Positions 1 through 64,000 of a DNA stretch of 64,000 nt are shown one piece after another; the first letter of the stretch is position 1, and every line of letters starts with the position of its first letter. The notes below the pieces were generated by a model. It worked only from the letters and a program-made list of their open reading frames with translations, was not told the DNA's origin and made no database searches. The translations under genes were made by a program, and so were the position numbers. Source of the stretch: Rhizophagus irregularis (taxonomy: Eukaryota > Glomeromycota > Glomeromycetes > Glomerales > Glomeraceae). The DNA is taken from the NCBI RefSeq assembly GCF_026210795.1, contig NC_089454.1, positions 186,001 to 250,000 of the forward strand, written 5' to 3'.

Positions 1-199
1 TTTCTTTTTTAGGTTTTAAACTTGACTTGGCTTATCAGACATTTGATACATGAATGAATTAGAGGTACGGATTATCCATAGATCATTGGATATCCGATGA
101 ATATTGATTATTGTTAAATAATAATAATTGTGCATTTATTAATAAATAATATTATAATAAATTATGTGAAATTATTAAACCAGTGATTTAAATTGTCAT

Positions 200-990
200 G
201 GCGTTTACACTAAATTGTTTAAAATTATTACTAAATTTCGCTCAATTGTCCGAAATTATTACAAAATTTTACTCAATTATCTGAAATTATTGCAAAATTT
301 CACTAAATTGTCTCTGAAAATGTTGCATTTATACCGTTTACACTCAATTGTCCAAAATCGGTAAAACATTTTCACTCAATTGTCCGAAATTATCCTAAAT
401 TTCATTAAATTATTCAAAAATTTAGCTAAAATTTACCAAAAACATGCCACAATTTTCCACAATTTGCATTACGTTTGCACAACATTGCTGAAAAATTCAC
501 CTAAATTTTCAACAATTTACATAACATTACTAAAAATTTACCTAAATTCACCACAATTTGCACTTCATTTGCATAAAATTACTAAAAATTTAACTAAATT
601 CACCACAATTTGCATTACGTTTACATAAAATTACTAAAAATTTAACAAAATTCACCACAATTTGCACTTCGTTTGCATAGCATTACTAAAAATTTAACTA
701 AATTCACCACAATTTGCATTACGTTTACATAAAATTACTAAAAATTTAACTAAATTCACCACAATTTGCACTTCGTTTACATAACATTACTAAAAATTTA
801 ACTAAATTCACTACAATTTGCACTTCGTTTACATAACATTTCTAAAATTTAACTAAATTCACCACAATTACATTACGTTTGCATAAAATTACTAAAAATT
901 TAACTAAATTCACCACAATTTGCACTTCGTTTGCATATCATTACTAAAGATTTGCCTAAAATTTCCCACAATTTAATGATAATTTACTGA
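200..990. repeat. AT-rich tandem array, unit about 52 bp
   Basis: A unit containing 'cacaatttgcacttcgtttg' followed by 'cataacattactaaaaattt' recurs about ten times between 450 and 960. A related shorter unit ('ctcaattgtccgaaattatt') fills 235-400. Units differ by scattered substitutions and a few deletions. A short open frame at 380-628 is a by-product of the repetition. No gene is visible. Confidence 0.85.
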
Positions 991-1289
991 AAAATTTCTT
1001 AACATTTGAATTAGGAATTCTGTAGGAATTCCGCCATTTTGACAAAATTTGCCAAATTGTAAGTCCTCCATTATCCCAAAATTGTAACACAATTTATCCC
1101 AATTTACTGGGATAATTCTCAATTTGCCAGAAAAATTCCAGGCAAATTTTGCGACAATGACATCTGTTCAACCTGTGGTACAGAGGTGAATTCCATCAGA
1201 TAACAGTGCCACTAAATTTTCACGTTGTGATAATCCACCTATACGACGTATTCTCCATGTTTCAATAATATTCCCACATCAGGAAATTT

Positions 1290-1760
1290 TATAGCGCGAA
1301 AAATTGCGTAAGTTTACGATTTTGTAAGTTTACGAAAGTTTATGGCATAATATTTCGAAAAATTTCGAAATATTACGTAAGTTTACAATTTCGTAAGATT
1401 TATGTGATATTACGGTTAAAATATTACGTAAGTTTTCAATATCGTAAGATTTACGCAATATTACGGTCAAAATATTCTGCAAATTTACAAAACTGTAAAC
1501 CTGCGTAATATTACGGTTGAAATATTTCGAAAATTTACGAAACTGTAAACCTGCGTAATATTACGGTTAAAATATTTTGAAAATTTACGAAACTGTAAAC
1601 CTGCGTAATATTACGGTTGAAATATTTCAAAAATTTATGAAACTGTAAACCTGCGTAATATTACGGTTAAAATATTTCGAAAATTTACGAAACTGTAAAC
1701 CTGCGTAATATTACAGTTGAAATATTTCGAAAATTTACGAGATTGTAAACTGCATATGCA
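1290..1760. repeat. 50-bp tandem array rich in TTACG/CGTAA
   Basis: From about 1440 a 50-bp unit, 'cgtaatattacggttgaaat' followed by 'atttcgaaaatttacgaaac' and 'tgtaaacctg', repeats about six times with few changes. Looser copies begin near 1290. The block 'cgtaatattacg' is palindromic. The array resembles the sequence at 10546-11020. Confidence 0.85.
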
Positions 1761-2124
1761 GTAGAACGTATACAAGGGGCATGTGATACTATTGAATAAT
1801 CAAAAATAATATAAACACCTTTTCTTTTATATAAACACCTTTTTTTTTAAGTTTGGGAAAGCAAATTTATTTTTATTTACGAATTTTTTATTATTTACAA
1901 TTTTTATGTTAAAAATTAAAGTAAATTCTAATTTTTATTATAACTTAATAAAAAAAATACACATTTGATACTTGTTCGCTACTATTTTATAAAATAGTAC
2001 CCAGGCTGTACGGCGTGGACGTCAGTATCAGTCACAGCCCAAAAAAAACGTGAGTCTCCAGCCGATATTTGGTACGGACTGGGCCTAGCTACTCACTTAA
2101 TAAATAATAAAAAAATAAAAATAA
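1761..2124. other. Spacer without recognised gene
   Basis: AT-rich DNA with a short, relatively GC-rich stretch at about 2000-2090. No open frame, RNA gene or repeat unit is supported. It lies 3' of the Myb/SANT gene that follows on the minus strand. Confidence 0.5.
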
Positions 2125-2756
2125 TTATCTTCTTCTACGATACGTAGATAAGTTTCTCCTTGCCCTACGATCATCATGCATGACTAAAATTGATCAAATT
2201 TATCAAATTTAAAACATGAACGTAAATATTAATTATAAATTTTATTATAGTATAATTACCTGGCCTCTCCCAAAATCTCGTTCTAAATTCGCAATAATAT
2301 CTTGCGCCGGTACGCGTCCACAGCCGCCGCCCAGGGTTACCATTACGATAAAGGACATAGTTCTAAATATCAAAATCAGTTTGAATATTTGGTAAATACA
2401 TTTAATTTATATGAATGTAATTTTATTTATTTACTTACATGGTAATCCCTGACGAGGTTCCTCCACTTTTGGCTGCACTGTTGCCCGGAAACCCTCGTTC
2501 GAAATATTCTATTTATTCTGATTCAATTAAATGGATTGGTTAATTTGAATTTAAATTCTTTCTTAAAGAAATTATAGATATTAGTCATATGAACCTATTG
2601 GCAACAGAGTCCCAAAAATCTTGGCGGCTTCTACCATTAATATTGTGGTAGGTGCAGTTTCTGTCTCGAAGCTGTGACAAGTTCAACAAGTTCGTCCATC
2701 ATAGCCCAGTTCCAATGGACGTTATAGTGGGAACGACGACGTGTGTGGCGAGGCAT
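2125..2756 (-). pseudogene. Myb/SANT-like DNA-binding protein, four exons, one apparent frameshift
   Basis: The gene starts at the ATG at 2756 (MPRHTRRRSHYNVHWNW) and encodes a small Myb/SANT-like helical domain. Predicted exons are 2756-2595, 2508-2439, 2362-2260 and 2183-2125, with GT..AG introns of 86, 76 and 76 nt that keep phase. Recognisable pieces are DELVELV in helix 1, SRQDFWDSVANR in helix 2 and SQKWRNLVRDYH in the recognition helix, then an RNGNPGRRLWTRTGARYY segment and an arginine-rich tail ending RRRR. Reading from exon 1 into RSRQDFW requires a change of frame near 2640, just before the in-frame TAA at 2637, so this copy is probably broken. Such small Myb/SANT proteins often accompany DNA transposons and bind element ends; that role is inferred. 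No flanking inverted repeat was identified. Confidence 0.7.
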
Positions 2757-3288
2757 TATTAGATTAGATTTGATTTTTATAATTTGATTTTGGGATGAGT
2801 AAAAATTTGAAAGAAAGTCGTAAAATGTCACTTTAAATAAAATTTAAACAATACCTCTTTGGTTTGATTTTATTTCTTGTTTCAATTAAAATTTAATTTA
2901 TTAGACTTTTCATCATTAAACATATTAATTAAATCTCATGCGGATATGGATTATCTAAATATAAATATCATGATTCTAAATATAAATATAAATCACTTAA
3001 TTTATTTTAATTTTTTTTTAAAAAAAAAATCTTAGTTTGATTTCAATTAAAAATAATTAAAAATCATGTGCATGTTTTGGTTATTTAAATATAAATATCA
3101 ATATATTATATTTAAAAATAAACCAATTTATTATTAGCACATTCTATTGAATTTTAAAAAAATCAATTTTTTTTTAAAAAAAATCATCAATATATCATAT
3201 TTAAAAATAAAACAATTATATTCTGATTAAATATTTTGCGTACATTTCTTAAAAAAATCATAAAAAAAAATCTTGTACGTCATACATG
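2757..3288. other. AT-rich intergenic stretch
   Basis: A/T-run-rich sequence between the Myb/SANT gene start and the left end of the Plavaka element. A degenerate repeat of 'aaatataaatatcaatatat' type occurs at 2955-3210. Nothing codes here. Confidence 0.5.
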
Positions 3289-3492
3289 CAATTACTAAAT
3301 ATCATCCCCTTGTGATAAATAAAAAATTACGCAACACAAATTCAACACAAACTCAACACAAATTTAACAAATTTAACGAAATTTGGCCAAAATTAATAAT
3401 TTTTTACCAGAATTATCAACACAAATTGAACACAAATTGAACACAAATTTCAGTCACGATTTATTTATGTCACACCCGTGTTGTTAATAATT
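3289..3492. repeat. Left terminal inverted repeat of Plavaka element
   Basis: It reads 'caattactaaatatcatccc' at the tip, continues through repeated 'caacacaaattgaacacaaa' blocks and ends near 'acacccgtgttgtta'. The reverse complement at the right end matches over about 190 bp with few differences. The internal ACACAAATT repeats look like subterminal transposase-binding repeats. Confidence 0.9.
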
Positions 3493-5638
3493 AAATAAAT
3501 AAATCTGCATTTTATTTATGATATGGGAAACGTGACCATAAATTCTTTAAGGATATAATTTTATTAAAATAAATCAAAACTCCTATATCAAGTGACTAAA
3601 AAATATATTTATTTACGAAATATTCATTTTGTTTATCAAATCGGGGTACTATGTGAACGACACCATGTATAGACTCTATAGCTACAAAGTTATATAATTC
3701 TATCAATTTTAAGTGAGGACATCTATATAAATATGGGTTCCTTTTAGATTTACAATCGTACCATTGAATTAATGCGAGATTTAGCGGTGGGTCTGTTAAT
3801 ACTTCTGCTAACAATAAGGCCTATAAATAATAAATATTTATTAATACTTTATAATAAATTATTACATAAATTGGAAAAATACCTGTCCATAACAAAGTCC
3901 TTTGTCTGATATATAATCATTTGATTCTTCAGAATCCATTGAAATAGCTATGTCGCTAAACCATACTTTATTATGATACCTGTTTGTGGCAGCGCATTAT
4001 GGTTTTTAGATTTTCCAGTGTTACCGATCCGTATATGTTTATTCGGGTTTCACAATAATTGTGAACCCATCAAGTAAATCTAGATATGAATCAGACAACT
4101 TATAAATCTAGCAAAACCGGTCTGCATTTTATTGTCTACGGAATCTTTTTTTTCATTAAAAAATGTATTTGCATTTTGTAAAGAGAAATCAAAGAGTCTT
4201 GCAGAAAATTTACAAGTGCGAGGTGTTTTTGCCGGATTCACTGAATGTTGAGACATTCTAATAGATATTGCTTGACGTTTTATCTATTAATTTAATTTCC
4301 ATCTTAAGTTATATAATAAATATATACAATAAATAAATTTCCAAATACTTACAGTTCGTAAAAGCTGAGGTTCGACATCTTTTTTATTGCTAATTCGGTA
4401 AGGTATTTTAACAAAATATTTGTGGAGACTTTCGTAAGTTTCTGTGGTATAGCCATTTATTGCTCCATAAGATCGTATTGAGTCAATAATGTGATAAACC
4501 CATGAATGCAATTTAGGCAACTTCAAATTGGAAGGAGAAACAAATTTAAAAGCCTTGACAAACATCCGCGCCCATCTATGTATTGCATCCTAAAATTTAA
4601 ATGTTAATTTAATTTATTTAATTTAAATTTTCGATTTTACTAAAATTTTAATACATACATTAAATTTCTCCAAGTCACTTTCACTAAATTCTTCATATCT
4701 ACTTAAAATATACATTTCATTCCAATATTCATACAATTTCACAAGATCATCATTATTTACAAAATTATCTACTTCGTTATTATTTTCATCATATAAATTA
4801 TCAATAACAAATATCATGACTTTCATCAAACTTCGATATTCATTAGCAGTTAATCTTGCAATTGACTGCAGTCCATTGGAAAAAAATTTTAATGGCGGGA
4901 AAACGTGGAATTGCTGCTAGACGGTGATCTACTTCTTCAACTAATTTATTACCATTAACATGTTGCAATTTTAAGATATCGCACGTGAAGATAATTTGAT
5001 AACGAAATAAACCCAAATCTAAATGATGCATTCTGTCAGGAACAGTAGCCAAGTAGATATTTATATTCCTTGATAATATAAATATTTATAATTAATATAT
5101 ATATATGTTATTATAATTATTTCTACTTTTGCATACTTACGGCAAATCCCAAAAAAAATTAGGTACAGATTCTATGCAAACAGATTTTTGTGTATCATTT
5201 TCAAAATATTTACGCATTTCATCATGAGTTCTTAGTATTACATCATTAACCGATAAGTTTATATTTGCAAGATTGTCCCTTTTAATTAAACAGGAGTGAC
5301 ATGGAAGGCTTGAATTGGAGGATTTATAAACTAAACAAAAACTGCGTTCTCGGCCAATCTGCAATAATAGTTGAAACTCTAGGATAAAACCAGGTATTTT
5401 CATTATTTATAAAAAGGTCTATACCATCTTTTAATAAAATAATTGGTTCTAGTAAATGACGTAAAGATTTATGAAAGGTATCACGAACCAGATCTTTATT
5501 TGCAGCTTCTAAAATTGGTAAATATCCCAAAAGTTGCTTTGCATCCTGTTTATTACGACGCCATATTGGGATATTGCCTAATGAAATATATATTGGATGC
5601 AATTGACTTTTTCCTAATGTATCTGTAGTTGTTGCATC

Positions 5639-5882
5639 TAAGGTTGCTTGTCTAAACCTCTTCAAAATCCTACGATTAGTTTCGTCAAAATTTTACTATA
5701 GATTTATTATAGTTTCGGCAGAGTTTCGGCAGTTTCGGCATTTATAATAAGTTTCGGCAGTTTCGCCATTCTCCAAAGTTTCGCCAGTTTTTTAATATAA
5801 CTTTAATATAGTTTCGGCAGAATTTCGCTTTTCGGTGAAACGCCATCTTGCCTAAACCCCTAGGTTTCGGCAAGCAACCTTA
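5639..5882. mobile_element. hAT-type MITE, TAAGGTTGC family, copy 1
   Basis: A 244-bp element with ends TAAGGTTGCTTG..CAAGCAACCTTA, flanked by a perfect 8-bp duplication GTTGCATC (5631-5638 and 5883-5890). Removing the element and one duplicate restores the Plavaka transposase reading frame across the junction. It shares its termini with the 4.5-kb hAT element at 33579-38054, the likely source of transposase for this family. Confidence 0.93.
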
Positions 5883-6590
5883 GTTGCATCAGAATATAAA
5901 ATAATTGATAATAATTTGGAACCAGTAGGTAAGGATTCTTGCGTAGTTTTCCACCATTTTCCAGTGTTTTGTTCACTGTAAATACTTTCTCTATTATACT
6001 ATAAAATAATATAAATAAATTAAAATAAATATTATTTAAATTATTGAATTAACTAATATTTACTATTTACCTCATAGTTTTCGTAAAATAGCGCAAAATT
6101 TTGTGTTATGTCAGGAACAGTTAAGATATTTTTGATGCACTGTATTAAGTTTTGATAATAAAGAAAATAATCTTTATCCTTATGTTTTGTTATAAGAACT
6201 TTACTAAATTCTAAATTAGAAAACTGCATATTATTCATAAATGCTCGTCCCTGTTCAATATTTTTTGGTAATGGTGATTCTGTAAGATTTAAATGTTTAT
6301 TAAAAAAACGTATTATTTCATTACCATCTTTATTGTTTATTTTATATTTCGTTACTAATAACATTAGATCTTTATAAGCATCATTAGGAAATTCTGTGCA
6401 AGTTTTGGTATTGAGATTTTTGGGTTCTTCAAAAATTTCAGGCTCTTCAGATGAATCTAATATATTTTCAAAGTTACTATCTTCAAGGCTCATCTCTCGA
6501 TATTGCACTTCCAATACTGTCAAATGACATATTTTGTACATTATTATCATCATCCACCTAAAATTATAAACCAAAATGAGTTAGTATAAT

Positions 6591-6678
6591 TTGAGCTTTT
6601 TCTTTAAAAAGAATAATCTGGAATAACATAATTATTGAGCTTTTTCTTTAAAAAGAATAATCTGGAATAACATAATTA
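6591..6678. repeat. Perfect 44-bp direct duplication in a transposase intron
   Basis: The segment starting 'ttgagctttttctttaaaaa' at 6591 is repeated head to tail from 6635. The second copy abuts the predicted 5' splice site of the first intron of the Plavaka gene (minus strand), so alternative donor or acceptor use is possible. Confidence 0.85.
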
Positions 6679-6874
6679 CCTCAACTTTATCATTTTCATA
6701 TTCACTACTTAGATTACTTCTTGTATCCATTTTACTGCTATATTTTTCACTATCATTATTATCATCATCATCTTCTACTTCTACTTCTACATTTTTTAAG
6801 CATTTTTGGGCGTGTTGAGTATATGCAAAGCGTTGACTGAATATTCGCATACAAAGGGGGCATTTGAAACTCAT

Positions 6875-7973
6875 GTTACTAAATTAACGCGTCAAATTTG
6901 ATGAAAAGTATCAATTCACTATTTAATTTATATGAGATTATGTGTGCTAATAAAATTATATTGCAAATTCATTGTAAAAATTTAATGAATTAATTGAATG
7001 GATTACAATTGATTGAGTTATTTGAATAGACACGACTACGCAAATTTACGCATTAATGAATGGAACTGGCTGTAAGAATCTGGTGGCTAATATCGCGGAA
7101 TCATTCGCAATTTTACGCATTATAGCAAAATTTAAAATATGCGAAACACTCAGCAATTTTGCTGTCGGGAACTTGCCGAGTTCGTGGGTTGGCAAATCTA
7201 AAAATAAATGTAACAAGTCTATGATGTACCATATAAATGTTGTTTATTATTTTATTTACTATTTCAATTTGCCAGCAACCTGCCAAGTGAATCTGACAGC
7301 AAAAGTGCTGAGTGTTTCGCATATTTTGAATTTGCTGTAACGGGCTGTAAGAATTCGGATGGCTTATTCAATCGGCTAATCATCTGATAATCAGCCGCAA
7401 ATTTATTGGCTTAACACGACAAATCACTTTTACAATAATGGACGGATGATCAGCCACAAATTTATGCGATAATCAGGTTATAAGCGCTCAAGATCACTAT
7501 CAATCTGATCAGCCAAATGAGTTCACTGGCTGCAACTTTTTTTTTCCATGCATAAAAGCCCCAACATGTGTAACATGTTATTTTTTTATAAATTGGATTT
7601 GATTAATATTTCGATTGTACTATGTGCTTTTACGAGAGTTTTTTTTTAAAGTTCTCTTATGAAAGTGTTACAATATTTTTTCGTAATATCACGATGCAAA
7701 ATTTTTGCATTAGTACATTCATTTTTTGTAATATTTCGCATTAGTTCATCCATTTTTCGCAATATTTCGCAAGTTTTTTTTCTTTTTTAGTATAGAATGG
7801 CGGAAATTACCTTATGACAGCTTGCCTCCTTTTTCTGAATTTCTGATTCATGTATTTCCCTCTTTTTCCTCATCCTTTTCGAATTTTCTAGTTCACCTTT
7901 TTCTCATATATTTCCTCTTTTTTCTCATATATTTCCTTTTTTCTCATATTTTCGTTTCAAATTTATTATCATA
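6875..7973. promoter_or_regulatory. Divergent intergenic spacer of the Plavaka element
   Basis: About 1.1 kb separates the start of the transposase gene (minus) from the start of the second gene (plus), so both promoters must lie here. The sequence contains short repeated blocks such as 'cagccacaaatttatgcgat', 'taagaatct' and 'gcaatatttcgcaagt', and pyrimidine-rich DNA just before 7974. No defined TATA box or operator can be assigned. Confidence 0.45.
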
Positions 7974-9390
7974 ATGGCTACAAAGCGTGGCGAGAAACGA
8001 AGAATTGATGATAATGAAAGATTTTCAAAACGTAGTACTGAGGGTAGCGAAGCTGAGAAGCGAGTGAGAATATCCGATGATAGCGTTGATGGTATATATG
8101 ACATGATATGTATCATATTCTTTATAAAAGAAATTATATAATATATAGTTAAATTATATTTTATTGTTAAAGTTAATAAAAAAACAATAGAAAAACTATT
8201 AAGAACCAATTCACAGATAATTTCTAAGCTTGAAGTTCTTATCACCAGACAAAAAAATCTTGAAACCCGTCTCATGAGCATAGAAAAAAAGCTCAACGAT
8301 AATAACAAAAATAATAATAATACAATAGATCCGGAGTATGTAAAGGTAATAAAGATGAATATTATTTAATGTAAACCTGAAATGCTAACCTCGTTTGATT
8401 AGGAGCTCGTTAAGAAGGTGTTGAAAATTTTATTTGAAAATTTTGTTTATCCTTCGCAAGACGAGTACAAACTCGCTACCGAAAAATATTTAAAGACGAA
8501 AATCTGGAATTTATGCGCCAGTTCAAAAAAAATCAATGGATTATTTTTTTCGAAAAAAAATTGCCCCGACTGTAAGTTAAAGCAATTATGAATTTTATTA
8601 AATTTCATACTAACATTTTTTTTTAATAGTTAGTACAACAACATAGAAGCATACGAGGGACATTTACGTCTAGAGTTAAAGACGTTATGTATTCTGTTTT
8701 CGAAGGCGACTGGGCATAAATTACCGTCTATTAACACTCAGGCTAGTCCGTCAAAGATTCAGGAATGGAAGAGTAAGGCGGAGGTGAAAAGATGTTACAA
8801 CAACCTATTTAAAAAGGTTAAAGATGGGCAACCTACGACATATATGTCGCTGATAATTGATAAGTTGCGAAAAGAAAATAAAAATCCCTCAAAAACACAA
8901 ATAGCGTATGCGATTAGCATATGTGAAACGTACTTAAATCCTAATAATCAAAACATTCAAATGAGCGAAAGTATAATGAAGTCGAAGATAATCAACAATT
9001 TAGTAAGTTTTTAATTTACAATTTGCAAAATGTGAATTATTTGAATTACAATTTATTTATTTATTTATTGATTTTTAGCAAAAGTTGGAAAATAGGGATA
9101 AATTTACACATTCGGACGATGATTCTCATGATGGTAATGATGTAAATGATGGTGGTGATAGAGCAGCTGACGATAGAGCAGGTGCGGCTGATGATAGTGT
9201 GACTAATGATGGTAGGCCTAACGATGGTGCGGCTAACGATGATGCGGCCAACGATGGTGTGACCAACGATGGTGCGGCCAATGATGGCATAGCTGACGAT
9301 GATATACTTTCTATTGACTCTTATAACACGGAGGAGGAAGGTCGGTATATAAATAGTTTATTAGAGAATTATGGGTTGCATAGGAAATAA
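7974..9390 (+). pseudogene. Second gene of the Plavaka element: coiled-coil protein with acidic N-D-G repeat tail
   Basis: The start ATG at 7974 gives a basic N terminus (MATKRGEKRRIDD). Introns are predicted at about 8091-8172, 8347-8402, 8571-8628 and 9003-9078, with GT..AG ends. Exon 2 encodes a coiled coil (KKTIEKLLRTNSQIISKLEV), exon 3 ELVKKVLKILFENFVYPSQD and exon 4 RGTFTSRVKDVMYSVF. A frame change is needed near 8717 to continue into KLPSINTQASPSKIQEW and the 8784-9002 frame. The last exon has a coding minisatellite of five-residue units (NDGAA/NDGVT) followed by an acidic end. I do not recognise a catalytic domain. By position it resembles the accessory DNA-binding protein that some CACTA elements encode beside the transposase; that is inference. 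Confidence 0.6.
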
Positions 9391-9472
9391 ATATTATTTT
9401 TTATATATATCACACGTAATAGCATTTTTTTTACCATAATTAATATAGTTTTAATAAATAAAATGGTTATTA

Positions 9473-9663
9473 ATTCTTAACAACACGGGTGTGACATAAA
9501 TAAATCGTGGCTAAAATTTGTGTTCAATTTGTGTTCAATTTGTGTTGATAATTCTGGTAAAAATTTGTTAATTTTGGCCAAATTTCGTTAAATTTGTTAA
9601 ATTTGTGTTGAATTTGTGTTGATAATTTTTAATTTATCACGAGGGGATAATATTTAGTAATTG
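9473..9663. repeat. Right terminal inverted repeat of Plavaka element
   Basis: Reverse complement of the left repeat: 'ttaacaacacgggtgtgaca' at the inner side and 'ggataatatttagtaattg' at the tip. The high match between the ends indicates relatively recent activity. Confidence 0.9.
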
Positions 9664-10545
9664 TGCATATACAATTTCTGTGATTTTTTAAAATGCGGAT
9701 TTCCGTAATTTTACGATATTGTATTTTCTGGCCAATCAAATTAGGCTGATCCTTGCATGTGATTTAATCATTTAATCATTTAATCATGCACGCGTTTTTG
9801 TCTTATTTATTTTTGTTTCTTATTTCTTTATTCTTTTGTTCAATATTTTTAATTTTTTTGTCTCTTCTTTTTATTATTTCTTTAATTATATACAATATAT
9901 TTACATATATTTCATAATTTATTGCTTTGCAGGTATAGAAATATTTGTTTATTAATACTAATTATTTTCATTTTTTTTTACCTCTTTGTTATTTTGTATC
10001 GTAATACTAACAATAATATCCATGTTTCCTTTATTCCTTTTTACTTGTACTTTAATACTAACGATACTAACAATACTAACAACATGTTTATTTTTTCCTT
10101 TCTCTTTATTTCTTTATTCTTTTGTTCAATTACTTTGCAGGTATAGAAATATTTATTTATTAATACTAATTATTTTAATATTAACGCGTTTTTTTTTACC
10201 TCTTTGTTACTTTATGTCGTAATACTAACAATACTATCTACGTTTCCTTTATTTCTTTTTACTTGTACTTTAATACTAACGATAATATCCATGTTTCTTT
10301 TACTCCTTTTACTGTTTCTTTAACTCTTTTTACCTTAATACTAACAATAATAACAATATTTCTTTTATCTTTATATCTAATACTAACGTTACTATAGCTG
10401 TTTCTCTTCTTTTTACGTCTAATAATATTGTTACTCTACTCTTTCTTTTTTTTACTTTTATGTATTCTGTATATATTAATAAATACTTGTAATTTTTTAT
10501 GATTATATCTAATAAAACATACATTATATAAACTTATAGTACAGA
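9664..10545. repeat. Pyrimidine-rich degenerate repeat with many TACTAAC and CAG/GTATAG motifs
   Basis: The block 'gcaggtatagaaatatttgt' at 9930 recurs at about 10137, defining an imperfect repeat of roughly 205 bp. Between them and up to about 10400 are a dozen copies of (A)ATACTAAC in long C/T tracts. Short frames at 9922-10222 are low-complexity translations, not genes. Confidence 0.6.
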
Positions 10546-11020
10546 AAATGAAGTATTATTTATCGAAATATTTTGAAATATTACGAAATATTAAGTTGTG
10601 TAAAATCACAGAATATTACGAATCGTCAAATTATGGAACATTACGCATCATAGAATTTCAAAATATTTTAAAAAGTTGCGAAGTATTACGCAGTAAAATT
10701 ACGGAATATTACGAATCGTAAAATTACGAAGCCTTGCATACAGTAATATTTCAAAATATTTTAAAAAGTTACAAAATATTACGCTTACGCAAACTTGCGG
10801 CGGGTCTGAAAACTTACGAAATATTATGTAAAATTACGAAATATTGCGAACCGCAAAATTACGGAATATTACAAATCGTAAAATTACGAAGCTTTGCATA
10901 TCGTAATATTTCGAAATATTTTAAAAAGTTACAAAATATTACGCTTACACAAACTTGCGGTGGGTCTGGAAGCTTACAAAATATTATGATGTGTAAACTT
11001 GCGCAACTTTTCGCACTATA
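10546..11020. repeat. Palindrome-rich array of 'acgaaatattacg' type
   Basis: Runs of 'cgaaatattacg', 'cggaatattacgaatcgt' and 'ttttaaaaagttacaaaata' alternate. One longer block ('ttacgcttacgcaaacttgc' and its neighbours) occurs twice, at about 10780 and 10945. It truncates the 3' end of the MULE gene. It is related in composition to the array at 1290-1760. Confidence 0.65.
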
Positions 11021-13920
11021 TAATTTCCTGATGCAAGTTCAATACCACTTAGAAGTGATTGTAATGTTACTTGGGGTTCGTCAACTAGATTCTCTACAAA
11101 ATCAGTACTGGTAGTATTAGACTCCAAATCCTATATAATATATAACAAATGAAGTAAATATTAATATTTTCATATCAAACTTAAACACATGATTTGCGAA
11201 ATGATTTATTACCTCAATAAATGATGTTACCAATTGACCTTCATAAGTAAATGACTGAGAAATCTGAAACCTTTGCCATGACAATACAAGTGGTGTTAAG
11301 AAATGGATAAGAATTACGTCAATATTAGAAAAAAACTGGGATGATAAATGAGGAATCCCAACTGTTGTTTGACGTGCTTTAAGATCAATTAGTTGACAAT
11401 ATTTGGATTCACTTTCATGTCTTTTGTCAATAGCTTTTTCAACGTCACAGAGAGTGCTAGTGCTGTTTACTGCTTTCTTGATAATAGCATTAAAAGATTC
11501 AACGCTTTGAGTACTCTGTATTCCACCATTAAATTGGAATGGTAAATAAGATTTAACCCAACTAGAACGATTAGGATATAAAGCTTTTGTCATATAAGAT
11601 TGACATTCGACATTCTGGAAATAAATCTATCATTGATTTCCATTTTTGTTCAAATAATTCAATACTTAAAGCATTTCGACATGAATAAAATGCTTTACTA
11701 AAAGAAAGAAAATTTTCGCCTAATTTTGCTTTAAGATGTTTTATAATATTCTGCCATATATGAAAAAGACAGTGAAAATGAGATGTTACTGGGAAAACGT
11801 GAGATGCTGCATTGATTAGACCAGGTTCAGAATCAGTCCAAAATGATTTTGGAGCCAAATTATTACAGTCACCCCTCTCTACAGCGAACCTCGATATAGC
11901 GAATAACACGATATAACGGATCATACAGTGTGGTACCGATTTTAAATATGAAAAAAACCTTGATATAACAAAGTTTACTATTTATTTACCATATAACGTA
12001 GTATGAAGTAAAGTGTGTGAATTTCTTATATAAAAATGCCTCTCGATATAACGGATTTTTTTTATAACGAATTTTTTTTCAGTTATAACGAAGAATTTCT
12101 ATAGTTTATAATTAAATGTAATTATTAATAAATATTGATGCATTATGACATTAAATATCACCCCTGTGTTTTATATTTAAATTATGGATCAGGATTGTAT
12201 CAGGATCGTATCAGGATTAATAATTCTGGCTATTTTATTTAATATTTAGGCAGAATTACATTAATTTACATTAATTCAGTTGTATTAGGATTCGATGTGA
12301 ATTGTTATTAATTTATATTTATCACAGGGGGTAAGGACACTCCTAGTTAAATTAATATATCATTAATAATTTATTTATTATATAGTCAGTTATTGTTAAC
12401 CAGCATTCCTACAAAAAAAAGGAATTATAATAAACATTTTTATATAGAACACTTCAGGAAGCATTCCCTATAATAAAAAAATAAAAAAAGAATATTAGTA
12501 AATGTTCTTAAACGAAATTAATATAAAAAACCCCCAGTTCCCACTTACTTCTCATTCTAGGCATCTATTTTGAAGTTTAGAAAGCACCCCTATAAAAAAA
12601 AGATTAAAAAAAATGTTAAATTATCGGTAATCAGATCAACAAGTCACATGATCTGTATAACCGATATTCCTATACCGAAGAATTCGTTATAGTGTTAACG
12701 AAGTTGCTTATAACGAAGCCCTGATCAGCTGGAACCTAGGGTTCGTTATATCGAGAGGGGACTGTAGTTGCCTTTGTTAAGCATTGCAGGATCCACGTAT
12801 ATGTAGATGCCATCTCATCCTCTACAAGTGCATTTGCCATATTCCGGAACCTTCCATAATTATCCCCGACTATGAATACACTTAGATACATGTTGTATTT
12901 GTTAGTTTTGCATGTATTGTCATTCAATAATACATCATGAAAATGGTGATACAAGTCCTGCTGCTCAAATGACATCCAAAAAATGCCCGATAAACGACGT
13001 TCATTACCAGAGTGACGAATGAACACTTTCCAATTCGGATCCTCAGTCATTTTTTCAAAAAGACTATTAAGAAATGAACCAGAGTCCGGAGATTCATCTT
13101 TACAATTTTCACGTAGCTTATAGATTGAATTATAGACATCTTGCTTATGAAAAACATGATGTGGATGTTTTTTCTTAAGAATCTCTAATTGTATAATGGG
13201 CACAACCTTGCAATCTGTAAAAAATCTCAAATCCTGTACCATGTCATCATTGAATTGACGATATCTTGCATTAAGATGAGCAATCTCAGTGGGATTTAAT
13301 TCATGATTATGTACATCTACTAATGTTGTACATCTTATTTGTTGCTCTGTTTTTGGTAATTTGAAGTTGCAATGCCACTCACATCCTGTTTTGTTAGAGT
13401 CTCGCACACGATGTTCATTCTGATCAATTTTCTTACGTGCCTCATAATTACCACTCAGAGAACAACGAAATGATTTGCGACGGGTAATAGTATGATCATT
13501 TAAGTCTTTATCATTTTGATAAACCTGATAACCAAAGCCTCTTTCTAGGCAATATTTATGTATAAATCTATCAACAGATTCCCAGTCATCAAAACTATTT
13601 CCAATAGTGAGATTATACTGATAAGTAGAATAATCAGAAGTGCTTGTATCGTTAGATAAAGGTTCAGATAGTTTTATAGATTCTATTGCATTAGATAGAG
13701 GTTCTACAACGGAAAAATTATTGTTTGGAGGTATACTAGTATCTTCAACGGAAAAATAACTATTAGGAGGTATAGTAATATTCTCTAACTCAACGAAAAA
13801 ATAACTATTAGGAGGAGTAATATTCTCTAACTCACTACTATTACTTTCGGGAAAAGGTGTATAAAAGGTATCTTCGCTATCTTTGGGAAAATTTATGTAG
13901 GATATCCAGTCTAATTCCAT
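10987..13920 (-). pseudogene. MULE (Mutator-like, FAR1-type) transposase, interrupted
   Basis: The gene starts at 13920. After a low-complexity N terminus comes a FAR1-like zinc-binding domain (FRCSLSGNYEARKK, GCEWHCNFKLP, VDVHNHELN). The DDE-type core follows: first aspartate in LLNDNTCKTNKYN (about residue 334), second in SFWTDSEPGLINA (about 11840), glutamate in QSVESFNAIIKK (about 11500). A mariner-like element (11866-12764) splits the gene between the first and second aspartate; removing it with one TA joins the frames exactly. A second lesion is a 7-bp tandem duplication near 11600 that shifts the frame. A GT..AG intron lies at 11212-11131. The last exon runs into the palindromic array and stops at 10987, so no SWIM-type zinc finger is present. 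No flanking terminal repeats were identified. Confidence 0.85.
11866..12764. mobile_element. Tc1/mariner-type non-autonomous element, 899 bp
   Basis: The ends are CAGTCACCCCTCTCTACAGC at the left and, as reverse complement of the right, CAGTCCCCTCTCGATATAAC. TA dinucleotides flank both sides (11864-11865, 12765-12766). The interior has no transposase. Inside, about 12158-12330 is bounded by 'cacccctgtg' and 'cacagggggt' and may be a smaller nested insertion. Confidence 0.88.
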
Positions 13921-14034
13921 TATGGTAAAGAATTTGCAAGGATAAGCGATACTGCATTAATTATCACATCTTTATAAACGAAAATAATTTAGTGAGACAA
14001 ACATTTATTTGAAAGTGTTTGTATGACATACAAA

Positions 14035-14225
14035 TAGGGTGAAAATCACCTGAGGTGAAATGAAATTTAAAAATAATTAAATTCACCTCGGGTGAAAAAA
14101 AATTTAAAATCACCCGAGGTGAAATAATATTAAAATTTATTTAAAATAACCCAGGGGTGAAATTAAATTTAAAAATTAAAGTAATCACCTCGGGTGATTA
14201 AAATTAAAAATAACCTGGGGTGAAT
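14035..14225. repeat. Array of TCACC(C/T)GAGGTGA palindromes
   Basis: At least seven half or full copies of a palindrome such as 'tcacctgaggtga' and 'tcacctcgggtga' alternate with short A/T spacers. Neighbouring units are mutually complementary, so single strands could form several hairpins. It lies just upstream of the MULE start. Confidence 0.8.
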
Positions 14226-14607
14226 TTTAAATTAATTCTTTTTAAAGATAGTTTCAAAAATCTTTCAAAACTTTATTTAGGAAAACAGTATTTGTATCAA
14301 ACTGATTTTTTGTAAAAAATATTTAAAAAAATGTTTTTTAGTTGAAACGTTTTTTTAAGATAATTTTAAAAATTTTTAAAAATTTTACCTACAGAAATGA
14401 TATTTACATTAGAATCAATTTTTTGCAAAAAATATAAAAAAAAAAAATATTTTTTAAAGAAAGTTTTAAAATTCTTTCAAAACTTATCTTCTTTACAAAA
14501 GTATAAAAAGAAATATTTTTTACGTTAAAAAATATTTTTTTAAAGAAAGTTTCAAAAATTTTTTGATTTAATAAAAAATTATCAAATTCAATATATATAC
14601 ATTTACA
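14226..14607. other. A/T homopolymer-rich stretch
   Basis: Degenerate repeat of 'tttaaagaaagtttcaaaaa' type, about 60 bp per unit, with long A and T runs. No gene or defined element. Confidence 0.5.
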
Positions 14608-15802
14608 TAAAGCTCTGAACAGGTCAGTTTAGTTCAGATTATAGACGGTTTGGATTAGAGCCAAAATCTGTAAGAACTGAACTGAAAAACTGGCAGTTCA
14701 GTTCAGTTTAATCCAATTTTTATAAAAATGTGAAAAATCGAATAGCTATCTATCTAGTGATCATACAAAGTCGAGCCATATATCATTGGATTCATCTCGA
14801 TGAGATGCATTGAATGGTGGTAAAATCATGTCTTTAGCATCGATAGATCACATGTTAACTAACGCTAAATGATTTATCAATAATTGGAATTAGCAAGCCA
14901 TCTATTGGTGCTGGAGATATGATCTTAGCACCATTCGACGCATCTCAATAAGACGAATCCAATGAATATAAATTTGTCTGTGTATGACCACTGAATGCGA
15001 ATAATATCAAGTTTCGCATTTTTTTAAAATTTTCGAGTGTTATAAATTAAAAATTCTGATACATGAATTTATTCATCATCCAATAATCGTACAAATATGA
15101 ATTAGAACTCATTAGATTCATCTCGATGAGACAAGTTGAATGGTGCTAAGATCATGTCTCTAGCATCGATAGATAGCTTGCTAATGCCAATTTTTTATAA
15201 ATCATTTAGCGTGAATTAACTTACGATCTATTGATGCTAGAGACATGATCTTACCACCATTCGACTCATCTCATCGAGATGAATCCAATGAGTCCTAATT
15301 CATATTTGTACGACCATTGGATGACGAATAAATTCATATATCAGAATTTTTAATTTTTAACGCTTAAAAATTTTAAAAAAATGCAAAACTTGGCATTATT
15401 CACTATCCAGTGGTCCTATACAGATGAATTTATATTCATATCTCACTAAGACGTGTCGAATAGTGCTAAGATCATGTCTTTAGCACCGATAGATAGCTTG
15501 CTAATTCCAATTATTTATAAATAATTTAGCATGGGTTAACGTGTGATCTATCAATGCTAAAGACATGATCTTACTGCCATTCGACGCTTTTCATCGAAAC
15601 GAATCCAATGATATATGGCTCAACTTTGTACGATTATTAGACGGACAGCTTTTTGATTTTTCGCATTTTTATAAAAATCAGATTAAATCGAACTGAACCG
15701 CCAGTTTTTCAGTTCTAATACCTGAACTGAACTGAACTGAACTGAATTTTGAGCCGGTTTCAGATCAGTTCTCCAGTTTAGCCTAAACCGTTCAGAGCTT
15801 TA
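14608..15802. mobile_element. hAT-type non-autonomous element, TAAAGCTCTGAAC family, copy 1
   Basis: A 1195-bp element with ends TAAAGCTCTGAAC..GTTCAGAGCTTTA and a perfect 8-bp duplication CATTTACA (14600-14607, 15803-15810). The interior holds several copies, in both orientations, of a module containing 'gagacgaatccaatgagt' and 'aagatcatgtctctagcatc', which gives it large hairpin potential. No coding capacity. Confidence 0.93.
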
Positions 15803-15810
15803 CATTTACA

Positions 15811-16010
15811 TAAAGAACTAGTGCTCTACATGAGCCAGCTTAAACTGAATTACAATTTGGCCTAGCTCAGCTTGAAGATTTGCACCAAACCAAGCCTAAA
15901 ATAAGCTGAGCCACAAAAAATCTTGGCTCAGCTCAGTTTAACCCAAGCTGAGCCATGAAAATCCTGACTTAAGCCAAACTGGGCTCAAGCTGGCTTGAGC
16001 TTTATTATAA
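15811..16010. repeat. Inverted-repeat-rich stretch with GAGCC/GGCTC words
   Basis: Words such as 'ttggctcagctcagtttaac' and 'aagctgagcc' recur in both orientations, suggesting the end of another inverted-repeat element. Its partner end was not identified. Confidence 0.4.
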
Positions 16011-16425
16011 AAATGTTTTCACAACATTTTTCTTTAAATTATTTTTTTAATTTAATGTAAAAATAACGTTTTGCAACGTTTTTACATTAAATTATTAAAA
16101 AAAATGTTGCAAAACATTATTTTTTAACTAAATAAACATTTTCGCAATGTTTTTACTTTAAATTATTAAAAAAAATGTTGTAAAATATTTTTTTTAATTA
16201 AATTAATATAAAAAATAACGTTTTGCAACATTTTTACATTAAATTATTAAAAAATGTTGTAAAACGTTATTTTTTAACTAAATAAATAAACGTTTTCACA
16301 ACGTTTTTACTTTAAATTATTAAAAAAAACGTTGTGAAATATTTTTTAATTAAATTAATGTAAAAATAACATTTTGCAACATTTTTTACATAAAAAAATG
16401 TGAAATATTATTTTTTAACTAAATA
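16010..16425. repeat. Hairpin array of ACGTTTTGCAACGTT type
   Basis: About seven units alternate 'aacgttttgcaacgttttta', 'cattaaattattaaaaaaaa' and 'gttgcaaaacgttattttt'. The same repeat type fills most of 52540-53730. Confidence 0.75.
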
Positions 16426-16612
16426 AAGATTCCGGATATTTAATATAAAGGTCATAATGGACTTTTAACCAAAAACACCCCTTTTTGCTGAAACTCAAAA
16501 AATTATTTTTTGTAAATATCTCAGCATCCAGTGATTCAATTTTGATAAACTTTTTTTTTATTTTGTAGCCCTCATTTATATTTATATATGCAGGATCCCG
16601 CTTACTTATAAT
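16426..16612. mobile_element. Truncated half of the AGGACCCCGG palindromic MITE
   Basis: The sequence from 'attccggatatttaatataa' to the 'tagccctcattt' block matches one arm of the full elements at 53007, 58108 and 58768. The other arm and its terminus are missing. The minus-strand frame 16415-16621 is a by-product. Confidence 0.7.
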
Positions 16613-17147
16613 AAATATCACCGTAGAAAATTGGCCCTTTACTAATAGTTTTTACCTTACTTTTTTCTTAAATTCTATTGGTTAATTGGCTAAAAAGGAA
16701 AAAAATCATAATAATGTAACATAAAATTTCCTTTTATAGTAGATCTGCAAAGAATTTTATATATGATTTTTACCTTAGGCCTGAGGGTAACACTGGTCGA
16801 ATAATGAAGAATCAGTGTATTAAGAGCCGGCTAGGAATCAGGACCAATCAGGTTTTTGGTTCTTATCTGGCCCTTATTTTTTTTTATCATTGAAAAATCA
16901 GTATCCTGATAGGTCTATGAATTTTACTTTATTAGAAATTGATAACTTTTAAACTAATCCATTTTTTAATCAGCAAAAAATAAACAATATCAGTTTTCTG
17001 ATTATTGATAAATAAAATTCTGATATATCATTAGTCTGTTAAAAGTATCAGTAAATCATCAAATGGTTGATAGTATAATATTTATTATCATAATTTATAA
17101 TTCATTAACATGTATAATTTATATAAACAATTAATTAATGGTATTTT
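16613..17147. other. Mixed repeat remnants without genes
   Basis: The block 'ttactaatagtttttacctt' at 16640-16665 is found reverse-complemented at 43395-43440. Part of it also resembles the 38.2-39.0 kb region. The remainder is AT-rich with no supported feature. Confidence 0.45.
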
Positions 17148-17360
17148 CACTGGTCAAAATCTATGCTATCGGGTATATATCAGGCACCTATATATCGGTG
17201 ACTAATCAGATATATATCGGGCATTTACATATATTGGGTATAACATCGGGTACCCAATATGGCAATATGTCACCGATATACACGCACTGGTATATTTCGG
17301 GTACCTATATAATCAGATATATATCGCCCAATATGTCACCGATATATTTCTAATATATAT

Positions 17361-17889
17361 GTATTACTTATCTCCTGGCTAATTAGGAATAAGTAAAATT
17401 TTACTAGGATTGGATAAATGATCGGCCGAAGGCCGATCATGTTCCGATTCTAAGTAAAATTTTACTATTCCAATTAGCCAGGAGATACCTTGATTTATCC
17501 CCTGCCATTTACACAATAGTAAGTGTTTTATAGTATATTGTGAGTATAATATAGTATATTTTATTGTTGAATTTACGCTTGGTTTTGTTTCATTTTAAAA
17601 ATTTTAAAATAAAAAAATAAATTTTAAAAAGTTTCGGAACCATTACTATTACACTTGAAAAATAGTATTGAGATTACAAATAAATTAAAAGAAAGTTTTT
17701 CTCATTTAGAAAATGCAAATCTTTCCGAATTACTCAAATTTTCGAATCAGTCCATTATAGTATAATCAATAATTAATTTTTACCGCAAAATTTCCTAGAA
17801 ACGGATAAATAAATACATATAAAATTGGCTACCAAGTAGGTATAACTACATTTGCATAAACGTGTAAATGGTGCCGATCAGGGGATAAT
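17361..17889. mobile_element. About 529-bp insertion present only in CACTA copy A
   Basis: Copy B has an uninterrupted 'ctaatatatatcgggtac' at this place, so it is a natural empty site. The insert contains a perfect-centred hairpin (17368-17489, ends TTATCTCCTGGC / GCCAGGAGATA, centre GATCGGCCGAAGGCCGATC). Next to it is a second inverted-repeat pair, 'ttatcccctgccatttacac' at about 17496 and its partner ending at 17888. Two nested or adjacent small elements are likely; the target duplication is unclear. Confidence 0.75.
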
Positions 17890-18059
17890 GGGTACTAATC
17901 ACAGGTCAAATGATTTGTCATATGACTTTCAGGTCAGAACATAACGGTAAGTGTTATATGAATATCGGGAGAATTTCAGCAATCCGATATTTCTCTTAAT
18001 CCTTACCGAACTATTTATGATATCAGGTGTATATTTGCTATGTCGAAACCTGATTTCTT

Positions 18060-18086
18060 TTTATTATTTATTCATTTATATGTACT

Positions 18087-18122
<36 letters not shown>
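18060..18122. repeat. (TTTA)n microsatellite
   Basis: About ten tandem TTTA units. The corresponding (AAAT)n tract in the inverted copy is at about 30750-30785. Confidence 0.9.
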
Positions 18123-18124
<2 letters not shown>

Positions 18125-18339
18125 ATATAATATATTTATTTCATTATTATATTTAAATTATTCATTAATTTATCCTATTCTATTTATTTACATTATGTTG
18201 TTAATGGTTTGGAACATTGTTCCAGTTGGTTCGATTCCAACAAACAACTTCTAAGTTCTAATATCAGATGTCACGTCTTAGTTAATATTGACATTACGAT
18301 CATGTCTGATCTACATTACGCGTTTTAATCCAAGAAACA

Positions 18340-19200
18340 TAAAAAAATAAAAAAAAAAGTGTTAGCTTTGTTTAATAATACCATTATTGCATTAACAAAA
18401 AAACCTACCATAATGTTTTATCCAAAAATCGTTCAAAGCATTGTCCAAGAACCTAAAAAATAGAAGAAATTATGTTAGTACTGCATCTTAACGTCATTAA
18501 CATTCACATACCAACCAAAAGAAACTTATTACTGGTACAGAAATCTGTGTTTTTTATCCACAAAAACCATTCAGAAACCTAACGAAAAAAAAAACAAATG
18601 GATTTAATATGCCATTAATATCACCACATAACTACTCAAAGAAACATACCGCAAGGAGACATCCAGAAACTATTTTAAAACCTAAAAACAAAAAAAAGGT
18701 GTTATTATAGTTTAATAGTACTACTGTATTAACACCCACCCAAAAGACTTACCATAAACAGTTATCAACGAATCGTCTAAAAATCAGAAAAAGAAAGAAG
18801 TAAAAGGTGTTAATATCGCTCCATATAATCACCAAAAGAAACTCATTGCAAATAATCGTCTGACTTAAAACCTAAAAAAAAATAAAAAAGGCATTATTAT
18901 ATAGTTTATTAATAACGCCATTAATACCCAACCAAAAGACCTACCGCGAAGGATTATTCAGGAACTATCAAGAATCCTAAAAATAAAAAATAGTGGCGTT
19001 AGTTATTATTTTTTATAACACCATTAGCAATACCACACTCAACTATATATATATATACACTCCATTACATGCCGTTTGTATAAGAGCTGTTTAAAAACTG
19101 CCTAAAAACCTAAAAAAGATAAAGAAATGGCATTAGTGGAATTCCTAACACCATTCACACCACAATGACCACATACTTCATTACCTTTAGCCTAGAAATC
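18340..19200 (-). repeat. Exon-like tandem units in CACTA copy A
   Basis: Read on the minus strand, each 110-170-bp unit has a T-rich tract ending TTTTTAG, about 50 nt of less biased sequence, then GGTAAGT- or GGTAGGT-like sequence and a hairpin-forming spacer. About seven units are present. The matching array in copy B is at 29640-30540 on the plus strand. Confidence 0.7.
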
Positions 19201-19419
19201 TCTGAAAGAACGTTCCTAATTAATTTCATTTCTAAAATAAAGGAAAAAATAAAAAAATATCTTATTATCGGCTCCGAGCGAATTCTGATCTGGAAATTAA
19301 ACTAAAAAAAAAATTATTTTTTTTATAACCTTTTTTTTAAAAAAATAGATTATCAGTTAATCGTTTAGCAAGTCATATGACTGTAGTCGCAGTTACTGAT
19401 TATGTATCCAAATGGTTTT

Positions 19420-21235
19420 TGAGAATTTTTTTAATTAAAAGGATCATTTAGGACATTTTTTGATAGAGAATTTTCTAATGATTCATTTGGAGAGATTATT
19501 TTTGAGAATTTTTTAACCAAAGAGATTTTTTGATAGAGAATTTTTTTGATAGAGAATTTTCTAAGAGTTTGTTTGGAAAAATTATTTTTTGAGAATTTTT
19601 TAACTGAAGGTATCATTTGATAGAGAAATTTCTAAGAGTTCGTTTAGGAAAATTATTTTTTGTATTTTTTAATTAAGGGGATCGCTTAGGGCATTTTTGA
19701 TAGAGAATTTTCTAATGATTCGTTTGGAGAGATTGTTTTTGAGAATTTTTTAACTAAAGGGAACGTTTGGAACATTTTTGATAGAGAATTTTCTAAGAAT
19801 TCATTTGGAAAATGGTTTTTTGAGAATTTTTTAACTAAAAGGATCATTTAGGCATTTTTTGATTGAGAATTTTCTAAGAGTTCGTTTAGGGAAATTATTT
19901 TTTGAATTTTTTAACCAAAGGGACCGTTGGAACATTTTTTGATAGAGAATTTTTTTGATAGAGAATTTTCTAAGAGTTTGTTTGGAAAAATTATTTTTTG
20001 AGAATTTTTTAACTGAAGGTATCATTTGATAAAGAAATTTCTAAGAGTTTGTTTAGGGAAATTATTTTTTGTATTTTTTAATTAAGGGGATCGCTTAGGG
20101 CATTTTTGATAGAGAATTTTCTAATGATTCGTTTGGAGAGATGGTTTTTGAGAATTTTTTAATTAAAGGGAATGTTTGGACATTTTTGATAGAGAATTTT
20201 CTAAGAATTTGTTTGGGAAATGGTTTTTTGAGAATTTTTTAACTAAAAGAATCATTTAGGGCATTTTTTGATTGAGAATTTTCTAAGAGTTCATTTAGGG
20301 AAATTATTTTTTGAATTTTTTAATTAAGGAGATCGTTTAGGGCATTTTTTGATAGAGAATTTTCTAATGATTCATTTGGAGAGATTATTTTTGAGAATTT
20401 TTTAACCAAAGAGATTTTTTGATAGAGAATTTTTTTGATAGAGAAATTTCTAAGAGTTCGTTTAGGGAAATTATTTTTTGTATTTTTTAATTAAGGGGAT
20501 CGCTTAGGGCATTTTTGATAGAGAATTTTCTAATGATTCGTTTGGAGAGATTGTTTTTGAGAATTTTTTAATTAAAGGGAACGTTTGGACATTTTTGATA
20601 GAGAATTTTCTAAGAATTTGTTTGGAAAATAGTTTTTCGAGAATTTTTTAACTAAAAGGATTATTTAGGGCATTTTTTGATTGAGAATTTTCTAAGAGTT
20701 CGTTTAGGGAAATTATTTTTTGAATTTTTTAATCAAGGGGATCGTTTAGGGCATTTTTTGATAGAGAATTTTCTAAGGATTCATTTGGGGAGATTATTTT
20801 TGAGAATTTTTTAACCAAGGGATCGTTTGAAACATTTTTGATAGAGAATTTTCTAAGAGTTCGTTTGAGGAGATTATTTTTAAGAATTTTTTAACCAAAG
20901 GGATCGTTTAGGACATTTTTTAACAGAAAATTTCTAGGAGTTCATTTGGGGAAATTATTTTTTGGGATTTTTTTTAACTAAAGGGATCATTTGGGACATT
21001 TTATTTTTAATAAAGAAATTTCTAAGAATTCATTTGGAAGATTTTTTGAGATTTTTTTAATAAATCTTCTAAGGGTTCATTTGGAGAGATTTTTTAAAAA
21101 AATTTTTTAACTAGAGGGGTCATTTCAAATATTTTTTTGATGAGAAATTTTCTAAGGGTTCATTTGGAAAGATTTTTTTTTTTGATAATTTTTTAATCGA
21201 AGGGGTCGTTTGGATTGAGAAATTTTTGTTTTACG
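19420..21235. repeat. About 80-bp tandem array, long version
   Basis: The unit includes 'gatagagaattttctaagag', 'ttcgtttagggaaattattt' and 'aaggggatcgtttagggcat'. Roughly 20 units are present here against about 12 in the inverted copy (28450-29455). The short frames at 19431-19616 and 19831-20025 repeat with the unit and are not genes. Confidence 0.85.
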
Positions 21236-22359
21236 ACGTAATTTTACCAAATTTAATTATAAATGTATTCAGGCTATAAAATAACATGTGGTAAGTTACG
21301 TAATATTGTTATCATGTGATCACATAATTTAAATATTTACATTTCGCATTTTTGTTTATCTTATTAAAACCTTTTCTTCGTTCTCAATTTTTTTTTTACT
21401 TAAAAAACAATTTTTTATCTATTTAATATATCCAGAAATACATATTTTTATATTTTTTTTATTTGTTATATCTAGAAATGCATAAAAAGGTATATATTAC
21501 TAATATTTCTTTTCTTTATTAATGTTTTTCTACCAATTTTTTTCGTTTCTTTCTTTCCTTTTACTAATACTCCTACTAATATATTTTCTATTATTTTTTT
21601 CTACTATATTAACATTTCTACTATTTAATATTTTCTATTAATATTATATTACTACTGATATACGTTCTCTTTCTACTAACATTTTTTATTCTATTAACTT
21701 TTTCTTTCTGCTAATGTTTCTACTAATATTTTCTATATTTATATATCTATACTAATATTTTTTAATAACATTCTCTTTTCTCTTACTAATATATTTATCA
21801 TTAATGCTTCTTTTAAATAATCAAACAGGTATAAGCAAACAAGTGATTTTATTTTTATGCTACTTTTAGTAGAAGTTATATATTATATATATTTATTCAA
21901 ATATTCAAGTATAATTAGTATAATTGTTTTTTTTAATTAAAAAGTGTAAATAAATTTAAATTGTAATAAAGTTTTGAATTAAAATTAAAAAAAAAATATA
22001 AATTATGATTGCATTTTATAATTTTTTTGCCTGAATTAAATTATAAATCTACTAGTATTAATACGAAATCATTATCCTATATCTATCCGTCTAATATCTG
22101 TATGATATCTGTATGATATCTATATGATATATATCATAATATATCGGGTACCCAATAAGTCTATGATATGTGACCGATATTTAACTACCCGATATGTGTA
22201 AGATGTATATGTGATATTTACATGATGTGTCACCGTTTTTCTGCATTTCTACTACACATATCAGATACCTGATATGTGTAGCATTGTTAAATATCATACA
22301 CATATATCACATATATTGTACACATATCAGATACCCGATAGTATTAATTTTGACCAGTG

Positions 22360-22765
22360 ATCGAATAAATGTCACTCCTGTTATACCACGCCTTTGTTAT
22401 TCTTCCTAACTACGAAACAAAGTTACCAATCACCTTTGGTTATTATAAAAACTAACAGTTACTGTTGAATCATAAAAATAAATTTAATTCTCCAAATAAA
22501 AATACACAAATTTGAAATTGTCATTTTGCTAGTTAAATTTAACAATTGGTATCATGGTATCACGTATATTTTTTGTAAAAATTTTACTATCTACGATATT
22601 TAGCAAAAAACCCACATTCATAAAGACTATCCTAAAAACTTACCACCCTTTCACTACCCAATAACACTAAGCCTTCTGATTGTTCATTGCCCTTATCTTT
22701 TTTGGTCCTCCCTAGCTTTTTCATTTCCACTCTTTTCGTCTTATCTTCTTTCGCAAGACGTTCCT
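22360..22765 (-). pseudogene. Two 3'-terminal coding exons cut by the CACTA element/inversion
   Basis: On the minus strand an exon (about 22765-22644) reads a lysine-rich segment (KKLGRTKKDKGNEQSEGL) and ends at GTG|GTAAGT. After a 234-nt intron ending TAG, exon 22409-22360 reads LGRITKAWYNRSDIYS and runs straight into the CACTA end. Its continuation in frame is found beyond the other copy at 31189-31256 (ICINVEGYIDFGCKF), after collapsing the GAT duplicate. The upstream exon borders the inverted-repeat element at 22768-23964, so these exons may be the 3' part of the hAT transposase gene or a neighbour. Function is not recognised. Confidence 0.6.
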
Positions 22766-22767
22766 CC

Positions 22768-23964
22768 TAAAGCTCTGAACAGTTTGGGCTAAACCGGGGA
22801 ACTGATCCGAAACTGGCCCAAAATTCGGTTCAGTCCGGTTCAGGTATTAGAACCGAAAAACTGGCGGTTCAGTTCGGTTTAATCTGATTTTTATAAAAAT
22901 GCAAAAAATCAAATAGCCGTCCATCTAGTGATCATACAAAGTTGAGCCATATATCATTGGATTCATCTCGACGAGACGTGTCAAATGGCAGTAAGATCAT
23001 GTCTCTAGCATCAATAGATCGTAAGTTAATTCACACTAAATGATTTATAAAAAATTGGCATTAGCAGGCTATCTATCGATGCTAGAGACTTGATCTTACC
23101 ACCATTCGACTCGTCTCATTAAGACGAATCCAATGAGTCCTAATTTATATTTGTACGACCATTGGACGACGAATAAATTCATGTATCGGAATTTTTAATT
23201 TTTAACGCTTGAAAATTTTAAAAAAATGCGAAACTTGATATTATTCGCCATCCAGTGGTCGTACACGAACGAATTTATATTCATTGGATTCGTCTCACTG
23301 AGACGCGTCGAATGGTGCTAAGATCATGTCTCTAGCACTGATAGATAGCTTGCTAATTCCAATTATTTATAAATCATTTAGCATGAATTAACGTACGATC
23401 TATTGACGCTAGAGACATGATCTCACCACCATTCGACTCGTCTCATTGAGACGAATCCAATGAGTCCTAATGCATATTTGTATGACCATTGGACGACGAA
23501 TAAATTCATGTATCGGAATTTTTAATTTTTAACGCTCGAAAATTTTAAAAAATGCGAAACTTGATATTATTCGCCATCCAGTGGTTGTACACGAACAAAT
23601 TTATATTCATTGGATTCGTCTCACTGAGACGCGTCAAATGGTGCTAAGATCATGTCTCTAACACCGATAGATAACATGCTAATTCCAATTATTTATAAAT
23701 CATTTAGCGTGGGTTAACGTGTGATCTATCGATGCTAGAGACATGATCTTACCGCCATTCGACGCGTCTTGTCGAGACGAATCCAATGATATATAGCTCG
23801 AATTTATACGATCACTAGATAGCCGGCTATTCAATTTTTCGCATTTTTATAAAAATCGGATTAAACTGAACTGAACCGCTGGTTTTTCGGTTCGGTTCTT
23901 ACGGATTTCAGCTCTAATCCGAACTGTCTATAATCCAGACCAAACTGACCTGTTCAGAGCTTTA
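22768..23964. mobile_element. hAT-type non-autonomous element, TAAAGCTCTGAAC family, copy 2
   Basis: A 1197-bp element with the same ends and internal modules as 14608-15802. The flanking octamers (gttcctcc and gttgtatc) do not match, unlike copy 1, so it may be a product of recombination or of flank decay. It follows directly on the 3' end of the recognisable hAT coding sequence. Confidence 0.88.
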
Positions 23965-26474
23965 GTTGTATCTGCTCAATATTTTCAATAGAAATATCAT
24001 ATGTATCAGTAATGCTTGCTAATTTATTATGTTGGTCCTGTAATTCATTTTCAATCATTTCTATCCAATCTATTACTGTTTTTCTCCATTCGTTAGCAGA
24101 TGCTAATGGTTGTGTATAAATATTATTTATACTTTCATTATCATATTCATTTGTTTTACTATCAGTATCAGAATCTTCATTATCAGATAGAATGAAAATT
24201 TCATCATCATTTTCTAATCTTGCAAATTCTATATTATCTGAAGTTCTTGTTATAGTTATTTGATATTGTTTTGCATGATAATCTAACTCGTAAAGCTGTT
24301 GTTGTCTTTGCATACTTGCACGAATCTGGGCTAAACTTAACACTTTTTCCGCCTAAAATACCAAAAAAAAACATTGCAAAAAACTTTGTAGTTAAATTAT
24401 ATAAATAAATATGCTAATATGTTGTACCTTTAATCGATTTCTCCGTTTTGAGTGATACCATCCTATTGTTGAAAACAATCGTTCTAATGAAGCTGTTGAT
24501 AGTTGATACAGTAATTGAAAAAATTCGTTGAGCAACCCTATACAATTCTTTTGAGTAACCTTTTGTAAAATTCCAATAATCTAAAATATTGTTTTTAAAT
24601 TGCTTAAAAATAGAATCAGTATAAGGATATTTTTTTGATCTATATTCTTCAAGTTCAGCTAGTAAAACTGTTAGTTCCTCCTTAAACCATGTACAATAAT
24701 AATATAAAACCCATTTTACTAGGTGAGAAAATGATAAATTTAATGCAGGATTAAATTTTGTATCATGATAAAATGAATGTAGCAAAAATGATAATAACAA
24801 GAGAGGCTGTTCCCAATCTTTCCATCATCGCTCAATTTTTGAAAGAAGAGTAGTGGCTAATTCTTGATCTTCAAATGTTTTAAGTGTCATAACTACATTA
24901 CCAAATCCGTGAAGAACTTCGTGCAATCGTGAATTTTATCGTTGAAGTTTATTAAGTGTTGCACAATATGAAATTAAAAAGGTTTCAATTTTTTTAATAG
25001 AAATCCACCAATTATTATCTAAAATGCATTGTAAATGTTTTTTGGGAAAATCATAGCCATCAGAAATAATTTTTTCATCTATTTTCGTTGCAAGATTAAA
25101 AAAAAAAAATTGTTTAATTAAAAAGTAAAAACAAAGATCAACCCAAAATTTTTATTGCATAATACATACATGTAAAGCCCCCTTTTGTTTTTAATAAACT
25201 AGCAAAACAGTAATAGTATGAGTTCCATCGAGTAGTAGCTGGGGTTACTAATGCAATATGAACTTTGTAAATAGCTGCTTGCTCATTTTAAAGTCGTCTA
25301 AAACTATACTTTTGACCGACTGAAAAAAGTAATTAAACTAATAGTCCCTTCAGCAGCATTACTCAGACTTGATGACTCTTTAAATATATCTCCAATACAC
25401 AAATTCATCTGGTGCACAAAGCACGGCAAAAATATCTTGTCCTGGTATTGGAAGTGCAATCGTTTTCTAAATCAATAAAATTAATAAATAATTTTAAATA
25501 ATTTTATAAACCTAAAATTAAAAATAATTATTATTGATTACCTTGCAGCAACATTTTCTGAAGTAGAGTCTGTAATTAATCCATTAATTTTAATATTCTT
25601 TTTTTCAAGCTCATCAAATGATTTTTTCGTTTCATCTATTATAATATCACTAGTACATCTTTTTCCACTGATATCCTCAACTTTCCATATAATCATATTG
25701 CATTCTGAAGTAAATAAAACGGCCCTAATAAATTTTGACGAGAAATATTTTTCCAACCATCAAAAGCTAGCATAATCCCAAGATCATCATTAATAGCATC
25801 ATTAAAAACAATATCTTTAAGGTTATTGGATGCTTTTTTAAGAATTCTGCCGCTAAGCTGCTTACGATCTGGTAACTCTAACATTGGATTAAGCCATTTA
25901 AAGAGCTCTTTAACTGCTGGATTATCAACCCAACGAAAAGCAAAATCACAAGCTACAGTAACATCTAATAGTAACTGTTCAAATGTTTCTATTTGTTCTG
26001 GCTTTAATTCATGATACATATAGTTATCAGGGGACCAAAGCTTCGAAATGAAATATCTGATATGCTACTTATGCTGTTTGCACGTGATGATTTATAAAAA
26101 AAATTGTTCAAATTAGAAGAACCTTGGGAAGGTGTTGATGTGTTTGATAGCGGTGTTAATACTTCAGTTTTACCCTTATCAAAGTCATTATCTATTGATA
26201 ATCATTATCGTTTAATTGGTTTTTTTGAACCATACTCTATAGTTTTCTGAATTATAGCTTGAGTCTCTTCTGAAGAGTGTCTTTCAGCCCAATAAGGACA
26301 ATTTTCGAGATGCTTTGCACATGCACGTTTTGTATTTGTAAACCTCTGTTTCATCGCTTCCTCTCAATCCAAACTTCTAACACATTCTTAACAAACTGCA
26401 TAATTATTATATTTATTGAACTTTTCTTCTAACATTAAAAAATATCCACTAAGTTTATGTTTTTCGCGCATCAT
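23965..26474 (-). pseudogene. hAT transposase with BED-type zinc finger, heavily decayed
   Basis: The likely start is at 26474 (MMREKHKLSGYFLML). A BED-like finger follows (C..C at about 26400 with a TAA between the cysteines, then ACAKHLENCPYW). The segment 26019-25693 carries the hAT core with LAFDGWKNISRQNLLG (first acidic residue); a frame change near 25745 leads into 25756-25538 with LITDSTSENVAA (second aspartate). Segment 24800-24414 holds the C-terminal dimerisation region (ELYRVAQRIFSITVST). The exon 24343-23965 is acidic and coiled. A T-rich intron separates 24414 from 24343. Multiple stops and frame changes exclude activity. The gene lies inside the segment inferred to have been inverted. 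Confidence 0.8.
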
Positions 26475-26543
26475 TTTTAATATCGCAATTAAAAAAAAAG
26501 ATTATCGGAAATTCAGGTTTGACGATTTATCAATTATCATTAT

Positions 26544-26755
26544 GTGTTACGAAAATTTAATTGGATGATGAATTGGACCAAGTCCAATTGTACGTCCAAT
26601 TGCCTAATTGGACGAATTGGTTATAGTCCAAATCCAACAGATGTATATTGGACCAATTGGACAATTGGACGCAATTGGTCTATATCCAATTGTCCAATTG
26701 TCCAAATTGTCCAATTAAATCAATTGGAATGAATCCAATACCAACACTGAAAATC
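26544..26755. repeat. CCAATTGG-rich inverted repeats
   Basis: Many overlapping copies of 'ccaattg' and 'caattgg' make a dense palindromic block. Its right edge ends CCAACACTG, which resembles the hAT-type terminus at 46120. The left partner is not clear. The open frame 26544-26732 is a by-product. Confidence 0.6.
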
Positions 26756-26756
26756 A

Positions 26757-27209
26757 CGCTTTAGCATTTGTTAGATGGTATCGTCCAGTAAATGATCATA
26801 ATACTAAATTTCACTGTAGAATTAACGATGAAGTTGAATCTTGTAATATTGAATTATGGAAAAAAAATTTTTTTGAATATAGCTAAGGTTGCTTGTTTAA
26901 ACCTCTTTAAAATCCTATAATTAGTTTCGTCAAAATTTTACTATAGATTTATTATAGTTTTGGCAGAGTTTCGGCAGTTTCGGCATTTATAATAAGTTTC
27001 AGCAGTTTCGCCATTCTCCAAAGTTTCGCCAGTTTTTTAATATAACTTTAATATAGTTTCAGCAGAATTTCGCTTTTTGGCGAAACGCCATCTTCTTTTA
27101 AACCCTAGGTTTCGGCAAGTAACCTTAAATATAACAGAGATTGTATTATTCCAATACATAGTATATTAGATCGATTTGTTGAAGGCTCTTTTACAATAGG
27201 TAAAAAAAT
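26757..27209 (+). pseudogene. Remnant exon of an unidentified transposon-type gene, split by a MITE
   Basis: From 26757 the plus strand reads AFVRWYRPVNDHNTKFHC (after HAL) and continues through ESCNIELWKKNFFEY to the element at 26884. After removing the element and one 8-bp duplicate it continues in frame with RDCIIPIHSILDRFVEGSFT, then meets a possible donor GTAAAA at about 27210. The in-frame join makes the coding interpretation convincing, but I do not recognise the family. The 5' side is cut by the CCAATTGG repeat block. Confidence 0.6.
26884..27127. mobile_element. hAT-type MITE, TAAGGTTGC family, copy 2
   Basis: A 244-bp element with TAAGGTTGCTTG..CAAGTAACCTTA ends. The flanking octamers are AATATAGC and AATATAAC (one mismatch). 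The interior is nearly the same as in the copies at 5639 and 42899. Confidence 0.92.
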
Positions 27210-28449
27210 ATATATCAATAATACCAATTAATAGAAAAATACATATTTAAAATTAATTTCAATTATATATATATTTATAAATAATAAATAAATTCAGCAG
27301 TAGATCATTAAATAAGTAAACACTGGTCAAAATTAATACTATCGGGTACCTATCGGTACCTGATATGTGTACAATATATGTGATATATGTGTATGATATT
27401 TAACAATGCTACACATATCAGGTATCCGATATGTGTAGTAGAAATGCAGAAAAACGGTGACACATCATGTAAATATCAGCATATACATCTTACACATATC
27501 GGGTAGTTAAATATCGGTCACATATCATAGACTTATTGGGTACCCGATATATTATGATATATATCATATAGATATCATACAGATATCATACAGATATCAG
27601 ACGGATAGATATAGGATAATGATTTCGTATTAATACTAGTAGATTTATAATTTAATTCAGGCAAAAAAATTATAAAATGCAATCATAATTTATATTTTTT
27701 TTTAATTTTAATTCAAAACTTTATTACAATTTAAATTTATTTACACTTTTTAATTAAAAAAAACAATTATACTAATTATACTTGAATATTTGAATAAATA
27801 TATATAATATATAACTTCTACTAAAAGTAGCATAAAAATAAAATCACTTGTTTGCTTATACCTGTTTGATTATTTAAAAGAAGCATTAATGATAAATATA
27901 TTAGTAAGAGAAAAGAGAATGTTATTAAAAAATATTAGTATAGATATATAAATATAGAAAATATTAGTAGAAACATTAGCAGAAAGAAAAAGTTAATAGA
28001 ATAAAAAATGTTAGTAGAAAGAGAACGTATATCAGTAGTAATATAATATTAATAGAAAATATTAAATAGTAGAAATGTTAATATAGTAGAAAAAAATAAT
28101 AGAAAATATATTAGTAGGAGTATTAGTAAAAGGAAAGAAAGAAACGAAAAAAATTGGTAGAAAAACATTAATAAAGAAAAGAAATATTAGTAATATATAC
28201 CTTTTTATGCATTTCTAGATATAACAAATAAAAAAAAAATATAAAAATATGTATTTCTGGATATATTAAATAGATAAAAAATTGTTTTTTAAGTAAAAAA
28301 AAATTGAGAACGAAGAAAAGGTTTTAATAAGATAAACAAAAATGCGAAATGTAAATATTTAAATTATGTGATCACATGATAACAATATTACGTAACTTAC
28401 CACATGTTATTTTATAGCCTGAATACATTTATAATTAAATTTGGTAAAA

Positions 28450-29455
28450 TTACGTCGTAAAACAAAAATTTCTCAATCCAAACGACCCCTTCGATTAAAA
28501 AATTATCAAAAAAAAAATCTTTCCAAATGAACCCTTAGAAAATTTCTCATCAAAAAAATATTTGAAATGACCCCTCTAGTTAAAAAATTTTTTAAAAAAT
28601 CTCTCCAAATGAACCCTTAGAAGATTTATTAAAAAAATCTCAAAAAATCTTCCAAATGAATTCTTAGAAATTTCTTTATTAAAAATAAAATGTCCCAAAT
28701 GATCCCTTTAGTTAAAAAAAATCCCAAAAAATAATTTCCCCAAATGAACTCCTAGAAATTTTCTGTTAAAAAATGTCCTAAACGATCCCTTTGGTTAAAA
28801 AATTCTTAAAAATAATCTCCTCAGACGAACTCTTAGAAAATTCTCTATCAAAAATGTTTCAAACGATCCCTTGGTTAAAAAATTCTCAAAAATAATCTCC
28901 CCAAATGAATCCTTAGAAAATTCTCTATCAAAAAATGCCCTAAACGATCCCCTTGATTAAAAAATTCAAAAAATAATTTCCCTAAACGAACTCTTAGAAA
29001 ATTCTCAATCAAAAAATGCCCTAAATAATCCTTTTAGTTAAAAAATTCTCGAAAAACTATTTTCCAAACAAATTCTTAGAAAATTCTCTATCAAAAATGT
29101 CCAAACGTTCCCTTTAATTAAAAAATTCTCAAAAACAATCTCTCCAAACGAATCATTAGAAAATTCTTTATCAAAAATGCCCTAAAGCGATCCCCTTAAT
29201 TAAAAAATACAAAAAATAATTTTCCTAAACGAACTCTTAGAAATTTCTCTATCAAATGATACCTTCAGTTAAAAAATTCTCAAAAAATAATTTTTCCAAA
29301 CAAACTCTTAGAAAATTCTCTATCAAAAAAATTCTCTATCAAAAAATCTCTTTGGTTAAAAAATTCTCAAAAATAATCTCTCCAAATGAATCATTAGAAA
29401 ATTCTCTATCAAAAAATGCCCTAAATGATCCTTTTAATTAAAAAAATTCTCGAAA
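28450..29455. repeat. About 80-bp tandem array, short version
   Basis: Reverse complement of the 19420-21235 array with about 12 units. The frame 29256-29441 mirrors 19431-19616 and is not a gene. Confidence 0.85.
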
Positions 29456-29639
29456 AACCATTTGGATACATAATCAGTAACTGCGACTACAGTCATATGA
29501 CTTGCTAAACGATTAACTGATAATCTATTTTTTTAAAAAAAGGTTATAAAAAAAATAATTTTTTTTTTTAGTTTAATTTCCAGATCAGAATTCGCTCGGA
29601 GCCGATAATAAGATATTTTTTTATTTTTTCCTTTATTTT

Positions 29640-30540
29640 AGAAATGAAATTAATTAGGAACGTTCTTTCAAAGATTTCTAGGCTAAAGGTAATGAAGTAT
29701 GTGGTCATTGTGGTGTGAATGGTGTTAGGAATTCCACTAATGCCATTTCTTTATCTTTTTTAGGTTTTTAGGCAGTTTTTAAACAACTCTTAGACAAACG
29801 GCATGTAATGGAGTGTATATATATATATAGTTGAGTGTTGTATTACTAATGGTGTTATAAAATATAATAACTAACGCCACTATTTTTTATTTTTAGGATT
29901 CTTGATAGTTTCTGAATAATCCTTCGCGGTAGGTCTTTTCCTTGGGTATTAATGGCGTTATTAATAAACTATATAATAATGCCTTTTTTATTTTTTTTTA
30001 GGTTTTAAGTCAGACGATTATTTGCAATGAGTTTCTTTTGGTGATTATATGGAGCGATATTAACACATTTTACTTCTTTCTTTTTCTGATTTTTAGACGA
30101 TTCGTTGATAACTGTTTATGGTAAGTCTTTTGGGTGGGTGTTAATACAGTAGTACTATTAAACTATAATAACACCTTTTTTTTGTTTTTAGGTTTTAAAA
30201 TAGTTTCTGGATGTCTCCTTGCGGTATGTTTCTTTGAGTAGTTATGTGGTGATATTAATGGCATATTAAATCCATTTGTTTTTTTTTTCGTTAGGTTTCT
30301 GAATGGTTTTTGTGGATAAAAAACACAGATTTCTGTACCGGTAATAAGTTTCTTTTGGTTGGTATGTGAATGTTAATGACGTTAGGATTCAGTACTAACA
30401 TAATTTCTTCTATTTTTTAGGTTCTTGGACAATGCTTTAAACGATTTTTGGATAAAACATTATGGTAGGTTCTTTTGTTAATGCAATAATGGTATTATTA
30501 AACAAAGCTAACACTTTTTTTTTTATTTTTTTATGTTTCT
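29640..30540 (+). repeat. Exon-like tandem units in CACTA copy B
   Basis: Seven units carry 'tttttag' followed by 'gtttctgaatggtttttgtg'-like sequence and a GGTAGGT/GGTAAGT-like site, then a spacer able to fold, for example around 'acagtagtactattaaacta'. Spacing is 110-170 bp. Confidence 0.7.
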
Positions 30541-30748
30541 TGGATTAAAACGCGTAATGTAGATCAGACATGATCGTAATGTCAAGATCAACTAAGACGT
30601 GACATCTGATATTAGAACTTAGAAGTTGTTTGTTGGAATCGAACCAACTGGAACAATGTTCCAAACCATTAACAACATAATATAAATAGATAGAATAGGA
30701 TAAATTAATGAATAATTTAAATATAATAATGAAATAAATATATTATAT

Positions 30749-30786
<38 letters not shown>

Positions 30787-31188
30787 AGTACATATAAATG
30801 AATAAATAATAAAAAGAAATCAGGTTTCGACATAGCAAATATACACCTGATATCATAAATAGTTCGGTAAGGATTAAGAGAAATATCAGATTGCTGAAAT
30901 TCTCCTGATATTCATATAACACTTACCGTTATGTTCTGACCTAAAAGTCATATGACAAATCATTTGACCTGTAATTAGTACCCGATATATATTAGAAATA
31001 TATCAGTGACATATTGGGCGATATATATCTGATTATATAGGTGCCCAAAATATACCAGTGTATATCGGTGACATATTGGGTACCCGATGTTATACCCGAT
31101 ATATGTAAATGCCCAATATATATCTGATTAGTCACCGATATATAGGTGCCCGATATATACCCGATAGCATAGATTTTGACCAGTGGAT

Positions 31189-33250
31189 ATGCATAAATGT
31201 AGAAGGTTATATTGATTTTGGGTGTAAGTTTGCTAATAAAAATTCAAAACAAAAATAAAAATATTCTGGGAAAAAAATGGTTAAATATACCATTTAATAT
31301 CATATGTTACACTTAATGTGACAGGAGTATACTAAATAAATATTAGTATATTTTCTTTTAAACTTCCTTTCCCAATTCTCTTTCTCTTCATTCCCTTTTC
31401 CCATTTTTCATTCCTTTTCTCTCCCATTCTTTCGCTATTCCCCTCTCCTTTGTCCTTTCATACTTTATTTTTAAAAAAAAAGTTGAAAAGCACACGTAAA
31501 AAAATACAAAATTTCTTTTTTTTAGGCGGTTATTTCAGTTCCCTCCTGGACGGTAAGCTTTAATTTTTTTTTCTTCAATTATTTTTATTTCAGTGAAATT
31601 ATTTCATTTCTAATGGCTTATTTCTTATTTTTTTAGACGGTTTTGTCCTTTGTATATTTGGACGTGTGGAAATTCAGTAGGAAAAGGGAAAGGGAGAGAG
31701 AGTGTGAATATTCTTCCATATTATTATATTTTGACAAAACATTTATTAACCTTCAATTTTTTCTTTTTTTTTCAAACAGAATTGGGTTTCATTTAACACG
31801 CGAGTTTTCAGTTTTTCTTTTTTAGAGACTCTTCAAATTTTTGGCAGTAAGACTTATTTTTTATTTACTAATTTTTTTATTTTTAAATGATCTTTATTAA
31901 CAGCTCATTTCTTTTTAGGAATGGGGACGGTTCCATCAGTTCAGTTCCGTTTCTGCTGAGCGGTTTAACCGGTTTTGAATTGGTTCGCTCAAAAAACGAT
32001 TCTGAGTGGTTCAGTTTTGGTTCGGTTCTGTGGAACAGTTCTAGTTAGTTCGAATCTGATGAACAGCTATGATAATTCTGGCCAGAATCAAACTATCTGC
32101 ACGAAAATTTCCTTTTTTGAATTTCATGTAACCCAATTTATAAGGAATTGAATTTCCTTTTTTGGATTGTATAACATCACGTGATCAGTTTAACTGAACT
32201 GAACCGCAGTTCAATTTAAACTGGTTCTCAGTTCTGGTTTAGTTCTTAGTTCTAAACCAGGTTCGAACCGCTCAACCGGCAAACTTTCCCATCTCTATTT
32301 CTTTTTCTTTTTTAGGCAGATCTTTCAGGTTTCTAGAGTTTGGATGTTATTAGATGGTTTGGATCTTTAAGTACTTGAATGTATGGGAATTTGGTAGTAG
32401 AGGCCATTTTTTATTATTCTTTAATGAAACATTTATTAATGTTTCGTCTTCTTTTTCTTTTTAGATAGCTTCTTCTTCAGGACCTTTAAAACATGCGAAT
32501 TATGGTATTTAATTTTGATTCTTAAACTTCTTTATTATAACAAAATATCAACCTAACAATTTTGTTTTTTATTCTTTTTTAGGCGAGTTTTTGGCTCTTT
32601 GGATATGACATTTTGGTAATATTTTGTATAAAAATTATTACGTAATACGCGACATATTATCTTAAGGTATATCTCTTTTTGTATACTCTATTATAATTGC
32701 TAAAAATAATCGATTTACATAAAACAAAAACTTATAAATATCCATTACATTCCCACTTATCCATTATTTATTTTAACAAAACGTTTATTAACATTTTGTC
32801 TTATTTTTTTTTTTTTAATCAGCTTCTTTGAAACTTCTTTGACGCGGATTCGTAAGTTTTTTTCTTCAATTTATTTTATCTTTTTTAGACAGCTTGCTCT
32901 TCGGATTTGGATAGCATGCATTATTTGAATGAAATCATTTCATTATAATCTGCGACTAAAAAAGATGAAAATCAAGATAGGATAATAGAAAACGCATTAG
33001 ATTAGGTGAGCTATTTTTTCGCTATTATTTGTTTTAATGAAATGAATGAAATGTATTCTAACATTTCGTTATTTCTTTTTTTAAATGGGCCTGAACATGT
33101 GAGATTTTGGTAATTGTTTTTCTTTAAAAAATTTTTTTAACAAAACGTTTGCTAACGTTTTTGTTTCTCTTTTTTCCTTTTTTTAGGTACCAGTTCTCTG
33201 GTTCTCTATCAGTAATTTTAATAAATATATGGATAATAATAAATGTAATA
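31189..33250 (+). repeat. Degenerate exon-like array (left part)
   Basis: The first 68 bases (31189-31256) are the displaced coding end described at 22360-22765. From about 31500 a series of blocks follows the scheme T-tract plus TTTTTTAG, about 50-60 nt, then GGTAAG-like or ATTTTGGTAA, with spacers such as 'aaaacgtttattaacatttt'. Examples of the AG site are at about 31527, 31637, 32316, 32465 and 32583. The same series resumes at 42160-42540 beyond the CACTA insertion. It could be a decayed many-exon gene, but no continuous reading frame links the blocks. Confidence 0.5.
31916..32297. mobile_element. hAT-type MITE with TAG(A/G)(G/A)ATGGG ends
   Basis: A 382-bp element with left end TAGGAATGGGGACGGTT and right end, reverse complemented, TAGAGATGGGAAAGTTTGCC. 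It is flanked by the 8-bp repeat TTTCTTTT (31908-31915, 32298-32305). The low complexity of the duplication lowers certainty, but the ends fit hAT termini. The interior is rich in GGTTC/GAACC words. Confidence 0.8.
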
Positions 33251-33897
33251 ATATACTCACTAGTCAAAATAAGGCAAATCAGAAATAAGGCAAATCATCC
33301 TTATTTTGGCTAAATTTTGGCTAATAATCAATAATCGTCTGTATATTAGGTGATATTTAGCGTAGCTGATTTCTGATTTCACTAGTCGAAAAAGGCTGGC
33401 CTATATTCAATTAAAAATTTGACCATGATTTATGATTAGACATTAGTTGAGTAGTCTAATTAAACGTCACGCATTACACGTATCAAAAGTTTAAAAAAAA
33501 ATATTTTTTAAACTTTCCCTTTTTCCTTCCTTTCACTTCTTTTCGTCCTTTACTCCTTTACTTTCTTTTGTCCTTTCCTAAGGTTGCTTGCCGAAACTAG
33601 AGGGTTTCGGCAGAATGGCGTACGCGAAACTGCTGAAACTAGTTTCGCGAAATCATCAAGAAATGCCGAAACTGTGAAACCTATCAAAATCATGAAACTG
33701 CCGTAACTTGCCGAAACTGTTTCGGCGTTTCGGCAATACTTTCTATATGATTTAATTAGAGTTTCGGTATTTAAACAATTTATAAGAATAAAGACAATAT
33801 GATTTTTTGTATGTAAATATTTATTTTATAATATTTAATATTAAACTAATAAAATATACGATTAAAAATATAATAAAAATTAAAATTAATAATATCT

Positions 33898-34572
33898 TTA
33901 TCTTCTATGTGGGGACCTGCTTCTACCTCTTCTTCTATCTCTACTTCTGTCCCGTCTTCTATCTCTACTTCTATCTCGTCTTCTATCTCTATTTCTATCT
34001 CGTTTTCTATCTCTACTTCTTGATCTACTTCTTGATCGAGACCTAAATCGCGACCTTTTTCATTCCCTTTGCAATCTATATTCATATCGACGTCGATCAT
34101 ACGCAGCATGCTGCCGTTGATACTCTCGTCTAAACAGATCTAAAATCCAATAAAAATATTAATGAATTGAATGAATTGCCTAAATAAAATTAATTTAAAA
34201 TAATAATTAATAATAATTACCGGTTTGTAACCAGAATTCATCGTTCATATCAGCAAAACACGCTCTATCGAAACTATTTGGGCTTATAATAGGAATGTCG
34301 TCATCATTATTATTTATTATCCTACTGAGGTTTTCATAACCTCGTTTGAGGGCATTCCATTTTGTTTGGCATTGCCTGGGTGTCGCTGCAAATCCTGTTG
34401 CAACGAACACCCTATTTGCTATTATTGTCCATGCATTTATATGATGACGGTTTGCAATTCTTTCGAATTGCTGATGTAAGTTTCTTCATTCCGCGATTAA
34501 TTGCCTAGCTGCGTTAATCGTCCATTGGAATACTGGTGGTGGCGGTGGGACAAAAGGTACTAATGCTGCCAT
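33898..34572 (-). pseudogene. Myb/SANT-like protein with C-terminal RS repeat
   Basis: The start ATG is at 34572 (MAALVPFVPPPPPVFQWTIN). The Myb/SANT-like helices read QFERIANRHHINAWTI and ATPRQCQTKWNALKRGYENL, then SFDRACFADMNDEFW. Exon 1 ends at 34221, intron 34220-34140 is GT..AG, and exon 2 (34139-33898) reads DLFRREYQRQHAAYDRRRY before a tail of alternating R-S and R-D (RSRFRSRSRSRSRDRKRDR) that ends SPHRR. Two in-frame TGA codons break this copy: codon 29 (34488-34486, where tryptophan would fit) and one after LQRE in exon 2 (where CGA arginine would fit). Myb/SANT partners help transposases recognise DNA in PIF/Harbinger elements; an RS tail is typical of splicing factors. The job here is inferred as element binding. 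A minus-strand frame covering exon 2 in another phase is acidic and not the gene. Confidence 0.78.
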
Positions 34573-35234
34573 TTTTTATTTTTATGATTTTTTCGTAACT
34601 TAAAAATTAAATACAATTTGAAAATTAAAATATAATTTGGTTTTGAATTGCGAAAAAAAAATTCAAATTTCATAATATTTATAATAATTTTAAAATTCGT
34701 TATAATGTTTAAAACATGAACTGATGAACATAATAACATTCTACATAATTAAAGTATTTGTAACAAAATAAACACAGTTTTGATTCTAATGTAATAAATT
34801 TAATTAACGCAGTTCTAAATTTTTTTTTGTAACGCAGTTCTTAAAATTTATTGATCTAATGTAATAAATTTAATTAACAAAGTCCTTAAAACTTATTGAT
34901 TCTAATATAATATGCTTATCCTTATTCCTTAATTAAATTGCACTATTTTTAAAATATAATATGCTTATGCTTATTCCCTAATTAAATTGCACTATTTTTA
35001 AAATATAATATGCTTATGCTTATTCCTTAATTAAATTGCAATATTTTAAAATATAATATAAAATTACAATTGCCTGCATTGCCTGCATAATTATATGTTA
35101 ACTGGACTTTGATCGCGAATATTTTGCCCTGCATAATTACATCATTTATTTCCTAAATAGTATTATCATTTAAATCACATGATATTAGAATTAATTCTTA
35201 TTGGATTAACTATTGTAATTATTTTTCATTATTA
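34573..35234. other. Spacer between the two hAT-element genes
   Basis: AT-rich DNA with an imperfect triplicate of 'ttaattaaattgcactattt' and 'aaaatataatatgcttatgc' at about 34910-35060. It should hold the 3' end signals of the transposase gene and the promoter of the Myb/SANT gene; no motif can be assigned. Confidence 0.45.
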
Positions 35235-37530
35235 TTATTCCTCATTATCATCATAATTATCGTCATTATTATCACCGTCATCCATACCTAATACATCATC
35301 TATATCATAATCATAGTCACCTTCTCCGGGTCTCTTGTTATTACCACTATCATCAACTTCATCATCTTCCGCATTATTTTCATCTGAATCATCCAATATA
35401 TCTCTTGAAATATCGCCGATTTCACTAGTAATTGAATCATGTGATAAATTAACAAATTGATCAATCCATAGACTTTCGATTACTACACGGCAATTGTCTT
35501 CGGGTATTGTTTCGCCGCTTGTAGTTAATCTCTGAGTAGTAACTTGCTCCTCATTATATTTTTTATCGTCATCTTCTGCAAAAGCTTCTGCAATACGTAT
35601 ATTGATCTCATCATCACTAAGACGAGTATTCTTTTTTTGATCAATTTCATAAAATCCAAGTTCAGTTTTTGAATTGGATTTCCAATACAAAATTAATTTG
35701 CACATGGATTTTAGTTTATCCACATTAAGATTTAAGCGACGTTTATGAAATAGCCATCCTAAAGTCGAAAATCCACATTCGCAAGTTGCTGAGTTAGGAC
35801 ATATTGCAAATAGATAACTTGCAATTCTTGGCAGGGCATCTGGTTTTGGTTCGGTATTAATATATTTCCACCAATTCACGGGATTATCTTTAGCAAAACT
35901 GATATCTCAGTGTCAAACTCTTGCTCATTAATATATTTCTGTATTTGATCACATAAAGTTTCAGCTTCGTAACGGTCAAAACCTAAATTTTTCCCGATTG
36001 AAGCTGCACATTTGATAATTCTCATGAGGGCGCATTTTTTAAGTGGCGCGTTTCTAAATCTGGGATCCATAAAAAAACAAGTAATATACTTATCATCATC
36101 GAACTCATCAAATCTTTCATTTATTACTTTGATACAATGACTTCGGAATGCAGGATTTAATGATTTGGGTAACTTTTTTAATATAGCTGCAAGTCTTGCC
36201 AAGCTCAGGAAACAATCTGCAAGTGTAGCTCTTCTCGATTCTAATGAAAGTACCGCTTTTCTTAGAGGATCCAGAACAAATCCAAGAACTCGTAAATTTG
36301 AAAAAAATTTCTCGATTGAATAATCAGTTTTATTTTATCATTTATTAGCACTTTATCATGATCGCTGGCCATTTCTTCTAGTGCTGATTCCAAATTTATC
36401 ACTGAATTTACAGATTCACTAGCAGTAGTCCAGCGTGTCTTGCAATATAATTTTAATCCTCCTCCACTAATTCCTTTTTCTTTAATTATTTGAGCAAGTT
36501 TTGCATTAGCCTGATGAGAACTTCTAAAAAAGGTTGTCAAAATATTAACACGTTTTAATAAATGTTCCCCAAACTTCTTCTTGACGATGTCGCATGCAAT
36601 TAAATTGATAGAATGTGCAACGCATCGCACATTCTCAATCTTTGGATGATTCTTATGTATAATTTTTCGTGCATTACGAACATTGGCTGCATTATCAGAA
36701 ACTACAGCACATATTCGATATTCTCCAATACCTTCTATAACCTTTTCAATTACCGTAACTAGATATTCTGCAGTATGTGAATTTTCAGACAAATCAGAAA
36801 GTTGATAAAGATATTCTTTACGCGACGAAGTCATTACAATGAAGTTCCAAATTGAACGATGTGTACCAGATGTCCAACCATCAAAGGCTAAATTATAAAT
36901 TAATATTATATAGTAAGTAAAATTAAATAAAAATGACGTATGATAGCCTATTTAATTTAACTAACCTAACGTTAAATTCATTTCCTTTTCAAGCTCAGAA
37001 TTAACTTTGAAGTTCACTTGAGCTAATTCACGTTCAAGTAGTTGATTTACTAATACTTCCCTTGTTGGTGTATTGTACCCGGCATTAAGCTCTTTTATAA
37101 AATTGATGAAAAAGGGATGTTCCACTACTCTAAACGCAATTCTGCACGCAATAAAAAATTTAACTAATGCACGATTAATTCGTGTACATCTTTGTTCGTT
37201 AAGCTCTGTTGAATCATGGTAATCATCCATGTTACTCTTGACCTTCAGAGTATTTTCTTTTTTGGATGACTTGGACTTATCTTGCCGTTCCATTACTTTA
37301 GTCATATACCTTCTAACAACTGCTGCTGGCGCATCTGGACAATGGTTTGAAAGATGCTCTTCGAGCTTTAAAACTTTACCGCGTGACCATGTATTCTTAC
37401 AGTACTTGCAGGAGGCAAATTTGCCAGAACCAACAGCTTCTCCTTTATTAATATCTTCCCAAATGCTATTAGGTGACCGACTTCCTCTATTTTTCTTTTT
37501 AATGGGTGAATCTTCTATGTGATCAGTCAT
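35235..37530 (-). pseudogene. BED-type hAT transposase, near complete with two frameshifts
   Basis: The gene starts at 37530 (MTDHIEDSPIKKKNRG). A BED zinc finger occupies about residues 41-64 (C41-x2-C44..H59-x4-C64). Exon 1 ends at 36966; the intron 36965-36888 is GT..AG and joins NLTL to AFDGWTSGTHRSIWNF. The RNase H-like core shows FDGWTS, AVVSDNAANV, RCVAHSINLIACD and CKTRWTTASESVN. The C-terminal dimerisation domain reads NSATCECGFSTLGWLFHKRR, followed by a long acidic tail. Two lesions exist: a run of seven A (36301-36307, eight would restore frame) and a one-base shift near 35905 between DTEIS and FAKDNPVNWWKY. Either these are real mutations or the homopolymer one is a sequencing error. 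As the product would act on the TAAGGTTGC ends, this element family probably mobilised the MITEs in this window. Confidence 0.9.
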
Positions 37531-38062
37531 TTGAAACAGTTTATTATTAATTTTATTATTAAGAAAACGGAAGAAAGTAAAAGAAACTTTAGTTTAGTGT
37601 TAAAGAAGATGACGGAATTGGGTTTATTAAATGCATGTTACGCATTTTCCTTTAATGAATATAAGCCCCTTAAAAAAAAACTGTAAAAACGTGTAATATC
37701 ATAATATTAATATGGGAGTTAGAAATGAAAATTCTAACACTAGATAAAGCTTAAAAGAACTAAGATGACGGTAAAATATTGAAGTTTAATCTTTTATCTG
37801 TAGATTATTTGATCATCTAAATTATATTATTAATTGGTGTAACTTGGCATAACTATATGCAAATCTTATGATCAACTATGCCAAAACTACAGAGAAACCT
37901 ATTATAGAGGTTTCGGCATATTTCGGCAGTTTCACAATTTTGACAGGTTTTGCAGTTTCGGCGTTTCGGCATTTTGGCGTTTCGGCGTTTCAGCACTATA
38001 TAAGAGGTTTCACCTTTCAGCATTAAGCCAACCAGGTTTCAGCAAGCAACCTTATCCTTTCC

Positions 38063-39280
38063 TATTGTTGTCCTTCTCTTCCCCTATTATCCTTTCCTTT
38101 TCCTTTTATCCTTTCTTTGCTTCCCCTTTTGCTCTCCCCCTTTTCTCACACCTTTCTTCTGCTAGAACTCCTCTTACTTCTAATAGAGGTCACTCACAAG
38201 CCTAAGGTAAAAATTACATAGAAAAGTCAAAAAAACTGGTTGAATTCATAAGGTAAAATTCTTTATAAATTAAAAAAAGTAAATGTAATTCTGTGGTAAG
38301 TTTTTTTTATGTAACTGTTAAGTATATGGTAAAATTAAACAGGATTTTAAAATGTAACTTGTAATTATAAGGTAAAATTTATGATTTTGTAAAATTTATT
38401 ACTAGTATATACTATTTTTAGCACAAAGTTTATTACACAGACACGTAAAATTTATTATATTATTTTTAGTTACAAGTTTATTACACGAACACGTAAAATT
38501 TCATTACACAAATGCAGATACATACAAATTTATTATAAAACATGTAAAATTAAAAGAATAAATATATAAAAAAAGAATTTTTTATGGATATCTGTGTAAT
38601 ATAAAAAATTATAAAATAAAGCAAAGATTGGAAAAGGTGGGTGGTTAGGGGTGGTAGGTGGAATAAATGTTATTTTTTTTATTTTTTTTTTTGTTAAAAA
38701 ATAATATATATATTTGTAACTATTGATCAATTTTGAACTTATTTTAAATAGGAACTTTTTTACATTTTTTTAAGATAATTATATCTAAAAATTAAGCCAA
38801 TTTTAAAAGAAATAAAAAGTACTAAATGTATAAAATAAATTATGTTTTATATAATCTATAATTATAAATGTTACTGAACTTGTAAAGTAAAAATATATGT
38901 GATTTAAAAATGTAACTGGAAAGGTGGTAAAATTACTTAGTAGAAGGAAAATTTAGAGTAAGATAAATTTACATATAAATCTTAAAAATTTTACAGTGAC
39001 CTCCATCTACTTTCATAGTGCCAATAGTATCAATGATGAGAGAATTTCCTTTTACTGTTATATTTTTAACATTATAGTCTTCTTTTTGGAAGTAACATCT
39101 AATCACATTAACTTCAACATCAGCCATTGAGATAACTTTTCCATTTTTATCCTCTATTAGAAGTAAGTCCTCTTTTGCCTTTTTTTTTTGGAAGTAATAT
39201 AAGTTTTGTTTTGAAACTTACATATTTTTTTTTAATTTATTTTTTTTTTAATTTTATATTTTTTTTTTAATTTAAAAAAT
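38063..39280. other. Repeat-derived sequence without genes
   Basis: It begins with CCTTT-rich DNA that continues the sequence left of the hAT insertion. A segment bounded by 'gaggtcactcacaagcctaa' (38184) and 'acagtgacctcc' (39004) contains repeated 'aaggtaaaatt' and 'cacgtaaaattt' words and looks like another small element; its ends match only loosely. The minus-strand frame 38533-38730 is low complexity. Confidence 0.45.
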
Positions 39281-41280
39281 GAATTAACGTTTCTTTTCAT
39301 TGTTTTTTTTTGTAGGATGCTGATTTTAACACGAAACTGGACTTTAAAGTAAAAAATGGGAAAGGAAAGTTTTATTAATTTATGAAATAAACTAACGTTC
39401 CTTTCATTATTTTTTTTGTAGGACGCATAGGAGAACATCAGCTTTAATACGAAACTGGACTTTAAGGTAAAAAATGGGGGAAGGAGGATGGAAATTTAGA
39501 ACCAAGATTCTTAAGAATCTTGGTTTTTATTTTTTTTAAATATTTCAGAATGATTACTAACCGTTCCTTTCTTTCTTTTTATGATAGGTTCAGTAAATTT
39601 CTGAACTAAAATTCGTAAATACGAATCTTGGTTTATTTATTTGTTTTTTTTTAATATTATGGAACAGTTACTAATAACCGTTTCTTTCTTTTTTTTAGGT
39701 TTCAGGCAGGCTTCCTGGTTCTGAAGAATGGAAAAGAACTATGATTCGTAAATATATACGAATTTTGGTTTTATTTTTTTTTGTTTTTTTTTAAAAAAAA
39801 TATTATGAACAGTTACTACTACTAATAACCATTCTTTACTTTTTTTTAGGATTGGGTGAATTTCCAAATTCTGAAGAATGGAAAATCAAGATTTGTAAGT
39901 AACTACTAATTACGAATCTTAATTTTTTTTCTTTTTTTTTAATATTATTAATGAACAGTTACTAATAACTGTTCTTTTCTTTTTTTTAAGTTCGGTGGAC
40001 TTCTGAATTCTGAAATACAAAAAAGAACTAAAATTCGTAATTATATACGAATCTTGGTTTTATTTTTATTTTTATTTTATTATTTGGAATGGTTTACTAA
40101 CTGTTCCTTTCTTTTATTTTTTAGGTTTCGATTAACTTTCAAAGATCAGAAAAAAAAGGAACTAAGATTCATAAGTACAAATCTTGGTTTATTTTTGTTT
40201 TTTTTATTATTTGGAACGGTTTACTAACCGTTCCTTTCTTTTATTTTTTAGGGTTCAATTAACTTTTGAAGATCAGAAAAAAAGGAATCAAGATTCGTAA
40301 GTACGAATCTTGGTTTATTTTTGTTTTTTTTTTATTATTTGGAATGGTTTACTAACCATTCCTTTCTTTTATTTTTTAGGTTTCAGTTGATTTTTAAAGA
40401 TCAGAAGAAAAGGAACCAAGATTTGTAAATACAAATCTTGGTTTATTTTTATTTTTTTTTATTACTTGGAATAGTTTACTAACTGTTCTTTTCTTTTATT
40501 TTTTAGGTTTCAGTTAATTTCTGAAGATCAGAAAAAAAAGGAACTAAAATTTATAAGTACGAATTTTGGTTTATTTTTGTTTTTTTTATTACTTGGAACA
40601 GTTTACTAACTGTTCTTTTCTTTTATTTTTTAGGTTTCGGTTAACTTCTGAAGATTGAAAGAAAAGGAACCAAGATTTGTAAATATAAATCTTGGTTTAT
40701 TTTTTATTTTTTTTTATTATTTTGAAACGGTTTACTAACTGTTTCTTTCTTTTTTTTATAGGTTCAGATGGGCTTTCAAATTCTGAAAAACGGAAAAAGA
40801 TCAAGATTCATAAGTATATACAATCTTGGTTAAATTTTTTTTATTAATATTAATGAACAGTTACTAATACTGGTAAAAAAATGGTCTATCCTACACATAT
40901 CCTACACATATCTTACATATATCAGGTACTCAAAATGTAGAAAATCATACACAAATAATACACATATCATACACATATTGGGTACTTATATATATAGTAT
41001 ACCTATCAGGTACCTGATATATGTATGATATATATATTAGTACCCGATATGTGTATGATATGTGTATTATTTGTGTATGATTTTCTACATTTTGAGTACC
41101 CAATATGTGTAAGATATGTGTAGGATAAATCATTTTTTTACCAATGTAATAACCGTTCTTTTTTTTTATAGATTCGAGTGAATTTCTGATGAATGGATGA
41201 ACTAAAACTAAGATTCGTACTAAAATTAAGATTTGTAAGTACAAATCTTAGTTTATTTTATTATTATTATTTTATTATAA
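39280..41280 (+). repeat. About 115-130-bp exon-like tandem array with two hairpins per unit
   Basis: About 13 units repeat the order: hairpin 'ggaacggtttactaaccgtt' followed by 'cctttcttttattttttag', then about 45 nt (as in 'gtttcagttgatttttaaag'), then 'aagattcgtaagtacgaatc' within a second hairpin. Each unit thus has a good 3' splice-site shape and a CGTAAGT 5' splice-site shape. A small CACTA-type MITE interrupts it at 40868-41146. Confidence 0.8.
40868..41146. mobile_element. Palindromic CACTA-type MITE, 279 bp
   Basis: The ends are TACTGGTAAAAAAATGGTCT and, reverse complemented, CATTGGTAAAAAAATGATTT, each one base away from CACTGG. A 3-bp duplication TAA flanks it (40865-40867, 41147-41149). 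The arms carry 'acacatatcaggtac' words like the subterminal repeats of the large CACTA copies. The flanking array unit is restored on removal. Confidence 0.8.
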
Positions 41281-41651
41281 TTTTAAATTAGCAATATTTA
41301 TTTGTAATTTAGATATATGCTAATAATAATAATATAATTATAAAGTTTTTAAGCATTTAATTAATAAATACATTTAAAAAGTTTGATAATAAAAATTGAA
41401 ATAAATTCAGAAAAAAATAGTCCAATTTTTATCTGATTTAAGTTCTGAAGTACATCTGATTGACTGTCCGAATTTAGTATAATTTAGTTCTAATTTATGT
41501 CTGATTTAAATTCCAAAGTACATCTGATTGGCAGTTAATCGGATAACAATCAGAATATATTTTTTTTGCAAAAATTGGACATATTTAAGCCGTAATTTGA
41601 CCTAAAATCAGATATCCAATTTTTAGCCAATTTGCCTTATTTCAACTAGTG

Positions 41652-42898
41652 ACTTGAAAGTGAAAAACAGGTCCGTCCTACTTCTCGTACTTCATTTAAT
41701 AGTAATACATCAAAAAAATAAATATGGTGGCTGTCACCTATAAACCACACTAATATTAAGTGACTTCAAATTTTTATAAATTGTAAATTGAATAGTAAAA
41801 AAGAAAAACTAAACCGATAAAATGATATAGCAACATGTACTGAACATTTCTATCGGATTATTTTATAGAATCTAATAAGAATTTTAATTAATATTATGGG
41901 TTAAAGTTGGATAATTTTAATAAGTAGCAATAATAAAAATATAAAATTTCGGACTAGTTTTCATGTAATTTTTATGGATTTTACAAAAATTCCATGGAAA
42001 TCCACAAGAATTCCATGTAATATGGCAAAAAAAAAATTTTGCCGCTCACGCAGCAATTAATATTTTGACAAAGTACTTTAAAACATAAGTTACACAATAT
42101 AAATAAATAAATTTCAAAATTTCGGACTATTGTTGTTTATAGCTGACAGCTACCATAGCTACATTATTTTCAATAGAGTTTTTTATTTTTTATTTTTATG
42201 AAACGTTTATTAATGTTTCATTATTTTTTTTTAGACGGATTTTAGATTCTGGTTCACCAGGTCTGAACATGTTGGATTTAGGTACTTTGATTTTGGTAAG
42301 TATTAAAATTTTTTTGATTTATTTCTTTCAACGAAATATCTTACTAACGTTTGATTTTTATCTTTTTTTTTCTAGATGACCAAATGACCAGGTCTTTGAA
42401 AACGTAGAATTTTGGTAAGAGGAATCTGAAGTATTTTTTTTGACTAGTTTTATTTATTTAATTTCATTCTCTTTTTTATTAGACAACCTGGTCTCTGGAT
42501 GCATGAAAATTCGTTAAATCTTTTAATTTTAAATGGCAGGGAGAGTCTTTGGAAGTGTTAAAAAATTTAATTAGTTGTAATATAAAAATATATCATCATA
42601 TGTAATATAACAGAACAATATGTATAAATATAATAATAAAATTGAATAGTAAAATAATAATAAATATCAATATTAAAATAGCGTAATATACTATCATTTA
42701 TTATATAATTAATTTAAATATTTTAATTATACTAATTTCTAATGCAAAATTAATACATAATATTATTATTCAATTAGCAATAAAAAATAATGCTTATCGA
42801 ATACAAGCTGCGTTGAAACTTGTTTAATAAGTGCTTAAATTAAATATTTTTAAAGCATTTAATAAATGGTTGGTAAATGCTTAATTTAACTTCGTGAT
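41652..42898 (+). repeat. AT-rich DNA with the right part of the exon-like array
   Basis: 41655-42150 shows no repeat or gene. At 42160-42540 the blocks of 31500-33250 resume: TTTTTTTTTAG at about 42230, TTTTTTCTAG at about 42375 and TTATTAG at about 42481, each followed by a GGTCTGAA/GGTCTTTGAA phrase and TTTTGGTAAG. 42541-42898 is AT-rich without feature. Confidence 0.5.
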
Positions 42899-43141
42899 TA
42901 AGGTTGCTTGTCTAAACTCTTCGAAATCCTACGATTAGTTTCGTCAAAATTTTACTATAGATTTATTATAGTTTTGGCAGAGTTTCGGCAGTTTCGGCAT
43001 TTATAATAAGTTTTGGCAGTTTCGCCATTCTCCAAAGTTTCGCCAGTTTTTTAATATAACTTTAATATAGTTTTGGCAGAATTTCGCTTTTCGGCGAAAC
43101 GCCATCTTGCCTAAACCCCTAGGTTTCGGCAAGCAACCTTA
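42899..43141. mobile_element. hAT-type MITE, TAAGGTTGC family, copy 3
   Basis: A 243-bp element with ends TAAGGTTGCTTG..CAAGCAACCTTA, flanked by a perfect 8-bp duplication TTCGTGAT (42891-42898, 43142-43149). Confidence 0.94.
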
Positions 43142-43514
43142 TTCGTGATAGGATTGTTCAAAATGAGGTGGGTGTTCCTGTTGGGATTGCATAACACTAA
43201 AAAGTTCTCCTAGTGGCTGGACTGCATAACACTAAAAGTTCTCAAAAGTCTTTTTGAAATAGGTTTGTTATCCATAATATGTAGTCAAATAGGAAAAATT
43301 GAATTTTGTGTATTTTTGATGGTGCTAACTTTAGGATGCTTTGACTTAACCATAGCGAGGTGCTTTACTGGATATGTATAGTATAGTTGACTTGAATTTA
43401 AGAAAAAAGTAAGGTAAAAACTATTAGTAAAGGACCAATTTTTTACAGTGACCTTTATTATAAGTAAGCAGATTCCTATTTTACTGAATTATCTTAAAAG
43501 AACTATTTTTTATA
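43142..43514. other. Spacer with repeat remnant
   Basis: The block at 43395-43470 ('aaggtaaaaactattagtaa' and 'agtgacctttattataagta') is the reverse complement of 16600-16665. Otherwise no feature. Confidence 0.45.
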
Positions 43515-43960
43515 TAACAATATCACGATGTTAGTTAAAGTAATTTATTAATATTTATTATTAGCACTTATTAAATATAAGATATGTTGGTAAAATGCAT
43601 TTAAGTATTTACTTAAAATACTAATAAAATGCTTAAAAAATTAAATGGTTAATAATAAATATTAAAATTTAGTACTTATTTAATATATTAAGCATTTATT
43701 GCTTAATAAATATAAAATTTTAATGCTTATTAAATATTACTATTCAATAAACATCATCACGATGTTGGACCAACTGAAACCTTATGTTTACTAAATAGCA
43801 ATATTTAATAAGCATTAAAATTTTATATTTATTAAGCATTTTATTAGTATTTTAAGTAAATACTCAAATGCATTTTACCAATATATCTTATATTCTATAA
43901 GTACTAATAATAAATATTAATAAATTACTTTAACCAACATCGTGATGATAAGGTTTCAGT
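43515..43960. repeat. Large inverted repeat (snap-back) with arms over 200 bp
   Basis: The left arm starts 'atatcacgatgttagttaaa' and the right arm is its reverse complement ending 'taaccaacatcgtgatgat'. Inner words 'atgcatttaagtatttactt' and 'taataagcattaaaatttta' also pair. The centre (43755-43785) repeats 'catcacgatgttggaccaac' once more, and that phrase occurs again at 43945-43975. No coding capacity; probably a foldback or MITE-type element. Confidence 0.8.
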
Positions 43961-44169
43961 TGGTCCAACATCATGATGAATTAGTATAAGTTAATTTTTT
44001 ACCAAAAGATTAAATAAGTTTTCATTTAACAATCAGTATCAATTGATTTGTGATTAATTTACCGATTTTTGCTATTAGTCCAAAATGTGACAAATTATAT
44101 AACCAATCAGTAAAAATTATACTGAAAGTTTTTAACAGTTGAAAGTTTTAATTTTGACCAGTATGAAAT

Positions 44170-44526
44170 ATGTGAAAAAATATATCAAGTTTAGAGATTC
44201 CAGCTGCTGCAGTTTTATTAGCTAAATTTTTATATTTCTATATTCTTTTTGAATTTCCAATATAAATTAATAGGCAATTATTTGTAAATGCTGATAGGTC
44301 TTTTGCATTTTCAATCATAACATCAAAAGTAGTTTGTGAAATTTGGTTCAAAATCATTTTCAAGTTTGTTATTATACCAATTATCATCAGAATCATGATA
44401 ATCTGACAATTCATCATCATTATCACTGCTTATAATTTTTAACCAAGCTTTGTTAGTTTTTTTTGCTTTTAAAGCTTTGCTTTTTTAATCAGCTGTAAGT
44501 TAAACCTTTCGTTTCTTTTGTGGCAT
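44170..44526 (-). pseudogene. N-terminal remnant of a transposase-like gene
   Basis: The start ATG at 44526 gives MPQKKRKV, a basic nuclear-localisation-type motif, followed by an in-frame TAA, another TAA and then KKTNKAWLKIISSDNDDEL and an acidic stretch. A frame change near 44345 leads to VMIENAKDLSAFTNN and YIGNSKR, followed after another change by LANKTAAAGISKLD. The order basic signal, acidic linker, Y-I-G-N-S motif looks like the front of a multi-exon transposase, but nothing downstream (45.0 kb side or 44.1 kb side) continues it. Family unknown. Confidence 0.55.
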
Positions 44527-45859
44527 TTTTAATTTTAAAAAAAATGTTAATAATTTGCAAATGCCAATGATTGTGGATTGTTACAGATAAATAAAATTAA
44601 TAAAAATTCTCATGCTAAATAAAAATGTGATTGATCTAAATTCTTAATTCTAGCCAGTTATAAATTTTGACCTGCATTATATTAGTGCTGAACCGGCCAA
44701 ATTTATACCAAACTTAATAAAGTTACTAAAATTTAAACTTATATAACTTATACTACAGTAATCTGATTTGAAAAAACTCTCTGTTATTTGAAAGAGTATT
44801 GTTCAAACTACAATATTACAGAATATTTTTTAAATATTATATTAATTAAATTTTTTTTTCTATTCATTTGAATCACATGATAAAAAGTGGTGGCTTATTA
44901 CTTTTTATACCAAATTAAATAGTGAAATGCTTATTTAAAAAGCAATGAAAAAAAAGTAATTTCAAATATTAATTTTATTATCCAAAATAGCTTTTATTAC
45001 AATTAAATTTATATATAAAAGTATTAACTTTTTCTTGAAATAAATTTTTAGGAATTTTCTGATTGAATTGGAATTTTTTTGCATTTCTGTAAGCAATAAT
45101 ATATATCTCTCTTATAAAAAATGCCAAAATTCTAAATATTTTTATTTTAAATGTCAATACTAAAGCTATATCTTAAAAAATACTGCCAAATCAAAATAAT
45201 GGTTATTTTCATATTATTTTAATTCTCAATAAGAAAACTTTAAAATATGTGTATTTTTGACTTACCAAATAATCTTTTAGGCTATTGATAAGCTAATTAT
45301 TATAATAGAAATGTAAAATAACAACTTTCATAATATCTAAGATAGTATGAAAATTTGTCTTTCAATAGTGAGTTTTTCATAATAATTTTAAAGCCCAAAT
45401 CTCAAATCATAATGAGAACTTTGAATTGTTTTTGAAGCAGTATATTAAGAAGATGGTAATACAAAAAAAAGAAAAAAATTTACAAGCCACTTCTCAATTT
45501 ATTTAGAAAAAAGTAAAATAATTTTGAAAAAAGTATAACTATTAATAGCAAGGTTATTGGTGATAAAGCACGCAAATCAAATTGAAGCATGTGTTGATGC
45601 AAATAGAGGTCAAACCAAATATTTATCAAATAATAAAATATATGTATTTTTGACCCTTCTTCTTGAAAATAAAAAAAGATTTCATAGCTTCATTATAAAA
45701 TTTATGTACTATATTAAAAAAACTGACCGCCATTACTTTTGCCAGGGTCTGTAAGTAGCAAGTTTTATATAACTGATTGTAAGTGATACGAAGTAAATAA
45801 ACAGTTTAAAATACCAGTCCATATGGCCCTTAGAGAAGATCTGTAGAAAATTTTGATAC
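44527..45859. other. Spacer without recognised feature
   Basis: AT-rich single-copy-looking DNA. A 65-codon frame at 45557-45754 (plus) has no recognisable motif or splice context and is not called. Nothing else is seen. Confidence 0.45.
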
Positions 45860-45867
45860 CTTCTATT

Positions 45868-46120
45868 CAGTGTTGTACATGGGACATGTCCCGCCAAAAT
45901 TTTAATGTCCCGGACATTGTCCCGTCCATGTCCCGTCCACATCCCGTCCAAAAATTGTCCAAGTTTACAATTTGTCTTATCAAGACGGCTATAATTTATA
46001 ATTAAGATCACGTGATTTTAATGTCCCAATGTCCCGGACATTGCTAAAATCTTTGGACGTGTCCTGGACTGTCCCGTCCCGTCCTGTCCATGGACATGTC
46101 CCGTCCCTATGACAACACTG
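45868..46120. mobile_element. hAT-type palindromic MITE with CAGTGTTGT ends
   Basis: A 253-bp element whose ends read CAGTGTTGTACATGGGACAT and, reverse complemented, CAGTGTTGTCATAGGGACGG. It is flanked by a perfect 8-bp duplication CTTCTATT (45860-45867, 46121-46128). The interior is built of GGGACATGTCCC-type words, so it is unusually GC-rich for the window. Confidence 0.93.
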
Positions 46121-46128
46121 CTTCTATT

Positions 46129-46395
46129 CACTCAGAAGGTGGTGGTGGCCTCATATCAGGAGAACAGCACTTTTATAGAATCCGTGGATTGCCTGTACTT
46201 TTGCTAAGAAGTCCTTCCATTCCATTTCTAGATTCTTTTTATTTAGGCCATACACTTTCCAAAAAACGTACTTAGTCCAGGTATCCGAATTTTTAGCAAT
46301 GATATCAAATGCAAGTAAATGCTTATGCTCTTTAAGAGACAGATAATTGCAAGTGAATTAGCTATAATTCTTATTATTGCCATCAACACTATACA
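46129..46395 (-). other. Possible decayed coding exon
   Basis: On the minus strand a frame reads through HLLAFDIIAKNSDTWTKYVF and EMEWKDFLAKVQAIHGFYKS to a stop at about 46158. The composition is less biased than the surroundings. The hAT-type MITE lies immediately downstream. No family is recognised and no start is assigned. Confidence 0.3.
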
Positions 46396-46412
46396 GTCTA
46401 TGCTGATTCTGC

Positions 46413-46760
46413 ATTAGAAATGATGGATTTCTTTGATAATGCGGAAGAAAATCGCCAAATTTCCCTTTACGATGGTTAGTACTCCTTTCCTAATTTATTT
46501 TATACAATAATATTTCGCTTATAACGTGGCTTTGTTATCAAAAATACTATTACTTGTAATATCCGTTTGTGTTTGGATAAATTATTTCCGCATGATAATA
46601 AATGTATATTATTATTTCGATAAAGATGATTATAATACAAATAATACTCGTTCATATTATTTATTATCGACAACATTTTATTTCAGTTTATTACTTTTGG
46701 GAACTTTTTTCGATTAAGAGAAAAATAATTATAAATATCGTACAACATTAATAAGAAGTA
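46413..46760 (+). other. Two short frames, one with membrane-type segments
   Basis: 46417-46467 reads MMDFFDNAEENRQISLYD before a stop. The frame from 46526 has two hydrophobic stretches (VALLSKILLLVISVCVWINY and YYLLSTTFYFSLLLLGTFF) and ends at 46717. No acceptor AG joins the two. The second frame could be part of a small membrane protein gene on the opposite strand to the AIG1 gene; support is weak. Confidence 0.25.
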
Positions 46761-46810
46761 GTTCTTGGATAAGGGAAACTTTGGCTCCCTGCTTTTTTCG
46801 TCTATGTTCT

Positions 46811-47701
46811 TTAAGAAATCACACACCATTTTTCTTGCAATTCTTTAACACGTTCTTCCCATGTAAGTGCTTCTTTAACCTTCTCTTCAATCTTGGCCTC
46901 TAATTCAGCTATTCTCTCCTCGGCTTTTTTTTTCTCCTCTTCAATAGCATTTTTTAAATTATCCAATTCTTTTTTTAGTTGTTCTTTTTCAGTCATGTAA
47001 CTACTAACTCTTTTATTTAGATTATCCAAACTAGGTGGTCGATAGTTACCACAGTTTTTTATTAAGTGCTTTATTAATACATCTCTTGATTCTTCTCTTT
47101 TCTCCCGATTTGTTTCTATCTCTTTTAACTTCCTGTTCTTTTGCTTTTCACTAATATTTTTTCCAACTTCTATATTTGTCGGAGGATTATCAACATAAAT
47201 TAGCTTATTGCATGTTCTGACTAACTCTGCTAACTTAGGACTCTCCTGATTCAACTTTTCTCGATCTTCTTTACACTTCTCTTCGCTATCAAAATTAGGA
47301 AAATTTGTTCGCACAATAGTAGTGTAACAAGTAATACTTTCATCGAAAATAATCTCCCTCAATATGTTATAGGCTTCCAACTCCTCTTCGGTAAATTTTC
47401 TTCCTAACACAAAAAAAATTTGATTTAAACCTTTTCCTACTTCATGACATGCTTCTGCTATTCGGTTTAATACTTCTCGCTGAGCAAGTTGAGTATCACC
47501 AATACCAATAGTATCAACTACTCTATATTGTACCTTTTCTCCATTTATTTCTATTTCAAAATCTTCTTTTTGTAACTCTTTTGTTGTGCTTATGGTTCCT
47601 GAACCTTCATTAAATTTTTCACTATTTGTTAACACGTTTTCTAAGGTTGATTTTCCGTTTCCAGTACGGCCTATTATTAATATATTTCTTGTTTCTGTCA
47701 T
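46811..47701 (-). CDS. AIG1-type GTPase with C-terminal coiled coil and CaaX box
   Basis: A 296-codon intact single-exon frame. The AIG1/GIMAP-type G domain shows the P loop GRTGNGKST (residues 11-19), a switch-region threonine in TISTTKE and the G3 segment VVDTIGIGD (about 62-70). RKFTEEE belongs to the family-specific box. The usual TKxD base-recognition motif is replaced by TTIVRTNFPNF, as in divergent members. Residues 230-290 are a charged coiled coil (EKEQLKKELDNLKNAIEEEK). The last four residues CVIS form a CaaX box, so farnesylation and membrane attachment are predicted. AIG1 GTPases act in membrane-associated regulatory and defence roles in plants and animals; the fungal role is not established. 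The start is the first ATG, only ten residues before the P loop. Promoter and polyadenylation sites were not resolved. Confidence 0.93.
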   Translation of the reverse strand: MTETRNILIIGRTGNGKSTLENVLTNSEKFNEGSGTISTTKELQKEDFEIEINGEKVQYRVVDTIGIGDTQLAQREVLNRIAEACHEVGKGLNQIFFVLGRKFTEEELEAYNILREIIFDESITCYTTIVRTNFPNFDSEEKCKEDREKLNQESPKLAELVRTCNKLIYVDNPPTNIEVGKNISEKQKNRKLKEIETNREKREESRDVLIKHLIKNCGNYRPPSLDNLNKRVSSYMTEKEQLKKELDNLKNAIEEEKKKAEERIAELEAKIEEKVKEALTWEERVKELQEKWCVIS

Positions 47702-48775
47702 ATTTTAGCCTGTTTTTTACTGTATTTTGTAAGTTATTATTTGTTTGTTTAAGGTACAATTCGTAATTTACCAGGGGAGTCTTGGAATGTTTTGTTCGTT
47801 AAATTATCTACAAGTCTTATATACTATTTAATAATATGACTGTCTAATTTGTGAAATAAATCGTTCCTTCGTAACTGTCACTCAACCTCGCTCAGTTGTC
47901 AACAGTAAGTTAATTAAAGGAAGTCTTAGAAACGTAGTTTCCAATACTAAAATTACAAATAAAAATAATTAATCTAGCAAAGAAGGTATTGCAATAGACC
48001 GGGAATGTTCTGAAATAACGATTTCTCCCTCAAAAAATGTTTTTGCTATATCTAGCTGGATAGTGGTTGGTTTTTAGTATCATGCAAGTTTGCATTCATT
48101 GCGTAGAATTCCGGTGTACTATAACATGCTGTACAAAATTATTTTTTCGGCATTGTGATTTGTTAAACTGACCCTTGAAATCTTACATGACAAAACATGG
48201 TATATTTCATAACCTAAAGTTTCGGCCAGAGTTTCGGATTTCGGTACTAGTTTCGGACTAGAGTTTCGGACTTTCGGATTCGGCCATACCCTTGAGAGGT
48301 TTCGGCTACAAGTATAGGCATTACTATCTAAATCCATCTTTTACAAATGTTTAGGCGGTTTATAACGATTTATATCATTTTTAGCGATTCTTTATCAACT
48401 TATACTAATGAATATCATATCACGATTCAGATTTATTGGGCGAGAACATTGTATGGGAAAAAGTCTGTCCCAAGCGATTTGTAGCGATTTTGTTGATTTG
48501 TACGATTTATAGCGTTTTTACAAAGATTATACAAAGAATATATGAATATATGCAATTCATTGTTGGCTAGAGTTAGATCATACGCAGTTGGGCAAAAAAA
48601 ACGTCATACATGAGTTAAAAAATAAAAGTCGATGTGGGCAAACAAACTATTTGAAAAATTTATTCAGGGTGTTCTGATGTCACGTAGTAGACCTACGTAC
48701 GAAAATTTCGAAGTTAAAATCCGAAAAAATTAAGAAATTATAGTGGACATGCTAAAATATCCAACAAATATGTAT
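47702..48775. other. Intergenic region between AIG1 and coiled-coil genes
   Basis: It holds the AIG1 5' flank. 48215-48310 is rich in GTTTCGG words ('gtttcggactagagtttcgg'), reminiscent of the subterminal words of the TAAGGTTGC hAT family, perhaps a decayed end. The minus frame 48119-48337 is an effect of these repeats. No other feature. Confidence 0.5.
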
Positions 48776-49371
48776 TCACTCTTCTAGAAGATATACTTTA
48801 TTTTTTGCCGATAATACTTTCTTTTCAACTGCGAAATCTAGCAATCGTGCAAATTCATGGTCTTGTTTAAGCTGAAGTTCACAAATTTGCTTTTTTGAAT
48901 AATCCAAAAGTTGTTCAGTAGTCATATAACTCTAAGACAATAGATTGTTAATATGGCGAAGTAACTTAGGAAACAGCAAACAAAATAATATAAATAAAAT
49001 AGTACATCATAAATTTTTTGAATAGCCCTTTCAGTAGCTTGCTTCATTGAATCGGATAATTTGTCATTACTGAGTTGTTGTAAAAGTGGGAGGGCGGTCT
49101 GAAAGGTGGTGCCATTCTGTTGGATGATTAAATTCATTGTTTCCATATAGGAGAGCAGAAGTTCTTTCCCAGCTTGCAATTTTGTTTGTTTCATTTGTGC
49201 CATCAATTCAGCAATCTTGTGTTGATGTTCCATATCGGCTTTCCTAATTTGTAATTCATAATTAATCTTCAATTCCTGACCACGGAGTTCAGTATCCCGC
49301 TTACGAGCTTCATATTCGAGCTCCATTTTACGTTTTGCCTCTTCAAAAGCCTTACTTGCTCCATTGCCCAT
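48776..49371 (-). CDS. Predicted N-myristoylated coiled-coil protein, two exons
   Basis: The start ATG at 49371 gives MGNGASKAFEEAKRKMELEY. Glycine 2 with serine 6 and lysine 7 matches an N-myristoylation signal, which would place the protein on membranes. Residues 8-75 form a long charged coiled coil rich in E, K, R and Q. Exon 1 ends at 49006 (..RAIQKIYD|GTACTA), the intron is 49005-48932 and exon 2 starts at 48931 (SYMTTEQLLDYSKKQICELQ). Exon 2 ends at 48776 with the charged segment EKKVLSAKNKVYLLEE. Reading through without splicing would add a hydrophobic tail (VLFYLYYFVCCFLSYFAIL), which is translated intron. No enzyme motif is seen. The neighbour AIG1 gene also encodes a coiled-coil protein with a lipid-anchor signal, so a shared membrane role is possible but unproven. 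Confidence 0.75.
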
Positions 49372-49619
49372 CTTGAAATATGTGTTTGAAGATAAGTGCG
49401 TCCAACTTTGTAGTATTTATAAAAGAGTAACAACAGCGAAGAACAATAGAGGTGAACAACAATAGGTAATCCCCATTAGGTATAATAAGTGAGACCGAAA
49501 TGGAAAATGGTCACACGATCAGAGTTACTGTTACATATATTGCATTTTTTTACGTATACTCGCAATAGGTCATGTGAAAACGTGATAATATTCACGGAAT
49601 CCCGTGATAGATGTTACAT
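49372..49619. other. 5' flank of the coiled-coil gene
   Basis: About 250 bases separating the coiled-coil gene start from the end of the RING-type gene. Nothing beyond putative promoter sequence. Confidence 0.4.
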
Positions 49620-50977
49620 TCAAGTTGGGGATGATGCTTTGGATCTGGGTACTAGATAGGTTTGAGATAGCATCTCCTTGCTTTCTGAGTTATCTTACGC
49701 AAATTTGTTTCTGTAATGCCTAGATGATGTTGAGCAACTTCACAGTATACTCTACTCCTAGCTGTTGGGTCAGTAACCGATGAATTTTGAGATCTAATAT
49801 CTCAAAACCCATTTTCGAATCCTTCAGCATATTTATACCAACATAAAAAAATTTCGTCTTGATTTGCCTTTGCAACACGTAATCCTGCACGAGTTGCCTT
49901 TTGATATAATCGGGCTAAGCTTTGTGATATAGATCCATCGGCGTCCTCCTCAGCATAATCAACATTTTCAGCTTTCTCTCCCATGGCAGGCGTAAATAGC
50001 TCTTGCAATAGGGCCTGGAATTTTTCCTGTTCACGAGTGATCCCCCGTCTTAAAGACTGCCTTGATGAATTTCTTCTCGATTGGGATTCACTTTTTTGCA
50101 CGTTGGTATCATTCCCGCTATTCTCATTAAATCGATTCTCCGAGTTTGGTGGCGCGGATTTCATCACTTTCCGGAGTTCTGGAGATAGATAAAAGATGAG
50201 AATGGGAACTGTTATAGCGAGAATGGCCGGAGGCGCTGTGCATGGATTTGCACTGCTTACCTATTATCAACAGAATTAGACCGGTTATCATCGTCATCCT
50301 CATCCTCAATCACGATTGGGCTTGTCGCCTGATCCTGCATAATGGCTTGACTCTCTTGTCTAGCACGAGAGCCACCTCCCATAATTCCTAGCGAAATCAT
50401 GAGCTCCTCATCGCCCTGTCCAGTGTCAGTTTATTTTTTCTGAATTTGATATTCTCCAGAGGCGAGCGCTGCTTCTTCTCTAATCAATTCAATAGTGATG
50501 GGACACATCACACATGGGACGCGAAGGACAGGAGGGGTACTTCATTTCGCTCGTATAATATGCTTCTCAAGGCATTGACGGTGGAAAATGTGTTCAAGTG
50601 CCCGCCGCTTCTGGTAAGTGTCTCCAACGTTTTACCTCTCGAACAAGAAATTTGGTGATAATAACTAACTGCAAACGGAATATGGCCTTAATTATGAAGG
50701 TGTTGATCTTAATCTTGAAACTTTATGTCAAAGAGAATCAACTATCACAATCCAACACAACGAACGATTGAAATCGAAATGTTAGGATTGCTCTCTGGCA
50801 AATACTGCAAGGATTGAGTTTCGGAATTCTGCTGGGAAAAGTTGAAATGTCTTGATTTTGAAGATAGTGTAATGCAAGTGCTTTGAGTTGGGAAGGCTCT
50901 GTAGTATCTGTTTGAATTTCAGAAGTACTGGCCGAAGGTTCACTGGCTATAGTGGTGGACGAAGGTTCGCTGGCCAT
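49620..50977 (-). pseudogene. RING-finger protein gene with SUMO-interaction-like motif, disrupted
   Basis: The start at 50977 gives a serine/threonine-rich N terminus (MASEPSSTTIASEPSASTSE). A RING-H2 finger is split between exons: NPCSICQRAI and VVLDC in exon 1 (about 50800-50750), then HIFHRQCLEKHI and PCVMCPITIE in the next exon (about 50590-50490). Downstream, SPIVIEDEDDDD (about 50310-50280) has the form of a SUMO-interaction motif followed by acid. Then come an intron at 50260-50179 and an exon to about 49620 with ITREQEKFQALLQELFTPA, SSVTDPTARSRVYCEV and ISNLSSTQIQSIIPNL. In-frame stops after RAK (TGA), after QKK (TAA) and after ENGF (TGA), plus at least one frame change, disable this copy. 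An intact relative would be expected to be a ubiquitin ligase; RING plus SIM recalls SUMO-targeted ligases (inference). Confidence 0.65.
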
Positions 50978-51686
50978 AGTGATGAATTATAGAGAGAAAA
51001 TAAAATAAATGTTCTTATGCGTGTCTTTCACATCTATCTCCTACTTATACACTTTTCCCCCTTAATCTGATTGCTCTTTGATCTGCGAATAGGTGCACCT
51101 ATTACGCTGGGTCCACAAAGATAGTTGCAAAACACAGAAAATTTCAGATCTTCGCTGAGAATCCAACTTGCCCTGCATTAGATTGTGTATGATCAAACTA
51201 TCAACATAAATAATCCTTATCAATTCGCTCATTACTACTCCACTATCTATATGCGAAGAGTTAATCAAAGCAAGCTTTTTTATTTGCAATACATTGAGAC
51301 TTTGCTCTGCCGAAAAGGCGCTGGTCCCTTAGGACCCGCTTCACTTGATACATGATAGCCTATCCTATTTATTCACTGCGTCTATTCTACCTACCACCCG
51401 ATACCCGTTATTATTCATCGTTATCACCCGAATCTCCGTTTCATTTGTTGTTTGCTGGCTCTTGAAATGGAAACTATGTATTAGTTGCAGGCTCTGAAGA
51501 CGCCTCCTTGCGAATGCTCAGCCGTAGCGTAGCCGAAAGTTAATTGTGTAGTATCTCGTCCGGTGCTTTACTAAGTTTCGTCTTCAATATTTTATATAGA
51601 AGCGAAGTGAAAAAAAATGTGAACGGTAAGAATTTTACCGGCGCATTTCAGGTGACTGTCCACATAATTTGATCATATCATCCTAT
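50978..51686. other. 5' flank of the RING-type gene and an unassigned short frame
   Basis: The minus frame 51289-51062 (75 codons, containing SSHIDSGVVMSELIRIIYVD) has gene-like composition but no recognised domain; it may be a leader exon or a gene fragment. The rest shows no feature. Confidence 0.35.
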
Positions 51687-51886
51687 TTACCGTAGTAACA
51701 CCATAATTAAAAATTTCACCCCACGTGACCTGTGACATTTAAGGTTGTGAAAAAAAAATAATTTTGGGAGGCAAAAAAACTAAGTCCCTCAGATAAATAT
51801 AAACAGTGAAAACGCGGTGGGGTGTGATGCTGGTGAATATTATTAGGTCACGTGGGGTGAAAAATTTAGTGGTGTTACTGGGGAAG
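51687..51886. mobile_element. Inverted-repeat element, about 200 bp, AGTAACACCA ends
   Basis: 'agtaacaccataattaaaaa' then 'tttcaccccacgtgacct' at 51687-51725 is matched in reverse complement by 'aggtcacgtggggtgaaaaa' then 'tttagtggtgttact' at 51851-51885. The arms include the E-box-like CACGTG. No clear duplication of flanking sequence. A second pair, 'acggtaa..ttaccg', sits just upstream. Confidence 0.7.
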
Positions 51887-52282
51887 ATATATTAAGTATT
51901 TCCTAAGCAATATACTGGAGAGATGATTGGGTTCGTCATTGGTGAGTTATCTTTGTAATAACCTTCATTATACATGTCATCATCATAATAATCTTCTCCA
52001 TTATACCTCTTTGATTTGGGATTTACCTAGAGAATTAGTGACATGGTTAGTTATATTTTAGATCAGAATTTTTATTTTTTGACATTCAAAAATTTAAAAT
52101 GAAATAACTCATTATGTAGTGATCATAAAAAAATAAAAAAGGCTTATTAGATTTGTCTCATTAAAACCTATTGAATAATACTAAGATTAATTCTCTAGGA
52201 TCAATAGATATGTTTCTAGCGCTAATTTCTTAAAAAAATATTTAGTGTAAGATATCTATAATAGTATATCAAGGATAGAGAC

Positions 52283-53918
52283 TAGGGTTCCAATTGGTTT
52301 CGGTAATTACTGAACTAAACTGATCAGTTTCAGTATCAAAACAGTTTTGGTATTCTGATTTACCAAATTGAACCTTTCAGTAAATTTACCGATTGGTTTT
52401 GGTAACTTCAGTTTCAGTATCAGTTTTGCAATTTACTGAACCGATTTACCAAAATAATATTTTCAGTATCAGTTTCGATAAATTTTACCGATCATTTTAG
52501 TAAATTTACTGAACTGATTTGCTGAATGTTTCGTGATATTTTTTTTGATAAAAAATATCGTGAAATGTTTTTTTAGTTAATTTATTTAAAAAAAATGTTT
52601 TGCAACATTTTTTTTGATAATTTAATAAAAACATTGCAAAACATTTTTATTAATTAATTTATTTTAAAAAAAACGGTTTGCAACATTTTTTTTTTTTTTT
52701 TTTTGATAATTTAATAAAAACATTGCAAAAAGTTTTTATTGGTTAATTTATTTAATAAAAATATTTCACAACGTTTTTTTCAATAACTTAATAGAAAACG
52801 TTGTGAAACATTTTTATTAGTTAATTAATTTAAAAAAAAACGTTTCGTAACATTTTTTTTAATAATTTAATAAAAACATTGCAAAACGTTTTTATTAATT
52901 AATTTATTTTAAAAAAAAACATTTCACAACATTTTTTTTTGATAATTTAATAAAAACGTTGCGAAATGTTGTTATTAGTTAATTTATTTAAAAAAAAATG
53001 TTTTACAGGACCCCGGATATCTCCAAAACAGGTCATAAGTCACACTTTCGGCAGATTGGCCCATTTTTCGAAATTTCAAAAATCGTTTTGTAAATATCTC
53101 GGCATCCAGTGGTCCAATTTTGATGAACTTTTTTTTAAATTGTAGAGCTAAATGAGGGCTACAAAATAAAAAAAGTTCATTAAAATTGAATTACTGGATG
53201 CTGAGATATTTACAAAAAACGATTTTTTGAGTTTCAGCAAAAAGGGGTGTTTTTGGCCAAAAGTCCATTATGACCTTTATATTAGATATCCGGGGTCTTT
53301 GTTTCACAACATTTTTTTCAATAACTTAATAAAAAACGTTGCAAAACATTTTTTATTAGTTAATTAATTAAAAAAAATGTTTCGCAACATTTTTTTTTGA
53401 TAATTTAATAAAAACGTTGCAAAACATTTTTATTAGTTAATTTATTTAAAAAAAACGTTTCGCAACATTTTTTTTCAATAACTTAATAGAAAATGTTGCA
53501 AAATGTTTTTTATTAGTTAATTAATTTAAAAAAAAACGTTTTACAACATTTTTTTTAATAACTTAATAGAAAACATTGCGAAACATTTTTAATTAGTTAA
53601 TTTAATTAAAAAAAAAACGGGTTGCAACATTTTTTTTAATAATTTAATAAAAATGTTGCGAAACATTTTTATTAGTTAATTTAATTAAAAAAAAATGTTT
53701 TCGCACATTTTTTTAATAAAAACATTACAAAAATGTTAAAAACTGAACTAATAATGAATTGGTAAATTGGTTAAGTTTTTGGTATTTATCAGTCAGTTTC
53801 GGTATTGATGATTACTAAAATCAATCAGTTTTAGTAATTAACAATACCAATACCAATCAATTCAGTTCAATTTCAGTTTTGGCAAAAACTGTACTAAACT
53901 GAACTGATCAGAGCCCTA
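52283..53918. mobile_element. hAT-type non-autonomous element, 1636 bp, TAGGG..CCCTA ends
   Basis: Ends TAGGGTTCCAATTGG and, reverse complemented, TAGGGCTCTGATCAGTTCAG share the hAT-like tip TAGGG. A perfect 8-bp duplication ATAGAGAC flanks it (52275-52282, 53919-53926). The interior is 'ttcagtatcagtttcg'-type repeats at the sides and a long array of AACGTTGCGAAACATTTT hairpins (52540-53730). A palindromic MITE is nested at 53007-53299. Confidence 0.9.
53007..53299. mobile_element. Palindromic AGGACCCCGG MITE, copy 1
   Basis: About 293 bp, near-perfect palindrome: AGGACCCCGGATATCT at the left and AGATATCCGGGGTCT at the right. Octamers TGTTTTAC and TGTTTCAC (one mismatch) flank it. The central part includes 'agctaaatgagggctacaaa'. 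Target: a TTTTAC-containing hairpin repeat. Confidence 0.85.
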
Positions 53919-54156
53919 ATAGAGACATAATTATACCACCATTTGAGGCATCTTGATAAGACGATTCTAATAAGCTATAGTTGATCTCTATATAATTATT
54001 AATTGTCAGTTATTTTGATTTTTGCATTTTTTTAAAAATCAGATAGAATTAAACTGAATCAGACAATTCTGGCTCAGTTTTCATTCAATTTCAGTTCCTA
54101 TTTGAACTGGAAAAAAACTGCACTGAACTGACCTATATGCATTCAGAGTTTTAGAC

Positions 54157-54474
54157 ATACCATATATCACGGGCCATAGTACTCCCCTATGCATAGTACT
54201 CCTCTTGAAAAATTTTATAGAATTGTATAGTACCCAGGGGGATATTTTACAATTATCTCGTGATCCAGTGATCAGATTTGAGCCATTTTTTTTGTTTGAT
54301 AGCTCTCATTGAGCTCTTCAAAATAAAAAAAAGTTCATTCAAATTGGACTGGTAGAACGTGAGATATTCGCAAAAAATGGAATTTTTAGGCTTTGTTTAG
54401 TACCTAGGGTATAGGGTCAAACTCCCGATTTTTGCAAGATACCTGAGATACTATGGCCTGCTATATATGGTAAC
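54157..54474. mobile_element. Palindromic element with ACCATATAT ends
   Basis: The ends 'accatatatcacgggccata' and, reverse complemented, 'accatatatagcaggccata' enclose arms with 'gtactcccc' and 'gtacc(c/t)aggg' words. The centre, with 'aaaaaaaagttcattcaaat' and 'gtgagatattcgcaaaaaat', matches the scheme of the AGGACCCCGG MITE centre. The flanks are not clearly duplicated. Confidence 0.75.
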
Positions 54475-54803
54475 TCTGTCAACTAATATTAAAGCTAGAA
54501 ATATAATTTTACTATTATTAGAATTCTCTTATTAAAACAAATCCAATGATATAAATTTTATTAAAATTGAATTACTGATTGTGTTAAAAATAAGGTATGT
54601 AAAATAACAAAATTTTGAAAATACCTCCTTTACTAAAAATGGCCAATTTTTTGAAATATTTTTAAAATATATCAAGATATATTTGAGGTATTTTTGAGAT
54701 TAAAATATTAAAATAATATCAAAATTAATTATATTATAATAATAAAATAATAACAAAAACATTAAAAAATTATTGTGATATTATTTTGAGTTATTTTTAT
54801 AGA

Positions 54804-54968
54804 TAATGGTGTAGTTAGCCAAAAAATTCAGCTGAAGGCGCAGTAAATTTTTGGCTAACAATATCCAGCCGAAAAAAATTCATGTTGATCTAGAATATTT
54901 TATTGAATATTTTATTGATTCAACATCTACTATTTTCGGCTGAATATTTTCGTCTAACTACACTTTTT
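54804..54968. repeat. Inverted repeat with GTGTAGTTAGCC ends
   Basis: 'ggtgtagttagccaaaaaat' then 'tcagctga' is matched by 'ggctgaatattttcgtctaa' then 'ctacac'. A further partial copy ('agtgtagttagctgaaatat') follows at 54977. Probably a small MITE. Confidence 0.6.
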
Positions 54969-55097
54969 TTAAATAATAGTGTAGTTAGCTGAAATATTTA
55001 ACCAGGAGTGCAAGAAACGCCAATATATAATATTCCAGGAGACCAAATCGAACTAACAAGATAAGGAGACAACATCAATTTTATATATATTTAATAT

Positions 55098-55549
55098 CAC
55101 AGGTCGAAAAGTGAAAAATCACCAATCAGGCAGTTTGCTAACTTTTGATTCAGTGATTAGAAAAAGATGAAATATAGCTCATTGGAATCGTCTCAACATG
55201 ACGAATCTAATGGTAGTAAAATCGCATTTCTAGGATTAATACTTGATGAGAAATTAAGTAAAATATAAAACCAAAAAAGTATCATTTATATTTTATTTAT
55301 TTTTTATTAACTATTAATCCTAGAGATGCGATTTTACTACCATTAAATTCGTCTTGTTGAGACGATCCCAATGAGCTATATTTCATTCTTTTCTGATCAC
55401 TGGATCAAAGTTAGCAAACAGCCCGATTGGTAACCAGATTTTCAAGTAAAATGCCAATCAGTCATCTAATCGGTCACCAATCATCAGATACGTGATTGGT
55501 GACCGATTGGTGACTGATTGATGCCTGATTTTTCACTTTTTGACCTGTG
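55098..55549. mobile_element. CACAG-ended 452-bp palindromic element with 3-bp duplication
   Basis: Ends CACAGGTCGAAAAGTGAAAA and, reverse complemented, CACAGGTCAAAAAGTGAAAA, flanked by TAT (55095-55097, 55550-55552), which suits the CACTA superfamily. The arms contain the module 'ctcattggaatcgtctcaac' and 'atgacgaatctaatggtagt' and its complement, so most of the element is one long hairpin. Confidence 0.83.
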
Positions 55550-58107
55550 TATATTTAACCTATTTAATTTATAAAATATATAAAATTTTATAATCATTTA
55601 TACTTTATTAAGCTATAATAAATGTTCAAACTAAATTTATTTTAATTACATTATTATTCAATTTAATTATGCCACAAATGCCTTACTTTCAGTTTGTTTC
55701 TCAATCCATAATTTAATAGCATCTCTCGTCAATGCATTAGCAGGTAATTCAGATCTTTTAACAATTTTAGAAACAGCTAATTGTCCAAATCCAATTTGTG
55801 ATTTAGCTAATTCACAAATTTCATCAGTAGCAATTTGTTGTGTAATACCTTTAAAAGAATTTTTACGCTTTTGAAATGCTTTAACAAATCCATTTGCTAT
55901 TATTTGATCCTCTAGCGATACTTTTGTTTCTTTCCATTGTTCAATGGGATCATCATCTTTAATTTCATTTAACCTTTATTTTTTATTTGGCTGAGAGCTT
56001 TTTACATATTTTCGTGATCTTTATATTTAATATTATTATATTAGTAATCTAAATTAAATATAGCAAATAAAGAAATATCAATTTTACCTATTATTTATTA
56101 ATTTATCAGCAACTAATAGTTGATTGGCTTTAAGTGCATTAGTTCTTTCATATAGATATTTATCAAGATCCAGGTTACGTTACTTTATATCATAATGCTT
56201 TATAATTTTATTCTCAACTTCAATTGTTGCTGTAGTTTTCCTTGATCTTTCTCTTATTTGAGTCACAACATTACTCCATAAAACTAAAGTCTTCCACCAT
56301 GTATATTTAAATATTGTTGTAGATTTATATTAAAAAAAGGATTATGAATATCATTAATATTAGTTGTTACTAGAGCTCCGCAACCTGACCTGACACATCG
56401 GGTGACCCGACGGGTTGACCCAAAATATTCAGGTCAGGTCATCAATTTCATGACCTGACACGGGTCGGGTCAGTGCTAGTCGGTACCTGACAGCATAGCG
56501 GACATGCTCATATCACCTTGCCGATCATTTGCTGATCACTAATTCCAGATTTTAAAAACTTATTGCAAAATCACAAATATTTTTCAAATAATGTGGCAAA
56601 AAAATAATGGAATCTAAATAAAAACACTAAATTATTATATGATTTTAATTATATAATTATTAGCACAATTTTTAATAATATTATAAATATATTATTTGTT
56701 TATGATAATTCACTAATTATTGCCGATCATCAGACAAAAATTAAAGTGCGAAGATGAATATGCGAGTGCGAAACTTAAGAATTTGCACAAATATTCTTTA
56801 TATTATGTAGAATCTATAAAAAAAATAATGCAGTGATCTGATTCATAATGCAGGTTTTTTATTAGTAACATAATTAGTGAATAATTTCGTAAAATGAATA
56901 AATATATGCCAAATAATAATAAAAGCTAAAAAGTTTCTAATGAAATTTAATACACAATAAATTAAAACTAAATTTAAGTTATTTGTGAAATTTAAGCATA
57001 TATTATTATGTAAATTTTTTTAGCAACGGTATTTATATTATGTGATAATTGAATAAATGATCGGCAAATGATCGACAACAGTATTGTGATAAAATAGGGA
57101 TGTCTGCTATGCTGTACCCGACCTGACCCGTTGACCTGACATATATTTGGGTCAAATAAATTAAAAACACCGAAACTAATAGTTCCGGCGTTTTTACATG
57201 TAAAATCAAAAGAAAAAATGCCGGAACTAATGATTCCAGCGTTTTTACATGTAAAATTGAAAAAAAACGCCAGAACTAATGATTCCAGCGTTTTTACATG
57301 TAAAATCAAAATGAAAAACGCCAGAACTAATGATTCTGGCGTTTTTACATGTAAAATCAAAATGAAAAATGCTGGAACTAATGATTCTGGCGTTTTTACA
57401 TGTAAAATCAAAATGAAAAATGCCGGAACTAATGATTCCGGCGTTTTTACATGTAAAATTGAAAAAAAAATGCCGAAACTATCAGTTTCAGCATTTTTAC
57501 ATGTAAAATCAATATGAAAAATGCCGGAACTAATGATTCCAGCGTTTTTACATGTAAAATTGAAAAAAAATGCTGAAACTAATAGTTTCGGCGTTTTTAC
57601 ATGTAAAATCAAAATGAAAAATGCCGGAACTAATGATTCCAGCGTTTTTACATGTAAAATTGAAAAAAAAAACGCCAGAACTAATGATTCCGGCGTTTTT
57701 ACATGTAAAATCAAAATGAAAAATGCCAGAACTAATGATTCCAGCATTTTTACATGTAAAATCAAAATGAAAAATGCCGGAACTAATGATTCCGGCATTT
57801 TTACATGTAAAATTGAAAAAAAAAACGCCAGAACTATCAGTTTTGGCGTTTTTACATGTAAAATCAATATGAAAAATGCCGGAACTAATGATTCCAGCAT
57901 TTTTACATGTAAAATTGAAAAAAAAATGCCGAAACTAATAGTTTCGGCATTTTTACATGTAAAATCAAAATGAAAAACGCCGGAACTAATGATTCCGGCG
58001 TTTTTACATGTAAAATCAAAAAAAACACTGAAACTATCAGTTTCGGCGTTTTTACATGTAAAATCAATATGAAAAATGCTGGAACTAATGATTCCGGCGT
58101 TTTTACA

Positions 58108-58403
58108 AGGACCCCGGATATCTCCAAAACAGGTCATAAGTCACACTTTCGGCAGATTGGCCCATTTTTCAGGGGAAGCAAAATCGTTTTTTGTAAATAT
58201 CTCGGCATCCAGTAGTCCAATTTTGATGAACTTTTTTTTAAATTGTAGAGCTAAATGAGGGCTACAAAATAAAAAAAAGTTCATTAAAATTGAATTACTG
58301 GATGCTGAGATATTTACAAAAAACGATTTTTTGAGTTTCAGTAAAAAGGGGTGTTTTTGGCCAAAAGTCCATTATGACCTTTATATTAGATATCTGGGGT
58401 CCT
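58108..58403. mobile_element. Palindromic AGGACCCCGG MITE, copy 2
   Basis: A 296-bp near-perfect palindrome from AGGACCCCGGATATCT to AGATATCTGGGGTCCT. An exact 8-bp duplication TTTTTACA (58100-58107, 58404-58411) lies in a satellite unit. Confidence 0.93.
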
Positions 58404-58767
58404 TTTTTACATGTAAAATTGAAAAAAAAAACGCCGGAACTATCAGTTTCGGCGTTTTTACATGTAAAATCAAAATGAAAAATGCCGGAACTAATGATTC
58501 CGGCGTTTTTACATGTAAAATTGAAAAAAAAAACGCCAGAACTATCAGTTTTGGCATTTTTACATGTAAAATCAATATGAAAAATGCCGGAACTAATGAT
58601 TCCGGCATTTTTACATGTAAAATTGAAAAAAAAACGCCGAAACTAATAGTTTCGGCATTTTTACATGTAAAATCAAAATGAAAAACGCCGGAACTAATGA
58701 TTCCGGCGTTTTTACATGTAAAATCAATATGAAAAATGCCGGAACTAATGATTCTGGCGTTTTTACA

Positions 58768-59065
58768 AGGACCCCGGATATCTCCAAAACAGGTCATAAG
58801 TCACACTTTCGGCAGATTGGCCCATTTTTCAGGGGCTCAAAAAATCGTTTTTTGTAAATATCTCGGCATCCAGTAGTCCAATTTTGATGAACTTTTTTTT
58901 AAATTGTAGAGCTAAATGAGGGCTACAAAATAAAAAAAAAGTTCATTAAAATTGAATTACTGGATGCTGAGATATTTACAAAAAACGATTTTTTGAGTTT
59001 CAGTAAAAAGGGGTGTTTTTGGCCAAAAGTCCATTATGACCTTTATATTAGATATCCGGGGTCCT
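58768..59065. mobile_element. Palindromic AGGACCCCGG MITE, copy 3
   Basis: A 298-bp element nearly identical to copy 2. The flanking octamers are TTTTTACA and TTTTTATA, at the same place in the satellite unit as copy 2. Two independent insertions at one site, or one insertion amplified together with the satellite, are both possible. Confidence 0.9.
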
Positions 59066-62000
59066 TTTTTATATGTAAAATTGAAAAAAAAATGCCGGAA
59101 CTATCAGTTTCAGCGTTTTTACATGTAAAATCAAAAGAAAAAATGCCGGAACTAATGATTCCAGCGTTTTTACATGTAAAATTGAAAAAAAACGCCAGAA
59201 CTAATGATTCCAGCGTTTTTACATGTAAAATCAAAATGAAAAACGCCAGAACTAATGATTCTGGCATTTTTACATGTAAAATCAAAATGAAAAATGCCGG
59301 AACTATCAGTTTCGGCGTTTTTACATGTAAAATCAATATGAAAAAATGCCGGAACTAATGATTTCGGCATTTTTACATGTAAAATCAAAATGAAAAATGC
59401 CGGAACTAATGATTCTGGCATTTTTACATCTAAGATCGAAACAAAAATGCCGAAATAAATAGTTTCAGCGTTTTTATATATAAAAACAAAGTAAAACGCC
59501 GGGACCTGACGTTTTTTCAATAAAAATTAAAAAAAATCTTTTTTTTTAATTAAAAACGTCGAACCTGACGTTTTTTGTATAATTAATAAAAAAAAATGTT
59601 ACATAACGTTTTTTTAATTGAAATATTTAATAATAAAACTTCGGGTAACTTAAGTTACCTGAAGTGACCCGAATACTTTCAGGTCAAATGGGTCAGGTCG
59701 GGTCAGAACGGTTTACCTGACCCGACCTGACCTGAAAAAAAAATTTTGGTTCAGGTTAACCAGGTAACCCGACCCGATCTGACCCGTGTGGAGCTCTAGT
59801 TGTTACTGTTGATATTTTTAAATTTATTATTGGAAAATATACAGTATAATTATTTGTATCATCTTTGAAAATTTGAAGAATTACTTCATTATTAAAGGTA
59901 TATTTCCAATAAAATTGTTGAAATTCATTATTTTGGTTACTATTTTGCAATGAATTTTCATAGATTTCTGAAATAATATTGGAATCATCTTTATCTAATA
60001 AATTATCCAAATCTGAAATTTCTGTAAATGCATCTTCATTAAAATCATAATCTAAATTCAAGGTAACAAGATTGCTGATTTTTGAAATATCAATTTCAAG
60101 ATCCTGTAATTTTAAAGTTTTCTGTTCCAAAATCCAATGCCATAATTTTGCTTTTATTTCTGCATTATAGAGTGTTTCTTGAATTCGTACATTATTCCAA
60201 ATTTTCATTGCAAATTTAGATAACAACTTCTTGTCACAACATTTACATTGACATGATATTACAAACTTTTTATCTTTTACATATTGACATACAGCTCTAA
60301 TTGAATGACCATAACATCATGCAATAATTACTTTTGAATTATCATGTTCTTTTTTTTCATACAAATCATTCAACATCCTTTTTATATATTCAGCATAACT
60401 TTCATTATTGTATGCATGAAAGCAAGCCAATAAAATATTTTTTTCACAATCAGCATTAATCAAAAATAGAATAACATTAAATCCATAAATTCTTTATTCT
60501 TCACTTCTTAAAGTGCAAAAATAATTTTCTAAATTAGATGCAGTCAATTCATTTGTAATTATTTCAAAAATATTAATAATAGGAGCATCTAATCCAGATC
60601 CTGAGTTCATTAACATCAAAGCATTTAAAATTTTTGGTTTCGATTGTAATAACATTGTATTAGAATGAGTTGAAATTAAATACTTTGGTAGAGATCTATA
60701 ATAATTAAGCATATATCAGTAAATTTATCAAATTAACTGAAATAAGTATATATTATAAGTTCATTATTTACCTTATAAGAGAACCTGTATAATCTATAAA
60801 TACCCCAGGATCATTTCCAGCATACATGTGATAATAACAAAGTGAAGCTTCATTCAATAAAAAAATTGATAATGGTACAGTTTTTATGGGTGATTGAATA
60901 TATCCCCACATTTTTATTTTCTTTGCAGCCTCCTCTCCATTTTCAAAAATATATTGTGACTTATGAGTTTCATTAATGCTAGCAATTGCTATATGAATTC
61001 GTTCAATTATTGATTTTTTGGGCTTAATTTGAGCTGATAAAGTTTTAGCTGCAGAACATTTTGTCTATTTCCTGTAAAACGAGATTCTGAAGAAATATTA
61101 TTTAATGCATATTGTCGTAATTGTCTTGGATATAATTTATCGCTTATCATTTTTATAGCACTTTCTTTTCTTGCATATCCACGTAATTGACCATAGGATT
61201 TTCCTTGTTCATGTTGGCAAATATTTTTCTCTTTATTAAAATTAACTATAATGTGAATAATTTCTTTTTCAAGAAATAATTACTGTTTATTAATTTTTAC
61301 TGAAAAAGTTGACCTATCTTTATCTCTATTCCCATAACATCCCTGACAATATAAATCCAATACTAGCATTTTAGAATAAAAATCTTTATGAGTTTTTCTA
61401 ATAGCAACTGCTATTTGTGGTGGAAAATTCTTATTATTTTTTAACTAAGATACTATTTCATAAACTGACTCATCAGTTTGTTTCCATTTGAAATGTGTTT
61501 CATCATTAATAAGAATAATATCCACAAAATCCCTTAAAACTTGAGACCTTGGTAATTCAATTGTAAAATCTTTAGCTGCTTCATAACAAATCAGATTACT
61601 TTTTAAAGTAGAGTTAGAAATTTTACTAATATCAGTATGTGTTAATAAACCAACTAATTTGCTAGTATTATCTAAAGTAATATTATTGACATCAGAATTA
61701 ATATTATAATCTTCAGAATAAACATTTTCTTTTACATTAGAATCACTATTTTGATTATCAAGTAAAATATTTTCCTCATAATTTGTGTTGATAATATCTT
61801 TAATATTTATCCTAGAATCACTATTTTGATTATCAAGTAAAATATTTTTCTCATAATCTGTATGGTAATACCTTTAATATTCATCTTAGAATCACTATTT
61901 TGATTATTAAGTAAAATATTTTCCTCATAATTTGTGTTGATAATGTCTTTAATATTCATTTCAGAATCAATGTTTTGATCTTCAAACAATGTACTTTCAT

Positions 62001-62364
62001 TATTTACTATAGTACTAGTATCAGAGTCAAAATTTGGGTCTTCAAAAAAAGTGCTTTCTTCAAAATTAAAATCAAAATTAATTGGATAATTAACAGTAGA
62101 TTTATTCTAACAAAAAGTTAATTATTATTAGTGAATTATATATAAATTGTATAATACAAAATTTTAATTAAATAAAATAATTACCTTTAAATAGCAACCA
62201 ACAAAATGATTAGGTGCAAAATAGTTAAAAGATAATAGCTTCTTGGCTTTTTTTTCATTTACTCCACCTACAGACCATAATACAGCAATTGCAACATCAT
62301 ATTTTTGTTTTCTAGGTTCAATGATTCATGTAAAACCTCTTAATAATGGTAAGTTTATTGGTAG

Positions 62365-64000
62365 TGCTTCGATCCGTTTCTAATCCATCCGGATGAATCC
62401 AGATGAATCTGGATTTTTTTTTCATCCGGATATCCGGTTTTGATCCAGATTTTGATCCAGATGAAAAATATCCAGATTTATCCAGAATCCGGATAGAAAA
62501 AAAATTTTTTCTAATATTTTTTATAAATTTTGTAATAAATAAATACAGTCAACTCCCTCTATAGTCACTCCCGTTATAGTCACATTCTACTATATAGTCA
62601 CACCAGTTGAATATTCAAAACACTTTATTATTAAAAACTATCCTATATAGTCACAATCTATCTATAGTCACTATCACACCTATCCTCAAAAATCTTATAT
62701 TAAAAAGAACCGTTTATAATCACAGTTATATAAAGAATATATTAAATAACTTGGCATCTAATAATCGTACAAAGATGGATCATAGCTTGTTAGAATCGTC
62801 TCACTGAGATGAATCGAATGGTGGTAGTTTTATCCTTTTGCGATCACTGGCTGATGAGTTATTCAACAAAATGTTGAGCATCGGCATTATTATATTTCTT
62901 AATTTACGTTTACTGCACCATTTAACATTTTGCTAAATTTCTCGGTACCTAATGATTGTAAAAAGACGATTAATAGCTCGTTGGAATCGCCTCATCAAGA
63001 CGAATCGAATGGTAGTAAGCTCATCTCTCTGTGATCAATATTGACGGAGTTACTACTTAAAAACCATTTAATAATTTTAATTTCAGAAATTAATCTAGTG
63101 ATTGAATTTCGATGTATTTATACCATTAGAACCATCTCATCAAGACGAATCAAATGGCGGTAAGATCGTCTCTCTAGGATCAATATTGGCAGAGTTATTA
63201 CACAAAAACTATTAATATTTTTTTAATTTCGGAAATTAATCTAGTGATTAGATTTCGATATATTTTATACCATTAGAACCGTCTCATCAAGACGAATCGA
63301 ATGGCGATAAGATTATCTCTCTACAATTAATATTGGCAGAGTTACGATACAATAAAGTTTTGAGTATAATTTTAGCTAAAATTATGTTAATTTTTGGCCG
63401 GAATTATGATATACTAATATAAGAAATTTTTTATATAGTCACATCTTTTTATAATCACCAAATATGGACTGTCCCAAATGTGTGACTATAAAGAGAGTTG
63501 ACTGTAGTCTATTAGTTTCGCAACTGATAAATAATTTTGTAATATATAAATTTTGTCATGAACAACGATAAATTGATGATTAGTAAAAAATTATTTATTT
63601 ATTATTAATTTATTTAATATAATTAAAGTGAAAATTATTTTTACAAATCTTATTAAGTAAAATCATAATTTAAGAAGCGATATTGTTTTTTAAGTCTGAT
63701 TTTATCAAAATTTGAATAAAATTTGTAACTCAGGCCAAATTAATAGTGCCAGCCTGAATTACGATAAAATAAGCTAATTCAAATTCAATAATCAAATCAG
63801 AAAAAAGGCTACAAAATTTAAAAAAACCTACCAAATTGTATTAATAAGTACCATTATCTCTAATATGGATCGTCATATGCAATCTAAAAAATTTTATATA
63901 TGAAATCTGATTCGGATTCTGGATTTCACCCGGATTTCTGATCCAGATTTCAATCCAGATCAAACCAGATATAATCTGGATTTTTTTTTGTGTAATCCGG
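62365..64000. mobile_element. ATCCGGAT-rich inverted-repeat element, right end beyond window
   Basis: 62365-62500 is packed with 'atccggat', 'atccagat' and 'tgatccagattttgatccag' words; 63905-64000 holds the complementary series. This suggests the two subterminal regions of one element that starts near 62360 and ends outside the window. A mariner-like element (62546-63504) is nested inside. 63505-63900 is AT-rich without genes. Confidence 0.6.
62546..63504. mobile_element. Tc1/mariner-type non-autonomous element, 959 bp
   Basis: Ends CAGTCAACTCCCTCTATAGT and, reverse complemented, CAGTCAACTCTCTTTATAGT, with TA on both sides (62544-62545, 63505-63506). The interior has about four direct copies (roughly 120 bp each) of the module with 'cgtctcatcaagacgaatcg' and 'aatggcggtaagatc'. 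No transposase. Confidence 0.9.

Follow-up and report, generated by a model that had tools for sequence, protein, structure and literature searches.

Exchanged target-site duplications at two opposed CACTA-family copies point to an inversion of about 5 kb in Rhizophagus irregularis

Inversion between transposon copies is a well-known kind of event, and ectopic exchange commonly uses long, near-identical repeats that lie opposed to each other within a few kb. Arbuscular mycorrhizal fungi have repeat-rich genomes, in which the origin of rearrangements is little resolved at base level. Described systems include the Galileo-mediated inversion 2z3 of Drosophila buzzatii (Delprat et al. 2009, PMC2775673) and the inversions made by alternative transposition of maize Ac/Ds (PMC8225341). 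CMC-EnSpm and Plavaka elements have been reported in R. irregularis (PMC11075540), in a paper whose main text has 0 occurrences of the word 'inversion'.

The locus that we describe here lies in a window of 64,000 nucleotides (the whole stretch of DNA analysed), which matches the Rhizophagus irregularis DAOM197198 assembly. As far as 2z3 is described in the account cited above, in both cases the breakpoints are occupied by two opposed copies of a single DNA transposon whose target duplications are exchanged, uninverted DNA has one copy of the target, and the transposon copies contain secondary insertions. They differ in that Galileo belongs to the P-superfamily and makes 7-bp duplications, whereas the copies at our locus, A and B, are of the CACTA family with 3-bp duplications. 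Galileo breakpoint copies are chimeric against other copies, whereas A and B have no closer third copy for comparison; and, unlike 2z3, our locus has its uninverted state in paralogous repeats only and a segment of ~5 kb. The maize inversions, as reported, also have cut-and-paste transposon copies at both breakpoints, but they carry one new duplication pair, and the fragment that lay between the elements is lost, whereas at A and B both pairs match crosswise with no loss.

Copy A (17148..22359, + strand, 5212 bp) is a non-autonomous CACTA-family element that starts with CACTGGTCAAAATCTATGC... and ends with ...GTATTAATTTTGACCAGTG, and copy B (27321..31185, - strand, 3865 bp) is an opposed element of the same family. 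Inverted termini of the CACTA/CACTG type, CACTGGTCAAAAT..., are found at either end of both. Neither copy has a tnp2 transposase ORF or, when scanned, any stop-to-stop frame of at least 110 aa. The 27-bp terminal pattern, with at most 2 mismatches, was found at 130 places of the genome and at 0 in the control. Ends were paired using 97 of the 100 places listed among these 130, three internal terminus repeats being omitted and an inner left end at C28:3181483 being excluded. Among the matches listed, 25 of the 26 other copies checked have identical 3-bp flanks (for instance TCA/TCA for copy L058, whose right end is L099), the sole exception having TGT/TGA. A complete relative at C12:3581901-3595821 has the family termini, GTT/GTT flanks and an ORF predicted to encode a tnp2-type transposase (Pfam Transposase_21, PF02992, E 4.9e-13). 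The Plavaka branch of CMC was also considered as a transposase source and dropped, because none of the 123 genome matches of the Plavaka transposase PF18759 falls within A, within B or within any of the 26 paired copies, as judged by eye from the coordinates.

The flanks of A and B tell a different story from those of their relatives. Copy A is flanked by TTT on its outer side (17145..17147, + strand) and ATC on its inner side (22360..22362, + strand), copy B by AAA on its inner side (27318..27320, + strand) and GAT on its outer side (31186..31188, + strand). Neither copy is matched alone, but the crosswise pairs match: AAA reads TTT on the other strand and is the other half of the TTT duplication, and ATC reads GAT and pairs with the outer GAT. 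All of this, together with the termini and the orientation of the copies, agrees with the first-pass annotation. Uninterrupted relatives carry the targets once: TTT is single in L085, and the site of 22360..22362 holds a single GAT in L004-L007 and AAT in L002. Given the base composition, a crosswise match of both pairs would arise by chance with a probability of ~7e-4 (summed squared trimer probabilities, 0.026, squared) or, if p(TTT) x p(GAT) is taken instead, of ~9e-4; the trimer frequencies observed in the window give ~1.2e-3.

To the left of copy A, the host of the TTT site is the terminus of a different CACTA-like repeat, which starts with CACTGGTCGAATAATG (16791..17147, + strand); its right part now lies within the inversion (27132..27320, - strand, the inward limit being that of the L089 alignment). 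When the two are rejoined, the L085 locus on chromosome 11 (C11:3591686-3592090) aligns to the rebuilt site over 406 bp at 90%, with no gap at the join and one TTT only. The rebuilt join is crossed by 4 of the 32 rows from outside the window, namely this locus and three weak matches (C13:1577100, C13:913759 and C7:1574726; AT-rich, ~70%) which were excluded, so that support was taken from L085 and, more loosely, from L089 and L090. The GAT site lies in an interspersed repeat whose left half is now within the inversion (22360..22673, - strand, outer limit approximate) and whose right half is outside it (31189..31916, + strand). Similarity of the left half starts at emp 887-900 in L006, L008 and L010 and at emp 795 in L005; L002 and L004-L007 align across the rebuilt join to emp about 1242, and on the right L008 and L010 are colinear to emp 1928. 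This join is crossed by at least 10 nt on each side in 12 of 17 places outside the window, by at least 12 nt in 11 and by at least 30 nt in 9, and in two further places the two flanks follow each other in the right order, with ~73 bp next to the join absent.

The control for these comparisons is the present order, whose joins are crossed by at least 12 nt in 0/23 and 0/27 rows from outside the window, the best row (C17:685552, in the 23-row comparison) reaching 11 nt across. A single target and the ancestral adjacency are seen by proxy, in paralogous repeats (L085 for TTT; L002, L004-L007 and others for GAT). The proposal of an inversion between opposed copies is strongly supported at both breakpoints, with the re-inverted joins found uninterrupted elsewhere and the present-order joins not. 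We therefore regard the segment between copies A and B (22360..27320, - strand, 4961 bp, ~5 kb) as almost certainly inverted with respect to the ancestral order, judging from sequence comparison. At this locus a single genome would reveal the ancestral state at either end of a small inversion, paralogous repeats standing in for the empty sites. Looking for swapped 3-bp flanks together with rebuilt joins could be extended to every copy of the family, which would give a count of transposon-bounded inversions.

As for how the segment was turned, the end of another CACTA-like element would have offered copy A its TTT target, and the GAT target of copy B, inserted the other way round, would have been part of an interspersed repeat ~5 kb off. 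An exchange between the two (intrachromosomal ectopic recombination, NAHR) would then have reversed the intervening DNA and left each copy with one half of each target duplication. We infer that this exchange was probably a crossover between homologous sequences, as opposed to one aberrant transposition event. If there was a crossover, the exchange points fall inside the copies and not at the ends of the 4961-bp segment. The first-pass annotation had read the locus as a base-level trace of ectopic recombination. The inversion, the opposed copies and the exchanged duplications are in keeping with this; as to the mechanism, that reading exceeds the evidence, since the flanks also fit hybrid element insertion and A and B are sisters in trees.

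Hybrid element insertion is a credible, if less probable, account. Here a transposase acting after replication would combine ends from two sister chromatids, right from one sister copy and left from its counterpart, and insert them ~5 kb away at GAT (or TTT). One event might thus account at once for the additional copy, the inversion and the exchange of duplications. According to the account of Delprat et al. 2009 (PMC2775673) it has the same outcome for the flanks, and the swapped flanks are consequently no proof of ectopic recombination. The family includes a copy with a predicted tnp2 transposase domain and matching 3-bp flanks. Furthermore, A and B are just ~5 kb apart and are sisters in our trees, as the model predicts, with bootstraps of 94 and 92 for the left part, 87 and 85 for the right part and 99 for both joined. 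Left alignment columns beyond 1640 and the first 40 of the right alignment were omitted from the trees, the divergence and the private-substitution counts. No third copy closer to A or to B than they are to each other was found in the trees, and a chimerism test hence has no reference. For the left part of B, copy A is the best match, and for the right part of A it is copy B, narrowly, again in line with hybrid element insertion. The statement that A and B are mutually closest holds in the trees and not in every raw comparison: raw differences from A in the left part are 19 for L048, 21 for L047 and 29 for B, four other copies rank above B over the first 253 bases of A, and some sites group B with L047 or L049, or A with L055, contrary to A+B.

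Against hybrid element insertion stands the distribution of changes along the copies. The model predicts even divergence, whereas the right parts of A and B are almost identical and the left parts differ, so that later gene conversion or uneven rates would be needed. Private substitutions number 8 in A and 16 in B for the left part, and 3 and 0 for the right part, where A and B have fewer than expected (P 0.022, with the ratio taken from three other copies). The alignment of the copies had been suggested as a way of finding a switch in diagnostic variants. A swap, with A-left paired to B-right and B-left to A-right, explains these counts 8 times better than its absence, a ratio that depends on three changes in the right part, all of them on A; this pattern may weakly favour a crossover. 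An apparent conversion switch near the array, with A grouping with L048 against B, L047 and L049, proved to be an indel in A/T runs and was discarded. Other pairs share the left-right step in divergence seen in A-B (p 0.0016): it has p<0.05 in 6 of 10 pairs, the other five being B-L049 (0.0008), B-L047 (0.005), A-L049 (0.03), B-L048 (0.03) and L047-L049 (0.04); A-L047, A-L048, L047-L048 and L048-L049 did not reach this level. Since other pairs are uneven too, the right part may be slower to change or the left part of B faster. Uneven rates along the copies are conceivable on the same ground. If hybrid element insertion were true, which is the less expected outcome, R. irregularis CACTA elements would actively cut and flip chromosome segments, beyond passive homology.

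Copies A and B also differ internally, and this bears on whether the assembly could have oriented the segment wrongly. Copy A has a tandem array of ~81-bp units (19416..21200, + strand) and copy B a corresponding array (28490..29460, - strand), both with approximate limits, the former longer by 818 bp, that is, 2 x 409 bp. Copy A further holds a 529-bp insert (17361..17889, no strand assigned), absent from B, L047, L048 and L049, with a palindromic, TA-flanked piece at 17369-17487. Had the assembly taken an inverted path through the near-identical opposed repeats, the flanks would be swapped in just this way, and the similarity of A to B is high; but the matching assembly, GCA_026210795.1, as its description states, was built with Nanopore reads of N50 24,957 bp at 77-85x (PMC10234402), and the copies, of 5.2 and 3.9 kb, are distinguished by the 818-bp block and the 529-bp insert. 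Single reads should therefore span and tell apart A and B, and we consider a misassembly improbable. The 818-bp excess is compatible with a reciprocal unequal crossover from 2+2 to 3+1; we set this aside as evidence because the arrays of all five decomposed copies differ.

Even less probable is that two copies on a single chromatid underwent reversed-ends transposition, which makes inversions flanked by two DNA-transposon copies in the maize Ac/fAc cases described (PMC8225341): it would duplicate one new target and lose the fragment between the copies, but here both flank pairs match and the joins rebuild without loss. Accidental crosswise matching of decayed duplications at unrelated copies has a negligible probability, for although 3-bp flanks are short and TTT makes up 7% of trimers in this AT-rich DNA, such a match is expected at ~7e-4 to 1.2e-3 and two independent rebuilt joins are found elsewhere (L085 and the GAT-site relatives).

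The GAT-site join had also been taken as the repair of a split exon. Re-inversion with the GAT collapsed does give one open frame of 39 codons (LGRITKAWYNRSDIYSICINVEGYIDFGCKFANKNSKQK, L shown through stop), and no Pfam match at E 0.001 was obtained for a 75-aa ORF near the join (31336-31563). The frame lies, however, in the interspersed repeat and is broken in 2 of the 5 relatives aligned over the join, where a deletion (L006) or an insertion (L007), each of 4 bp, shifts it. These shifts, and the similarity that runs on upstream of the frame, leave a split coding exon unproven. This similarity is of 70-88% over ~190 bp before the 92-bp core (partly 46% in L009), and of 40-84% further out.

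The first-pass annotation had described an inversion between two opposed transposon copies, A (17148-22359, forward strand) and B (27321-31185, reverse strand), and re-reading the sequence gave the same ends and 3-bp flanks, TTT and ATC for A and AAA and GAT for B. The window is C26:186001-250000 in the genome searched, whose 32 contigs sum to 146,748,485 bases; for the R. irregularis DAOM197198 assembly GCA_026210795.1, PMC10234402 gives 32 scaffolds, 146,773,001 bp and a scaffold N50 of 5,085,394. The 27-bp terminal pattern of the family, allowing at most two mismatches, occurred genome-wide at 63 + 67 places, and the same pattern read backwards, as a control, at none. Pairing of ends yielded 26 copies besides A and B: 23 among the pattern matches listed, plus those on contigs C2, C29 and C12. 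Identical 3-bp flanks were found in 25 of these 26 (10 of 11 in one set, 12 of 12 small pairs, and the copies on C6, C29 and C12), the sole copy with unequal flanks being L053 (C18:1946776-1951919; TGT/TGA), which may reflect a point mutation or some other rearrangement. The 13.9-kb copy at C12:3581901-3595821 (pieces L095, L097 and L098) has family termini, with substitutions in the right one, GTT/GTT flanks and an ORF matching Pfam Transposase_21 (tnp2; E 4.9e-13), and is a candidate autonomous relative. Neither A nor B contains a stop-to-stop frame of at least 110 amino acids, and both are non-autonomous. Because of the termini, the 3-bp flanks and the tnp2 ORF we assign the family to CACTA, the usual name for elements with such termini and 3-bp duplications.

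The two target sites presumed to precede the inversion were rebuilt from the flanks. The TTT-site query ran from the sequence left of A straight into the reverse-complemented sequence left of B, with a single TTT kept. L085 (C11:3591686-3592090) aligns to it over 406 bp at 90%, ungapped at the join and with one TTT; the join is also spanned by L090 (83% over 88 bp) and by L089 (67%), a second confirmation beyond what the annotation had. For the GAT site, the sequence to the right of A was reverse-complemented and set before the sequence to the right of B, with a single GAT kept. This query returned 21 rows, two of them the window's own halves, and the remaining 19 represent 17 places; 12 of the 17 extend 10 nt or more beyond the join in both directions, 11 extend 12 nt or more and nine 30 nt or more. 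The alignment is continuous through the join, and GAT not duplicated, in five relatives (L002, L004, L005, L006 and L007). Two places (C25:1290082-1290364 and C17:685583-685865) preserve the order of the two flanks but lack about 73 bp beside the join, and in three the join is not crossed by 10 nt. As controls, the flanks of A and B were joined in their present-day order and searched in the genome: these joins were crossed by at least 12 nt in 0 of 23 and 0 of 27 non-window rows, one row of the 23 extending 11 nt across. Since both rebuilt joins are found uninterrupted elsewhere and the present-order joins are not in these sets, the opposite order was the earlier one, and the claimed inversion stands. 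The genomic relatives thus indicate that sequences which A and B now separate were once adjacent in opposite order.

The gap of about 73 bp in L008 and L010 (C17 and C25) starts exactly at B's insertion point, which may be coincidence or a common weak point. At the TTT site, A lies within an end of another CACTA-like repeat (CACTGGTCGAATAATG...), with host parts at 16791-17147 and 27132-27320. For at least 14 of the 17 TTT-site rows covering approximately query positions 314-439, a Transposase_21 match is found no more than about 3 kb away, coordinates being compared by eye, and one CACTA element appears to be nested inside another.

A 39-codon open frame, previously read as a split exon, is present across the re-inverted GAT join, and its translation is common to relatives in the genome (10 matches, two of them the window's own halves). 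The alignments do not, however, establish a split coding exon: a 4-bp shift breaks the frame in L006 and likewise in L007, likeness among the relatives also spans DNA upstream of the frame, and L008 to L010 are missing most of the core on the right-hand side of the join. They show the region to be an interspersed repeat; a core of about 92 bp within it is better conserved (82-92% identity in the relatives that have it) and ends near GTAAGT. The repeat may or may not be transcribed. We take the 39-codon region as DNA-level evidence for the ancestral order.

As for the proposed mechanism, ectopic recombination, the swapped duplications fit it, but they also fit hybrid element insertion, and A and B are sisters. 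Exchanged duplications are seen both here and in Drosophila buzzatii inversion 2z3, and the passages on mechanism in Delprat et al. (2009, PMC2775673) find them suited to either process, with chimeric copies expected under ectopic recombination and identical ones under hybrid element insertion. Private changes number 8 in A and 16 in B in the left part (1574 sites), and 3 and 0 in the right part (1123 sites). A left-right swap model fitted 8 times better than no swap, but on three changes, and without fixing a point of exchange. Outside CpG sites, A and B differ at 20/1533 positions on the left and at 2/1091 on the right (p 0.0016), with no drop between the family copies L047 and L048 (8/1495 versus 6/1103); a left-right step with p <0.05 was found in 6 of 10 pairs tested, A-B among them, and five involve B or L049. 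The uneven private changes are a weak sign of exchange between A and B.

Kinship was assessed against the family copies L047, L048 and L049, the left part being compared in as many as seven copies and the right in as many as ten. The trees made A and B sisters (bootstrap values 94 and 92 for the left part, 87 and 85 for the right and 99 for the two joined), having in common 4 + 2 private substitutions and one 3-bp insertion, and a few sites conflict with this grouping. By raw substitutions A's left part is nearer L048 (19 differences) than B (29) because B's branch is long. Among the best 40 candidates scored in a genome search, B's left part matched A best, and A's right part matched B best, by one bit. 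Across about 2700 sites A has 11 private changes in total and B 16, so the split of the two copies, and with it any one-step inversion, is recent for this family. The sisterhood is compatible with one event, with local transposition then crossover, or with homogenisation between inverted repeats. In two other copies, L054 and L055 (C13 and C5), the left 1.5 kb is about 97% like B and the right part only about 67% alike, so subfamilies may have swapped ends.

In maize, according to PMC8225341, the copies that remain after homologous exchange usually have duplications that are not identical, while reversed-ends transposition creates a new duplication pair and the fragment lying between the elements is lost; neither the new pair nor the loss is seen at the A/B locus, which does not fit reversed-ends transposition. 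A mistaken assembly at opposed repeats could imitate the swapped flanks, but is unlikely given a read N50 of 24,957 bp with coverage of 77-85x (PMC10234402), copies of 5.2 and 3.9 kb, and A-B differences as large as an 818-bp array block and a 529-bp insert.

Transposon-bounded inversions with swapped duplications are of an already known kind. Among the titles and abstract openings listed in literature searches, outside subscription papers, none reported one in an arbuscular mycorrhizal fungus; the word 'inversion' is absent from the R. irregularis papers PMC11075540 (main text) and PMC10234402, and occurs once in the R. irregularis paper PMC8298701.

The 529-bp insert in A (17361-17889) is absent from B, L047, L048 and L049, and contains, at 17369-17487, a palindromic piece flanked by TA and reminiscent of a small inverted-repeat element. 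Both copies carry a tandem array of about 81-bp units with a 409-bp higher-order period (19416-21200 in A, 28490-29460 in B), A's having two more 409-bp blocks; the arrays of L047, L048 and L049 are longer and have a different order. A Pfam scan placed a hAT C-terminal dimerisation domain within the inverted segment (24414-24824), a DUF659 ORF at 36262-36951 and a FAR1/MULE transposase ORF at 12736-13956.
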